The notes under the pieces were generated by a model, which saw only the letters and a program-made list of their open reading frames with translations, was not told the origin of the DNA and ran no database searches. A stretch of 64,000 bases of DNA, taken from positions 310,001 to 374,000 of the forward strand of contig MZZL01000400.1 in assembly GCA_002749535.1 (NCBI GenBank). Direction: 5' to 3'. A program made the translations under genes and the position numbers. The stretch's first letter is position 1, and each line of letters opens with the position of its first letter. Source of the stretch: Apophysomyces variabilis. Lineage: Eukaryota > Mucoromycota > Mucoromycetes > Mucorales > Mucoraceae. Below, one piece after another: positions 1-64,000 of this stretch.

Positions 1-125
1 CCTGGTGCAGTTCGGCATGGCACTGACATGAGACAGCCCTCACGTTCCCACACGCCACCCCCGCACCAGCGCGCCGCGCTTGCCCTTGCGCGCCACCTCG
101 AGCCACCCAGCTCCCAAACCCAACC

Positions 126-1334
126 ACAACACTTGAAAATTATGAGGAACACAGTAAATCACTAGGCTACCGTTGGAACCCTTCCAAGTGTGTTATTGTA
201 CATAACTCACGAGAACGGGCTCATCCACGCCCTCGCCTGGCCATATATGATGTGGATCTCCCGGCAGAGCCCTTTTTCAAGTATCTGGGCATCCCATGGG
301 CGCCTGGCGGAATTATGGACGTGGCTCGTTTGATTCAACACAATACAAGGAAAGCTATTGCCAGCATGCATATTCTCAGTAGCATCGGCTTCAATCCGTC
401 TGGTTTTCCCCGACTCCTTGGAACTCGACTGTATAAGCAATTCTTGCGACCCATCCTTGAATATGGCATGACTATTCAACCAGTGACCGGGACACAAATC
501 AAGCTATTGGAAACCACACAAGACAATTGCCTGAGACGTCTATATGGCGGACGCAGTCGCTCGTCGACTGCTGTTATCTGCCACTTAGGTAATGTTCCTG
601 CCATGTCCTCTCGGGTTCCTATCCTACAAACAAAGTTCCTAGTTCGGGCACAACACCTTCCCGATGATGCCCTTCTCACCTTTCTCCTCCTTCGCATCAA
701 CCGTTCCCGCCTCTCTCGCTGGTCTCAACTGAAAAAGAATCCCCTCTGGCACCGACTCCCTCCCTCCACCTCGGCAGTGGATGCTAAGTTGCTTCGCAAC
801 CAAATACGCTTCTTTCTTCACGACCGTTTTTGGAACAATTATACAGGCTCAAAAATGATATTGTTAAAAGCCTGTCGGCCTCGTATAGGGATTGACCCCA
901 TCCTATGGATACCGATGACTCGACACGAACGCAGCCGATGTATCCGCTGGCGACTCGGGTGGATGCCTTCTGGCAAGCCTTAGCCTTGTGGAAACTTCCC
1001 TGAACAAGCCCAGCTCTCCCGTGCCCACGTGATATCTTGTCTGCAGTGTCATAGTAAACTGAACGTACCCGTTGTCGTCGTTGGCCCCCTCTCTTACACC
1101 CTAAACCAGCTTTCCGCCCGCCCACCTCAATCGCAACAACAAATACTTCACTGGCGACGCATATGGCCCACCCTCTCCTCCATACTGCTCGACATAGACC
1201 GCCTCTGCCGCCCACCGGATGACATAACCCCTGAATTCTCAACAACTAGCCCTTTTCTACAATGGATATCAAAGCCTCCAAATGCACCACTGGCATTCCT
1301 CCCCACCAACTCTTTCCTTGACTCCTCCTCTTAA
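126..1334 (+). pseudogene. 3' part of a LINE-type (non-LTR) reverse transcriptase, broken
   Basis: Reading frame starting about 126 gives the RT thumb region of a LINE ORF2: the motif GYRWNPSKC, then YLGIPW near 286-303, a basic R-P-ILEYG segment, and a C-terminal tail. The frame is open to a TAG at 981-983 and then continues in the SAME frame to a TAA at 1332-1334. The part after the TAG carries a CysHis cluster (C-x2-C-x-H around 1040-1055) like the terminal zinc knuckle of fungal LINEs. So one nonsense codon separates two halves of one protein. The palm domain with the YxDD motif is missing upstream, because the sequence before about 120 does not continue the homology. This is a 5'-truncated or rearranged dead copy. 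No endonuclease domain is visible. Family assignment is by motif recognition only. Confidence 0.75.
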
Positions 1335-1600
1335 CACTCTCCACTCTTTCCCCATCTCTCCATGTTATCCATTGTTGCTGCCCTAGTCCTCTTACTTATA
1401 TCACTATTCCTTTCTCTCCTCATTTTTTGCCCTTCAGAGCCCAAGGGATTTTTTAGTTCTTTCTTCTCTTTAGTCTTCTCTACTTCTTTTTTCGATCTAG
1501 CTAGAGCAGATAGGCCGAATGGCGCAGGTGCTCATTGGCATTCTAATAAAATACAATTTTCAACTGAACGATTTACTGTATTAGCAGGACGATATGGCCT
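1335..1600 (+). repeat. Probable LINE 3' UTR and tail
   Basis: The pyrimidine-rich stretch after the RT stop runs into an AATAAAA tract near 1546-1552, the kind of A-rich 3' end left by target-primed insertion. No target-site duplication could be paired because the 5' end is not in hand. Boundary is inferred. Confidence 0.4.
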
Positions 1601-3791
1601 GTAGCAAGAAGTAGTGTTAACGTTATATGAAAACATCAATAAAAGAATTCAGAAAAAAAATTTAGTATACTACAGACATAACTGTTTTTGGTTTAAAGAG
1701 AATTTGTATGCAATTGCAACAAATGGGGAGTGAATGAGGTACTTGCGTTTATGCGACCATGACGAATGTCCAGTCTAATCAAAAACAGATCATACATAGA
1801 TTAGTATAGATCCGGGTTGCATCTCTAGCTTGTACGTGCTGTACTTCCTTTTTATTAAAGAAGAAAAACGAAAGCAATCCAATTGAGTCTGTTTTATGCA
1901 ATGTGGAATCGGATTGCATCTTCGTCTAATGAGAGTCGAAATGCTGAATGTTGTATAAAAGCAATTTTTAGCATCGGTTTACGTAAACACAAAACAGAAA
2001 CAGAAAGATAATGGAATACATCACTTTTGTTCCTGGAAAGTACGCATAAACCGACCGGTTTATGCATAGTGAAACTTAAAAACCATAGGCACCTGTAACG
2101 CGGCAACCATATACAATACGTAGCACTGTCCATCAAGTTTTATAACTTTTCCCCCCTTCTGCACGTCATAAAAAACTAATTTTTATATGGTGTACCTTTT
2201 GCTTAAGGTCAGGTAACGTGCTGGTCAATTGCAAAACAGCAACAAGTCGCATTGGGATCATTCAAGTACTTTTTAGTCGTAATTATTTGCACAAACAACA
2301 TTTGCACATGAGAAAACATGCCGTTTTACACCATCTTTATTAAAAGGGGTTTATTTATAAAACCCATTTTGTTCTGGTTTACAAACTGTCTTTTTCTGGT
2401 TTTTTACAGTTTGCACCTACATGTCGTACCACGGAGGGCTGCATAATCCTCGCGCACGCTGTTACTACAGCGAGCCAATCATATAGCGGTATAGCGTCGA
2501 TGCAGTAGAAGTAAGCAAACCGGATGCCGTTACATCTTTAATCCAGTAAAACCATTCGTTATAAAGCAGAAATGTATCACTGATATCCATCATCATACAC
2601 CAGACGAGAAAAAAGCAGTAGTACTGAAATAGCGGTTAAAGGCTCAGCATCTTGATCTGGATTAGCACTTCATTTCCGTTTCATTTGCGCATCACGTACT
2701 ACCATACGCAAAGTACGCATTAAACATGGCATTCTCATAAATATATACGCAATATAGAAAGAATAGTTAAAAGTTTTGCACTATCCTGTAGTCGCGACTG
2801 CTTATACAGCTGTAAGTACTATTGCGCTGACATAGTGCCGCAACAGAGTGCTCGAGGATGAAAGAAATCGAAGCCACGCTTCTACTGCACATAGTCTAAA
2901 CCTTGCTAAGATCTAAGATAAGGACAACAATGACTTATCATGTGTTTGCTACTATACAACATTGTTCACTCAAAAAATGAAAAATGGAATAGAACGACAA
3001 GAATCGGTGGATTCATCCATATTACTGTATTCTCGCAATTTACATTACGTGGGGGAAGGTTCAGTTAAGGATCATATGTGAACTGGCGGATGACCTATTA
3101 TGGTAGCATGGATAGGCTTCCGATCGTCAATGGATTGACCACAAATGTTGCATAGTTCATGCTTATAACACTTGTCAATTTAGACGTCTAATCATTCCAT
3201 CCATATGTGGCACATTATTGGAACCATGGCTCTGCTTCTTCATACAATGCCTCCTATCTTCTTGGAATTATTTTTGGGGCAGCTTGCTTCATGACGCTGA
3301 ATGACAACAATTTCCCTATTTCCGCTATTGCTCCAACATTAGCACATCATACCATGACGTGTCCTTCCATTGATAAGACGATGTGTGGTCAGCTTTTATC
3401 GTTTCTTTTGGCTTTGTCTCGGACTGCATCTTCAATTATCTGATCTATTGATACGTCCATCAAAACAACGTATGACATAAACTTGATAAGTCAAAGTGCA
3501 CAGACATAAGAAAGTTTATTTAATTGCATGATTCCCAGCATGGTAGACCGATTTTGCAAGCATGAAATCATACGAATATGGAATGACATGCTGGACTCTC
3601 AACAGAAGGTAATTTCCTACTACTACAAGACTTATTGTTTATTAACATAGTATATTCCAGGAAACGCACAGAAGTTTGAAACAAAAGTATGTACAAAGCA
3701 CGCCAATATTGGATGTGGTTATTATTATGCAGGATTTATCCTCATAACACAATAGATCTTGAACAACATACTTGGGACATCTCTCATTGAA
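1601..3791. other. AT-rich intergenic DNA without a recognisable gene
   Basis: No reading frame here looks conserved. On the minus strand at about 3340-3470 a short, protein-like but frameshifted stretch (DQIIEDAVRDKAKRND, then a shifted frame with SSYQWKDTSWYD) may be a scrap of an old coding sequence, perhaps a transposase; I cannot name it. Confidence 0.5.
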
Positions 3792-3793
3792 TA

Positions 3794-3823
3794 TAGTAAG
3801 CGCGCGATAAAGTTATGCTCGAT
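3794..3823 (+). repeat. Left terminal inverted repeat of the pogo element
   Basis: Pairs with 5978-6007. Core AGTAAGCGCGCGATAAA is identical at both ends; the following bases differ at a few sites. TA target duplication lies immediately outside. Confidence 0.85.
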
Positions 3824-3966
3824 AAATTTATATTCTCGATAAACTTATACAATTTAGTATGACCGATTTGGTTCAGGCTTTAATATAACAGATTCGATAA
3901 ATCTTTAACTTATACGGTTTGCCATGACATATAATTGCTCTAATATTTTAGCCGGTCTATATTTGT

Positions 3967-5676
3967 CTATAATTCCTGTGTATGGTTTCCATTTTCAGTA
4001 AAGTAATCACTAATTGAGGTCTGTTTTGTTGCATCCATTGTCCATTGGAGCTCTCGGAGCTTTTTGGACAACAGAACATCCAATTCCGCATCCAAATTGC
4101 ATCCAAGGTCCAAGCTATTGCGCAGCTCTTGAATAAGCGCCTTTTGCTCCGCTATTGTTTTGCTCACAATTTTGGCAATGTGAGAGCTTCATCATCGTCA
4201 TCAGTATCTTCGTGAGAAATATTTCGATACGAAGATGCCATTTCTATCAAAAGATCCTCCGAGAACGTTTCATGGCAAAAGATATCTTCGTCATTAGGAA
4301 GTAACATAACCGATTCTGCTGCCACTCCATTGGCATGTATCACACGCAGGCTCTCACTAATTTCTTCCATGATTTCTCTGTTTTCCTCTCCTTCCTCAAT
4401 GATATTATCTGATTCGCCTGCCATTAAACCTGTTTTGTTGAAACAATTGACGATAGTCTCTTTTTTAACACGATTCCAGGCTGTTTGACAGTACTGCATA
4501 GCGGCCAGCTGATCAAGCTTATAGACGTTTTCTCTTTCACCCTTGACAGAGAATCGCAGGGCTGCAATTCTGTACTGGATTGCTCTAAAGAAGTATTAAG
4601 ATTGGTCAAATATTACCAAATTTTAGCTACCTGTAGTAGGATTTGAAAGATTTAATAATGCCTTGGTCTAATGGCTGTAGTCTGGAGGTAGTGTTGGGAG
4701 GAAGCAAACATATCTCGATGTTTTTCAGTTCTTGCGTCAATTTATGAGAAGATGCATTGTCGACCAACAGTAAGACCTTCTCTCCTTTGTGAACCCTGCC
4801 GAGCACCAAATCAAGTCTTCGCATGACCTTGCGGAATATCATGCTATCCATCCAAGCCTTTGAATTCCAATAGTATTCGCATCCATGGTCTTGTCCTGGG
4901 CTTAAGTCAATGGCAATTGTTTATATACTTTGGATTATACCTGTCTTTCCCTTAAAGCATCTAGGCTTTTCAGTTTTTCCAATAAAAAATGGAGGTAGAC
5001 GATGAGAGTCTTCAGCATTTGCAACTAGCACAACTGTCAGACGTCTCTTATCTTGTTTCAAACCAGCAATAGGCTCTTTGGAGATAGTTTGAGTTGGCAC
5101 TTGACTGAAGAAAAGACCAGTTTCATCAAGATTGTAAACCCGAGAAGCACTATAACCACGGATCTTTTCCTTGATTGCTGCTATCATTTCTTGTATACTT
5201 TCGTTTTCAAGATCGACAGACCCAGCCGCACCATGAATACTATGGCTATGAAAGCCATACCGTCTTTCAAAATTTGTCATCCAACCATCAGAAAAACTGA
5301 ATTTACTGATATCGATCCCCATTTTCCTCGAAAAGTTTAAGGCTTGCCCCTTTATGACGCTGCGGTTGATGGGGATTTTGTTTTCTGCAGCCTGATCAAT
5401 CCACATAGCTAAAGATTTCTCTAACTCAGGGAAAGCAGGGATTCTTTGCCTCTTGGAATTCAGCTGGATTTTGTCCATTTCTTCGTATGATGCTCTCTTC
5501 TTAAGGATAGTAGAAATGGCTGCCTGGGTTGGGATCTTGTTCAACTTAAAAGTTTCATATGCCCATTCGGCCACTTCTTTCTGAGATCTTTTTGTTTCCT
5601 CTGCGTAGTGACATATTTCCAATCTTTGAGCGTTTGAGAGCGTCGCCTTTTTTTGAGCTTGTCTTGTGTTATGCAT
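3967..5676 (-). pseudogene. pogo-type transposase (CENP-B HTH + DDE_1), one frameshift near the C-terminus
   Basis: Exon 1 (5676-4941) encodes a psq/CENP-B N-terminal HTH (about residues 14-65), a Tc5/CENP-B-type second HTH (about 70-140, ending near FERRYGF) and the first catalytic Asp in YNLDETGLFF. A 45-nt intron (4940-4896, GTATAA..CCCAG) joins to exon 2 (4895-4631) with LLLVDNASSHK (second Asp) and LQPLDQGII (third Asp), so the DDD triad is complete. A 46-nt intron (4630-4585) leads to exon 3. Reading runs to a TGA at about 4164, but the shifted frame continues from about 4180 for some 65 more residues to 3967, so a single indel separates the acidic tail from the last coiled segment. That frameshift may or may not abolish activity, since the catalytic core lies before it. 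Confidence 0.88.
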
Positions 5677-5977
5677 TCTGCTAAATGTGAGTTTATGGGG
5701 TAAAAAAATACTTCAGTAACCATGTATTTATTATGGATCGACTTTCTTTATCTTCTCGGATCAATTCAGACAATAGCACTACTCTAATCAGCCATGTATC
5801 TACACTTATATCGATAGGCAATAACTTTTTAGCACGTTGATAAGTACAGATGCTATTTCCTATCATCTCTCTGATCTGATTAGTAGCTGCTCTTATTAAC
5901 TCATACTACTAGCCAATAGGTGCATATTACAAGCTGCGGATGTTTAATTTAATAAAATTTATGCGTTTCTGCTTGAC

Positions 5978-6007
5978 GGCGAGTATAATTTTATCGCGCG
6001 CTTACTG
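5978..6007 (-). repeat. Right terminal inverted repeat of the pogo element
   Basis: Reverse complement of the left end (3794-3823), ending in CAGT. TA at 6008-6009 is the target duplication. Confidence 0.85.
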
Positions 6008-6009
6008 TA

Positions 6010-6736
6010 CTGTGTTCTGGTCAATTGGTGCAGGTATCCGTCTCTGAATGCAAAGGAAACATATGCTTCCGGACATTAATGACAGCTTGAAACATCGGGT
6101 GCTTTCGATGAAATCCGACAAAGCGGTAATACAACAAACCAGACAAAATGCTACTATGATTCCTAACTTTGACCATTTTATAGTCTCAACACACAGGCAA
6201 GAAAAACATCCCCTATTGGGTTGTGGGTGGGTTGGGGTTCTTGTGCTGGATGTAGCATTCCCAGATGTTTCTTTTTTGGGCCCACGCCTATCACAGATTT
6301 CGTGCGGCGTGGGCTCCCAGCCGATTGCTAAGATACCCTTTGGGGCTAAGTGAAAAGACATGAAGCATATCCTTACATTTCCTAACCACAAGTTATATTT
6401 CACGCTACTCGAACGAGTTTTGTGTCCACTGGAGCATCAAATTCATGCAAGTAAGATGTACTGCCTGCATAACTCATTCGCTAATAACGCATATCGTTTT
6501 ATTCTTTAGCGAAAAGTTGGTCCTTTAATAAACGCAAAACTTATTATAGAGTAGAGTAAAGTATGATTCAATAAATAATAGTTAAAAAGAGCATCTTAGC
6601 AGCAAATTCTTTTTTCATGCAGATTAATTAAACCAGGCGGGATGACACAGCCAGGCGGCGAGATGTCACAAGTCACGTTGCCGGAACTTGAGCTTCAAGC
6701 TCCTTTGCTAAGTGCTCGTTTCCCAGCAAAGCACCA
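6010..6736. other. Intergenic/promoter region upstream of VPS18 with a GC-rich hairpin
   Basis: No supported gene. A GC-rich inverted repeat lies at 6277-6288 / 6306-6319 (TGGGCCCACGCC paired with GGCGTGGGCTCCCA, one bulged base, 17-nt loop) in otherwise AT-rich DNA. It could be a fragment of a small transposon or a regulatory palindrome. Confidence 0.4.
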
Positions 6737-9700
6737 ATGTCATTGTTCGACGACTTCCTCGAATCAACTGAGGCAGGTCACAGCCATCAGACGACGGCAC
6801 AAATATATACCAATGCTTACACAGCTGAGGATCGATACATACCAACGTCAGAGAACGCCAACATAGTGCGGGTAATTTCAACTCATTTCCGCCCAAGCTG
6901 TCTCATTAATCTCTACTGCTTCAGCGGGAAACAGGATACGTTTCGACCGGTCTTAAGAAGTCGGAATCATCAATATTTTCGCTTGACTATGTGCAGTTTC
7001 AGCCACCTGCCAATATTGTAGATATGTCGGTCGCTAACAATATCTTGGTGGTTGCTCTGGACACTTTCCAAATCTTGCGTATCGATCTGGATAATTCACT
7101 AGAAGTTGAAGGTATTGCTGGAAGCCATCTCTGTAACTATTAAACTAAGGGTGTGCGCGCGTAGCAATTGAAATTGTTCGAAAATCGGGTGATAGCAAGA
7201 TTACGAAGATATTTTTCGATCCGAGTGGTCGACATTTAATTATCACTACGGATAATGGAGACAATTATTATCTTTATCAAAAATGGAGGAGAGCAAAGCA
7301 ACTCTCGAAGCTGAAGGTATAGGCGTCATGTTCTTTTATCCCGTGCTGACCTATATCTTAGGGTATAACCATTGCATCAGTTGCATGGAATAAACAAGCG
7401 ACTATGGCCGAACCTTCAACCAGAGAAATATTGATCGGGACAAAGAGTGGTCTTATTTATGAGACTTGCCTTGAGCCAACAGATGAATTTTTTCGCCGTG
7501 AGGAAAAATATCTTAAGCAAGTGTATTCCATTCATGAACCTACAATGCCAATCACTGGACTTCATTTTGAGCAATTCCCAGGGGATAAACGAAAATTCTT
7601 TGTTTTAGTTACTACTCCGACCCGGATGTACCAGTTTATCGGCCTTATAGGTCCATCCAGTGATAACCAATCTCCTAGTGGCGTTATGGATATACCAGAA
7701 CGAGGGGAGACGACCCTGTTTGAACGACTGTTTTCAGCATACAATGTGAATCCAGGTAACTCGATAGCACTTCCAAGGATGGATCGTTAATAACCTGCAT
7801 GAAGAATTCCAAGAACTTCCAGGACAATTATCTTACAGCCAGATACATCTTTTTAGTCGTTTCAATGAATTGCATCAGCAAACTGTAACACATACATTTG
7901 CATGGCTTACAGGTAGGGATAGTCTTTGTGGGGAGAAAAGCACAGTATTCTGGACAATCGTTTGAAGGTCCCGGGATTTACTACGGCAATTTTTCTTTTG
8001 GAACACAAAATATGAAGGAAAATGTTATCGATAATTCGCAACTGCTACAGTATGGTCTGCTACATGTCTGGAATCAGTGATACGACATTAATATCCATGA
8101 ATTGCAAATAGATATCCGGTGACTACATCAGATAATGGTTTGGGGCAGGATGTGGCCGAGGTTCCTATCCGAATCGCCGTAACAGAGTTCCATTTTATCT
8201 TATTATACCGTAATCGGGTACAAGCTATATGCCACCTGAATGACAAACTCGTGTACGAAGAAATAGTGCCTCTCGTAAGTTCCGCGCAGTGATACGATTT
8301 TTAATTCTTAATGTCGAAGTGAAGAATAGAAATGAAGTGATTCAAGGTCTGGCAGTGGATGATACCAGAAAGACATATTGGATATACACAAATAGCTGCG
8401 TATACGAGCTGTTAGTCCAGAATGAAGATCGCGATGTATGGAAATTATATTTATTAAGGAAGCAATACGATACCGCTTTGCGATATTGCCGGGAGCTAGC
8501 ACAAAGAGACAAAGTATTCACAGCACAAGCAAGGGATTGTTTCCAACAACAACGATACCAGATGAGCGCTAAATATTTTGCAGAAAGCTCAGTTCCATTT
8601 GAGGAGGTCGCGCTCAAATTTGTACAGAGCAAAGAACGAGATGCTTTGCGCATTTATTTAACAAGCAAAGTGGATCATTTGCGGAAGAACGTGAGTATTC
8701 TTACTGATGGATTCATCCCACTGATTTTGTAAATAGGATCGTACACAGAAAACAATCATATGTATGTGGCTAGTCGAGATCTATTTAGCCAAGTTAAATG
8801 AGCTTGAGGATCTGGTATCTTCATCTCATAACACGTCAACTGGCGCATCGAGGATTCTAGACGGAAATGCACTCGATTCGTCGGCATATTTTCGTAAACA
8901 ACAAGAGGACGTCAAAGAAGAATTCAAGACATTCCTGGAGACATATAATGAGCACTTACATAAACCCACAACATATAGACTTATAACGAGTCATGGTCGA
9001 AATTCGGAAATGTTATATTATGCATCTCTTATTGGGGACTTTGACAAAGTAATTAGCCATTGGATCACAGAAAAGAACTGGAGCAAAGCATTGGAAGCAC
9101 TGAGCAAACAGGTACGGTGGCGTTGCAAACAAACTTGTATATAACAAGAAATTAGGCCAACTCTGACACATTTTACAAATTCTCTCCTTTACTTATGGAA
9201 AACATGCCGTATGAGACTGTCAATGCTTGGATAAAGCAACAAAATCTAAACGCAAGGTTACTGATTCCTGCATTGTTGCGGTACGATCATTCGGCGATAG
9301 CTGATAAGAGTCTTCAGGTACGTGTGCAACCCGTTTTGTCATATACTCTAAGTAGAAATATTATATAGAATCAGGCTATCCGCTACCTATCATACGTAGT
9401 AGGCTCTTTGGGCAACACCGATCCTGCCATACATAATTTTCTGCTGACTCTTTACGCCACACAGCCGACACCAGATGAAACTGCTCTTTTAACGTTCTTA
9501 CGAAATGAGGTAAGATAGGCTTTTATTATATGTCTAAGAGTGTAACGCTATTTAGGGCCGTGAAATGCACTACAATCTTGATTATGCACTTCGATTATGC
9601 AATCAGAACAATCGAGTACAAAGCTGTGTGCATATATACAGCCAAATGGGGTTGTACGAGGAAGCAGTGAATCTTGCACTCAAGGTATTCACAAAACCAT

Positions 9701-10720
9701 CTGGAATATTAACATTTATCTGGTTTATACAGCACGACGATACAGAGCTTGCTCTTGCGAACGCGGATAAGCCTGAAGATGATGATGCGTTGCGAAAAAG
9801 ACTCTGGCTGAGCATAGCAAAGTACATTGTCCAGCAAAAGAGAGATATTCAGACGTAAGTAAAAATTCAATTAGTTATTCATTGCGCCGTTTAACCAAGA
9901 ATTTAGAGCAATGAGTTTCTTAAAGCAAACGGACTTGTTGAAAATCGAAGATATTCTCCCTTTTTTTCCCGATTTTGTCCTCATTAATGACTTTAAGGTA
10001 GATACACGTTATTGCTACACACACTATTAACGTTATTATTAGAGTGAAATCTGCAATGCTTTGGAAGAATATAATATCCACATCGACGAACTGAAAACAG
10101 AAATGGACGAAGCCACTAAAAGTGCTGATAATATTCGATTGGATATCCGAGAGCTAAAGAGCAGGTAAGTCCGATACAATGGACACTTAGCGCGGTTGAT
10201 ACCAGCCTACAGCTTATAGATTCGCGGTTGTCAAGGCTGTCGAAAAATGCTGTATATGCAACTTTCCGTTACTCACACGTCAGTTCTACGTGTTCCCGTG
10301 TCAGCACGCATTTCACGCGGATTGTCTTCTAAATAAGGTACAGCATTGCCTTTTTTCCTCATTGGCAATTAAGATGTGCTATAACAGGCTACCAAATACC
10401 TACCGACCCGTCAAATTCGCCGTTTAGCGGATCTGCAGGAACAGCTGTCCAGTGAGATTCAGTCTCGAGAACGTCTGAATTTAACAAAAGCTGAAAGTGG
10501 CAATGCTCGGCCGGTGATACTTCCAGGTGATGCTACTGATGCCAATAAGGATCTGGATGAGATCAAGATAATGGTGGCGCGCACGGAGAGACTCAAAGAA
10601 GAACTTGATGATATTGTAGCTAACGAATGTCCGCTCTGTGGGGAATTCATGATCGACTCAATTGGTCAGCCCTTCATAGCGGACGAAGAATTGGATATGG
10701 CGTTAAGTTGGGCAATATGA
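6737..10720 (+). CDS. VPS18: Vacuolar sorting protein VPS18 (CORVET/HOPS core subunit), 17 exons
   Basis: The spliced product is 1059 aa. It begins MSLFDDFLE, has an N-terminal beta-propeller-like half (to about residue 450), then an alpha-solenoid clathrin-repeat half, a coiled segment, and a C-terminal RING: CCICNFPLLTR and FPCQHAFHADC near residues 918-945, with the distal CPLCGEFMIDSIG near 1030. DRTQKTIICMWLVEIYLAKLN is the characteristic Pep3/VPS18 solenoid signature. VPS18 is a shared subunit of HOPS and CORVET, tethering complexes for vacuole/endosome fusion, and its RING contacts VPS11/VPS41. Exons: 6737-6871, 6925-7111, 7165-7316, 7362-7755, 7805-7912, 7968-8049, 8112-8274, 8325-8690, 8737-9111, 9156-9317, 9369-9509, 9556-9684, 9733-9854, 9907-9997, 10043-10164, 10220-10337, 10388-10720. 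The total is exactly 1060 codons. The exon 7/8 junction is the least certain. Confidence 0.93.
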
Positions 10721-10942
10721 TAAAACACGATTGAATAAGCATTCATATACCTGTATTTTTCCTTCCCTGATCACTGTATGCCTCGCGTGATAAGACCATC
10801 AGATCCCTTCTCATTAATTCGACCATGTAATGGCCTTAATATGATTGGATAATCTTGCTAGGTCGGTTTCTCAAATCATACTAAGAACGAACAGGCCAGA
10901 GCAGTAGCCTACTACTCTTGTTGCTTTATAATTTACAACGCC

Positions 10943-11695
10943 ATGGTAAGCATAATGGGAAATCGAGTACGTGGCTTACCTGGAATAGGCCAACGCTTCG
11001 TCTAAGAAGATTGCGGCTGCAAACACGCGCATCCTTGCTAATCTACGAAAAGGTTTTGGAGTTGTTAATGTGAGTAGGGATGTTGTTCGCTGCTCCTATG
11101 TCGCTCTGACTGATGCATCCTTTGAAGATTATCTATGTTCTATGGCGCGTCGTATATCATTGGTCGTCGTTTACAACTTCCCAGTTTCTGCTTTACGCAA
11201 CGACAGCTGGCTTGTCTTTCCTACTTTATAATGTCTTATGGTCTTCCGGCCATCCTACCTACGAAGTCACAGGAGCCCTACGTTCGAGCGGTGACGATCT
11301 GAACGCTGAGGGACTAACAGCGTAAGTATATAAGGCAGTCATAGTGAACCTATAGTACTAACACAGTTCATTGAAGTTATATGTTTGATATCATTTACAT
11401 TACATGGTTTACGCATATTACAACAGCCTTTATCTCGAATAAGTTTTGGTATACCTACCTAGTAGTAAGTGTTTTTTTGTTTCGTTTCGTTTTGTTCACA
11501 CACCGGTCTTTAATAATAATATCATAGATACCTGCCTACGCTGCGTATAAGATCTTACCAATGGTACTGCCATATCTTTCGAGTGGAGCCACTGGCGACA
11601 TACCGGAAGGACAAGGATCTGATGGGAAGTCCAAACGTCAGGCAAAACTTGAGAAAAGAGCGAACAAGGGTCAAGTCAAATATGTGTCGCGATAA
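10943..11695 (+). CDS. SND2: SND2/TMEM208-like ER membrane protein (SRP-independent targeting)
   Basis: Five exons (10943-10945, 10989-11069, 11128-11321, 11377-11464, 11528-11695) give 177 aa. The N-terminus MANASSKKIAAANTRILANL, two or three hydrophobic spans, and the basic tail KRQAKLEKRANKGQVKY are typical of the TMEM208/SND2 family (DUF788). Family members sit in the ER membrane and act in the SRP-independent route for tail-anchored and internal-signal proteins. Exon 1 is only the ATG: the start codon is followed directly by GTAAGC, and a 43-nt intron precedes the Ala codon. Intron 3 has a canonical TACTAAC branch site. The gene lies 222 bp after VPS18 on the same strand. Confidence 0.87.
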
Positions 11696-11868
11696 CCCGA
11701 TTTAAGACTCTTGTCCTCTTTCCTTGTTTTTACTTCTTTACTGATTAAATGCTCAAACAGTCTTTTTCTCACGCCGTGTGTACTTTTTGACGGTCTATGT
11801 CGATTCTGTGGTGTTGTAAGCATTATCCTTTAATCAATGTTAATCTACATCTAAATACTTCTTCTTCA

Positions 11869-13513
11869 TCAGATAAATCCTAAGCGTTTCCCAATTGCCA
11901 CCATAATGACTACATATATCGCCATTCCATCTATAATCCAGAAAAAGAACACTAGATCCTCATATTGCTGCCCTGGCACCTGCACATTCATACCAAACAG
12001 AGTGGCTATCAGATTGAGTGGAACAACAATTGTTGCAAAGAACGTCAAGCGGTTAATGACTTCGTTTGTCCTATTTCCCGCTTGAGAAACCTCGATAGAC
12101 ATCTGTCCAAGATAATTGCGGTGCGCACGGCCTAAAGTCATATCATACTGATTCAAACTTTGGAGCATCGTTAAGACATGATCTATGTTCATGGTCAATG
12201 GTTGATTGCCGTAACTAGATTCGCCATCAACTACCTTGGATGTCACCAAGATACAATAGCACCTCACTGAGTGTTTTTTTGTCGCCTGCCTCTTCTGCGA
12301 ATAAGGCTGCATCATTGCCTTCTTTTAATTTGTCTTCATATCTCTTGATCAAGCTGCGAAGCACATCAGCTTTTGGACCGAGGAGGCGTAGCATTTGCAC
12401 TACAGTTTTACGACAGCTTCCAATCCGTCTAAGCATGTCTTCTTGTTCAGTGGTACTGAGAACCAACACCAAATCTTCAATAGAATCAACCTCTAGTTCC
12501 ATATGGTGAATAACTGGCGCAAAGCTGTCAGTGATGTCATCTATGAGAGCGTAGTTTATCCATTCTGGAATCACATGAATGAAGTCTTTCAAATGGTCTA
12601 TCCGTTTGCGAACGTTTTCTGGATGTGACAATGGTTGAAAATGGAACTTATGAAAGGCACCGTGAGCGGATTCGCTTTATCGCGTGTCTCTTACCGTCAG
12701 TATGCCTTGTTTAAAAATAACGATGTAAAAATTCACTGCCTCCAAGTAGTCGGAGCTGTTAAAGTCTTGGTCAAAACTTCGAAAGCTGATGAATATATAG
12801 TTTTGAAAGATTTCGCATTTTTCTCTAGATTCTTGTGCTTGAATATCCTCAGTTGTGAGCGGGTGTATTTGAAACATCTACACGGCTTATTAATGTTTAG
12901 TTGCTCCCGCGTTTTCTCGCTGCTTACCTTGCTGATAATCCTCATTTCGGTATTTGTTGGAGCAAAGATATCAATCCACCAACCGTTTGCTTTAGCAAGG
13001 AGACCTGCTATTGTAGTTTCTGCTTCAATTTCTTTATGTGACATTTTAAGCGCCATGAAGCCATTGAGTGAATGACCTTTGATCAACCCGTAATCTGCGC
13101 AGTAAAACGTATATCTTTCAATCGTCTTCCGAACCTTGTCAGGGTCCTGCTATAAAAGTTTAACTATCTGAGAGCTGTAAAAACACGCTAATACTTGCAT
13201 ATACTTTTTCGCCGTAAAGACTATATCGACGCATAAAGTGATCAACCTCTTCGTTGTCCAGCAAATCATTGAGCTTAGCAGCTAGTTGAGATGGCAAAAC
13301 ATCACTGTCTTCGGTCTTCCTGTCATTCCAAGGTTGCACAAAAGAACTTTGTATGTCAGCCTTTCCACCATTATCCAAAGGATGTAAGCACCACTCTTCT
13401 AGGCGTCCTTGAGGCGGAGAAGCTTCCGTATCTCTCGTGTCCTCGTTGAAGATATGACTTGGTGCGCTCTGGAAGGTAAAAGTGTTCGAACTAAAAGGTG
13501 GCGATTGCGACAT
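11869..13513 (-). CDS. CorA/ALR-type magnesium transporter
   Basis: Five exons (13513-13205, 13146-12928, 12877-12695, 12646-12235, 12182-11869) encode 478 aa. The first ~110 residues are polar and variable. The middle is the CorA cytosolic funnel, with HPLTTEDIQ and a long helix rich in charged residues. The C-terminus has two membrane helices with the diagnostic GMN motif (FGMNVQVPG) at the end of TM1. This motif forms the Mg2+ selectivity filter. Among fungi the closest groups are ALR1/ALR2/MNR2, at plasma membrane or vacuole; which of these it is cannot be decided here. The gene converges on SND2 with 173 bp between stops. Confidence 0.92.
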
Positions 13514-14614
13514 GCTCTTGATGGGCTACCTAATACTTAGCCATCTGAAATGGAGGTCCAAATGAATGAAGCAATGAAAGTGAGCGGTGGCGATGAAACC
13601 TGGCAATAGGATACGTTGGATGGGCTTTCCACTGTGTGCTGAGTTCGACTTCTGCCGACTTGTGTCGGATGGCAAATGACTATGCTTCTAACGGTCTGCA
13701 AGCTATTCTTTTCGTATAGGATACCTGTAAAAAGTAATGCAAAACAGGTATTAAGGGTTATATGAAGGCTGGAAGTGGATTCAGTTAAACACAATCAATT
13801 GATATAGAACTGTTAAATGAGGGTTCAGAAGAGGCTCGAAAACAAGGGTTTCCTGTTTTTTTGGAAAGCCTTACCATCTGAAACCTCATACACTGTGATT
13901 TCGGTCATCTCAGCAAAGTTGTAATCTGTTCGCCTCACTCAGAATGTCGAGACATGATCTGTGGTGATCACCCTATTGTATTTCCTCATATCAGCGATTT
14001 TGCTTGACAACCTCGAAATTAAGCAGATGTATTTAATACAACATTAAAAACCAAGAGTGCAAAGGCCTGTAATATAAATTTGTTGTCTTAGAAACTTATG
14101 GATCTACTATCAAGTTATTCGTGTATTAGTTCATAGAATGTGGGTTTACAGATAACTTGTAATTGCTGATATTGCCGTCTCGGAAGTCAATCTATGCTAA
14201 GTCCATAAAACTCTCATAACACGATCTGCTCCGTTTATCTTCAAGATAACCTACTCAGCAATGTTTAGCTTTAATGAATAACAAAAATTAGATTGACGAG
14301 AGCTCGGTTACAGAGAGACGATGTCGGGAATATATACTAATGAAGGCTTGACCTCGACAATTTTGCTGTTGACTTGCCATAAACAACATTATAATCAGAG
14401 GTTTGTCTTTAAAGTTATACTCTCTTTGCAAGTAGTCTCAGATGGGCTTTTAGTTTGCTGGTCTAAAGTGTAACAAGAAATAGGAACGCTTGGCCATTAT
14501 TCTTTCTCATTCAATTGGCCCCTGACGCAATAAACTTACCATTGCAGTATCGAAATTAAGAGCTGTTTTGATCGAAAATAGCCTACTACATTATAGAAAT
14601 AAAGAGAAGTAGTT
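13514..14614. other. Divergent intergenic region (CorA / coiled-coil protein)
   Basis: About 1.1 kb, AT-rich, no convincing exon on either strand. It must hold both promoters. Confidence 0.5.
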
Positions 14615-16603
14615 ATGTTTAGTACATTGGATTTTAGGTATAAGGCAATCAAGAGAACGTTAGTTTTGCAGTTCGGGTACCTAGAGCGTCAAGATGGTGT
14701 CAATCTGACTCTGAAATTTGACTCTGTATGATTGGTGAGCATCTTGCTATGTTTGATGTTTTGTCTTGAGTGGCGTAACCACTCTTCCCCAAGCATGAAG
14801 GTTGTTCGTCTCTTATTAGGTCATTTTTCAGCAAACCACAAGCCGTTCTTTTGTTACAGGATTCCGGAATCATTGACGCTCCTCTTCAGTCTGGGAGACA
14901 TCAGCACGCAGTTTAATTTACCTGACATTCATCGTCACCCCCATATAAGGGATCACTTCAAATCGAAAGACAACCAGTCATACCGCGATACAGAATATAT
15001 TTATGTCCCCGGAGATGCGTTGGTAAACGTAGCAGTAGAACGCAAGCAGTATCTTCTTGCCGAACTGTGCAAGCTAAAACCGAATGAATACAAGACAGGC
15101 CCCGCAGATACAATCATTAACCGTTTGCCGAACTTCAAACCTGCTAAAAAGGAAGAACGAATCGATCAAATGGTGGAGATGGATTGGCAACCTATGACAC
15201 CCTCCGGGTCACTGGCAATATCATCGGTCAATACACCCCCAGCTTTGATATTACCGGAAGGAAACCGTGTCTCATCCAAACCTGAGTCTTTATCTCCACC
15301 AAAAGTTCGTGTCTCTTCTGCAGAAACTTATGCTGTCTCTCAAGAAACCAGGGAGACTTCGACAAGAATGTTGAATCAAGCGCACAGTCGCAGACAACAC
15401 AGGTAGTGGAAATTATCAGTTTAATTGAAGATGGTTAACAACCGTTTATGTAGAAATGAAGAGGAGCCTATCAGCAAAAGGCAAAGAATAAACGGGAATG
15501 AAACTCAGCAAGACGAACAACGACCACAACATATTTTGCCAAAGCCTGTTCATACTGTCAGTTCCCAGATACATTCACCATCTAGTAATTCCTCACTACT
15601 TGCCAAACGGATGTCACTGAAGCAAAACAAAAATGCACGTAACTTGACTATTTATGCTCCTTCGTACAACGAACAGATTTCGATGGGCGTTCGCTCGGCA
15701 CCTCTAAATTCAAATTTTCATCAACGCTCCCAGCAGCCTCAGCAACCTCACCAAGGCCATCCAAGGACATCTGCAGTACAACCTCATGAAGTCCCTCCTC
15801 CTCCTCCTCATACATCTTATTATCTTCCCTCAGTGCACCCCTCGGGCGCGTCACTGCATCCTGGACATAGATTAGCACCCTTGCTTTCGCCTCGTGTGCA
15901 GCCACCTGGTCAGTCCTCCCTGCCTAAACAGGAGTTTGCCATTCCGCCGGTTGTACCTTCGCAACAAGCGCCCTTGTCTGCGCATCCACACCCGCCTAAT
16001 AGTGCTAATCCATATCAACAGTATGCCTCTTCGCCATCTATGTACAAGAATCATCCTACCAGAGGAGAGGGAAATATTGGAGCTGGATATCCTGCTAGTG
16101 CTGCGACTGTGCCATTGCCACCTCAAACGCCAACCACTTCGTCACATGCAGCTTTACAACGTCAACAATTTCTGCAACCTTTTGACCATCTATTTGATAC
16201 TATCGAGACAACTCGAACGCTTAAATCGACACTGGACGATCAAATTCGCCGTTCATCCACTTTAATACAAACTTTGCAAGCGTCTGTGACAACATTAGAA
16301 GGATTGGTACGCAATCAAGTCAACGAGATCAGAAAAGAAATGATGGGTGAAATGGAGGCTTCTCTGGACGATATTGTGAGACGTATTGGAGTTTTAGAAG
16401 GGAAAATGGGTAATGGGCAGAGACTGCAAGAGAATGGTCAGTCATCGCACACGAACCATGAAAATCCTCCTGACTCTGGCATCTTAAAGAGTCCACCAGC
16501 TATTGTGAGATCGCAGAATGACATTAGGCCACAGGAATGCCAGAGCATGTTAAACACTTTGCTCGAACGCCTTGACCGCTTAGAAAGACAACTGGAGTCT
16601 TGA
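14615..16603 (+). CDS. Unrecognised 620-aa protein with a low-complexity middle and C-terminal coiled coil
   Basis: Model: exon 1 14615-14725 (MFSTLDFRYKAIKR start), 75-nt intron, exon 2 14801-15402, 51-nt intron (GTAGTG..TGTAG), exon 3 15454-16603; 621 codons in all. Residues 1-170 look folded and charged, with motifs EYIYVPGDALVNVAVERKQ and NRLPNFKPAKKEERIDQM. Residues 170-430 are disordered, rich in Ser, Pro, Gln and His, with a basic KRQR patch suggesting nuclear location. Residues about 480-550 form a coiled coil (FDHLFDTIETTRTLKSTLDD), and a second heptad stretch, LLERLDRLERQLES, ends the protein. I do not recognise the N-terminal domain. The exon 1 junction is inferred from open frame and splice signals, so the start is less certain than the rest. 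Confidence 0.75.
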
Positions 16604-17429
16604 TTTCTTTTTTCCCTTATATATATCTACATATGACACATATACCATGCACATTGTTGTCTTGTTTGTCACCTAATAGCATATGGAAAACCCATCGTTG
16701 GCTGCACAAGTTACATTTGTTGTTATGAGCATTATTTTCCCACTGATCGCAACAATGCAATTGTTTCCGATATCTGTATCAACGTCTTCTTGCAATCGTT
16801 TGCTATTCTTCTATATCACTTTTCTTTCTCTCTTCTTTTATGTATTTTCTTTGAATTTTTAAGGTTAAGGGGTACACTGGTTAGCTGCATTGCTGTTTTT
16901 CTTTAGGTACACTAGAAGAAAGTCTTAGTCCTTACAGTGGCATGTTGTATTGAAGGTGTCTGCTTTTACAAGCACACTAGAAAAACGTGCTTCTATGGAA
17001 CATTCAAGCTATGACTTTTTAGTTTTTGTTTGACAATGCCAAAACAAATGCTTATTTAAAGATAAGGGATCTCGGGCGGTTTGAGGTAGAGCAACAATAG
17101 GTTCATTGAAATTATACAGACTGTTCAGGCAGAACGTCGTCGCTGGGATTGGTCGTACTGTACTTTATTTCCAAAAATTAAAGTTGCATCTAGCAAATTC
17201 ACTTGGCGCATTTTGGAAACTGGGCTTGACGCTAACAAATTACATTAATAGTCGTGTTATAAGAGTTCGAATTGACCACTTTTACATACCTGTCATGAAA
17301 CTGACGACGCCATACCCATCTCCCCGCCAAGTGAGTGCAAGATGCATATATAAATTTCAGTTGGTGAGTAATAGAAGAAAAATAACAATAGTATTCAATG
17401 ACAATTACTAAATACCGGGGGTAAAAGCC
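16604..17429. other. 3' flank of the coiled-coil gene, no supported gene
   Basis: An open plus-strand frame at 17106-17411 has no family features and AT-driven composition, so I do not call it. Confidence 0.4.
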
Positions 17430-17625
17430 CTATCCACTTGACTCGTGGATCCTTTTCTGCCTTTTTGCTTGCTGCCTCTCAGATCGCCTTAAAGGAGCTC
17501 GGGACGATTCTGGTCTTTCCTCTTCTCGTCGGCTGATTAGTCTGGGAGACCTGGGTGGTTCAACCATAGTCTCGGTTTGGCTACTCTTGTTCGACGTCGT
17601 GCAGTTGGGGTTATCATTTTCTCTT
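17430..17625 (-). pseudogene. C-terminal scrap of a retroelement-like polyprotein
   Basis: The minus strand is open for about 65 codons and ends SERQQAKRQKRIHESSG then TAG. It is rich in Arg, Ser, Glu and Pro with a basic tail, and its base composition is much more GC-rich than the flanks. Together with the coiled-coil scrap at 18349-18695 it looks like the two ends of an internally deleted retroelement. Family not established. Confidence 0.4.
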
Positions 17626-18348
17626 AATTTTTATAGAATACCTATTGTCTGCCAAGTCTTCTATAGTCTTCTTTCATATGATTTGAAAGTTCCTCTGCAT
17701 CATTCCCGGTAAAAGACTATCTTGGTATGTTTTAGAATAGAATACGTAAAAGTCGCATCATCTTTGGGTGCATCCGAACAAAGTTTACATAGTTTATGTC
17801 ATTTCCTTTTCATTGTACAACGGATTTGCATGGAATGTTACATAAATATTACACGCGTAGATACAGTTTATAACTCGGTCTACTGTTCCCATCAATAATA
17901 CCTCAATGTCTATTTTGATTCAAAATTATGTCGTGCTTACAGAAAATGACATGTGAAGGAAAATAAACAAGTGGGTGACATGCTTTCCATTAGCGGTTTT
18001 TCTGCTAGATAACCGGAATAATAGTTTAAATTCCTAACTGGGTCGTATTCACAGCAGTAAAAGTGCAAGAATACACAAAGTTCCCTTTACTGATCTTTTT
18101 GCAAGTAGGACATCTTGACTACTCGCAGTGCATCTCAAATTCTGATATTAAGAAGTCGATTTCCTTAGGGGATAGGTTGGTAAGAGCATTAGATCTGTCA
18201 TTATTCTAGCTTACAGACTCTGGATGCGTCTTATAGAGGTTTGTGGATTACTTTCTTTTTCGAGCTAAGTGAATGACATTGAGTTTCAACCTAGCACTAT
18301 CTAGTTTCTTGGGTTTATTCAGTGGTTCAAATGAGTGCAAAAATAATA

Positions 18349-18695
18349 ATTGTGTCCGGCCGGGCTAGATCAATCTGACAAAAATTGAGGGTGGATTGGA
18401 AAAATATCGGGGAAGGGCGTGAGTATCAAAAAAGTCTTTTTGCAAGGAAGAAGCGGGCGACAGCAGGCCGGACAGGGACCCTGATGCGACGGATAGCTTT
18501 TGAGGAGATATCGATATGTATTAGGCATGCGGATTCAATGGACGGTTTGTATTAGAGGAAATAGATTCAACAGAGTTGGCGTCTAGGGAAACTAGAGCCT
18601 AGCATCTGGAGAAGGGAAACGTTGTGTTGTTTGAGCCTACTAATTTCAGCCTTGACAGCAGCAAGTTCTGCTTTTGACTGTTTAACAGTGGGCAT
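18349..18695 (-). pseudogene. Gag/ORF1-like N-terminal scrap with frameshift and stop
   Basis: Starts MPTVKQSKAELAAVKAEISR, a heptad coiled coil, then after about 35 codons the coherent reading moves to another frame (SVESISSNTNRPLNPHA) and later reads SLSGLLSPASSLQKDFFDTH after an in-frame stop. Coiled-coil N-termini of this type are common in fungal retrotransposon gag/ORF1 proteins. The GC-rich patch stands out from its surroundings. It is a decayed element, not a working gene. Confidence 0.45.
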
Positions 18696-18968
18696 GGGGA
18701 GCGCTCAAGGATATGGATTCACTTTTAAAATGAGGTAAAGCGGTAGCTAAGCAGAAAAAGGACGGCATTGAATTTTTTTTTCATTTGTTGCGACATTTAA
18801 TTCCACTGGACTGCGACTTCGATTTTCGTAGTTTGCGAAATTATTTTTGGGAGATACTGTACAGGGGACAGTCATCCTGGGCGGAATGCGTGACTGCCTG
18901 ATCAAGCGTTTGCCGATAAACAAGTACCATCCTAACTCGTCTCTCCAGCATTGACATTGTTACGTACC

Positions 18969-19396
18969 ATGTTCCGCGCGATTACATACTCCTGCCGTAC
19001 TCTACCTTTACACAGCGCGATCAATGTCCGTTATTTTCAATGCGCAGCTGTTACTCCTCAAGCTGTAGCCGAAGGTAAGGCAGCAGGGACCATAATGACA
19101 GGAGAGATCGCTCATTGGTCCATGTAGTGGCAACAGAACCTGTAAACAAAATGACACCGGCACGGAAACCATCGGCAGCACCCAAAGGGACCGTGTTGAA
19201 GGGTATCAATTTCTTGAAAGATGGAAAAGATCCAGTAGCACTCGAGGATGCCGAATACCCTGACTGGCTTTGGGACTTGTTGGATGAAAAGAAACAGAGA
19301 CAAAAGACGAGCAAACCTACTCATCGCCAATATCATCGAAAGCAGAACCGTGACGCCATTAAAGCAATGAATTTCATGAAGGATAAGAAGACCTAA
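18969..19396 (+). CDS. MRPL37: Mitochondrial large-subunit ribosomal protein mL54 (yeast MRPL37)
   Basis: Two exons (18969-19074 and 19128-19396; 53-nt intron) give 124 aa. The N-terminus MFRAITYSCRTLPLHS is rich in Arg/Ser and lacks acids, as in mitochondrial targeting peptides. The conserved core includes GINFLKDGKDPVALEDAEYP followed by DWLWDLL, the hallmark of the MRPL37/mL54 family, and a basic C-terminus. It is a structural component of the mitoribosome large subunit. Stop TAA at 19394-19396. The gene converges on SLA1, whose stop is 115 bp further on. Confidence 0.93.
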
Positions 19397-19510
19397 ACAA
19401 AAAGACATTCACACCTTGCCAGACATTATATGTATTATTGATTTAGAAAAAAACGCAAAAAAACAAAGAAAAAACGGGGAAACGACGATCTATCGTCCAT
19501 CTATGTTAGA

Positions 19511-22500
19511 CTACCATCCACGTCCGGAAGTGTACTGATACGAAGATTGCTGATCTGTTGAAAACGCCGCTTGTCCATCTACAGAAGTAAAAGCTAAATA
19601 CGGCTGATCAGTTGTACAGAACCTACGTTGAAATGATCCAGCTGGAGTAAAGACGTGCGCAGTGGGCGGATCTACGGAAGGAGAACCTGAGTAAAGCAGT
19701 TCTTGATGTTAGTTACCTACTACTAGCCACCCCCTGTTGCTGTGGGATTCCCGTCATTTGAGGCTGAAGGAAGTTGGGTTGGGGTTGGATTGTGGGATCT
19801 TTCACAAATGCATTCATATTGGGCGTCGAATACTGGAGACCTGTTATCTGCGGGTTTAAAGGGGATATCGTTGGCGATCCGAATGGATTCTGTGGGGCTG
19901 AAAGAAGGAAGAAATAGACTCAATAACCACTGGCATCTAGGATTAAGCGATCAACTTACTTGCACTTTGCCAGTTGCGCATGCCTGTGGGTTGCGCTGCA
20001 ATAGTTCCTGAAATAGTATTCGATCTTTGCATATTTGAATATCCGGAGTAACCAGTCATGGCGCTTGGCTGGAATGGTTGCTGACCAGCAGCTGAAGACG
20101 TTGTCAACGAAGGCTGTTGCATTGAAGTGAATGGAACCGCCGCCGTTTGATAAGTGTTAGCGGATGTAGTGGGACCCGCCGTTTGTTGTGTTTGCAATGT
20201 GTTGCTGTGACCAGTCATTTGCGGTTGTAACTGTTGAGCTTGCCAAAGTTGTGAATATCCAGCGGGTTGCACTTGTATTTGTTGCTGTTGCTGTTGTTGA
20301 AGTTGGAGTTGGAGTTGAAGCTGCAGTTGCTGTTGCTGTAATTGCTGATGCTGAAGTTGTTGTTCTTGCTGTAGTTGCTGCAGCTGCAGTTGTTGCTGCT
20401 GTAATTGCCACTGTGCTGCTTGATTTGTATGCTGGTGCACAATCCCTGTCATTATAGGCTGTTGCTGCACAGCTACTGTAGCGGAAGGACTACCGGATTG
20501 CATAATGCTGCTGCCAACAACTGGGTAAGGCGCTGTTTGTGCTCTTTGAGGGACAGAAATTTGCGGGCTGTGTAACGTGTTGTAGTTGTTGACACCCGTG
20601 TTATCAAACTCTTGAATTTGATATTGCGATGGCTGGTTCACTGCCGAGGGTTGTACTGGGCCTGTGGACTGTGATGCTAAAGGTGAATCTGCGGTTTGTC
20701 CCAAGGCAGAGACAGGACGCTGCCTAGCCGGAACTGTACCTGCAGACACCGTAGATGGCTGAGTTGCCAGAGAGCCTGCTAGCTGGGTAGCCTGTAGGAT
20801 CGATTGTGCTGGAGCCGATGATGCTGTTGGGGGAGGTGGAGGTGGAGAAACTGCTGCTGTCGTAGCGGCTTCCGTATTTGGCGACCTTGACTGAGCTCCC
20901 TTAGAGATTGGTCGAGGTGTCCATGCGTCGTCTTCGAATCCTATTAAATCACCAGATGTCGGAGGCTGCTTGATTTTGGGCGCTTCATCAATGCTTGCTG
21001 GCTCAGATGTGAATTTGGTTCCTATAAATTCTAAAAGATCTGGATGTACTTCTTTCGGTGCGGACACAGCTGGCTTTGCTCTGGTCACTGTTGTCCAAGT
21101 TAGACTACTTGGAAATATGATAAGCATTTACCTTTTGTTGGAGAACTTGTGCTTTGATTCCAGTCGCGTTGCAGTTTCTTAGCTAGTTCCTCATCGGCTC
21201 TTATCTGTTTTTCTTTATCATCGCTCTCTCGTTGTGTCGCTTCGTTTTCTTCATCAGATGGTGGTTCAGGGTTTTCTGTTTCGATGTACCGCTCAATGCG
21301 TCTCACATGCTTTTCTTTCACACCCAACGTCTTCATCTGCTTGTGCGTCAACTTTGTAATGTCGCTATCGTCTAATTTATCAGCTTTAAATGCGGATGCA
21401 TAGATCAATGCGCTTTCCATAGGTATCCCGATCAGCATAAACCAGTCGAACCAGTCCCAGTTAAGGTTTATTTTCTTTTCTTCCTTCGGTGGGGGAACGC
21501 TGCTTCTGGCTGACTCTGGACGACGTGGCATAGGTGGTGTTTTTTCAGGTGCTGATTCTATCTTTGCGATAGCTTCCTTTTCTTTGAGTATATTTCTGCC
21601 AGTAGATTTCTCCACCCAACGAATGTCGTCTATACTCATTTTCTCAAGAGGAACATCGATCTTGACACCATTTAGCTTGTGCAACCGGAGTTTGCCATCG
21701 TAATAAGAAAGAAATTCCGCATCTACTTTAAAAGCACCGCTGCGATCTGTCCAGGTACGGACTTTCTCACGGTTTGGCTTAGTAAGTTCTGTATGGACGC
21801 TTAACGACCGAGATAGAGGCGCATGCGAATCGTAATCCAAAGATTGACTACTAACAGATGTCTGCTGAGCAACAGAGGCCCTACGTTGTGCCTCTTTCCG
21901 TCGATAGCTTTCTTCAATCTGGCGCTGTCGTGCTGCTTCAGCACGTTGCGCTGCTTCTTGAATCTTTTTTCTTCGTTCTTTCTCTTCTTCATCCCTCTGC
22001 TGCTGTTCTTCCTTGCGTCGAATCTCTTCTAAACGCAGACGCTCTTGCTCCTCAATTCTCTGTGATTCGCGCTCCTGTTCCTCTCGGCGCTGTTGTCTTT
22101 GACGCTCCTCTTCTTCTGATTGTTGACGCTGTGCTTCCGTATCCCTTGGAATATCAACATCATTAGTACTGGTATTGTAATCCTCATGAAATTGAACATA
22201 TGATGATGGCACTATTCCAGATTGCCCGTTTATATTTTCAACCTGCCACCATCCGTCATCTCGTGAGGAATTTAGCACCAGAACTTGCTCGTTTTCGCGA
22301 ACAGTCAGTTCCTCATCACCTTCTGCTTCAAATGAATACAAAATAATCGCCCACTTAGGCTGCACCGTTGCCTCGTCCTGAGCTGGTATGGATGGATCCG
22401 TTTGAATAGGTTCATTGCTACTATTGATCTCGGAAGTGTAAGCTTGTGTCCTCTCATTTGCCTGATTGGAATGAGGGTTTACGCGTGTTGCAGCAGCCTG

Positions 22501-23388
22501 TGCAACCTTGCGCGAGTCCGTTATCTTTACAAGGATTGCTTTTGCTTCCGATTTAGATGAAGCTTGCAGGTCAAATACGGCAGACTTCGTCCCTGATATC
22601 TCGATATGTAGGTTTTTCCCATCAAATAAATATTTGCTAACATCCAGAATTGGGTATTGTTGAACAGGCAACGCCTTGTCTGTTTCGCTTCCATAGCATA
22701 TCATTCCATTGCCAATAAGAAGGTTCCCTTTGCCTTTTTTCTTCTTTTTCTTTGCTTGATCATATTCATGCACCGTCCAAGATTGTGCATCATCTTCCGT
22801 AACTGTTGGCGGCGCACGATTATCCACAGCTTCTCTCTAATTATTACGGTTTACTTTTGTCTTCGGATTTAATCATCAATAGAGCCTTCTTACCGTTGGC
22901 GGTGGTACAGACGGTTCCACAACCGAATGCGCCTGTTGCTGTTCAGCGTTTGCAGTTGGCTCAAAGCTCTGGACATAATTGCTCGGGACTAGGCCGATAA
23001 GGCCGTTTTTTAGCTTGACTAGATACCAGTCTGGGTCGTCGCGCTCTAACAAATCCATTTCGTCTCCCTCGTCAAATGTGAGCTCTTCTTCCTGCTGCGC
23101 TGTGTAAGAGTATTCAGCATACACTTTCCCAATGGAACGACACTAGTAAAGCAGTCATTTATGGAAAGTGGAAGGCAACAGTAGGTCCCTTACCTCTGTG
23201 AGGTAGCTTGCTGGTACCAGACCGACGAGGGCAGGTGCTTCATCCGAATGTTGTTTCAGCTCGGCTCGCCACCAGTCCTCGTCCTCCTTTTCAAGCACGT
23301 ATAGAATGTCATTTTCTCTTATGGTCAACTCATCGGGCGTTCGAGATTCATAATCGTATAGTGCTTGGCATACTTGCACATACTTCAT
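19511..23388 (-). CDS. SLA1: SLA1 endocytic adaptor (three SH3, SHD1, SHD2, Gln-rich tail with Prk1-type motifs)
   Basis: Six exons (23388-23194, 23142-22894, 22836-21132, 21087-19960, 19897-19721, 19686-19511) give 1209 aa. In order: SH3-1 (residues 4-62, ALYDYESRTPDELTI), SH3-2 (about 73-128), SH3-3 (about 308-365), a Glu/Arg/Gln-rich helix (about 385-480), SHD1 (about 510-570, RTWTDRSGAFKVDAEF), SHD2 (about 610-670), then a disordered tail with a long Gln tract (about 20270-20430). Three LxxQxTG sites (LQPQMTG twice, LNPQITG) match the Ark1/Prk1 kinase target motif that controls yeast Sla1/Pan1 release. The family links cargo (NPFxD via SHD1) to actin patch assembly. The last intron would be only 34 nt; without it the protein stops at 19715 after ASSR. 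A further possible 48-nt intron near 19606 keeps frame either way. Confidence 0.92.
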
Positions 23389-24018
23389 CGTTCGAACAAA
23401 CTCCAGTACTAAAAGAGAAAAACTTGTAAACTAAAAAGAAGTATCCAATAATATACTAGAGGTAAGCCCTGCATTCGTTAAGGAGCGAATTGGATTCTGG
23501 GGGTACCTTTGCTACTCAGAACGTGAAAAAGGTAGCACTCACACAAAGGCGTGCAACGCTGAGTTGACGCCTTCCACCAGTCGCCATGCGAAATGACTAA
23601 CAAGCAGGGTATAACTTTTAGCCGACTTAAGGGAAAACAATTCTGGTGGGAAGCGAGAACAATATGAAAGATTAGGAGTAAGTCTGTCCAAGTGAAATTG
23701 TAGACTACGTATGCTTTATATTTAATGGTTGCCATATGAGGCTATATCAAAGCAATGCGCATGTTTGTCTGCGAAAAGGCAAACAATAGTCCATCCTGTT
23801 TAGCATGAAACACTTCAACTACGAAGTTCACAAGGGAATATCTATCGATTACTGTATCTGTTCACTATTATACTCTACACTCTGTTTGTCATTACGTCGC
23901 CTGAGACCACTAACTCATGATATCAAGCAGTAAAGATCGTTTGATTGTATCTATTGCAACCCGCACAATGTGACACAACTCTCTTTGGTGCTACATGCAA
24001 ACGGCGTAAATGTCTTTA
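23389..24018. other. SLA1 upstream region / TTI2 3' flank
   Basis: No supported gene. SLA1 and TTI2 lie head-to-tail on the minus strand, so this should contain the SLA1 promoter. Confidence 0.5.
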
Positions 24019-25723
24019 TCATTTTATATCCGTTTCTTGTAGTTTTTCTATCAATGGTTTAAACTTTTCATTAAATTCAATTAAAGCTGTTAAATCAGCA
24101 TCCAATTGATCTTGACATGCAGCTCGTAAATATTGCAAGCATTCTTTCAAAAGTGGGCATAATTCAGTTTCGCTTTCCGTACCGTAGTAATAAAGCCATG
24201 ACTCAGCAATCGCTCTTAAGATCATGGGTTTGTAATAGGTTATACTGTGATCGCCGCTAGTAAATCTATTTGCGTCTTGTGTTTGACATACACTTACCGT
24301 GGCCAGCATTCCTTGATAACCGTATTTAATGTATGCACTGCCAATGCATTGTGTCTAATAATATGTCCGTTTTCTGTAAAGCTTGAAGGGGAGATTGACA
24401 ATAATTGGCACAATGCTGGCACAATAGTCTATCTAATCATCAGCAATCTGTGGTATCTTAACGTTGACATTACCTTAAGATAACGTACGCCCACTGAGCC
24501 CAATTCGAGGTAAATCTGCTCAATCGGTTGTACCAGCACCGACAAGCAATTGATTTTATGAGCTGCATATGTTAATCCTTTTATAACACCATCTATCAGC
24601 ACTTTTTCAAACGACGCTAATCGCTCTTCAGTATGTGGCTTCTTCGTCTTCGAGATCAATTCCATCAGGCAGGAATATGCGGAAGATACCAGTTCCAAAT
24701 CTTCATCTGTCACAAGGTAGTTCAAGCATTTAAATAATGCCTATTTCGTTCGAGTCAAGGCTTGTTTCGGCAGTTATTTATTACCTCCATGAATACGTTT
24801 TCTAGACCTGAGATGTCTGTGAACGTATCATCCAGTTTTCTGACGAGGATATGCAAAATAAGTACTCCTTGATGCTTATGCTTGATATCATAGTCATCTA
24901 AGAGTGTCAAAATAGGTGGAATCACTTTTGGTAAAGCATCGTTTAAGGTATCCTTCTAAGTTGTCATGAGCTTGCTTTTGCTGATTCAAACACATTACCG
25001 ACAACATTTCCACCGTCCAAGCAAGAACATCGACTGGTTTATAGCCATTCGTAGTAATGTCCCAGCTAGGAGTTCCTTCAACATCTCGATCGATCCATGG
25101 GTCTATGTAACGTCCACCTTTCTGCCATAATGGATTACTTTTCCGTGTAAAGGCTGGTTGAATGAAGTCTTCAAAAACCACTCGCAAGTGATTCTTGTAG
25201 ATATGTCGTGATTTATCAGTCTCATCGGTAGCAATTTCGGCCGGATGTGTACAGCATCGTTCATAGTAATCTGTTACAAACGCGTCGCTTTTAAAGATCA
25301 TGTCTGCAGACCCATCGTCAGGCAGCGATCGTGACTTGGATAGATTGCCGGTTCGAAGCGCCGCTATTGTGCTATAGAACTCGCTAGTTTTCCCATATGA
25401 TGTACGTTTGTAAGTTGAGTCGTACTTAAAGGCCTATATATTATGCGCTCTGATGGGTAAGAATACTGGAATCAAAACAATCTCTGATATACTTGCTTTT
25501 CCAGCATTCAGCTACTTTGAGCGGAAATTAGACACGCTAGAAATTGGTGTACTTGAGATGAACTCAGTAAGAATGTATGCGCTACTGCCTCAAACATACA
25601 TATGCCTCTCAGGTGGGAGAAAAGAAACATTTCACCTTTGTATTGTAGAAGACATTGTACACTTTTCTTGTGCCTTTTACGTCGTAAACTCGATGATATC
25701 TCTGATATGACTGAGCCAGTCAT
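24019..25723 (-). CDS. TTI2: TTI2, Tel2-interacting protein 2 (TTT complex)
   Basis: Solid exons: 25433-24999, 24955-24785, 24740-24474, 24428-24298, 24244-24019. They encode HEAT-type helices with the TTI2 family signature PPILTLLDDYDIKHKHQGVL and LVRKLDD, an upstream WDITTNGYKPVDVLAWTVEM block, and a C-terminal RHNALAVHTLNTVIKECWPR segment. TTI2 works with TELO2 and TTI1 as an HSP90 co-chaperone complex that stabilises PIKK kinases. The 5' end is not settled. One model adds exon 25723-25553 (start MTGSVISEIS, with AVAHTFLLSSSQ) and a 119-nt intron, giving 466 aa. Another begins with a 15-nt exon at 25507. RPB2 starts about 330 bp away in the opposite direction, so the two share a promoter region. 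Confidence 0.85.
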
Positions 25724-26055
25724 ATATACTGTTGCTCTTTCTCATCTAGAAGACGGTATACAACAAGCAAGTGTTGCGAAACGTTGCTATGAAATATTCT
25801 ATTTGACAAATCCTTGCTTATGACGCGCTATTATCGAACATTGGAATGGTTATCGAGCGTTAATTTTCTGGAACGCGTTGCGTTTATAGAGTCACACGAG
25901 GGCGACCAATAAAATTTGCCAACAAAAAAAAACAGAGGAGCTCTTACCCTCCAGCACATTGTTCGCATCTAATACGGCGTCGCACGTATTCCTTCCCATC
26001 TTAAGCCATCAGAGACTGAAAATCACCCATAAATCCGACAGACGATTTAACTACG
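25724..26055. promoter_or_regulatory. Shared bidirectional promoter region TTI2 / RPB2
   Basis: About 330 bp between divergent starts, with an A-tract at 25925-25931. No individual element is identified; the call rests on gene arrangement. Confidence 0.45.
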
Positions 26056-29000
26056 ATGGCGGCAATGATGGAAGACAGCTATGGATTGGCGGAAGCTGGT
26101 TAGTGCATTGGAGATCTTACACACCTCAATGCAAGTAGTTTGTCAGCAGGAATTCACCCTTTTCTAGAGTACTTTCTTCCCGAAGGAGAAGAGATGTACG
26201 AAGACGAGGGGATCATGTAAGCAGCCAGTTGCTTGTGTGCGATGGCTGGATTCCAATTAATACGCCTATTAGTCAGGAAGATTGCTGGTCAGTCATTTCG
26301 TCCTTTTTCGAGGAGAAAGGTCTGGTGAGACAGCAATTAGATTCTTTTGATGAGTTCGTGCAAAATACCATGCAGGAACTCGTGGACGAAAACTCGAACT
26401 TGGTTCTACAGCATGTTGGTGGTGACGGAGATGTTACAGTAAGGCTATGGTTTCTGTGTAGGAATAGGCGTTAGCTGAACATTATGGATGCTAGAAACGA
26501 TATATTATTGACTTTGGACAAATCTATTTATCAAAACCTACAATGACGGAAGCGGATGGTAGCACACAACCTATGTTTCCTCAAGAAGCACGCATTCGTA
26601 ATCTGACGTAAGTGTAGTTTTTTAGACCTAAGGCAGGTGATAGTTACGGGAATATATGTTAGATATGCATCGCCACTCTACGTGGATATGAGTAAACGCA
26701 CTCAAATAGCTATTCCTCAAGATCCGAACAATGCCACAAAGACAAATCCGAATGACCTATTTGTAGATGAAGATGGACCAGAAGGCGCTCCAATGACAAA
26801 AGTGTTCATTGGAAAGGTATTACATTTTTTGTGAGGTTGGTCATTTAGTCAATTCTTTTTAAACTTTATAAGGTTCCAATCATGCTCCGCTCAACTTACT
26901 GTATATTACACGACATGCCTGAAAGTCAAATGCACGAACTTAACGAGTGTTCCTTCGATATGGGTGGCTACTTTGTCATTAATGGCTCAGAAAAAGTGTT
27001 GATTGCACAGGAGCGAATGGCAACCAACACTGTTTATGTTTTCTCTAAGGCGCCCCCTGCTAATGTACAGTATACGGCTGAAATTCGTTCAGCAGCTGAA
27101 AAAGGGTCGAAACAAGCATCACCATTGTATATAAAAATGTTACGACCGTCAGCGGAACGTGGTTCGAGCGGGAGAGTCATCAAAGCCACGCTGCCATATA
27201 TTCGCCAGGATATCCCTATTGTTGTTGTTTTTCGTGCACTTGGTCAGGTGTCTGATAAGGATGTGTTGGAACATATTTGTTATGACAGAAACGATTACGA
27301 TATGCTGGAGATGTTAAAGCCATCCATTGAAGAAGCCTTTGTTATCCAAGAACAAGAAATTGCGCTCGACTTCATCGGTAAAAGAGGAACAACTGTTGGC
27401 GCAACTAGAGAGAGACGTACAAAATACGCATCCGAGATCCTTCAAAAAGAGTTGCTGCCTCATGTTGGCACTGCTTACAGAACGGAAACACGTAAATCAT
27501 ACTTCTTTGGTTATATGGTGCATCGACTCCTGCTCGCTGCTCTAGAAAGACGCGAGTTAGACGATCGTGACCACTATGGAAAAAAGAGAATGGATTTGGC
27601 TGGTCCTTTAATGGCTGGTTTATTCCGTTTGCTATTCAAGAAGTTGACAAAAGATGTGGCAAAATACCTTCAGAAGGTGGATATATTTGCTCATTTTTAA
27701 CTTGATGTTCTTACCTGTCCCTGTAGTGCATTGAATCTAGTCGCGAGTTCAACCTAACTCTTGCTGTGAAATCAAATACCATTACCAATGGCTTAAAATA
27801 CTCCTTGGCTACTGGTAACTGGGGTGACCAAAAAAAAGCTATGCAAGCAAGAGCAGGTGTCTCTCAGGTATTGAACAGATATACTTTTGCATCAACTCTG
27901 TCACATTTGCGTCGCTGCAATACACCTATCGGAAGAGATGGAAAGATCGCCAAACCACGTCAACTGCATAACACTCACTGGGGTCTTGTTTGCCCTGCTG
28001 AAACTCCTGAAGGTCAAGCCTGTGGTCTTGTCAAAAACTTGGCTTTGATGTCCTATATCTCTGTTGGTTCCTCAGCAAACCCACTAATTCTGTTCTTGGA
28101 GGAATGGGCAATGGAAAATTTGGAAGAGTTAAGTGCAAACAGCATTCCCGAAGCTACAAAAGTGTTCGTTAACGGTGTGTGGATTGGTATCCACCGTGAC
28201 CCCGGTGAATTGGTCAATTCTTTGAAGCAAATGAGACGATCAGTGGATATTTCACCAGAAGTGAGCATTGTCAGGGATATTCGTGAAAAGGAGTTACGCA
28301 TGTATACGGATGCTGGTAGATGCTGTCGACCTTTGTTCTTGGTAGATAATCAACAGCTGCGGATAACGAGAGAGCATATTGCACGACTACAGGATCCTGA
28401 AGACAGTTATCGCTGGCAGAATCTTATTTCAGATGGTATCGTGGAATATGTGGATGCTGAGGAAGAAGAAACTGCAATGATTTGCATGACCCCCGAGGAT
28501 TTGGCAGAATCTAGGGTAGCTTTCGAGTACGGTGCCCCATTGCAACAAACTAGAGATGTTGCTAGTCGCGTCAAGAGTCAGACTGGCATGTATTCGCACA
28601 CCTGGACCCATTGTGAAATCCATCCTAGTATGATTCTTGGTATTTGTGCCAGTATTATTCCTTTCCCCGATCATAACCAGGTAGGTCGCTTTATATGACG
28701 AACCAATAGCGTTACTAAATATTGACTAGTCGCCCCGTAACACTTATCAATCTGCTATGGGTAAACAAGCAATGGGTGTATATCTGACCAACTATCAGAC
28801 TCGTATGGACACAATGGCCAATATCCTTTATTACCCGCAGAAGCCCCTCACCACTACAAGATCCATGGAATTTTTGCGCTTCCGAGAGCTACCCGCCGGT
28901 CAGAACGCTATAGTTGCCATTTTGTGTTACTCTGGATATAATCAGGAAGATTCGGTTATCATGAATCAGAGCAGTATTGATCGCGGCTTATTCAGAAGTC

Positions 29001-31594
29001 TTTTCTTCCGAACATACATGGATGCGGAAAAGAAGGCTGGTATGATGTTCATGGAAGAGTTTGAGAAACCAACGCGCGAGACAACCTTGCGATTAAAGCA
29101 TGGCACATATGAGAAATTGGAAGATGATGGTTTAATCGCTCCAGGAACTCGCGTTTCCGGTGATGATATCATCATTGGTAAAACTGCGCCTATCCCGGTT
29201 GAATCAGAAGAGCTTGGTCAGAGAACACAGACTCATTCCAAGCGAGACGCATCAACGCCTTTGCGCAGCACTGAGACTGGCATTGTCGATCAGGTCATGC
29301 TGACGACAAACCAGGACGGTCTGAAGTTCGTGAAAGTGAGAGTTCGGTCCACGCGCGTTCCTCAAATGGGCGATAAGTTTGCATCGCGTCACGGTCAGAA
29401 GGGTACTATTGGTATTACATACCGACAGGAAGATTTCCCTTTTACTGCCGAAGGTATCACACCTGATCTCATTATCAACCCACACGCCATTCCGTCCCGT
29501 ATGACAATCGGCCATTTGGTTGAATGTTTGCTAGGCAAGGTGTCCACTCTGACTGGCAACGAAGGTGATGCCACCCCTTTCACCGAAGTAACTGTTGAAG
29601 ATATCTCCCAAGCATTGGCTGCAGCGGGCTATCAGCAACGTGGGTTCGAAGTGATGTACAATGGGTTCACTGGCCGTAAATTAAATGCACAAGTATTCCT
29701 TGGTCCCACGTATTACCAGCGTTTGAAGCACATGGTAGACGATAAGATTCACAGTCGAGCACGAGGACCTGTTCAAATTCTCACGAGACAGCCGGTGGAA
29801 GGTCGTTCAAGAGATGGCGGTTTACGTTTCGGTGAGATGGAGAGAGACTGTCTTCGCGGGGACACTCGTATTTCCTTGGAGCATGTGAGTGTCCGGCTTG
29901 ACTCGCTTTCTGAATCATCAGGGGCGAAGTTATTAGCATACAACGAAGAAAAGTGTGGTGTTGAAGTCGATAGTATGGTTGCATTTGCTGCAAAGGGAAA
30001 TCGACCTTGTGTTCGTGTACACTTTGAAGATAGTAGCTATGTCGATTCTACCGATGATCATCCTTTCCTATGTGGGGACGGCGAATGGAGACGTGCAACA
30101 GAGCTTACTGGACAAAGAGTTAGCAAGAGCGCTGAATTCCCGCTCGTAGATATAAAGCAGGAGATGGCAGAGACATACACGACTAATGTGGATGATTATC
30201 GCGAGCAATGCGCGATATATCGCCTGCTGGGTTATTCTCTGATGAGGAGCAAGAAACTTTCCGATGGTACATTGGTGATTCAAGCGGAACAATTATTCGA
30301 CGTTAACAGCATATTAACCGACATTGAGCTCTACAACGGAACGCGTGTCACACCAGTGTACGAAGATGGAACCTATTCGATCCATTTGCCTCTCGATGTT
30401 TCTCAGCTTTTAGAACACATCAACGATGCATCCATAAACGGTGAACGCTTGGATCTGCCTGCTGCTTTACCGCCCACCCTGTTAGAAGATCAGTTCCCTC
30501 TACCCCTACTCCGTGAGTTTGTTGGCGCTGCATTCGGTACCGCTGGACAAGCTCCGCGTGTAGACGTTGATAGACCGGATCTATTCACTGATATCGTGCT
30601 CAGCCAAACGAAGATCTCTTCGCTGATTGAATCTCTTCAGACTTGTATGGAACAGATGAAAAAATTACTAGTACGATTGGGTGTCGAACAAGGCGCAATT
30701 TCCATCCATGCTGTACAGTTAAGTACTGACGATGTACAAGAATTGCGATTATGTATCGGCACATCACAATTAGCTACCTTCCATGATAAGATCGGCTTCC
30801 GTCATTCTATGCAAAAATCTCTTCAACTGGAAGCAGCAGTGTCATACGAGCGTTTATGTGAAGCAGCACGTCAGCAGACGGTTTCCTTGCACGAACGCGC
30901 GCGGGAGTTATGGACTTCAAATTTTGGTAGCTGGGAAGAATGCGCGGCGGCAGCATGGGATCAGCTCGAAGAGTGCCAACCTATCTATGTTCAACAAGAC
31001 CCATTGTCATTACTCGATGGTGTTCAGGAAGATCTGATGCCCCTGAACAGCACAGAGGACAAATCACGGCAAAAACTTCCTACACCAAACCAATATTTAC
31101 AGTTGACAGGTGCTAATCAATTTTATGACCATAGCCAAAACGACAATGACACTTTGCCGGGTATGCGTCTGAGAGTCGTCTCTGTCCGGCCGATTGGCGA
31201 ACATCCTGTTTATGATATCCAGGTACACAACAATCACAACTTTATAGGAAACGGTGCTGTGGCACATAACTGTATGATCAGTCATGGCGTTGCCCAGTTT
31301 CTGAAGGTATGGGACTGATAGTTTCATTGATCATCTCATGGTGTTGACCTTGTCGTTTCTGTTTTTTAGGAGCGTTTGTTTGACGCATCCGATGCATACC
31401 GTGTCCATGTCTGTGATATTTGTGGTTTAATGGCAATTGCCAACCTGAAAAAGAACAATTTTGAATGCCGTTCGTGCAGGAACAAGACTCGTGTTTCTCA
31501 GATCCATATCCCTTACGCTTGTAAACTTTTGTTCCAGGAACTCATGGCGATGAACATTGCGCCACGTATGTTTGTAGACTCAGATCAGCCTTAA
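26056..31594 (+). CDS. RPB2: RPB2, second-largest subunit of RNA polymerase II, carrying an intein
   Basis: Nine exons: 26056-26098, 26168-26216, 26273-26438, 26495-26607, 26663-26816, 26873-27676, 27727-28680, 28730-31306, 31370-31594. The precursor is 1694 aa; after removal of a 474-residue insertion it is 1220 aa, close to the yeast 1224. Pol II-specific and universal beta-subunit motifs are clear: [20 protein letters not shown] at the N-terminus, [20 protein letters not shown], the hybrid-binding [28 protein letters not shown], and the C-terminal zinc ribbon C-x2-C..C-x2-C (CDICG and CRSCR). Exon 8 contains the intein between the Asp of GEMERD and the Cys of [15 protein letters not shown]2 forms one side of the polymerase cleft and is essential, so the intein must splice for the cell to live, unless another allele exists. 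Confidence 0.97.
29849..31270 (+). mobile_element. Intein in RPB2 (474 aa, Cys1 / His-Asn / Cys+1, LAGLIDADG-type with lost acids)
   Basis: The insert interrupts the universally conserved GEMERD-CMISHG sequence in frame and inside one exon. It begins with Cys1 in block A ([10 protein letters not shown]), has block B with T68-x-x-H71 (STDDHPF), block F near 454-469 ([15 protein letters not shown]) and block G ending in His473-Asn474, followed by Cys+1 of the host. All residues for class 1 protein splicing are present. Residues about 100-430 form the linker and endonuclease region: LAGLIDADG-like helices at about 125-133 (RLLGYSLMR) and 221-233 ([13 protein letters not shown]), and an [19 protein letters not shown] segment like that of LAGLIDADG inteins. 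The acidic residue expected at position 8 of each helix is Arg in the first and Ala in the second. Splicing looks competent; homing cleavage probably is not. Confidence 0.95.
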
Positions 31595-32267
31595 GAGAAA
31601 AGTGTATTTCTGCAAAAATAAAAAAAAAAAAGCAATGTGTAAAAAGGAAATAATAACCTTGCACTTCAGCAAGTTATGAATGGAGCTCAGACGTGGCAAT
31701 CTAATCGTGAAACTTGTCGTGATGACGAAGAACGTAGATATTAAATTGAACTTTGGCCGAAGAACGGCAAGCACAGAATGAAAATCCCATAGAGGGACTA
31801 CAAAGATTGTTCTAGCTTGATTCATCAAGCCTGTCAAGATGGCATGCAAGCTAAAAACTCGGTCCTCTCTACATAGAAATGGTATATGCGATAGCACTGA
31901 CATCGCTCTTTATTACTTTGCTTGAACACAAGAAAAGGAATGCAGAAGAAAGAACGAACCAGAATCTGAAAGGCTAAACTCAATCATGATATTCTCGTGG
32001 CTATACAGTATCGTTGCAGGTATTGCCTCCTTCGAATCACGTCGGTATCCGTCAATGGGGTTATGCAACAATTTATGATGCTCAAGTTTCGGAATCCTGT
32101 TGCAAATGCATGTAGACACTGAGTAGATGTACCGCGAAAGCCCAGGTTACACGCACTGATAAATAGACGGTTTTTTGCAGCGGACGCCATAGATCAGTGA
32201 AGACCTGTGTACCTTGGGATACATTGGGTTTTGTACTTTGTTCGTCGTATCAGAACCGATTCTACGG
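31595..32267. other. Convergent 3' flanks of RPB2 and PIG-Y
   Basis: A poly(A)-like run of A follows the RPB2 stop at 31617-31632. No further gene is supported. Confidence 0.5.
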
Positions 32268-32683
32268 CTAGTTATGTCGGAAAAACTTCATTCCCATCCA
32301 GTTGAGCATGATGAAATAAATGCCAGCAATGGCTGTAATAGGAACCAGTAAACAATAATATTGATCGTCTTTGAGAGAATTTAAAAACTAGCACAAAGTC
32401 AGAACAAACAATGTTAATTATTTCCAATAGAGATATGATCTAAACGCACCTTGCTCTGGCTATATGGGACATACTTGCTTGCGACCAATGTGTACATCGT
32501 TGAGAAAAACATGAGAATAGTTGCAGTGAGTAATGCGTAACCCCAGAGATATGTTGTGTCTGGCACAGTTTCGTGTGGACGAGCTGTCATCCGTCGCACA
32601 TAGAGCTGTCCTGGACCGTTGTTTGTCGACAGTCGTGGTAAAAGAATGGATTTAGAGGGTCGACGACGATGAGTGAAAGACAT
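32268..32683 (-). CDS. PIGY: PIG-Y/ERI1-like subunit of GPI-N-acetylglucosaminyltransferase
   Basis: Two exons (32683-32450 and 32387-32268; 62-nt intron) give 117 aa. There is a polar basic N-terminus, a first membrane helix (YALLTATILMFFSTMYTLVA), a short loop, and a second helix leading to the C-terminus NWMGMKFFRHN. That ending, with LLVPIT before it, matches the vertebrate PIG-Y C-terminus (WMGIKLFRHN) closely. PIG-Y is the smallest subunit of the GPI-GnT complex, which makes GlcNAc-PI in the ER membrane, the first step of GPI anchor synthesis. The second exon is only 40 codons. The start at 32683 was chosen because it precedes the conserved part; an upstream in-frame ATG at 32818 would add a hydrophobic stretch and is less likely. 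Confidence 0.86.
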
Positions 32684-32845
32684 TAGGAGAAAAGCAGACC
32701 AAGTCACGAAAGAGGCAGCAATTTTACAGCCCACGAAGAAAAAAAGGGATAGAGCTGCTTTGCATTCCTTTCCGTCTTTTAATACAGAATCTTTATTATG
32801 CCTAACCTTAGGAAACAAATGCCCATATCTTGAATGTGTAATAGT

Positions 32846-33067
32846 CTATTTCTTTGGAACATAATCTTTTGATAAATCGATATGAGCCAGATGCGTATTG
32901 GTGATTTTGATCCTTTTGCTGCGAACTTTTGATCGCTTCGGTTTGGGCTATCATACGAGAAAACAGCTAAGCTGGAAAAAGAAAACCTTACAATCACTTA
33001 CATCTGTAACCACTTTCTTCTCGAAAACTTCCATTGTTTTCAAACCCGCTGCAATTGAGAAGAATTG

Positions 33068-33101
<34 letters not shown>

Positions 33102-34659
33102 ACCTTCACCTTTTTTTCCATNNNNNNNNNNNNNNNNNNNNNNNNNNNNNNNNNNNNNNNNNNNNNNNNNNNNNNNNNNNNNNNNNNNNNNNNNNNNNNN
33201 NNNNNNNNNNNNNNNNNNNNNNNNNNNNNNNNNNNNNNNNNNNNNNNNNNNNNNNNNNNNNNNNNNNNNNNNNNNNNNNNNNNNNNNNNNNNNNNNNNNN
33301 NNNNNNNNNNNNNNNNNNNNNNNNNNNNNNNNNNNNNNNNNNNNNNNNNNNNNNNNNNNNNNNNNNNNNNNNNNNNNNNNNNNNNNNNNNNNNNNNNNNN
33401 NNNNNNNNNNNNNNNNNNNNNNNNNNNNNNNNNNNNNNNNNNNNNNNNNNNNNNNNNNNNNNNNNNNNNNNNNNNNNNNNNNNNNNNNNNNNNNNNNNNN
33501 NNNNNNNNNNNNNNNNNNNNNNNNNNNNNNNNNNNNNNNNNNNNNNNNNNNNNNNNNNNNNNNNNNNNNNNNNNNNNNNNNNNNNNNNNNNNNNNNNNNN
33601 NNNNNNNNNNNNNNNNNNNNNNNNNNNNNNNNNNNNNNNNNNNNNNNNNNNNNNNNNNNNNNNNNNNNNNNNNNNAATTGAAAAAAAAAAAAAAAAAAAA
33701 AAAAAGGTTAGTAAAGCCTTCACCTTTTCTCCCATTAAAGTTTTTCCTTTGCTTTACCGTTTTCTAATGCTTTAGGTAGGTCTGTTTCATCGGGTATACC
33801 AATCTCAGCCCACATCTTCTTGAATTCTTCATCTATCATGGTGTTATACTGGATGTCGTTATAAAATAACACGCGCGGATTGCCATCCTTGTTGCGGATC
33901 ACTAAGATGCGCCCCTCAGCTGCCAATTCCTCGACTGCGTTTCCCAGTTTCGAATATGAATCTTTCAGATCCTTATAGTCCATTCCACCTTCGTTTCTTT
34001 TCTGAATCAGCAATGATAATAGATCGTCTTTGCTTTTAATTTGGTATGTGGGCTATCATCAGATCGAACGATTCAGTTTGTACAAAACCAATAATATCCT
34101 GTGTTGCTCTGACCTTGTATGCAAATGTTTTATTGACAGGATCATATTCGATTTTGTCGTTATTGACCAGCTTTTCCCATAAGGATTGGTTCTTGGTTAT
34201 GTCGACTTTAGCGCGTGATTGAATGCTGACGATAGATTGAGGATGGTCACAATCCTACTCAAGGAATAATTAAGTCGAAAGAACAAAAAGAACAATACTA
34301 AAGTCGAAGATCTTTCTTTTTTTTTTTACCCTAAGGAATTGGATCACTGTGTATAGCTGACTCATGGCATGATGGCCAGTGCCGGTGTTTGCCGGCTGTG
34401 AATAGACTATACAAGAAGCAGATTCAGCCACAATCAAGATCTTCTCTTTTTCAGATTAGATACCAGTGGCTTTCTTTGCTCGTTTCCTTGATTCTTGGCT
34501 GGATGACTCAAACGATGCTTTGGTATTGTTGGATATATATCCAACCGATTTTGACTCTGCAGTGTGAGCCTGTGCGGTTCCCGCTCGTTTCACACCGAGA
34601 ACAGTGTTTGCGGATTGTGAACTTTTAAATCTTTTTAACTGATCTGATAGATGTGACAT
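32846..34659 (-). CDS. TFA2: TFIIE subunit beta (TFA2), one intron spanning the assembly gap
   Basis: Six exons (34659-34464, 34406-34330, 34254-34114, 34052-33758, 33048-33002, 32947-32846) total 286 codons. The N-terminus MSHLSDQLKRFKSSQS, winged-helix 1 (MSQLYTVIQFLR to LWEKLVNNDKIEYDP), winged-helix 2 (YKDLKDSYSK, ILVIRNKDGNPRVLF, DEEFKKMWAEI) and the basic C-terminus KITNTHLAHIDLSKDY are all TFIIE-beta features. TFIIE recruits and regulates TFIIH at Pol II promoters. The DLPKALENAG-LKTMEVF junction is split by intron 4 (33757-33049), which contains the run of N. Because exon phases match exactly across it, no coding sequence need be missing. Confidence 0.93.
33122..33675. other. Assembly gap (554 N) inside an intron of TFIIE-beta
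   Basis: The two flanks are near copies of each other: AATTG, a long A run, TTA(A/G)TAAA(A/G)CCTTCACC and a T-rich/CCAT end occur at 33063-33121 and again at 33676-33735. The A run (T run in the transcript) probably caused the break, and the real gap may be zero or negative in length. Confidence 0.8.
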
Positions 34660-35609
34660 GGCTCAATTGAAAGAAGTTCTTTATTCGCTGGAAAGAAGTT
34701 GCTGACAGTAGTCAGTCCACAGCGGCGTTCTAAAAAGCCGAGGACGCTTCTCATTCGCACTCAGCGGCTTCAAAGGAGGGCCTGCCGCTCTTTAAACTTT
34801 GGTGGACAAAGATGCCATGGTTACATATGATCGCCTAATGCAGTTTATTCTGTCCGTGTGAAATATTGTAGCAGGAATACTATGCTACAAGAATTGTCTT
34901 TTGATACGGTAAAGCCTATGTTTCCCGAATAAGTACCCTTAAATGTGTAGAGTAAATACGGAGCAATACTGTAGATAGGGAAATCAGTTTATTGTTCATC
35001 TTTATAATGGTCCTGGAGATCGCGCTGCTTAATTTCTGTAAATTTACTGCAGAGCAAAACATGTAGTATTACGCAGCGACTATACTGCAATATAAAGGGC
35101 TATTTAATGAGGTATTTGCTTCCAAATTATGCCAAAAAAAAATTCACAAAACCAATCTGACAGAGAAATAGTTTGCTGACATTCAAATATTCCATAAAGA
35201 AACCCCAACCAAAGCCCTTAGAGACGGTGCCGTTAAAAGTATAGTGGGTCATTGTCAATCAGCTACTTTAGCTTAGGGTGACCGTATCAAGGTATTGCTG
35301 CAAGAAATCATATGAAATGCCCACGATTACATAAAGAAACACAATTAGTGCGTCTTTAGAAGTCATTATGGTATATTATGCATAATTCGGAGAAAAAAAG
35401 GATCTCATGGTATTACGTCTAGATATAGAAGTGCTGTAGTAGGCAAAGTCGTTTTACAGATTCTATACACGCAAACACACAGAAATACACAAAGCCCGGG
35501 CCCTCTATGGACAAATGATTATCTTGAATTGTTACAATTTGTGGTCCACGTATACCACAAATTTCAGAGTAGTATTTTATTTTCGGTGTAAAAGGAAGAA
35601 AAGGTGAAT
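34660..35609. other. Upstream region of TFIIE-beta / 3' flank of ATP4
   Basis: About 950 bp without a supported gene. Confidence 0.5.
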
Positions 35610-36687
35610 TTAAGCAGACTTGGCAAGTTCTGTAGGTTTCGTCACACGAGTTAGTCTTATATTGCTCTGCTCTGCATGAATTCGTAAAGTTCACTTACTC
35701 TGGACATCCAAAACAGCTTGGTCCAAAATCTGTTGCTGAATCTTGGGATCTTGCAAGTCCTTATGGATCTTTTCGATCAAGTAAGCAGCCAACTGCTTCT
35801 GTTCGCGTTCACGAACATTAGCCTCATGGCGCACCCACGAATCCAAAGTGCTCTTGGCCTCTTGAGCAACAGCAACCTGCTGCTTCAATTCGAAAGCCTC
35901 GGCCTCCAATTTGGCAGTCTCGCGAGAAAGCTCGAACAAAGCCTTGGTGACATCAACAAGATCCTTCATCTGACCGACCTGATCGATACGTTCCTGGACG
36001 GCAGCCTTGTGATCCAAACGAGCCTGGTTCAGGACGTTCTTGATACGCTGTTCAAAGAAATCCTCTGTCAGTCATGATGCAAACGAGAAAATAGGGTGTA
36101 TGTATAGGTGGAACATACGTTGATGTGTTCGTTAGCCATGTTGGTGTAAGGCTCGCGGAGGTACTTAATCAAGACGCCAAGAAGACCACCAGTGGCAAGC
36201 AGAACCAATGTTTCTTCGTTGAAGACGTAGATTTCCTTGGAGATAAGGAAAGTAGCCAAACCTGTGCTGAGGGTGACAAAACCAGTCTTGGACACGAAGG
36301 AGTTGCCAGGGAGGGATTCGATAATGCTAGCAGCCTTCTGCTTAGGTTCAACTACAGCAACGATTTGACTCAGTATATTTTTGTTCCCTTTCTCCTTCTA
36401 TTATCTAATTCAAGCAACTTTACCTTCCTTCTCAGTGGTATAGTGACGGAAACTGGAAAGATGAAAGACAAGTCAATGTCAGCATGGGAAGTTGTCGGTG
36501 ATGACTTGTTTTGAATATGTTGAGCTTACGTGGAGATACCGAGAGTCTTGCGGGAAGCAAGCATGGGACGAGTAACGGCAGCAGCTAGAAAGTCGTGGTA
36601 TATCAGTTGTTGACCGTGTATTTTGCGTGTCGTTTTTATGGTGGCTAAAGTACCTGCAGCACTCTTGGTCAACAATCGGAAGGCCAT
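35610..36687 (-). CDS. ATP4: F1Fo-ATP synthase subunit 4 (subunit b), mitochondrial
   Basis: Six exons (36687-36654, 36584-36530, 36452-36424, 36351-36119, 36062-35699, 35629-35610) give 244 aa. The N-terminus MAFRLLTKSAA with Arg/Ser and TRPMLASRKTLG is a mitochondrial presequence. Two membrane helices follow (about residues 60-110, KTGFVTLSTGLATFLISKEI), then the DFFEQRIKNVLNQAR helix and the long peripheral-stalk helix with ALFELSRETAKLEAEAFELK. The protein ends LDVQKLAKSA. Subunit 4/b anchors the peripheral stalk to the inner membrane and binds OSCP. The last exon is only 20 nt and supplies the conserved KLAKS end; exon 3 is 29 nt. Confidence 0.95.
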
Positions 36688-37243
36688 TGGACTATAAATA
36701 ATAAATTAGTCGACCGTTTATGCTAGTATGGTATATAATGACAGAGAGGAGGTTCTATATGAACTTACAACTATGTCTCTTACGGAAAGGGGAAGAATAG
36801 AAGCAGTCTTGTAAACTTTTTTTTTCCTTTTGATGAATTGTTATTTTTCTCAAATTTTTATAATACCGTTTATACACAGGAGCCAGGGGTCTGGGTTTTG
36901 GGATCACTCACCTTTGGGACTTTGACAACCAATAAACAAGTCACTCTTAAGCTCGTCATAACTTACCCGACTTCCCTCCAAAAAACCTATTCTGCATTAA
37001 CAAATACAGTGTAGATGACATGAGAAATAGATCCTATGTCTATAACCGAAAGAGGAAAAATTTTCTCATCTGTCACCATCTCCTCGACTCTCTTTAAGGG
37101 CTATCACGCTCAGTGATCTAACTCGAATCTTTTTTGGAATACTCGGGACAAATTTGACAAGACGTTGGCCTAAAACTACAAACATGCTCTCTGTCCCTTT
37201 TACTTTAATATAAAAATGTCGTACTTTTCTACAATCATCATGT
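36688..37243. other. ATP4 upstream / PEX14 3' flank
   Basis: No gene supported; contains an ATP4 promoter by position. Confidence 0.5.
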
Positions 37244-38340
37244 CTACGCTAAAGGGAAATTGCGTCTATTCAACAAGGCACCTTTCAGACTACGAATTTC
37301 GCTTTTAAATGCCTGCACGCTTGGGGATCCTGAATCTGAAGGTGATCGATTAAACGAGGTAAACGTTGAGTATACCGCTGGTTCCGAAACGGTGTGTCTA
37401 AGGTCTGCCATTGCCGCTTGGAAGTCTCTATACGGGGTGTTTTTCCTGTCTCCTACGGCGCGAGCTTGGGCCACCATGCGTTCCAATGAATCCACTAATT
37501 TCTTATGCTCTTGCGACAACGACTTGAGCGAATCATCCTCTTCCTCGAATTTTTCTTTGACTTTATCGGCCACTTCTCGTCGTTCATTATAACGCTTACG
37601 TCGGAAAAGAGCAACTCTCGTAAAGATAGGATTCATGAAATGCTATAAAAGCATTCGCATAAGCTGAACATCTTCTTTTCCCTCATCATTCTTTCGCTTA
37701 CCCTGATGATACCAATCAAACCAGCTGTCACACCAACGGCACCTAAACCTACAATCATTGCTGTAGCTAATACACGCTCTACCGACATGGATGGGGGAAT
37801 AACAGGATAATAGACTATCTGTGGTGCTGTTGACGCGTGTACTGCCGGTCGTGCGGGGATTAATGGTGCTGCTGATGGAGGAGGGACATGAGTAGCCTAA
37901 CGTTCCCGCAAAAATCCCCCACAGTTAGAAATCAGACACTTTTCTTTTTTTTTTCCCTGTTGCTCTACCTGTGTTGTTGTTTGTGTTGGCGTTTCAGCTA
38001 CAATGCTTGACTGGCCTACTCGTCGAAAGGCTTCATCGATTTCCCGTTTATTTAAGCCTTTATTCTTCAGAAAAGCAATTTTTTTCGCTGTATCAGCGGA
38101 TCGTACGTTGGGAGACGAAAGGAATGACACTGCGGGTTTGAGGAGATCTTCGCGAAGTGGGTCCTCAGCGGCCGGAAGTGGAGTAGGTGGTGTGGGAGTG
38201 GGAGTGGGAGTAGTACTGGTAGCACTGCTAGTAGTAGTAGGTTGACTTTTCTGCTCTGTTTCGGGTATCTTAGGGGGTTGGCTTGGCACTGCATGGGTTA
38301 TGTCATTGAAAGGAGAACTAGAGTCATTGTTGTCCGTCAT
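37244..38340 (-). CDS. PEX14: Peroxin PEX14
   Basis: Three exons (38340-37969, 37896-37702, 37642-37244) give 321 aa. After a Ser/Thr/Pro-rich start comes the conserved PEX14 N-terminal domain (about residues 60-110: REDLLKPAVSFLSSPNVR and KGLNKREIDEAFRRVG), which binds the WxxxF/Y motifs of PEX5. A hydrophobic segment (ERVLATAMIVGLGAVGVTAG) follows at about residues 165-190, then a coiled coil (SLSQEHKKLVDSLERMVAQA). PEX14 is the docking and channel-forming component of the peroxisomal matrix import machinery. A simple GT/GGA repeat at 38175-38215 encodes the Pro/Thr stretch. Length is typical of short fungal PEX14. Confidence 0.94.
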
Positions 38341-38885
38341 TGCAAATACAGGAATGTGGTTGACGTCAAATAAAAAGAAAGTAGAAGAAGAAGAGGGGAA
38401 AAGAACTTGGTCATCAAAATGGATTCACATGGTTTTTCTTTTTGTCATGACAAACGCCCAAAATGGAAATCTTTAAGTGGCACTTAGGAGAAGGGCGGGC
38501 TCTCTGTGCGTTTGTCAAACCATGTTGTGCACGAACTTCTGCCTGCCAATCAACTCTTGCAAAAACTTTGGTGCGCTTTTACCGAATTCTTTGCCTAACT
38601 TTGTAATTAATATGGAAGTCAAAAACAGGAATGCCTTCTATTCCCTGCGCTAAACAAAGCCGAAGTGTCGACTGCAAAGCGTAGAAAGATAGAGCGCATA
38701 TAACGTTGTACTGCAAAAAAAGCATGAAGATCGGAAGTTCTTATGGTGATGACGTGTTGTGGACCCCTGGCTTATGATTAGTGGATTTTGCTATGGCGCC
38801 TAGCCGGTGGGGGGGAGAGTAACAGCAGCCACCGAAATTTTACGTGTGTTTTTTTCTTCTTGTTTTCTAACCTTGAATTAACAAT
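38341..38885. other. Divergent promoter region PEX14 / ATP7
   Basis: 545 bp between divergent starts; no further gene seen. Confidence 0.5.
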
Positions 38886-39606
38886 ATGATGGCCTCCACC
38901 GTTCGTGCCGCTGCCAAACAACTTGACTGGTCCAAGCTGTCCGTCAACCTTCCCAAGGAAACCGCCGCGTCGCTTCAGGCATTCCGCAAGCGTAATGACG
39001 AAGTCAAGCGCCTTTTGAGTGAGTTGAAGCAACAGCCGACAACGGTTGATTTCGGTCATTACCGCAAGGTCTTGAAGAACCAGGCCATCGTTGACCAAGC
39101 CGAAAAGGCCGTCAGTGGATTCAAACCCGTCGCATACAACCTCGATGCTCAGTTGAAGGCCATTGACCAATTCGAAGCTAAGGCTGTAAGTAAAATGAAA
39201 AAGATAAACAAGAAAGAAACTTTCTTGGGTGATTGGATGGAAAGAGAAAAGAAATAGGAGGATAAAGGAAAACGAAAAGGAGACACGTATTGAACGATGC
39301 GATCTTTTATCTTTAGGTTTCCAAGGCCCAACAGACCGTCCAGCAGATTGACGCTGAATTGAAGGATCTCCAGGCTACCTTGACCAACATCCAGGACTCC
39401 AGACCCATTGAACAGCTCACTGTACGTCATTTATTATATGTTACGAGAAACAGTATGACTGAGACGCGTATGTTCCTTTTGTTTAGGTTGACGATATCAT
39501 TGTTGCCAAACCCGAAATCACCAAGAACATTGAAGATATGCTCCAGAAGGGTAAATTCACCATTCCTGGCTACAAGGAGAAGTTTGGCGATATCTCGTAC
39601 TTCTAA
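38886..39606 (+). CDS. ATP7: F1Fo-ATP synthase subunit d, mitochondrial
   Basis: Three exons (38886-39185, 39317-39421, 39487-39606) give 174 aa, the usual length for fungal subunit d. The start MMASTVRAAAKQLDWSKL, FRKRNDEVKRLLSELKQQP, VDFGHYRKVLKNQAIVDQAE and the C-terminal KFTIPGYKEKFGDISYF are typical of the family. Subunit d belongs to the peripheral stalk with subunits b/4, h/F6 and OSCP. Intron 1 is 131 nt, one of the longer introns in the window. No cleavable presequence is evident, in line with the family. Confidence 0.95.
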
Positions 39607-40049
39607 TCTGTATAAATCAAGTAAATGGGCAGTTTTCCCTGACACACACTATATAAAGAGAAAAAGAGACGTACGAAAGGACGTTCTTTTGTTTTGCACT
39701 TCTATGTTTTTCTCAAGCTTGCTCCATTCTTTTATATCTGAAACGTTACGGGATCCGGCCGTGATAGATTTTGTTATTCTCTGCGTTTGCTTCTTTGTTT
39801 TTTGCTCAAACTTAAAAGTCAAGGAGTCAAGGGGAAAATGCATAGTGAGCGTGCGTTGGTGCAGGTTTCTGAACACAGAACTTCCGAAAGCGGGGAGACA
39901 AGAGAGACCAACTTCGACCTGTGGCTCAGGTGAAACCTGGTGGTTGGTTGAAAAAGTCTTATATAAAGCCAAAAATATGTCAATTCAGTTTCGGCTGGCT
40001 CTATCAAAACGTTTGCCCTTTCCTCCTTCTTCTTTTTTCCCTTTAACCC
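39607..40049. other. Intergenic region ATP7 / PQ-loop transporter
   Basis: No supported gene; a TATATAAAG motif at 39959-39967 lies about 85 bp before the next start and could be a TATA-like element. Confidence 0.4.
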
Positions 40050-41152
40050 ATGTGGAATCTCATCAGTGGATCGACCATTGCTGGTTACCTCTCCATCGTC
40101 TGTTGGATCATCGTGTTTTCACCGTAGGTTGATCTCATCGCTTGGCGATTTTGGACTCGACATTCCCTTTTTTTCTCCTTTGCGCCCTGACTTTTTTTTT
40201 TGACTTAAAGGCAACTATGGGAAAACTATAAACGCAAGAGTGGTGAAGGTCTTAGTATGACCTTTTTGGTTATTTGGTTGGCAGGCGACATATTTAATCT
40301 GGTGGGCGTAATTATGCAAAATCTGTTGGCGACCATGGTAATTATTACCCCTACTTGCACCTTGTACCACTTATATAAACTTTGTTTTAGTTTTTGCTTG
40401 CTCTATGGTACACGGTAGCTGACATAGGCCTAATATGGCAAGTTTTTTATTATCGACGTTGCGGACGAAAGCATGAAAGCGATGATGAAGAAATATTACC
40501 AGAAGAAACCAATCCCCTTCTTGTACCATCAGATCCATACCGTTCACTCAATGGTGATAGTAGTAGTTTCAGCAGCTCAAAGCCCAGCAATGGTTCGACT
40601 ATCATGCAATCACTCTCAGTAAAAAACACCGATCAAAATGCGCGGTCATTTATCAACTGGATCTTCTTTTCGTTGGTTACCGTCGTTACCATAGCCTCTT
40701 GTTACGCTTATGCAACCGCACCCCCCGTAGATAGTATCAGTCTGTTACCACAAACTTGTGGTTGGGCAAGTGCTATATTATACGTTGGCAGCCGGATACC
40801 ACAGATTGTGAAAAATTGGAGAAACAAGAGTACAGAAGGCTTAAGTTTCTTTATGTTCCTTTGTGCTGTCCTCGGAAATGCCTTTTTCACCATGGTAAGA
40901 GCTTATGAAAAGCATATGATAGACAAGGATAACTAACATCCTTGCTCAAGTCTATTTTCCTTCGCTCCGTTGATCCGCAGTATATCTTGATCAACCTTTC
41001 ATGGATTGTCGGCAGCTGTGGCACTCTAATATTTGATTTCATTGTGAGTACTAGTAAAGAAATAAGAGACAAACCACAGGAAATCTCTAACGTGATGTTC
41101 TACCTAGATTTTTGTGCAATTCTTTATATATAGTCATGAAAAGTCAGCATGA
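40050..41152 (+). CDS. PQ-loop vacuolar/lysosomal amino-acid transporter (YPQ/PQLC2 family)
   Basis: Five exons (40050-40123, 40211-40337, 40391-40894, 40951-41043, 41108-41152) give 280 aa. The first PQ-loop is PQLWENYKRKSGEGLSMTFL, split by intron 1 exactly after the Pro codon, and the second is IPQIVKNWRNKSTEGLSFFM. Seven hydrophobic spans are visible, with a hydrophilic loop rich in Ser/Asp between TM3 and TM4 carrying EETNPLL, an acidic-dileucine-like sorting signal. The C-terminus FDFIIFVQFFIYSHE fits the family's last helix. Members export basic amino acids from the lysosome/vacuole (PQLC2, Ypq1-3). Which yeast paralogue it matches cannot be decided. Confidence 0.93.
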
Positions 41153-42024
41153 TCCAATCGATATCCATAACTTGTTCTCCTTGCCCTCCTCCTCCTCTTT
41201 TTTCTACTTTATCTTCGGTGAACAGATGATCCGGGCAATTTCCATAGTATGTACGTTTCTTTAGAGATTTTGTCTAGAAAAGCATGTGTGGAACTTACAG
41301 TACTTCCATCTAATAAACCAATGATAATCACCTGGAAGAGAACTCTCTGTGCCTGAAATGACACCAAAAACTAACGTCAGTTCGATTTCAACCGAACAAT
41401 TTCCTGGTGTTTTTGCAGTTTCAGACATAGCTTTGTTTCAAGGCACAGTAGATATATTCTAACAGTAGCACTGCCCTTGTCAGGCGATCATATGATGGAC
41501 GATAATATGTCTTTTTTCGACGCTGTGTCAAACAAGGGGTCTTTATACCGTCAGTAAAACATGGACAAGGTATTTCAGTTGCAATTTAGTTGAGCATATG
41601 GATTGAACTTTAGACTCGTAAAGGAAATGTTGCAATTGGACACTTCAAACTTTTATTTGCCTAGGACTAGATGGCATAGGTCATCTTGTAAATATCGCAA
41701 CGGAAGATACTAAATGATTCGATTTTGTTTCCCTGTACCCAGAGCTTGTTCGTCGAAATGCAAACAATCTGCCCTACTAAGATTCTCTTGCATATAGGAT
41801 ATGTTGTGCAACGAACACGCTCTGTACGTCAAAATCGGCTTAACTATGGTCATGCATGCAGTTTATGCATATAAATCGTTCCTGTCGATGTGTGGGAAAA
41901 AAGTCTATAGGAAACTAGCATTGACGGAGGTACAACAAAAGCTGCATTTTAACGAGGGCTGAGAATTTTTATACAAAAGTTATGGCTTTGTATATATTAG
42001 TCGTTATTTGCCATGAAAACGTAT
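41153..42024. other. Intergenic region with one weak minus-strand coding candidate
   Basis: An ATG at 41428 (minus) opens MSETAKTPGNCSVEIELTLV and stays open, with a possible intron beginning GTGATTATC and ending in CTAG around 41330-41275. No family was recognised and codon support is thin, so I do not call it a gene. The rest is AT-rich and empty. Confidence 0.3.
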
Positions 42025-42515
42025 TTATAGTTGTTCCTCATAGAACGTTATATTCGCAATATCTCGTTCCGTTTCATAATAGTATGGGAACAGGACGACA
42101 GCTTCAACAATGGTGCGTGCATTAGTACAAAACGGATCCGGATTCAATGCATCAGGCAGTTTGAATAGCCAAACAGGTTGGGTCCTTTGATCGTTGAACC
42201 CCTTGTTTACAGCACTGTTGACAAGTCGGACTTGACCATGGTACTAAAATTCGCGGATCAACGGAGCTCCGGAGTAACGTACCCGATCTTTTTAATGCCA
42301 TGACTGCACCGTCTTGCCTTATCGAGTTGGATTGTGCGTCAACAGAAGATGAAAAGGCAAGAAACAAAGTTGATATACAGACAATCTAACAACAAAAGTA
42401 AAACAGATCACCAGTCTATATCCCCAACCTATTGATAGGGATTGAAACTATAATTTATGTATTCTGTACTATAACTGAAAATCGACACCATTTTGAAAAA
42501 GATATGTAGGCTCAT
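42025..42515 (-). CDS. Candidate small secreted protein (about 111 aa)
   Basis: Model: exons 42515-42489, 42385-42283, 42230-42025, with 103-nt and 52-nt GT-AG introns; 112 codons in frame. The N-terminus has a hydrophobic core (IVCISTLFLAFSSSVDAQS), a good signal peptide with an Ala-Gln cleavage site. The mature part reads RLVNSAVNKGFNDQRTQPVW, then PDALNPDPFCTNARTIVEAV, and ends FYEEQL before TAA. It is acidic to neutral with a single Cys in the last exon. No family is recognised. The last exon is convincing as protein; exon 1 is the weakest part. The start lies only 30 bp after the stop of the AVT gene on the same strand, so its promoter would overlap that gene, or the true first exon is elsewhere. 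Confidence 0.5.
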
Positions 42516-42544
42516 ATTTATATTCTTCTAGTTATGATTGCCAA

Positions 42545-44933
42545 TTAGGAGGGACACCGTGAGATTGGTGTAGGATCGCCCCCTGCTGACCATAACGCGA
42601 TAGTGATACCAGTTGTGTACGTCATGGAAACAATACCAAAGACAAGGATGGATATATCCAGCGCCTTTTGTCGCCATGTCCGTGCAACTGCCTTATAATG
42701 GAAGAGTGGCGGAAACAAGAAACATAAAGGAACGCAGCAAAGAGAACCGACCAAAGATACAAACTTATCAAGGTCGGCTGAGCCTGCAATGGCAATGGAG
42801 GAGCACACCAGGACAACGAGAAGCCTAAATGCATTTTTCTGCCATTTCACGATTGGGTTATGTTTTCCAGAGCGAGTGAAGAGAGCGTTCTCCACAATAC
42901 GAATGGCAGGGAATAGTTGCAATGGGATAGAGAGACAAATAGCCAAGGCATACAGCCCTTGAACGGTGTTGACCATGGGTGTGGGTGGCATGTTGAGTAG
43001 GATGACTGTCTGGACTTCATTGCCAAAAGCCAGATAAGACACAAAGCCGACTGACAAAAAGATAAGTGTGATAACAATCATTGTGCCGCATAACACCTTG
43101 GGGAACTTTTTAGGTTCCTTCATTGACTCAGTGATAGGAATCACTGAAAATTTGTTGTGTAAATTAATCACAAACCTGTATACAATTGGTTGTGCATAGA
43201 CATACCTAGACCGACACCTTCGTAACTGAAAACCGCTGTGCCAATAAACATCGGAAATGATTTCGCGTTAATCATCCATTGAACGTCTCCAACTCCGCTT
43301 GTTGAAAGTTGCCAGAAATCATAGTAGTACAAATATATCAAGCCAATCAGGATAAATAAGTCTGCAATCAATGCGAAGGCGGATAGTTTTTGGATTCGTC
43401 GGATCATAGCCAGAGGAACAAAGACCGCAATCTGGCATAGGATGAGGTAGGAAAGTGGAATTCGCAGGTTACAGTGCGACAGTGACTCGATCAGAGCCTG
43501 CATATTCTGAGCTACGAAAACCATGTACGCACAAACAAATCCAATCTGGCATAAGGTATCGGATTTAACTTAATAAGAAACATCGTGTCACAAGTCACAT
43601 AAGCGGATTGACGCCATACCTGTGAAAACGTGATAGCTACTAGGACAGCCATACGCATAAATCGACCATAAAGTATACCTCCAATATCACCAAACGATAC
43701 GGGGACCTTGTTGCGTGTTTCTACTAACAGCAAGAAGGCGATCAAGGAAATAACGGCAATGGTACCTAATAGGGCAGTGGAGAAGAAAAGGCCACCATTG
43801 TAGAACCTACACAGGAAAAAGACAATAATTATAGCCAAGTAGATGTTAACTTATTAGCCCTGATAACGTTATTTAACATTTACGCCTTTGGTAAGAACAT
43901 GACACCTGTTTTCCAAGAAAAGAAAAAAACGCAACAGAAGTAAACACGGGGATTTAGTCGATTATGTGCTTTTTCGCTTTGTAGTCTTTCTCATTTTACC
44001 TGTACCAACAAATGACTTGAGTAGTAAAAAGACTGCCTTGGTAGGAGTAGCTGTGCCTTGAACTGCGTTGGCCTGAGCACGTTGGATCAACGGAGATTCT
44101 TCATCCACGGCTGCCTCAGCAGAGGAGCGCCGTTGAGCGCGCAGACTTTTCCGACGTTCGATCTCATCCTCCTCTTCATCCTCATCGTCACTTAAATCTT
44201 CGCCACCAAAGTGCCCATACAAAGCCAGGAAGTCGACAAACGTCCTGGTCATCCAGCCAGGTGGACGTTTGCCCTCTCGTGCAGCTCTGTCCATGATGAA
44301 ATGGCGACGGAACCCTCCAGGGTCTTTCAATCGGGCCAAAGCTGGATCCACCGGTTCTTGCCTAGGAAGATAGACAGATTGAGAACGTTGCCGTCTGGCA
44401 ATGTGTTCGTTCTCAACATCATCTGTCCATTTATAAATATCGTGCGTGATTGCACCACCCGGCAGTTGATGGACGCTGCGAACCCTGCCCAACGACAGGT
44501 CGTCCAAGTCTTCTTGGACACTTCGTCTCTGGGAAGACGAACTACCGATGGATCCTCCAGGAGACGTAGTTCCGGCAAGATGCCGTTTGACCACTTTGGC
44601 CACTTGGTCTTCCGGAAGGTCCACCGACACGGTATTGTCTTCGTAATTGTACGTCGGGGTGGAAAGGGGTCGGAACAATAAGCTACCGCTGACGTTGGAC
44701 ACAGCATTTTCAAGGTCCACACTGCCATAACTATGAGCGGATAATCCGCTTACACTGCCTTTGGGTGAAGTTCCATAGCGGATATTGGGTGGAACAGGAG
44801 AACTACTTAAGCGAGCTGTGGAACTGGTATGGTCAAAAGAAGAAGCAAGACTATCTTGCAGAACTTGTGAAGGGTCGTCACCATGATCTTGTCTGTAATT
44901 CCGCTTAGCATTGACCGGCAATGGCGAACTCAT
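42545..44933 (-). CDS. Vacuolar amino-acid transporter, AVT3/AVT4 type (SLC36-like)
   Basis: Five exons (44933-44000, 43905-43884, 43806-43620, 43545-43206, 43143-42545) give 693 aa. The first ~290 residues are hydrophilic, rich in Ser and acidic stretches (DLSDDEDEEEDEIERR) and contain EESPLIQ, an acidic-dileucine-like motif. The transporter core starts LLKSFVGTGVMFLPKAFYNG, the AAAP-family signature in TM1, followed by about eleven hydrophobic spans, FSYEGVGLVIPITESMKEP, and an end at TGITIALWS. Long N-termini and this core are typical of yeast Avt3/Avt4, which release neutral amino acids from the vacuole. Exon 2 is 22 nt. Exons keep phase throughout. Confidence 0.93.
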
Positions 44934-45255
44934 TATGCAGGAGCTTTAATAATACAAAGAGGAAGGAAAAGAAAAAAAAAGAGAGACAGAGAGAGGGAAA
45001 GAGGGAAAAAGAGTAACTCTACTTTTTTTCTCTGTCTTTCCCCCTTTCTTTATTCTTATTTTCTTGCACCTTTGCACCATCGCACCCCCAATATTGCAAG
45101 CATGACGGAAGAATTGCGTTAAATGGTATAGTCTCGTGCCTGTCCCACATCTTTTCGTGCCCGAGCAGACGGGTGATTCAAGATGATCCAGGCTTAGTGT
45201 GTGCCCAGCAAAATGATAACATCATGCTTTATATATATATGTATGTTTTAAGGGA
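44934..45255. other. AVT upstream region / 3' flank of MFS gene
   Basis: Contains a purine-rich AG run at 44955-45012 and a C/T-rich run after it; no gene. Confidence 0.5.
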
Positions 45256-47308
45256 TTATGAAACATCACCATATCCTTCATAGATGGGCATCAATGCAAA
45301 GGTGAAGAAAATAACCCATGAGACAAGGAACCAGAATCCAAATATACCAACGAAAAGGTAGGACTTTGTAGAACGAAGTTGATTTCCCACCCTGTTCAGT
45401 AACGGTATGTCGCCATTCATGCGTTGCTCTTCTTGCCGTTGTTTTTCCTGAGCCTCTTTTACCAAGGTGAGACGATGTTCGCGTTCTTCTTTGTCAGCCT
45501 CCAGAAATCCATTCGACCAACGTCGATCAAGGAACCAGAAAATACACGCACCAACGAGCGATCCGAGAGCAAGGACGAGGTAAAGAATCATCACACCTTC
45601 ATACTCCGTTCGAAGATCCGATTGATCATCAGCCGCGTTGCCATCATGGTATGTCAAGTCTTGAACGTATCCGACCAAGACCGATACGATGGTTGTCCCG
45701 ACGTTATTCGCGCATTTGTGCAACCCCATGCCTGTACCAGCCAGTTCATGAGGCAACAACAGTGGTGTCGAGCTAAGAAGACCCACTGGACCAAGTGCCA
45801 GCGCTAGAGAAAAAATGATCATGCCTGCTGCAGGTGTGACCCATGTATAGGCCAATAAAACTAAAGCAAGGATCAAAACCAGAGCTCCAGCAACGACTAT
45901 ATACATGGAACCCGAAGAAAACATTGCAACGATTCAAGGTTTTTGTTTTGTTACAAACTTTTGCATCAGCGATGGTCCTATGTGTGTGGCGTTTATCATT
46001 CCACTTACGGCAAGTTAACCTCTTTCCAAATCGATGGACTACAACTCCCATGAGCGGGGCAATGACAATCGGTACAACTTGGGTAAGACTACTTTGATAC
46101 TAAAAAGAAACCACGTGGTCAATTGTTCATTATCTCCAAAGCAAAGTGTTTCAAAAGTATGGACTCACGCCTGCAAGGGTACTTGTTGCCCCAAATCGGA
46201 ATTGGATGTATTCACTAATGTAAAAACATAAAAAAAATAGGTACCTTTACGCCTCATGTTTTCTTGATTTACAATGAAACAGAGAGATGCAGAGTAAGGG
46301 ATTCTCTACTTACGTGGCAATGTCATCAAAACTACTGAGTATACTCGACATGATCAGTTGCATCCATGGTACCATCCAAAACAAGGCAGGTAGATATAAT
46401 AATATTTTCGGGGTCCATCTGAACGGCTCCTGAGCAACCGATACAGAACGTAGTGTCTTTCGGGAACCGAGTTCTTTTCCGGTGACTGTAGCACGACCAG
46501 CGCGATACATCACCAACCAATAAAGGCCATTCATCGCTACAGCGACCGCACAGAGCAACGTGGCAATGTAAATAGGTGAGTTCGATGACCCGGTGGCATG
46601 GACTATCGGGTAGCAGACCAATTTGGCAATGAACTTGGTCAGTCGGGCAATGCATAACATGACTCCAATGATGATGGCTATTTCGCTGTCTCGAAACCAC
46701 TGCGCAAGAATGCCTTCCTGAGTAGTAACGATCATTCCGCTTCCAAGACCAATGGCTATCTGGCCTCCAACCATTAACGGATAGCAATTGTAGCTTGCCG
46801 CAAAAGACACCATCAGGCTACCCACAAAGATCAATAGACTGATGACCGTGGTGAACCGAATCGAGCCAAACCCGGCTGTGTCATCGACAAAAGTCCCTGC
46901 CAAAAGGGGCAAGACAGTGTTCACCAAAGTGACAGCCGAAAGCAGGATACTGAATTGGGTATTGTTGATGTGCATCGACTAATTCAATAAAGATAAATGT
47001 CCCTCGTTCCTGTTGCCGCAGTCTAATCTGCTCTTTTCTGTCCCTCACTTGTTTTAACGCCGTCTTCAAAGTACCAACTGTTGCTTCCATGTAATGGCAA
47101 CCGACTACGTAATAAGGGCAATAAAATGAATTAGATACTAACTCTTTCTGCTTATTTTTTTATCTTTATCTTTACCTGGTATTGCCAGCATACAAAATAG
47201 AACCAGGGATTTCAGTTTCCAAGATACTTGCTCATGCTTTCCATCATCGCTATTCTCCTCCACTGTCGAGGCCTTTTCGTCCACTTCATCCTTATTTTCA
47301 TATGCCAT
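45256..47308 (-). CDS. MFS transporter related to MFSD1
   Basis: Six exons (47308-47176, 47104-47049, 46978-46314, 46214-46169, 46099-46009, 45896-45256) give 543 aa. The N-terminus is acidic. TM1 begins LVLFCMLAIPVGCHYMEATV, followed by TLKTALKQSMHINNTQFSIL, which resembles the MFSD1 pattern (x-NTQFSVLYS). About twelve hydrophobic spans follow. The loop after TM10 is charged, and the last helices end EGYGDVS. In animals MFSD1 is a lysosomal dipeptide exporter; the fungal role is not established, so function is inferred from similarity in pattern only. The last intron (112 nt) includes a tempting internal ATG (MFSSGSMY) that I read as intronic because the flanking phases join cleanly (GKRLTC-LVAGALVL). 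Confidence 0.86.
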
Positions 47309-49179
47309 GGAACTAGGAAAGAGAAAGAAATCGGAAAAAGAAAAGAGATCGCCCATTTACGACAACAACCAGATACAATATTTTAGCCAATTTTGGGTGC
47401 ACATTGATCGGGTTCTTTTCGTTCTCCGCCACTATACCCTGGTGTAACCTTTTACGATGAATTCAGGACAGAGAAGCAGTAAACTGGGAGCAATTAAACG
47501 AGATACAAGTCTATCCCCATAACAAAACTACACAGCAAGGGTACGTCTTTGTGTTACAAGTTAACCATGACCATGGAGAAAGTAAAAAGGTGAAAAGGGA
47601 GAGTAAATGAGGATGGCCATGGTTCCTTTTGTCTAAAATGGGTAATTGAAACAAGCCAAGTTTTTGTTTTTGCCGTTTTGCCGCCAATTTTTCCTCTCAA
47701 TCGTGGAAAGGATGCCAGCACTTTCGGAAGCCAAGAGACAATGTCCATTACCCTTGATCCACCTAAGCAGTATCAGTCAAACTACTGTGCAGACAAGAGA
47801 AGCATATCCTTGGACGGTGGCGCCCGTAGCCAGGAATCAAGCCTAGCATTAACCGTATCGATATTCAACCGAGTTCTTCATGTCTCAAGATCAACAGCAC
47901 CGAGACTATCCATAGATAGAGACTTTTTCAAGTTAGTAAAAAAGAGACATAAAAGGATACAAAGGAGTTGACTAAAAGTTGGTGCGCTGTTCGATGGTAC
48001 ACCATGTTTTTTTTCGTCGCCATCTTGAGGAAGGTTACACGAGGGCATTGCAGCGGAAGATGAAAAGAACATGATCAATGTGCTCCCAAAATCGAGTAAA
48101 TGACTGTAGTGCCGGTAAAAGAGGTTGAAACAGCTGCATCGCATAATTGGAAAATAATGTCCTCTATTTTATATTTCTCAATACTTACTGCTATGGTTTG
48201 TGAATTCATATATATAGATATAAGTCATTTATACGTGGCCAACAAAGTTATCTGTTATATCTTGGTGCAAAACCCCGGAATTCCCGTGCAACCAAAAAAA
48301 AAAAGGGTAAAGCTCAGAATGGGAGTGTGAAAGCACTTCCCACCTCCCCCCCATCTCCCTTTCTATCTCTCTCTCTCGACACACTCTTCTTTCTTTTCCT
48401 CATAACATTCGACAGATTTTATTGGATCCTTTCTCCGATGCAATTCTCGGGAGCTGTGTGTGTCTCCTCTTTGTCTATCATGGTTTTCAGACTCACTCTC
48501 CCCCTTTTACCTTCTTCAGCAATGCGTCTCAAGACTGGATATCTTTCTGTTTTACGCAGTGTTTAGTCCATACAGACACATGACGCTAGCGAGCAATGGT
48601 TCGATTATACCCCCTTCATCAAACTAAGATATATAGAGAAAATAGGCAAAGCAAATTCATAAGCCGAAGCAGGAAGAAACATTACAAAGTGAAGATTTTT
48701 AATAGCAGGGATCAGGGCTTCTGTTGTGAATGCATTTACCAAACTATGTCATAGCCGTAGCTATGTCTTTCTTTTATGGAACCAGTGGTCAAAGTATCCT
48801 ACTAGCTAATAGTTTATAACGGATGAACCAGGTGAAGAGACCTGTTCGTGGTAACAGCTGCCGAGATATGCTTGTGCCGCTGTGGCAAATCAAATCAGAG
48901 AGGAAATGTATCAATGGCCATAGGGACATGAGTTGATTTTTCAAGATTTATTAGTATTTCCACAGGATCTTGAAAGATTTACCTCGGTTTTCTGCTTGTT
49001 AAAGACATGCTCGAATAGATTGAAAGGGAACCGGTATGTTTCATAAGTCATCATCAAAGGAACCAAATTTTCTGATTGGCTTTCGCCTTACTTTAATCAG
49101 CCACTGGGTTTGACGGCCTTCACTGCCTTCCTCGCGCCGTCCTTATTTCTCCCTTAGTCTGTTCTCTCTAGAGCCAACG
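47309..49179. other. 1.9-kb divergent intergenic region
   Basis: It should hold promoters for the MFS and esterase genes. A plus-strand open stretch at 47742-47971 (MSITLDPPKQYQSNYC) reads somewhat like protein but has no recognised domain and no splice context. A pure A run is at 48294-48304 and a TATATATAGATA stretch is near 48210. Nothing else supported. Confidence 0.4.
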
Positions 49180-50634
49180 ATGCGATGGATGTACCTGTTC
49201 ATGGTTCTGGGTATATGGTACCTACCATGTTGTTTGGCATCAAGTATCAAAAACCTTGTTGTTTTTGGTGATTCCTACTCTGGCAAGTTCTCCATTCAAA
49301 CTAGCATGACTTGGAAACCAGTAAAGGAACTCATGGAAAGAAAAAAAATTTATTTCTATAGATGTTGGCAACACAGGGCGAAGGACCAATGGACCGTTAT
49401 GGAACGAAAATCTTGCTGTGGGCTGGAATGCTTCACTTTATAACTTTGCTTTTGACGGAGCAGTCTGTGACCATGACCTTTACAAAGCATCCAACGATAC
49501 GATACCCAGTATCAAAGATCAGATCGAGATTTATTATCGGCAAGAGCTCCAACTCACTCCTGCTGATACAGTCTATGCCATTTGGGTCGGTATGAATGAT
49601 ATTGAACGAGCATTGCAAGATCAGAACAGGACAGATCAAGTACCTGATCTGACCAAGACTGTAGAATGCATTGGGCAACAAATGGTAAAGAAGGGGGAGA
49701 AAGAGGGTAAAAACCAAAAAGTATATGTATCAACTTTTTTCTTTGACAGCGAAATATCCGGAAAGTATTTGGTTCGAACCGGTTTCTTATTCTAAGCGTT
49801 CCCCCAATGGATCGTATGCCTTTCTTTCACGGAACAGACTTGGAGACGATCCACAAAAAGGCCTCGATAGAGTTTAATAGATTACTGGCGGCTGAGATAG
49901 AAGGTCGGAATAAGAATCATCACGGTGTTCTGGAATCCGATTTTGTGGATGTCTATCGGCTGTTGAACGATATTGTAGCGGATCCTCAACTTCTTGACTA
50001 TGCCAATGCCGTGGATGCATATTGGGCTGCATGCCAAGGGCAATGTGACGATTCGATGGATTCCTATCTTTGGTGGGATAGTATTCACATAACAGGAGGT
50101 AACTGGAAGACAAAAAGGTCTTTTGTAATTTTATTTTTCTCGAAAAAAAAAATAGGGACACATCGATTAATTGCCAACAGCATTCTGTTATCCTCTTCCT
50201 TTGAACCTGCTACATCACTAGACGAGTCCATGGACGTACAGCAATTAATTTCGGACCCTAAGTCACGATACCATTCTCCTGTTTACAAGCCTGCTCTTAA
50301 TACAGGTCTCATTGACCATGTCATTGAGAAGAAAGAGGCCGATAAGAAGAAGGAAGGAGAGCAAGTTGAAGACGTGCGAGTGGATTCAACAAAGAAAGAG
50401 GAGCACCAAGATGAGGAAGAAGACGACGACGCAATCACTACGGATGCAGGATCGGATGGGTATTCGTTTCAAATGTACATAGGATTGATTGGTGCAGTGA
50501 TGGTTTGTGTTGGTTTCATCATATTTGCGAAGACGCATAGATCGGGTGGTTTGAGTATTTTATCCAGACGGCTCAGGAACAATCAAGGTCGTGGTGCATT
50601 TGTACCTCTGCGTAATATAGAGACTCAGCCCTAA
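49180..50634 (+). CDS. SGNH/GDSL esterase with C-terminal membrane anchor (CE16-like)
   Basis: Four exons (49180-49282, 49362-49684, 49750-50098, 50156-50634) give 417 aa. A signal peptide (MRWMYLFMVLGIWYLPCCLA) precedes block I VVFGDSYSDVGNT with the nucleophile Ser, block III WVGMNDI (the Asn of GxND), and block V WWDSIHIT with the catalytic Asp and His. SVPPMDRMPFF after block III is typical of thermolabile-haemolysin/CE16-type GDSL hydrolases. Beyond the catalytic domain there is an acidic, Lys-rich disordered stretch, a single hydrophobic span (MYIGLIGAVMVCVGFIIFA) and a short basic cytosolic tail, so the enzyme should be a type I membrane protein at the cell surface or in endomembranes. 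Intron 1 starts with GC (GCAAGT..ATAG). Substrate unknown. Confidence 0.9.
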
Positions 50635-51214
50635 GTACGTCAATAGATAGTAATGTAAGATATGAAATATTGTTTTTTTTTCCACAAAGGATATACAGAT
50701 TAACCGATGCATATGAATGGTCGTATTGTCATCTTTTTTTGTTCCTGAGCAGAAAATCACCCTTTGTTTCTTACCAAATCAAAGCTTTTTTTCCCATGAA
50801 ATGTTTCTTCTGTTTATTTGGAATTTGGATTTAGTTTGCATATAGCAATTCAAGGCACCGTAGAACTAAACAAATTGACAAGATGATGATGATTAATGAT
50901 TATGATAGGTTAATCGCCTCAATATTTCCATGATGGTAAAAGAGAAGCTAAAATACCAATTCACAGTTCCTATCTTATTCTATCATAAGGGTGTGAATCC
51001 AGAAACAAAGTCTTGTCCGAATCCGTGCGAGCTTTACTGCTTCGTTCTTCTTTTTTTTTTTTTAATGCGACATGACTCCGTCTGATCCATTGTTTCGCGA
51101 GTTCATCTCAATTTTCTTTTTCTGTTCTTTCTACGTTTGTTCTCTCTTTCTCCCCTTCTCTTTGTTTTTGTCACTGAAAGTCTTTTTCTCTTCCTTTGTT
51201 ATTTTGAAGCAAAC
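50635..51214. other. Intergenic region esterase / homeodomain gene
   Basis: Poly-T runs at 51051-51062 and long pyrimidine tracts up to the next start; no gene. Confidence 0.5.
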
Positions 51215-51991
51215 ATGTCGGATGAAGTACCATGGCTTAGCTTCTTTTTGGATAATGATTATCATATGATCACTGGTTTAGACGACCCTGTAGGTTTGCA
51301 ATTGGATCCCTCTGTTAGTTGGCCCGACCATGTCATTAGCAGTTCAAGTTCAGAGTGCTTTAATGCACAATTACTCGAACTTTTCTCAAAGATTAAGGTG
51401 ATCGACCCAGCCCCTCTCATTGTAGAGAGTGATTTGCTATGTAATTGTTACTGTGATTGGTGTCGATTTCTCCGTTATGGCATGTTATGGATTCCATTGA
51501 ACTCCGTCCAATGTGTAAGACCGGATGTCTTGCTCCTTTCGGTCCAGGGCAGCGAGGTTTCAAATGCAAAAGAAGCCTTTGGAGCGCCTGACTCTATCGA
51601 ACAAAAAAGATCTATCGTCCCCTCCAATCCCAAGAAAAAGACCTCTCTGAATGCAAGGACGAAGAAACTGAAAAAGTTCACGGCGCGTCAGACTTCGCAT
51701 TGGTACGATCCAAGTACACTTAAGTACCTCAAGTCGGTATTTTATAATGTCTTCAGTAAACAAGACAGATTAACAAGAGAAGAGCGCCGAAAAGTTCACT
51801 TGCACACGGGTATACATCCCAGAAAGATTACGTACTGGTTCTCAAATCACAAGCGACGCTATCGGCGGTCATTGCAGAACTTTATCAAGATTCAGCGTAG
51901 CGTCCGTTGGGTGAAAACTTATGAAGACTTCCTAGTATGGCGCCATTCACAAGGCTTACCGGAAGAAATGAAAGAAAACGAAATTCTTTGA
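51215..51991 (+). CDS. Homeodomain protein, intron-free
   Basis: A single exon encodes 258 aa starting MSDEVPWLSFFLDND. Residues about 150-215 form a homeodomain: a basic N-terminal arm (KKLKKFTARQT), helix 1 (STLKYLKSVFYNVF), helix 2 (TREERRKVHLHTG) and helix 3 with the W-F-x-N signature (ITYWFSNHKRRYRRS). The Asn that contacts adenine is present. The usual Arg after it is His (WFSNHK), followed by a very basic run. The N-terminal 130 residues have a Cys-rich patch (LLCNCYCDWC). Fungal homeodomain genes include developmental and mating-type regulators; nothing here decides the role. The in-frame ATG upstream (51137) would add a hydrophobic leader and is rejected. Confidence 0.85.
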   Translation: MSDEVPWLSFFLDNDYHMITGLDDPVGLQLDPSVSWPDHVISSSSSECFNAQLLELFSKIKVIDPAPLIVESDLLCNCYCDWCRFLRYGMLWIPLNSVQCVRPDVLLLSVQGSEVSNAKEAFGAPDSIEQKRSIVPSNPKKKTSLNARTKKLKKFTARQTSHWYDPSTLKYLKSVFYNVFSKQDRLTREERRKVHLHTGIHPRKITYWFSNHKRRYRRSLQNFIKIQRSVRWVKTYEDFLVWRHSQGLPEEMKENEIL

Positions 51992-52253
51992 CCGCAACAA
52001 ACATACCATTATCGAGGTTTTTACCCTATTAATATATTGTATATATGAAGATTTACTATTGGCATCAGAAAAGAAAAAAATTCTTCCTGCGGAATCTTAT
52101 CTTTCACTTATCGCATACAAATATATAATGTTTGCATGTTTTTACTCTTACTTTTGCTGCTTTATTCCATCTTAAGAATGCATCAACGAAGGAGACGAAA
52201 GGGGGAGAAAAAGAAATATATACCAGATATTTAAAGTGAAGTGTCTATCAATC

Positions 52254-53751
52254 CTAATCCAGGTTTTCCTGAGCAAGATCGGCAATATCTGCCGACGGTG
52301 AATGTGCCTTTGCATTAGTTTCATCATAAGCATAAAAATCGGCAACCGTCAAAGGTCGTGTGTTGATATTCTACCAAAAAAAAAAAATTCAATCCCAAGC
52401 CCATCATGCGTAGCTTCCACAAAAGATGTCGATTACCTTGGTATCAATGTTTAATAGATCTTTGCTTGCATCATCGCTTACAGTCGTGGGCTGAACGGAC
52501 CGAACGAATTCGCGAATGGGTATCATGGCGGCGTGACGGCAAAGCTCTTTCAAATCAGAGCCGGAACATCCTGCTGTCCGTTGAACCAATTCTGCCATGT
52601 TAAAGTCCGGTGCCAAATCGATATCCTTGAGAAGCTAGAAAAAGAACGTTAGCGCACACCATGGCGCACGAATAGTTTCCTTTTTTACCAATTCAAGGAT
52701 ACTCTTTCGTTGGGATTCTGTTGGTAGTCTGACAGCAAATCGTTTTGGCATTCTCCGGAGGATAGCTTGGTCAATGTCATTTGGTCGGTTGGTGGCGCCC
52801 AAAATCACTACCCGACCATCTTCGCCTGTCGTCAAACCATCCCACAACGTCATGAACTCCGCCTTCATCATGCCTGTCGTTTCATGATCCGTACTTCGTC
52901 GCTCACGAAGGAAGGCGTCTATTTCGTCTATGAATACAATGGACGGCTGAAGCTTCCGAGCCAAAGAAAACACTGCCGCGACAAGTCTGTTAGATTCACC
53001 ATAAAATTTGTCGGTCAACGTTGACACGTGAAGATTGATAAACGTTGAGTTGCTTTCTTTTGCAAGTGCCTTGGCGAGCATGGTCTTGCCACAGCCAGGT
53101 GGCCCATAAAGTAATACACCCTTTGGAGCACCTAACAATCCCGATCGCGAGGTGAATAATTCTGGATAACATAATGGATAAATCAAGCTCTCGCGCAAGT
53201 CTTGAATGATATGATCAAGTCCGCCAATCTCTGTATGACCCAAAGCAAAAAGAAAAAAAAAAAGACAAGAATGCCCGTCAATCAGTTGTTCCAGCGACCC
53301 TTTTTTTTTTTTCTAATTCTCTAATACAGAGAATGTATAATGTCATACGTTTGAAATTGACTTGGATATCTTCGGGATGAACCACCTCAGTTGCAATGAT
53401 TTGTTCGTACTCCGTTAACTTCAAGTCCTTGACCTGGCCAAGCAAAATAAACAAAAGATAGATGAATATCCTGCCTCAAATGATGTGTGTAAATGATATA
53501 ACTTACGCCCAGCTTCCCCAGGATCTTGGTGCTTTTGTCTTTCGCTTCCTGACGTTTTGACCTGGTAGGATCGAGTGATCCAACGATCCACTTGAAGGCA
53601 AAGTAGAACGCTACTTGGGACAATGCAAACACGGCGACTAGAAAGATGGTTTACACTGAATCAGACACGGAATGCAGACCAAAGCGTTTCCATTAATACC
53701 GTCAGCCGCATACTTCTTTGTTTCTGGTCGTTGTATCCATGATTTGATCAT
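52254..53751 (-). CDS. MSP1: MSP1/ATAD1 AAA-ATPase of the mitochondrial outer membrane
   Basis: Six exons (53751-53700, 53637-53507, 53433-53349, 53230-52689, 52634-52437, 52370-52254) give 374 aa. An N-terminal membrane helix ([19 protein letters not shown]) is followed by the linker, Walker A GPPGCGKT, pore loop KFYGES, Walker [10 protein letters not shown], sensor 1 GATNRP, the arginine region LRRMPKRF, and [16 protein letters not shown] of the lid. Msp1 extracts mislocalised tail-anchored proteins from the outer mitochondrial and peroxisomal membrane. Exons 1-3 and part of exon 4 occur again, identical, at 53861-54606. I take that as an assembly duplicate, so the promoter really continues from 54607. 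The start [17 protein letters not shown] is set by phase across the first intron. Confidence 0.94.
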
Positions 53752-53859
53752 CCTTTTTAGTCCTTTTTTATTTTACTCAACTCCTCCCAAATCCACACGT
53801 TTATCAAAAATCGGTGTAGATTTGAAACCCCGATCAGCGAACGTCATCAAAGGGCATTG
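53114..53859. repeat. First copy of an exact 746-bp tandem duplication (assembly artefact likely)
   Basis: Identical to 53861-54606 at an offset of 747 bp. The copies are separated by one N at 53860. It covers the 5' half of MSP1, including introns, homopolymer runs and upstream sequence. Confidence 0.9.
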
Positions 53860-53860
53860 N

Positions 53861-54606
53861 ATACACCCTTTGGAGCACCTAACAATCCCGATCGCGAGGT
53901 GAATAATTCTGGATAACATAATGGATAAATCAAGCTCTCGCGCAAGTCTTGAATGATATGATCAAGTCCGCCAATCTCTGTATGACCCAAAGCAAAAAGA
54001 AAAAAAAAAAGACAAGAATGCCCGTCAATCAGTTGTTCCAGCGACCCTTTTTTTTTTTTCTAATTCTCTAATACAGAGAATGTATAATGTCATACGTTTG
54101 AAATTGACTTGGATATCTTCGGGATGAACCACCTCAGTTGCAATGATTTGTTCGTACTCCGTTAACTTCAAGTCCTTGACCTGGCCAAGCAAAATAAACA
54201 AAAGATAGATGAATATCCTGCCTCAAATGATGTGTGTAAATGATATAACTTACGCCCAGCTTCCCCAGGATCTTGGTGCTTTTGTCTTTCGCTTCCTGAC
54301 GTTTTGACCTGGTAGGATCGAGTGATCCAACGATCCACTTGAAGGCAAAGTAGAACGCTACTTGGGACAATGCAAACACGGCGACTAGAAAGATGGTTTA
54401 CACTGAATCAGACACGGAATGCAGACCAAAGCGTTTCCATTAATACCGTCAGCCGCATACTTCTTTGTTTCTGGTCGTTGTATCCATGATTTGATCATCC
54501 TTTTTAGTCCTTTTTTATTTTACTCAACTCCTCCCAAATCCACACGTTTATCAAAAATCGGTGTAGATTTGAAACCCCGATCAGCGAACGTCATCAAAGG
54601 GCATTG
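53861..54606 (-). pseudogene. Duplicate 5' part of MSP1 (second copy of the 746-bp repeat)
   Basis: Begins just after the single N in the middle of MSP1 exon 4 and repeats the gene start. It has no 3' half. Perfect identity even in introns and A/T runs points to two contig ends that overlap but were not merged, rather than a real duplication. Confidence 0.85.
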
Positions 54607-55947
54607 GCATTGCTTTAGGCCGAATTATTAACACAATGAGAGCGTTAAGATAGCCAACAGTGCCGGAAATACACATGGGGTGTGAAACTGCTTGCTTCTA
54701 CTCCCAACAAGGTGTAGGTGGCCCTGCCGTCATCAATGGACTGCTAGTCTTAAATTGCGTCTATGTATTTGAAAGTTTCAGGACTTTGCTTTGTAGCCCT
54801 TACCTAAACCACTTCCGTCCCTCTCAAGTATCCGACAGCAATTGATACGCAATATTGTTGACTAGATTTTGTGCTAAAATGGAAGCTTAGTAACAAGCAT
54901 GCCAACATCAAGTAATCGTTGCGGGCACGTTATGATAAATCGACTCGGAATGATTGGAGCGGTTGTCGTTTCATCAAAAGGAACTGCGCACCTGTAACAA
55001 GACATTATTGTTTTCTTGGGACAGATTTTAGAGGGATAAAAGCGCCTTTCTCTCTACGTTATGTGATGTGCTTTGGAAGAATTGGTACCCTTTCGAGATT
55101 CGGTGTGTTAGTGTGATAGGAAAAAGACCGGATATCTTATTGCTACCCACGTTCGTTCATTCCTCTCTACGTACTGTTTTCGTGCGATCCAGAGCATACA
55201 ATAAAGATTGCTTGTTTTAATATATCTAGGCCTCACACCTAGGAAACAAGAACGTTTGCAAGTCTAATCCAGGCTTAGTTAATTTCTTACTGAATCGTAG
55301 ATTGGATCTACCTTCAATGCCACGGTACATTAAACTGCTCGTTCTCGCATGCTAAGCAAGTCCTTGTGCCCTAGTTAAAGCAGATGAAATTGTTTCCGGA
55401 TCATTAGAAACGCTAAAATTTGATTTCTTGAAGGCATATTGCGACATTTCATTGAGAATTATACAAATCCAACAGTGTGTCCGTATCTAGCTCCACGATA
55501 AGAAAGAAACACACTGAAATTGCACGTCTGTGTTACGATCACGAGTAAGCTATGATATATTTTACATTATTGCATGGAGATGCTTCTCTTAAACGTCTTA
55601 GACAATGTCTGACAGGTGCCTAACCTAGAAGAAGCACAGGATTCATGTTTGCTCTTTAGCAGTTTTTTTTGCTTTAAGGGAAACTACATCTCCTAACGAG
55701 GGGTCTAAGTGAATCCGAGTGAAAGTTAGAGGAAGACGTATGCTTTGAATCGACAGGAAAATCTCGTTGATGTACTCTATGATGCTTTTCGACAATGGTA
55801 GCTTTATTTACATGGAGAGCAGACATCCAATCTGCTATTTCCACGTCTGAAACGCGGTCAGACCGAGAAACCCCTTATTTTCTCCTATTCCTTTTTTTAA
55901 ATCTGTTTTCCTTTATAACCAATGTTAGGAATACATTCCCTTCGCCA
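54607..55947. other. Intergenic region MSP1 upstream / RasGEF 3' flank
   Basis: 1.3 kb without a supported gene. Confidence 0.5.
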
Positions 55948-58900
55948 TCATTGCGTAGTATACGCTTGGGTCTCGCAAGAACCGGGACCACGATAGTTAT
56001 AAGCCGCTTGGATACGTGTCTCTATCGCATCTGCCACTTGATCCAAAGGAGCATCATTGTGATCGTCGAACACAGATCGAAATACACCTGGGAAGAAAGG
56101 AAGATATTCCAGGTCACCAGCAAACCAGTAGTTTTCGCTGGTGTAATTGAGCACATTATCGATGAATTTGCTCAGCGTTCGGAACTTGGAGAAATTAATC
56201 AGCCTTGTGCTTGTGAGCGTTGGATTGCCGTCGATATAGAATGTCAAATCTTTCAGAACCATGGGAAAGAAAGGAATGGTCGGGGCCTTTGCCTTAACAA
56301 GAGCCTGACGGTACACGCTCATGTTATTGGTTACATCCAGGTAATTTTGGAGTGTCTGGAACGTGGTGAGATCGCGTGTGGAGAGCCCTTGCCAATCTTG
56401 CAACTTTTGCACCGGCTGAGCCAGCAACCCCATGGTGATCACCATGCTGGTGTGAAAATTGCTCCATTCAAGGCACAGCTATGACAAATCCCGTGATGGG
56501 GTTATTTTTCGAACTTTTTCTATCGTTTCAACCATTGTTTACCTTGGCCACTTCAATCAGTTTACGAAGCAGTGCCCGTCGCTGTTTGGACTGCTTTAAT
56601 GTACATAACTCATGAGACACCCAGTGACTCAACTAGTTAGAAAGTGAGAAGAACGTTAAGTAATGCGTCCTAGGCTGGGTTGCCTTTTTATCAGGTGCTT
56701 ACCATATTTGCGCGCTTTGTTAGCATATCAATATAGTCAGTGCTCTTTGGACTAGCTTTATCGCGGTGATTCCTTCCGTTGTTCATGTACTCATATGCAG
56801 TGATGCATTTGAATATGTAAAAGTCCGCCAAAGTCAGGTAGCGTGCGATCTCTTTGCCTTCGAATGCGATCAACGTCGTTGCAGAAGATGAGACCTGCGA
56901 GGTGACAGAAAGGGTAGGTGAATCGGGAGGGGTGTTCATACTCGATACGAACGATAAAAGGCTAGGGGCTGCGGACGGCCGTCGCGGAGGAATTTGGGGT
57001 GAAATGCAAGGATGGGATGGTGTAGAGGGAATCGATGCGCCAACTCGAAGAGCAGCTAAGGACTGAGAAGACAATGCAACGAGTGAATGTCGCTTTCGCG
57101 TATTCTGAGACATCTAAGTGTAAACCCGCACATAAAAAAACAAGAGATCGATATAATTAGAAAAGAAGCGATCTTTCAAAGGAACAAAAGGGTCTGTAGC
57201 AACTCTTGTTTCTTTTTTTACCTGCAGATCTAATGACTCCTTTATCATATTTGCCTCGGTAGTAAAGCCTGCACGTTGGATATCGTTTTCAATGAACAAT
57301 TCCAAGCGATTAAGCAGTGCAGGATTGTTTTTGAAGTCTTGGTGTTGCAATTTGATCCACCGCGAGATCACATTGAGCACTCTGCATAAGCAAACAAAAC
57401 AAGGGCTTAAGTAGGTCCATTATTCTCCCTTTTTGCAGCTATACATACTTGACCTGGATACATCGCTGCCACTTCTTTAGGTAGTCAAGTTCACTTGCCA
57501 TGGAATCCATATGGAATCGAGCAATTAGATTGTCCAGTAGGTCCATAGAATCTGTGAAACACGCATGGCTTAACAAATAGGTATCCACATAATCAAGATC
57601 TAAGAGAAACATCTGTTAACCAAACCGTTATTCTAAACCGATCCTTCTACCTTGAGCCGTTTCATCGGCTAGCTTCTGGAATAGCTTTTCTGCTGTCCCT
57701 GCAAATACGAATAGCTTGCCAGCGATCACTTCCAGCAGCAGGACCTCTCGGCCATGTTCAGATATCCGTATCAGCTTGGGATGATTTTCCTGGCACTGTC
57801 CTGAAAGTGTAAAAGTAGATTGATATTCAGTAAGGTCTTCCTCGGATTTTTGTTCTTTTTTCCTGTTTACCTGCAGATGGATGCATAGGATTTGCTCGGA
57901 AAACCTGCAATGGAAGAGGGGCTCAATCCTAGTTTGCACCTTTTTCATTTTAGTCACAAGATCTTACCTCACGTTCGTCAAACGTCCCACTAGGAATAGG
58001 AGAAAGAGGAGGTGGAGGAGGGGACGACTTTTTCAACGTAATGCTCGATTGATTACGTTTGAGGCGCAGGATATTCCAGGTACTTTTTTTTGGTTTGTAA
58101 AAATATATCAGCTTTTATCACCGTGTCGGAATTCATACCTGTCATCTGCTTTGGATGGAACCTTGGAAGGTGTCTTCGAAGACTTTTTGGATGGTAAATG
58201 CACAGATTTGCTGTTTTTGGCTTGTAGTGGTACATGATGATTGTTGGTATTAATACACATACTGCTAGTACGTGGCGGTATCGGGATAGGTAAAGAGGGC
58301 ATGGAAGGAGGAGGTGTGCCCATCTGTACGCGTCTTATATCACCTTCAGAACGACAATGTTTCATTTTAGTTTCGTCTTTCGTAGCCAACAACAAGGTGG
58401 ACTTGGTTGATATTGTGTTGGTTGGTAAAGGATCTGGCAAGTTGTCTTTAGGAGATTCAGCCTTTTCTGTGATTGTTTCCCGTTCTTCTTCCAAAACTGG
58501 TGCAGTGGGTGCACTTCTTAGAATGGAATGGAGGGTTGAATGCGACGAAGATGAGCGGGCGGAGAAATAGGAAGAATCCGAAGAAGCTACCATATCGGCG
58601 TTCTTATCTAACGAGCAGAAATCATCTATGGCTTCATAATAATCTTCCTCGTGATATTCAGTATTTTCATCTGCGTCGTTATGGTTTATCATGGATGCTG
58701 ACACGGGCGGGGATGGAAGGGACGTATACTCGAAAAAGGATGGGTCATCATAATAGTGTTCGGACGGATCAAGGAGATGATATTTCTGCGTATGGTCGGG
58801 TTGCCGATGCTTCGCTTTATCGATAACAGGCAGTGGTGGTGGCGGTATGGGTGGTGGCGAAAAGAGTTCATTTGCTCCCATTTGTTCGCTCTGCACAATT

Positions 58901-60237
58901 AAAAAGAGAAATACTATTGTTCAGTATCTTCGGGGATATACTATCTTTGATTACCTCTTTAACAAAATAAGGATTGCTACGGCTGCTTAATAGGCTCCCG
59001 ATACTATCACGTTTACTGGCATTGACTGGCAGAAACAGTTCTTTTAAACTCTTTCCTTTGGTTGGTTCACGACGATAGAATAATGTACGTAACGTATTGC
59101 TGCTTTTTGAGCTCTTCATGCTGACACTTGTGTTGGACAATGAGGAAGAGTCATCGTTCCATAACATCAAATCGGTTACTTCCATCGACATACGTTTGAG
59201 GATACGCTGCTTATTTTGATCTTCAGCCATACGCCTATCCGGCTTTGAGGCGGAAAATGATTTGAATGGCGATATGCTACGCATAAATCGTTTCCCGACT
59301 GCAGCGGATTACAAAGAGCGTTAACAAGAATGTGGGCACTGTGTGCGGAACTTGCCTGATTCCGGTTTTTCACTATGCATGTAAGTTTAATCGTGGAAAT
59401 GATCCCTTTATCTTGATTTTTTTTTTACCTTTGCAATTGAGGCTTTTGTCTATTTCGAGTCCTGTTACTCGGTGAAGCCGAAAGGTGTGTAGAACCTAAA
59501 CAAAATGCAGGGAGAAGCGAAAAATGATCGACATACAACATTGGGCATGTTAGAACAAAGGTAGGCTGTTCCTAAAACGTGATTAACATACCATCCGGAT
59601 TAAACAGCGTAACTAGCACATCAACAAGTTCACCAGTATGTGCAATAAGCGAAATATAGATGGACTTTGAGAGGAAATATAAGTGAGATTGGAGACCTGT
59701 TTGTTTATGTTTATATTTCATTTTTACCTGATCGAGATGAACTTGGTGTGTAACCATGCTATTGATGCGCTGAACATGATCCATGATTGTTTCGGTTTCT
59801 CTGGTAACGCAATTAACTATGGATGAGTGATGATGTCGCTTGGACTTTTTGGAAATGCTAAGAAATCGATGATTCATTGGATGAGAGGGTGGCGATAGGG
59901 AATGATTGACGGTGCTAAGGAGTGCCTGAATCACGGAAGATAACAAAGTTGACGCGCTCATGACAGTGACAAGCTGGGAAGAAGTTGATCGATTGAGTCT
60001 GTGGTAGGATCCGTTGTTTAATATGTGTGGTGTCAACGTTAAGATTGTTGTAATAGCCGATTCGAGGGTTTTCCACAGATGATGATCCTTTGAACAAGAA
60101 CATTTATTGGTCAACGAAGATAATCAAAATAAGCTATTGAACTGTACCCCATTTGATTCGTAACGAGATATGCTTTGTGGAGTAGAAAATGGTTTCAATT
60201 TGAGTAAAATAGATTTGATTTTTTCTTCATGCGACAT
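55948..60237 (-). CDS. CDC25-type Ras guanine-nucleotide exchange factor, 15 exons
   Basis: Exons: 60237-60148, 60087-59728, 59664-59592, 59495-59429, 59372-59356, 59298-58955, 58890-58139, 58082-57968, 57904-57871, 57800-57651, 57599-57449, 57381-57222, 57113-56703, 56632-56543, 56478-55948; 1114 aa. The N-terminal ~600 residues are Ser-rich, with proline runs (PPPIPPPPLP) that could bind SH3 domains. RasGEF_N is about residues 635-770 (VIAGKLFVFAGTAEKLFQKL, YVDTYLLSHACFTDSMDLL). The catalytic domain is about 850-1110: LTLADFYIFKCITAYEY, SNFHTSMVITMGLLAQPVQ, PTIPFFPMVLKDLTFYIDGN and LINFSKFRTLSKFID, the structurally conserved regions of RasGEFs. It should load Ras with GTP at the plasma membrane. 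Exon 5 is 17 nt and the intron after it begins with GC. An ~60-residue Ser/Pro insert precedes the catalytic domain. Confidence 0.93.
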
Positions 60238-63200
60238 CAGACGATAGTGGCGCAAGCGCGCTAAGTTTGTGGTTAGCAGGACAAAGATAACGAGAAAAAA
60301 AAAAGGGAGTAGAAGAACCGGCCAAAGAGCTAATTTGGAATCAGAAAAAAGCAAAAAGAAATAAAGAGGATCAAAAAGAAAATACAGAGGGAACAAAAGG
60401 AACGTGTTGATTTGAAAGATCGAAGTCTGTCTAAACCCCTACTACTCCCTTTTCTTGCCTCCCCTTATGTTTGACCGCTTGACTCAATCATTGACTCCAG
60501 TGGTAAAAGCATAACCTAGATATCAAAGACCAGGAGATCATCGAGGTATTACACTTAATTGTCGTCCACGTATTTTCTAGCAGGAGGCAAGAAAAGGGGG
60601 AGTACTTTTAAATCGGGGGGCTCGTTAAACAGGCAGGGGAGGAAAAGAAAGGAACCAGTTTGACATGTCGGAACTTGAATTTAGGCATGGCCAAGGTTAA
60701 TACACTGCACATTCCATGCTTTTCTTTTCCTTTTGCCACCTGGTCCAAAACACAATGGCCTTACAGCAATGATCCCGCAACATTTATGGTATTGTTTGCC
60801 TATTATTATGTTTTGTATCTATACTAATTGCTTGCGAAGCACAATTGTAATCAGAATAATTATCTTTTAAGACCAACAAATTTCTTAGGAGAGCATAACC
60901 ATATTCAGCGACTTACTTTTTGTCTTTAAAACGAGCCATTACATGATACGCATACCCTAAAATTGTTACATAATTGTTACAATGTCTACTATCTTAGGTT
61001 AGCGATTCCTCGATATCACAGTTGTGAAACTGCTACTTTCAAAGGAGTGAAAAATAAGAAGGCGGACTCTTCTGAAAATGGCAATTTACAGCATCAATCT
61101 ATTCTTATCACTGATATATGCTACCATAATAGTGTTGTTGAAAACTGCTGATTATTTGGCTTGTGTTAACACAATGTAATAGAAGCTTTTAAAACATAAA
61201 TAGTAAACATAATTAATTTGGAACAAGCAATTGCCACTGGTCTTGCTCTGAAATCAGTATATAGCTGCATTGAAAATAACAACGAAAATAAAAAAGGAAG
61301 AAACAAAAAAGCAAAGAAGCGAGTTATGTTTACTGTAAAAACTCCCTCTCTTTTTATTTCTATACTCCCTGAAGCTGCTCTTGCTCAGCTAATTCGTATT
61401 AGTTCGAAGGTAAATATGACGGGTTTTATGTGGACTAGGTATGGTCTTGCTAGAAGCACCAAGATATAAGTAAATAGAAATGGATGCAGCTTCAAAACTC
61501 ACATTCCTTGATGACTGATTTACTTGTCGTGTTGGATCACTTGGAGCGTTTTGTTTTCTGTATTTCAGTGTGAATTCAATATACATTTGCTCTGTTTATA
61601 AAAGTTACGATATATTGTAGCAGCTGTACGTAAACGAGGTTGACTGTGATTTGCATTGTCCTCTTTCCATCTCTTTCCTCGATCACTGGACAATCTCTAC
61701 AGCTTCTACCTTCTATGCTCAGGTAAGACATAGCATTAAAGTTGCTAAAAATGTCGAAAGCTACGTCTACAATCTTTTGGTCACTTCGTTCAGCTTGTTG
61801 AATTGGACGAAAACTTAATTTTCACCGTCCTTACTATTAAACAAGCCAATTACGCAGCTGTTTCATTAATCTATAGGCTATGGATATTCTTGAAGCATCG
61901 CAATATGTTTCAGGATTGGACTCAATTTCAGTGCATTTGACATAGCAAGTATGGATCGGCTATTTGAGAAAACAGTTCAGTTCGTTGCCAGAACCTTGAG
62001 AAAGTTGCTGTTATGAAAATACCACATAAATGTAGTCATAGAAAGCCAATGTTAAAATTAATAAAACATCTACTTGTAGCGTAGCTAGCCTTGTTTCTTA
62101 AATATACTATGCTTTCGGTCAATCACGGTGTCAACGCTATTTCAGTACAAAGTCTTAAGCCTTAGGTACTCTATATGGTGCTACCGTGAGAACCTTGCGA
62201 TTGTCGTTTAATTTAGCTGTATTCCCAAGTTAAGCTTTTTGACAAAAAGTGGCAAGGGAACGTACACTGTTCTCATTAGCTATACGAAACTTCCGTATGC
62301 GTTGCCTATGTCTTCCAAGGTAAAACAGTCAACGAAATGTCAGCATGAGGCAAATGAAAATCTCACATGTATCATAGCCCTTCATCGGGTTGAGTTCAGC
62401 AACTGTAATATGAGGTATACGCTCACTTCTGTCAAACTCATTTTTCGCAACTTAGCAGGCTTGCCAAGTTGCGACACCTTACAAAAGAAGCTCGGCACTG
62501 TTAATAATACGGGTCATTCCAAATAGTGGCTGATAGCCCAAGTATAAATTTTATTTCGTAAAATACCTGTAAATCTCAATCTATCTTGGGCATGAGGATT
62601 CGCTTGTATAGCATTGTATGCTTTACTTTGAAGCCTCTTACTCGCATTTGACGTTCAAATACATGCGAGCCGCTTTGTGATACACAGTTTGGAAGGTTAC
62701 ACATGTCGTAGAGGAACCCAAAACCAGCCACAAACTCTAGGTTATACTCTTAAAGAGCATTGCTCATTATAGTCTAACCACGTTTATCCAGACGGATACA
62801 TACATGGTTTAAAAGATCCATAGGCATATGTATGAAAATCATAGAATCATGTGAATAAGCTTACCATGGTGGATGCTTCTTTGTTGATTGGCGTAACCAG
62901 AATAAGTTTCCATCCTCTGTTCGCTTTTTGCCAAAAGGCGAGCGAATGATTCCGGAATCCGATTACACTATTACAGGTTTTTTGTCCTTCTCTGAGTTGG
63001 GCAGTTTCTCTTCACTGTAACATATCCATAATCAATCTTAAGGACCTTGATTTCGCTGTAGGCCTGTTCATAACTTTGATCCGACCTGTAGCTATGGCGA
63101 TCTGTGTCAAGTGATGCAAGTCCTATGACGAACTAGCAACCTAGGCGTCGGGTAATAATAATGGTTGCTGTATATTTTATTCGGTCATCTTCATGTTATA

Positions 63201-63638
63201 GGACGAGATGGTTCGGAGAAGCAGCCGAATGTACATGATAGAGGATAGTACGGTGATAGATACACGTATCGTGCAAAGTGCTTATAGTGCATTTTGGTTA
63301 ACCTTGCACTACCCTTTCTTTCGTTGCCATGAACTCCTAAATTGGAGATTAGGAAGGTTAGTATTTAAGACTATACAAGAAGGCGGAGGATGATTAGCAA
63401 GTTCGGCTTCCCTCATTACGAAAGGCAAGAGTGAAGGTTCGAAAAGTATATCGAGTTCTCGAAGGAAAGTGATTTGGCAATGACCATTTGAGAGATGTTT
63501 GCCGATCCAAAAAAAGAAATGCGAAAATAAACAGCGCCTCTTTTTATTCCCATGTTCGTTTCTTTTCCCTTTTTCCTTTTTCTTTTTTTTTCTTTCTTTT
63601 ACGACGCAATCCTTCTTGGTCTATAATACGGGGCATTT
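60238..63638. other. 3.4-kb gene-poor region
   Basis: Includes the RasGEF 5' flank. Several short open frames (for example 61218-61469 and 62239-62526, plus) lack recognisable domains and look like chance or decayed sequence. No RNA gene was seen. Confidence 0.4.
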
Positions 63639-64000
63639 ATGTTTGTACCGCCCGTTTTCAACTACCCATATTCTGAAGGACCATCATATCAATCTTACAT
63701 GCATCAACAAGCCATGCCATCAGTCATACCTAACCCCGCCGGGACCGCTCAAGCTCAAGCTCAAGCTCCTCAAGCATCACAAGCACAACAAGTACCATCT
63801 AGTCCGCCACCCACTCAGCAAACACCGCGAACGGCAGCATCCGAACCTACTGGAGGAGGTGGGCTAGTTGACAGTGTAAGGCGCAAGATAAGGGCTGCTG
63901 CAGGAATTTACGATCCCTATGCCCAAGCAAATACAGCAAACAGATACAGCGCCACACCGATGAATCCGCACATGCCATACCCATCCTACATGCTCCAACG
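63639..64000 (+). CDS. N-terminal part of an unknown Pro/Gln/Ala-rich protein, cut by the window end
   Basis: Starts MFVPPVFNYPYSEGPSYQSY and stays open for 120 codons to the last base. A tandem repeat (AAGCTC units near 63749-63770) encodes an AQAQAQAPQA stretch. LVDSVRRKIRAAAGIYDPYA may be the start of a folded or helical part. A long pyrimidine tract (63547-63600) lies just upstream, as before other genes in this window. Too little is present to name a family. Confidence 0.6.
   Translation, partial: MFVPPVFNYPYSEGPSYQSYMHQQAMPSVIPNPAGTAQAQAQAPQASQAQQVPSSPPPTQQTPRTAASEPTGGGGLVDSVRRKIRAAAGIYDPYAQANTANRYSATPMNPHMPYPSYMLQ

Follow-up and report, generated by a model that had tools for sequence, protein, structure and literature searches.

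The RNA polymerase II subunit gene RPB2 of the Mucorales fungus Apophysomyces variabilis is interrupted by a class 1 intein, which very probably excises itself after translation and whose LAGLIDADG endonuclease, lacking both catalytic Asp residues, is predicted to be dead. The gene lies in the window, by which we mean the whole 64,000-nucleotide stretch of contig MZZL01000400.1 that was analyzed, and coordinates below are positions in that stretch.

Reading frame and exon structure of the interrupted gene

Positions 29849-31270 form a 1422-base open frame of 474 codons that is in phase with RPB2 and lies between the counterparts of yeast Rpb2 D1136 and C1137. The original prediction had described a 474-codon in-frame insertion splitting GEMERD-CMISHG at this place, and both its coordinates and its length were exact. 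The end residues that it named were confirmed as well: the insert has Cys first and His-Asn last, and a Cys follows directly. In an exon model predicted from DNA alone, with eight GT-AG introns of 49 to 69 nt each, the nine joined exons encode a precursor of 1694 residues, of which 1135-1608 belong to the insert; taking the insert out leaves 1220 residues, the length of RPB2 that its removal had been said to restore. The N-extein piece (28757-29848) aligns end to end with yeast Rpb2, up to residue 1136. At the local base composition, the chance of a 474-codon stop-free run is about 4e-12, and the other five frames of the insert contain 15 to 31 stops apiece. The features of the gene and intein are as follows.

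26056..31594, plus strand: RPB2 gene (exon prediction with nine exons; 28757-29848 piece aligned to Rpb2)
26056-26098, 26168-26216, 26273-26438, 26495-26607, 26663-26816, plus strand: RPB2 exons 1-5, predicted
26873-27676, 27727-28680, 28730-31306, 31370-31594, plus strand: RPB2 exons 6-9, predicted
29849..31270, plus strand: intein, 474 residues, inside exon 8 (profiles, structure model, reading frame)
29849..30142, plus strand: N-terminal splicing (Hint) part, residues 1-98 (alignment; the end at residue 98 is our choice)
29849-29851, plus strand: Cys1, in the N-terminal splicing part
30050-30061, plus strand: TDDH (Thr68-His71), in the N-terminal splicing part
30143..31168, plus strand: endonuclease part (LAGLIDADG) with linkers, residues 99-440, predicted to be inactive (I-DmoI fold match, divergence ratio)
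30245..30247, plus strand: Arg133, in place of the first catalytic Asp (alignment)
30542..30544, plus strand: Ala232, in place of the second catalytic Asp (alignment)
31169..31270, plus strand: C-terminal splicing part, residues 441-474 (intein_Cterm profile, alignment)
31214-31216, plus strand: Asp456, in the C-terminal splicing part
31235-31237, plus strand: His463, in the C-terminal splicing part
31265-31270, plus strand: His473-Asn474, in the C-terminal splicing part
31271..31273, plus strand: Cys codon right after the intein (Cys+1; Rpb2 alignment, exon model)

Elsewhere in the window, a run of N lies downstream of RPB2 (33122 to about 33700) and is followed by a piece of the TFIIE beta (Tfa2) gene (33735-34013, minus strand). 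There are also an open frame encoding the DNA-binding and DDE domains of a Tc5-type transposase (4921-5676, minus strand) and a homeodomain open frame (51137-51991, plus strand).

Intein identity and predicted splicing

The insert matches the Pfam profile Intein_splicing (PF14890) at 52.6 bits (cut-off, 35.8) and the NCBIfam profile intein_Cterm at 30.5 bits (cut-off, 15.6); its score for intein_Nterm, 18.9 bits, is below the cut-off of 24.5. The structure model is confident (pLDDT 85) and has the Hint fold. Each residue feature expected of class 1 (Cys or Ser at position 1, TxxH, a C-terminal His-Asn, and Cys, Ser, or Thr at +1) is found, and the insert is in frame, open with the host frame, and missing from homologues. 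On the strength of the profiles, the structure model, and these splicing residues, the RPB2 insert is a class 1 intein.

From the residues present and the mechanism of class 1 inteins, Cys1 would make a thioester, the N-extein would pass to Cys+1, and Asn474 would cyclize with the assistance of His473. A peptide bond would then link GEMERD with CMISHG to give the 1220-residue RPB2, and the ligated peptide would span GEMERDCMISHG.

A match to the Pfam phosphoglucose isomerase family at residues 267-333 (E 0.00078; 18.6 bits) was put down to chance, because it is under the cut-off of 22 and the same residues align to the endonuclease region of viral-like inteins; two weak phosphoglucose isomerase chains for the intein (E 0.58 and 0.84) were dismissed with it.

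That the 1422 bases are instead a spliceosomal intron or an assembly artefact, never present in protein, is scarcely credible, even though eight introns are predicted in this gene and another would not be odd. The removed piece can be shifted to six equivalent positions without altering the product, and GT-AG ends occur at none of them, so that no such boundary fits exact removal. The insert is also open in frame and twenty-odd times as long as the other introns, it has the profile, fold, and catalytic residues of an intein, homologous inserts occur at the same residue in independent records, and its GC3 (0.422) is close to that of the host-gene extein (0.428). The intein reading of the original prediction is therefore supported by profiles, fold, splicing residues, the lack of GT-AG ends, and the empty sites in relatives.

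The insertion site is RPB2-a and is empty in close relatives

Goodwin and others placed the b site at alignment column 1664 and the a site, known from Chlamydomonas, at column 1696 (PMC1635734). The b site is occupied in the RPB2 of Spiromyces aspiralis (P0003), and 32 residues separate it from the site of the window intein. Since this offset equals the published distance, the alignments identify the insertion site as the published RPB2-a site. In the text of that publication, the a site is assigned to the anchor domain of RPB2, near the active site, and the Chlamydomonas reinhardtii intein (Cre RPB2), which occupies the same site as the one described here, ends in Gly-Asn and groups with ThrRS inteins (PMC1635734).

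The intein site is uninterrupted in all of the 120 nearest RPB2 proteins listed (the best 120 of 7980 matches), so that the presence/absence comparison that the original prediction had proposed finds the site empty in each of them. The sequence at the site is GEMERDC followed by M, L, or I in 118 of these proteins and GEMERDCQ in the other two. Among those listed, the best named matches are Absidia cylindrospora (91%), Blakeslea (89%), and Circinella and Syncephalastrum (both 88%). A full-length RPB2 tree of 12 sequences places the window protein within Mucorales with support of 100/100. RPB2 inteins occur in the smut Salmacisia, and the primers flanking them presumably match another motif. 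In the published description, these inteins are located between two primers (PMC10849329).

Homologous inteins occur at the same residue in fungi and in giant-virus-like polymerases

An intein lies exactly at GEMERD or GEMEKD before Cys in 17 of 22 search matches and in P0002, which with the window makes 19 carriers. The other five matches are other proteins, of which PolB (P0006) and glycine dehydrogenase (P0021 and P0022) served as outgroups; the weak matches P0023 and P0024 were kept outside the alignment. P0021 and P0022 contain inteins of the same family, situated before CIPHGGG, with both catalytic Asp residues present.

Four of the RPB2-a carriers are fungal: the window, P0002, Spiromyces aspiralis, and Mycoemilia scoparia. 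The P0002 intein shares the site, is 49% identical, and has no catalytic Asp; it differs in its length of 427 residues and in a host from another Mucorales lineage, which adjoins Syncephalastrum on the extein tree (98/84, 340 columns). The inteins of Spiromyces aspiralis and Mycoemilia scoparia (P0005) are at the same RPB2 residue; across their full length they are 37% and 31% identical to the window intein, and their endonuclease motifs are likewise without Asp. Their hosts, unlike that of the window, belong by name to a different subphylum and have further RPB2 inteins: P0003 has two, at the b and a sites, and P0005 (2428 aa) has three, before CPAETPEG and at the b and a sites. The account of 2006 describes the b-site intein of Spiromyces only (PMC1635734).

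The remaining 15 carriers (P0004 and P0007-P0020) look giant-virus-like, although only P0010 is source-labelled as viral (UniRef label, viral metagenome). The main extein pieces of P0004, P0007, P0009, P0010, and P0016 are 42 to 58% identical to that of the window, while those of the compared fungi are 79 to 96% identical; for the other ten, we infer the viral look from likeness. These inteins have the residue and architecture of the window intein, with 24 to 34% identity in alignments, but are longer (515 to 546 residues) and keep both catalytic Asp residues.

The best viral structure match is the RNA polymerase of Pandoravirus japonicus (A0A811BS74; TM 0.85, 36% identity over 516 columns), and the next are RNA polymerases of cedratvirus, pithovirus, marseillevirus, and klosneuvirus kin. 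Whole-model matches in BFVD also include the Yasminevirus threonine-tRNA ligase (TM 0.85) and the Pandoravirus salinus ribonucleotide reductase (TM 0.82), and thus the same architecture is found in other viral proteins. No RPB2-a intein turned up in IMG/VR, whether the query was the window intein, the P0013 intein, the window-P0002 pair, a P0004-P0013 pair, or a DNA pattern for the occupied site; one of these scans gave three contigs with 35% matches over 78 residues. Prokaryote genomes, scanned once, yielded no relative.

The endonuclease domain of the fungal copies is predicted to be inactive

The window intein has the LAGLIDADG fold, with an I-DmoI fold match at residues 116-324, but neither of its two LAGLIDADG motifs has the catalytic acidic residue. 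Both catalytic columns hold Asp in 19/19 non-fungal inteins (15 RPB2-a, 2 PolB, and 2 glycine dehydrogenase). The corresponding positions are a gap and Arg in P0002, Gln and Met in Mycoemilia, and Glu and Gly in Spiromyces, where the loss is alignment dependent because the Glu sits within an alignment insert.

We also compared divergence of the endonuclease part with that of the splicing part, excluding from the ratios and their alignment P0019, which is near-identical to P0018. This ratio is 2.8 to 4.0 in all six fungal pairs. The 14 viral-like RPB2-a inteins give 91 pairs with a median of 1.07 (range, 0.63 to 2.16), and the maximum is 1.61 in the 53 viral-like pairs with fungal-like splicing-part divergence; the median for the 56 fungus-virus pairs is 1.56. 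As judged from these alignments, the former constraint on the endonuclease is relaxed, although its fold is still predicted. Because Asp is present in 15/15 viral-like inteins and 0/4 fungal ones and the fungal endonuclease part diverges faster, the window intein likely still splices but homes no longer.

It is highly improbable that the intein is active and still homing through other residues or through catalytic acids hidden by the alignment. The endonuclease domain keeps its full length and a fold modelled with good confidence, and Glu is found in one of the two Spiromyces columns; set against this are Arg and Ala at the two catalytic columns of the window intein and an endonuclease part with 2.9 to 4.0 times the splicing-part divergence relative to the other three fungal copies. 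Bodo saltans virus is described as having inteins in RNA polymerase genes, seemingly without an active endonuclease (PMC5871332), so dead copies exist in viruses too, though none of our 15 viral-like inteins is without Asp.

History of the RPB2-a intein

In the intein tree, the four fungal inteins cluster together (100/99) on long branches, within which the window intein pairs with P0002 (93/93) and Spiromyces pairs with Mycoemilia (91/85). Constraint tests did not reject a clade of all 19 RPB2-a inteins (p 0.298), a clade of the 15 viral-like inteins (p 0.298), a grouping of the fungal inteins with P0004 and P0007 (p 0.346), or a pairing of the window with Spiromyces (p 0.22). The giant-virus-like RPB2 homologues, at the same residue and with both catalytic Asp residues, suggest that the intein may in the past have moved between giant viruses and fungi. 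This virus link of the fungal intein is weak, because the deep branches lack resolution and just one of the 15 sequences (P0010) is source-labelled viral.

Without a working endonuclease, the intein would pass by descent, and it would be kept because nothing but exact deletion is tolerated. A further reading, which we consider less likely than not, is that RPB2-a is one allelic lineage in giant viruses and fungal RNA polymerase II, in which a mobile viral copy homed into the corresponding codon of a fungal RPB2, the endonuclease died, and the intein stayed as an obligatory splicing step in Mucorales and the Spiromyces-Mycoemilia lineage.

The fungal copies could also be separate recent arrivals, each homing with a live endonuclease that later died, and not one old intein with many losses, a scenario to which we give substantial but less than even weight. 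On the extein tree, from which 5 of 28 picked RPB2s were dropped for lacking the motif used for selection, intein presence switches at least three times, with Absidia, Circinella, Dichotomocladium, Syncephalastrum, and Blakeslea empty between carriers, and no inactivating residue is common to the four fungal copies. Against separate arrivals, the four fungal inteins form one group, the GC3 of the window intein resembles that of its host gene, and the splits between Mucorales and Spiromyces plus Mycoemilia match those of the hosts, although this match is not firm given the long branches and the unrejected window-Spiromyces pair.

Persistence of the intein may have another cause, namely that redox or metal control of splicing regulates RNA polymerase II, which we think unlikely. 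Sensitivity of the RPB2 intein to redox and metals is conceivable by analogy with the Prp8 intein of Cryptococcus, which is inhibited by copper and zinc, copper acting also within that fungus (PMC6805012). Like the window intein with its predicted dead endonuclease, the Prp8 intein is endonuclease inactive and resides in an essential fungal gene-expression protein (PMC6805012); the host protein is a different one, and the Prp8 intein has no endonuclease domain at all (PMC10849329). Cys54 (codon at 30008-30010) is conserved in 22/23 aligned inteins, which would fit such control, but it may be structural because it is also kept in inteins with an intact catalytic Asp. The exact-deletion requirement, moreover, would account for persistence without a function.

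Copy number and probable dependence of RNA polymerase II on splicing

In the 38.7-Mb A. variabilis genome, the RPB2 piece has a 100% match at a single locus, and six further matches of 38 to 79% identity on two contigs are read as the putative Pol I and Pol III subunits. Two family searches of this genome found no second intein; weak or intron-split ones may escape such searches, because the intein_Nterm score and the scores of the six-frame PF14890 pieces are below the family cut-offs. With one RPB2 found and the site in the conserved enzyme core, RNA polymerase II of A. variabilis would need intein splicing.

Relation to earlier work and implications

A 2018 survey counts 21 nuclear RNA polymerase inteins, and Mucoromycota is not among their host groups; the legend to its Figure 3 states that the inteins of virus and virus host do not overlap (PMC5784728). 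As of 2006, no nuclear allele was yet known for the viral RNA polymerase intein then studied, which occupies another site (PMC1635734). Among titles and abstracts of the open-access literature, supplements aside, we found none on an RPB2 intein in Mucorales, and the sections consulted of PMC8778642 and PMC6950457 contain nothing about RPB2 inteins. The site itself is already known, and what is new is the presence of fungal and giant-virus-like homologues at exactly that residue. Relative to the original prediction, the comparisons add the absence of both catalytic Asp residues from the LAGLIDADG domain, the assignment to RPB2-a, and the same-residue homologues in giant-virus-like RNA polymerases, in Spiromyces and Mycoemilia, and in a second Mucorales lineage.

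If these readings are true, A. variabilis is a Mucorales fungus that relies on protein splicing to make its RNA polymerase II, and fungi of this kind might be open to attack by a splicing inhibitor. A single RPB2 residue would also provide a matched set of giant-virus-like inteins with intact catalytic residues, dead fungal ones, and empty close relatives, with which one could test how an intein in an essential nuclear gene is transferred and decays.
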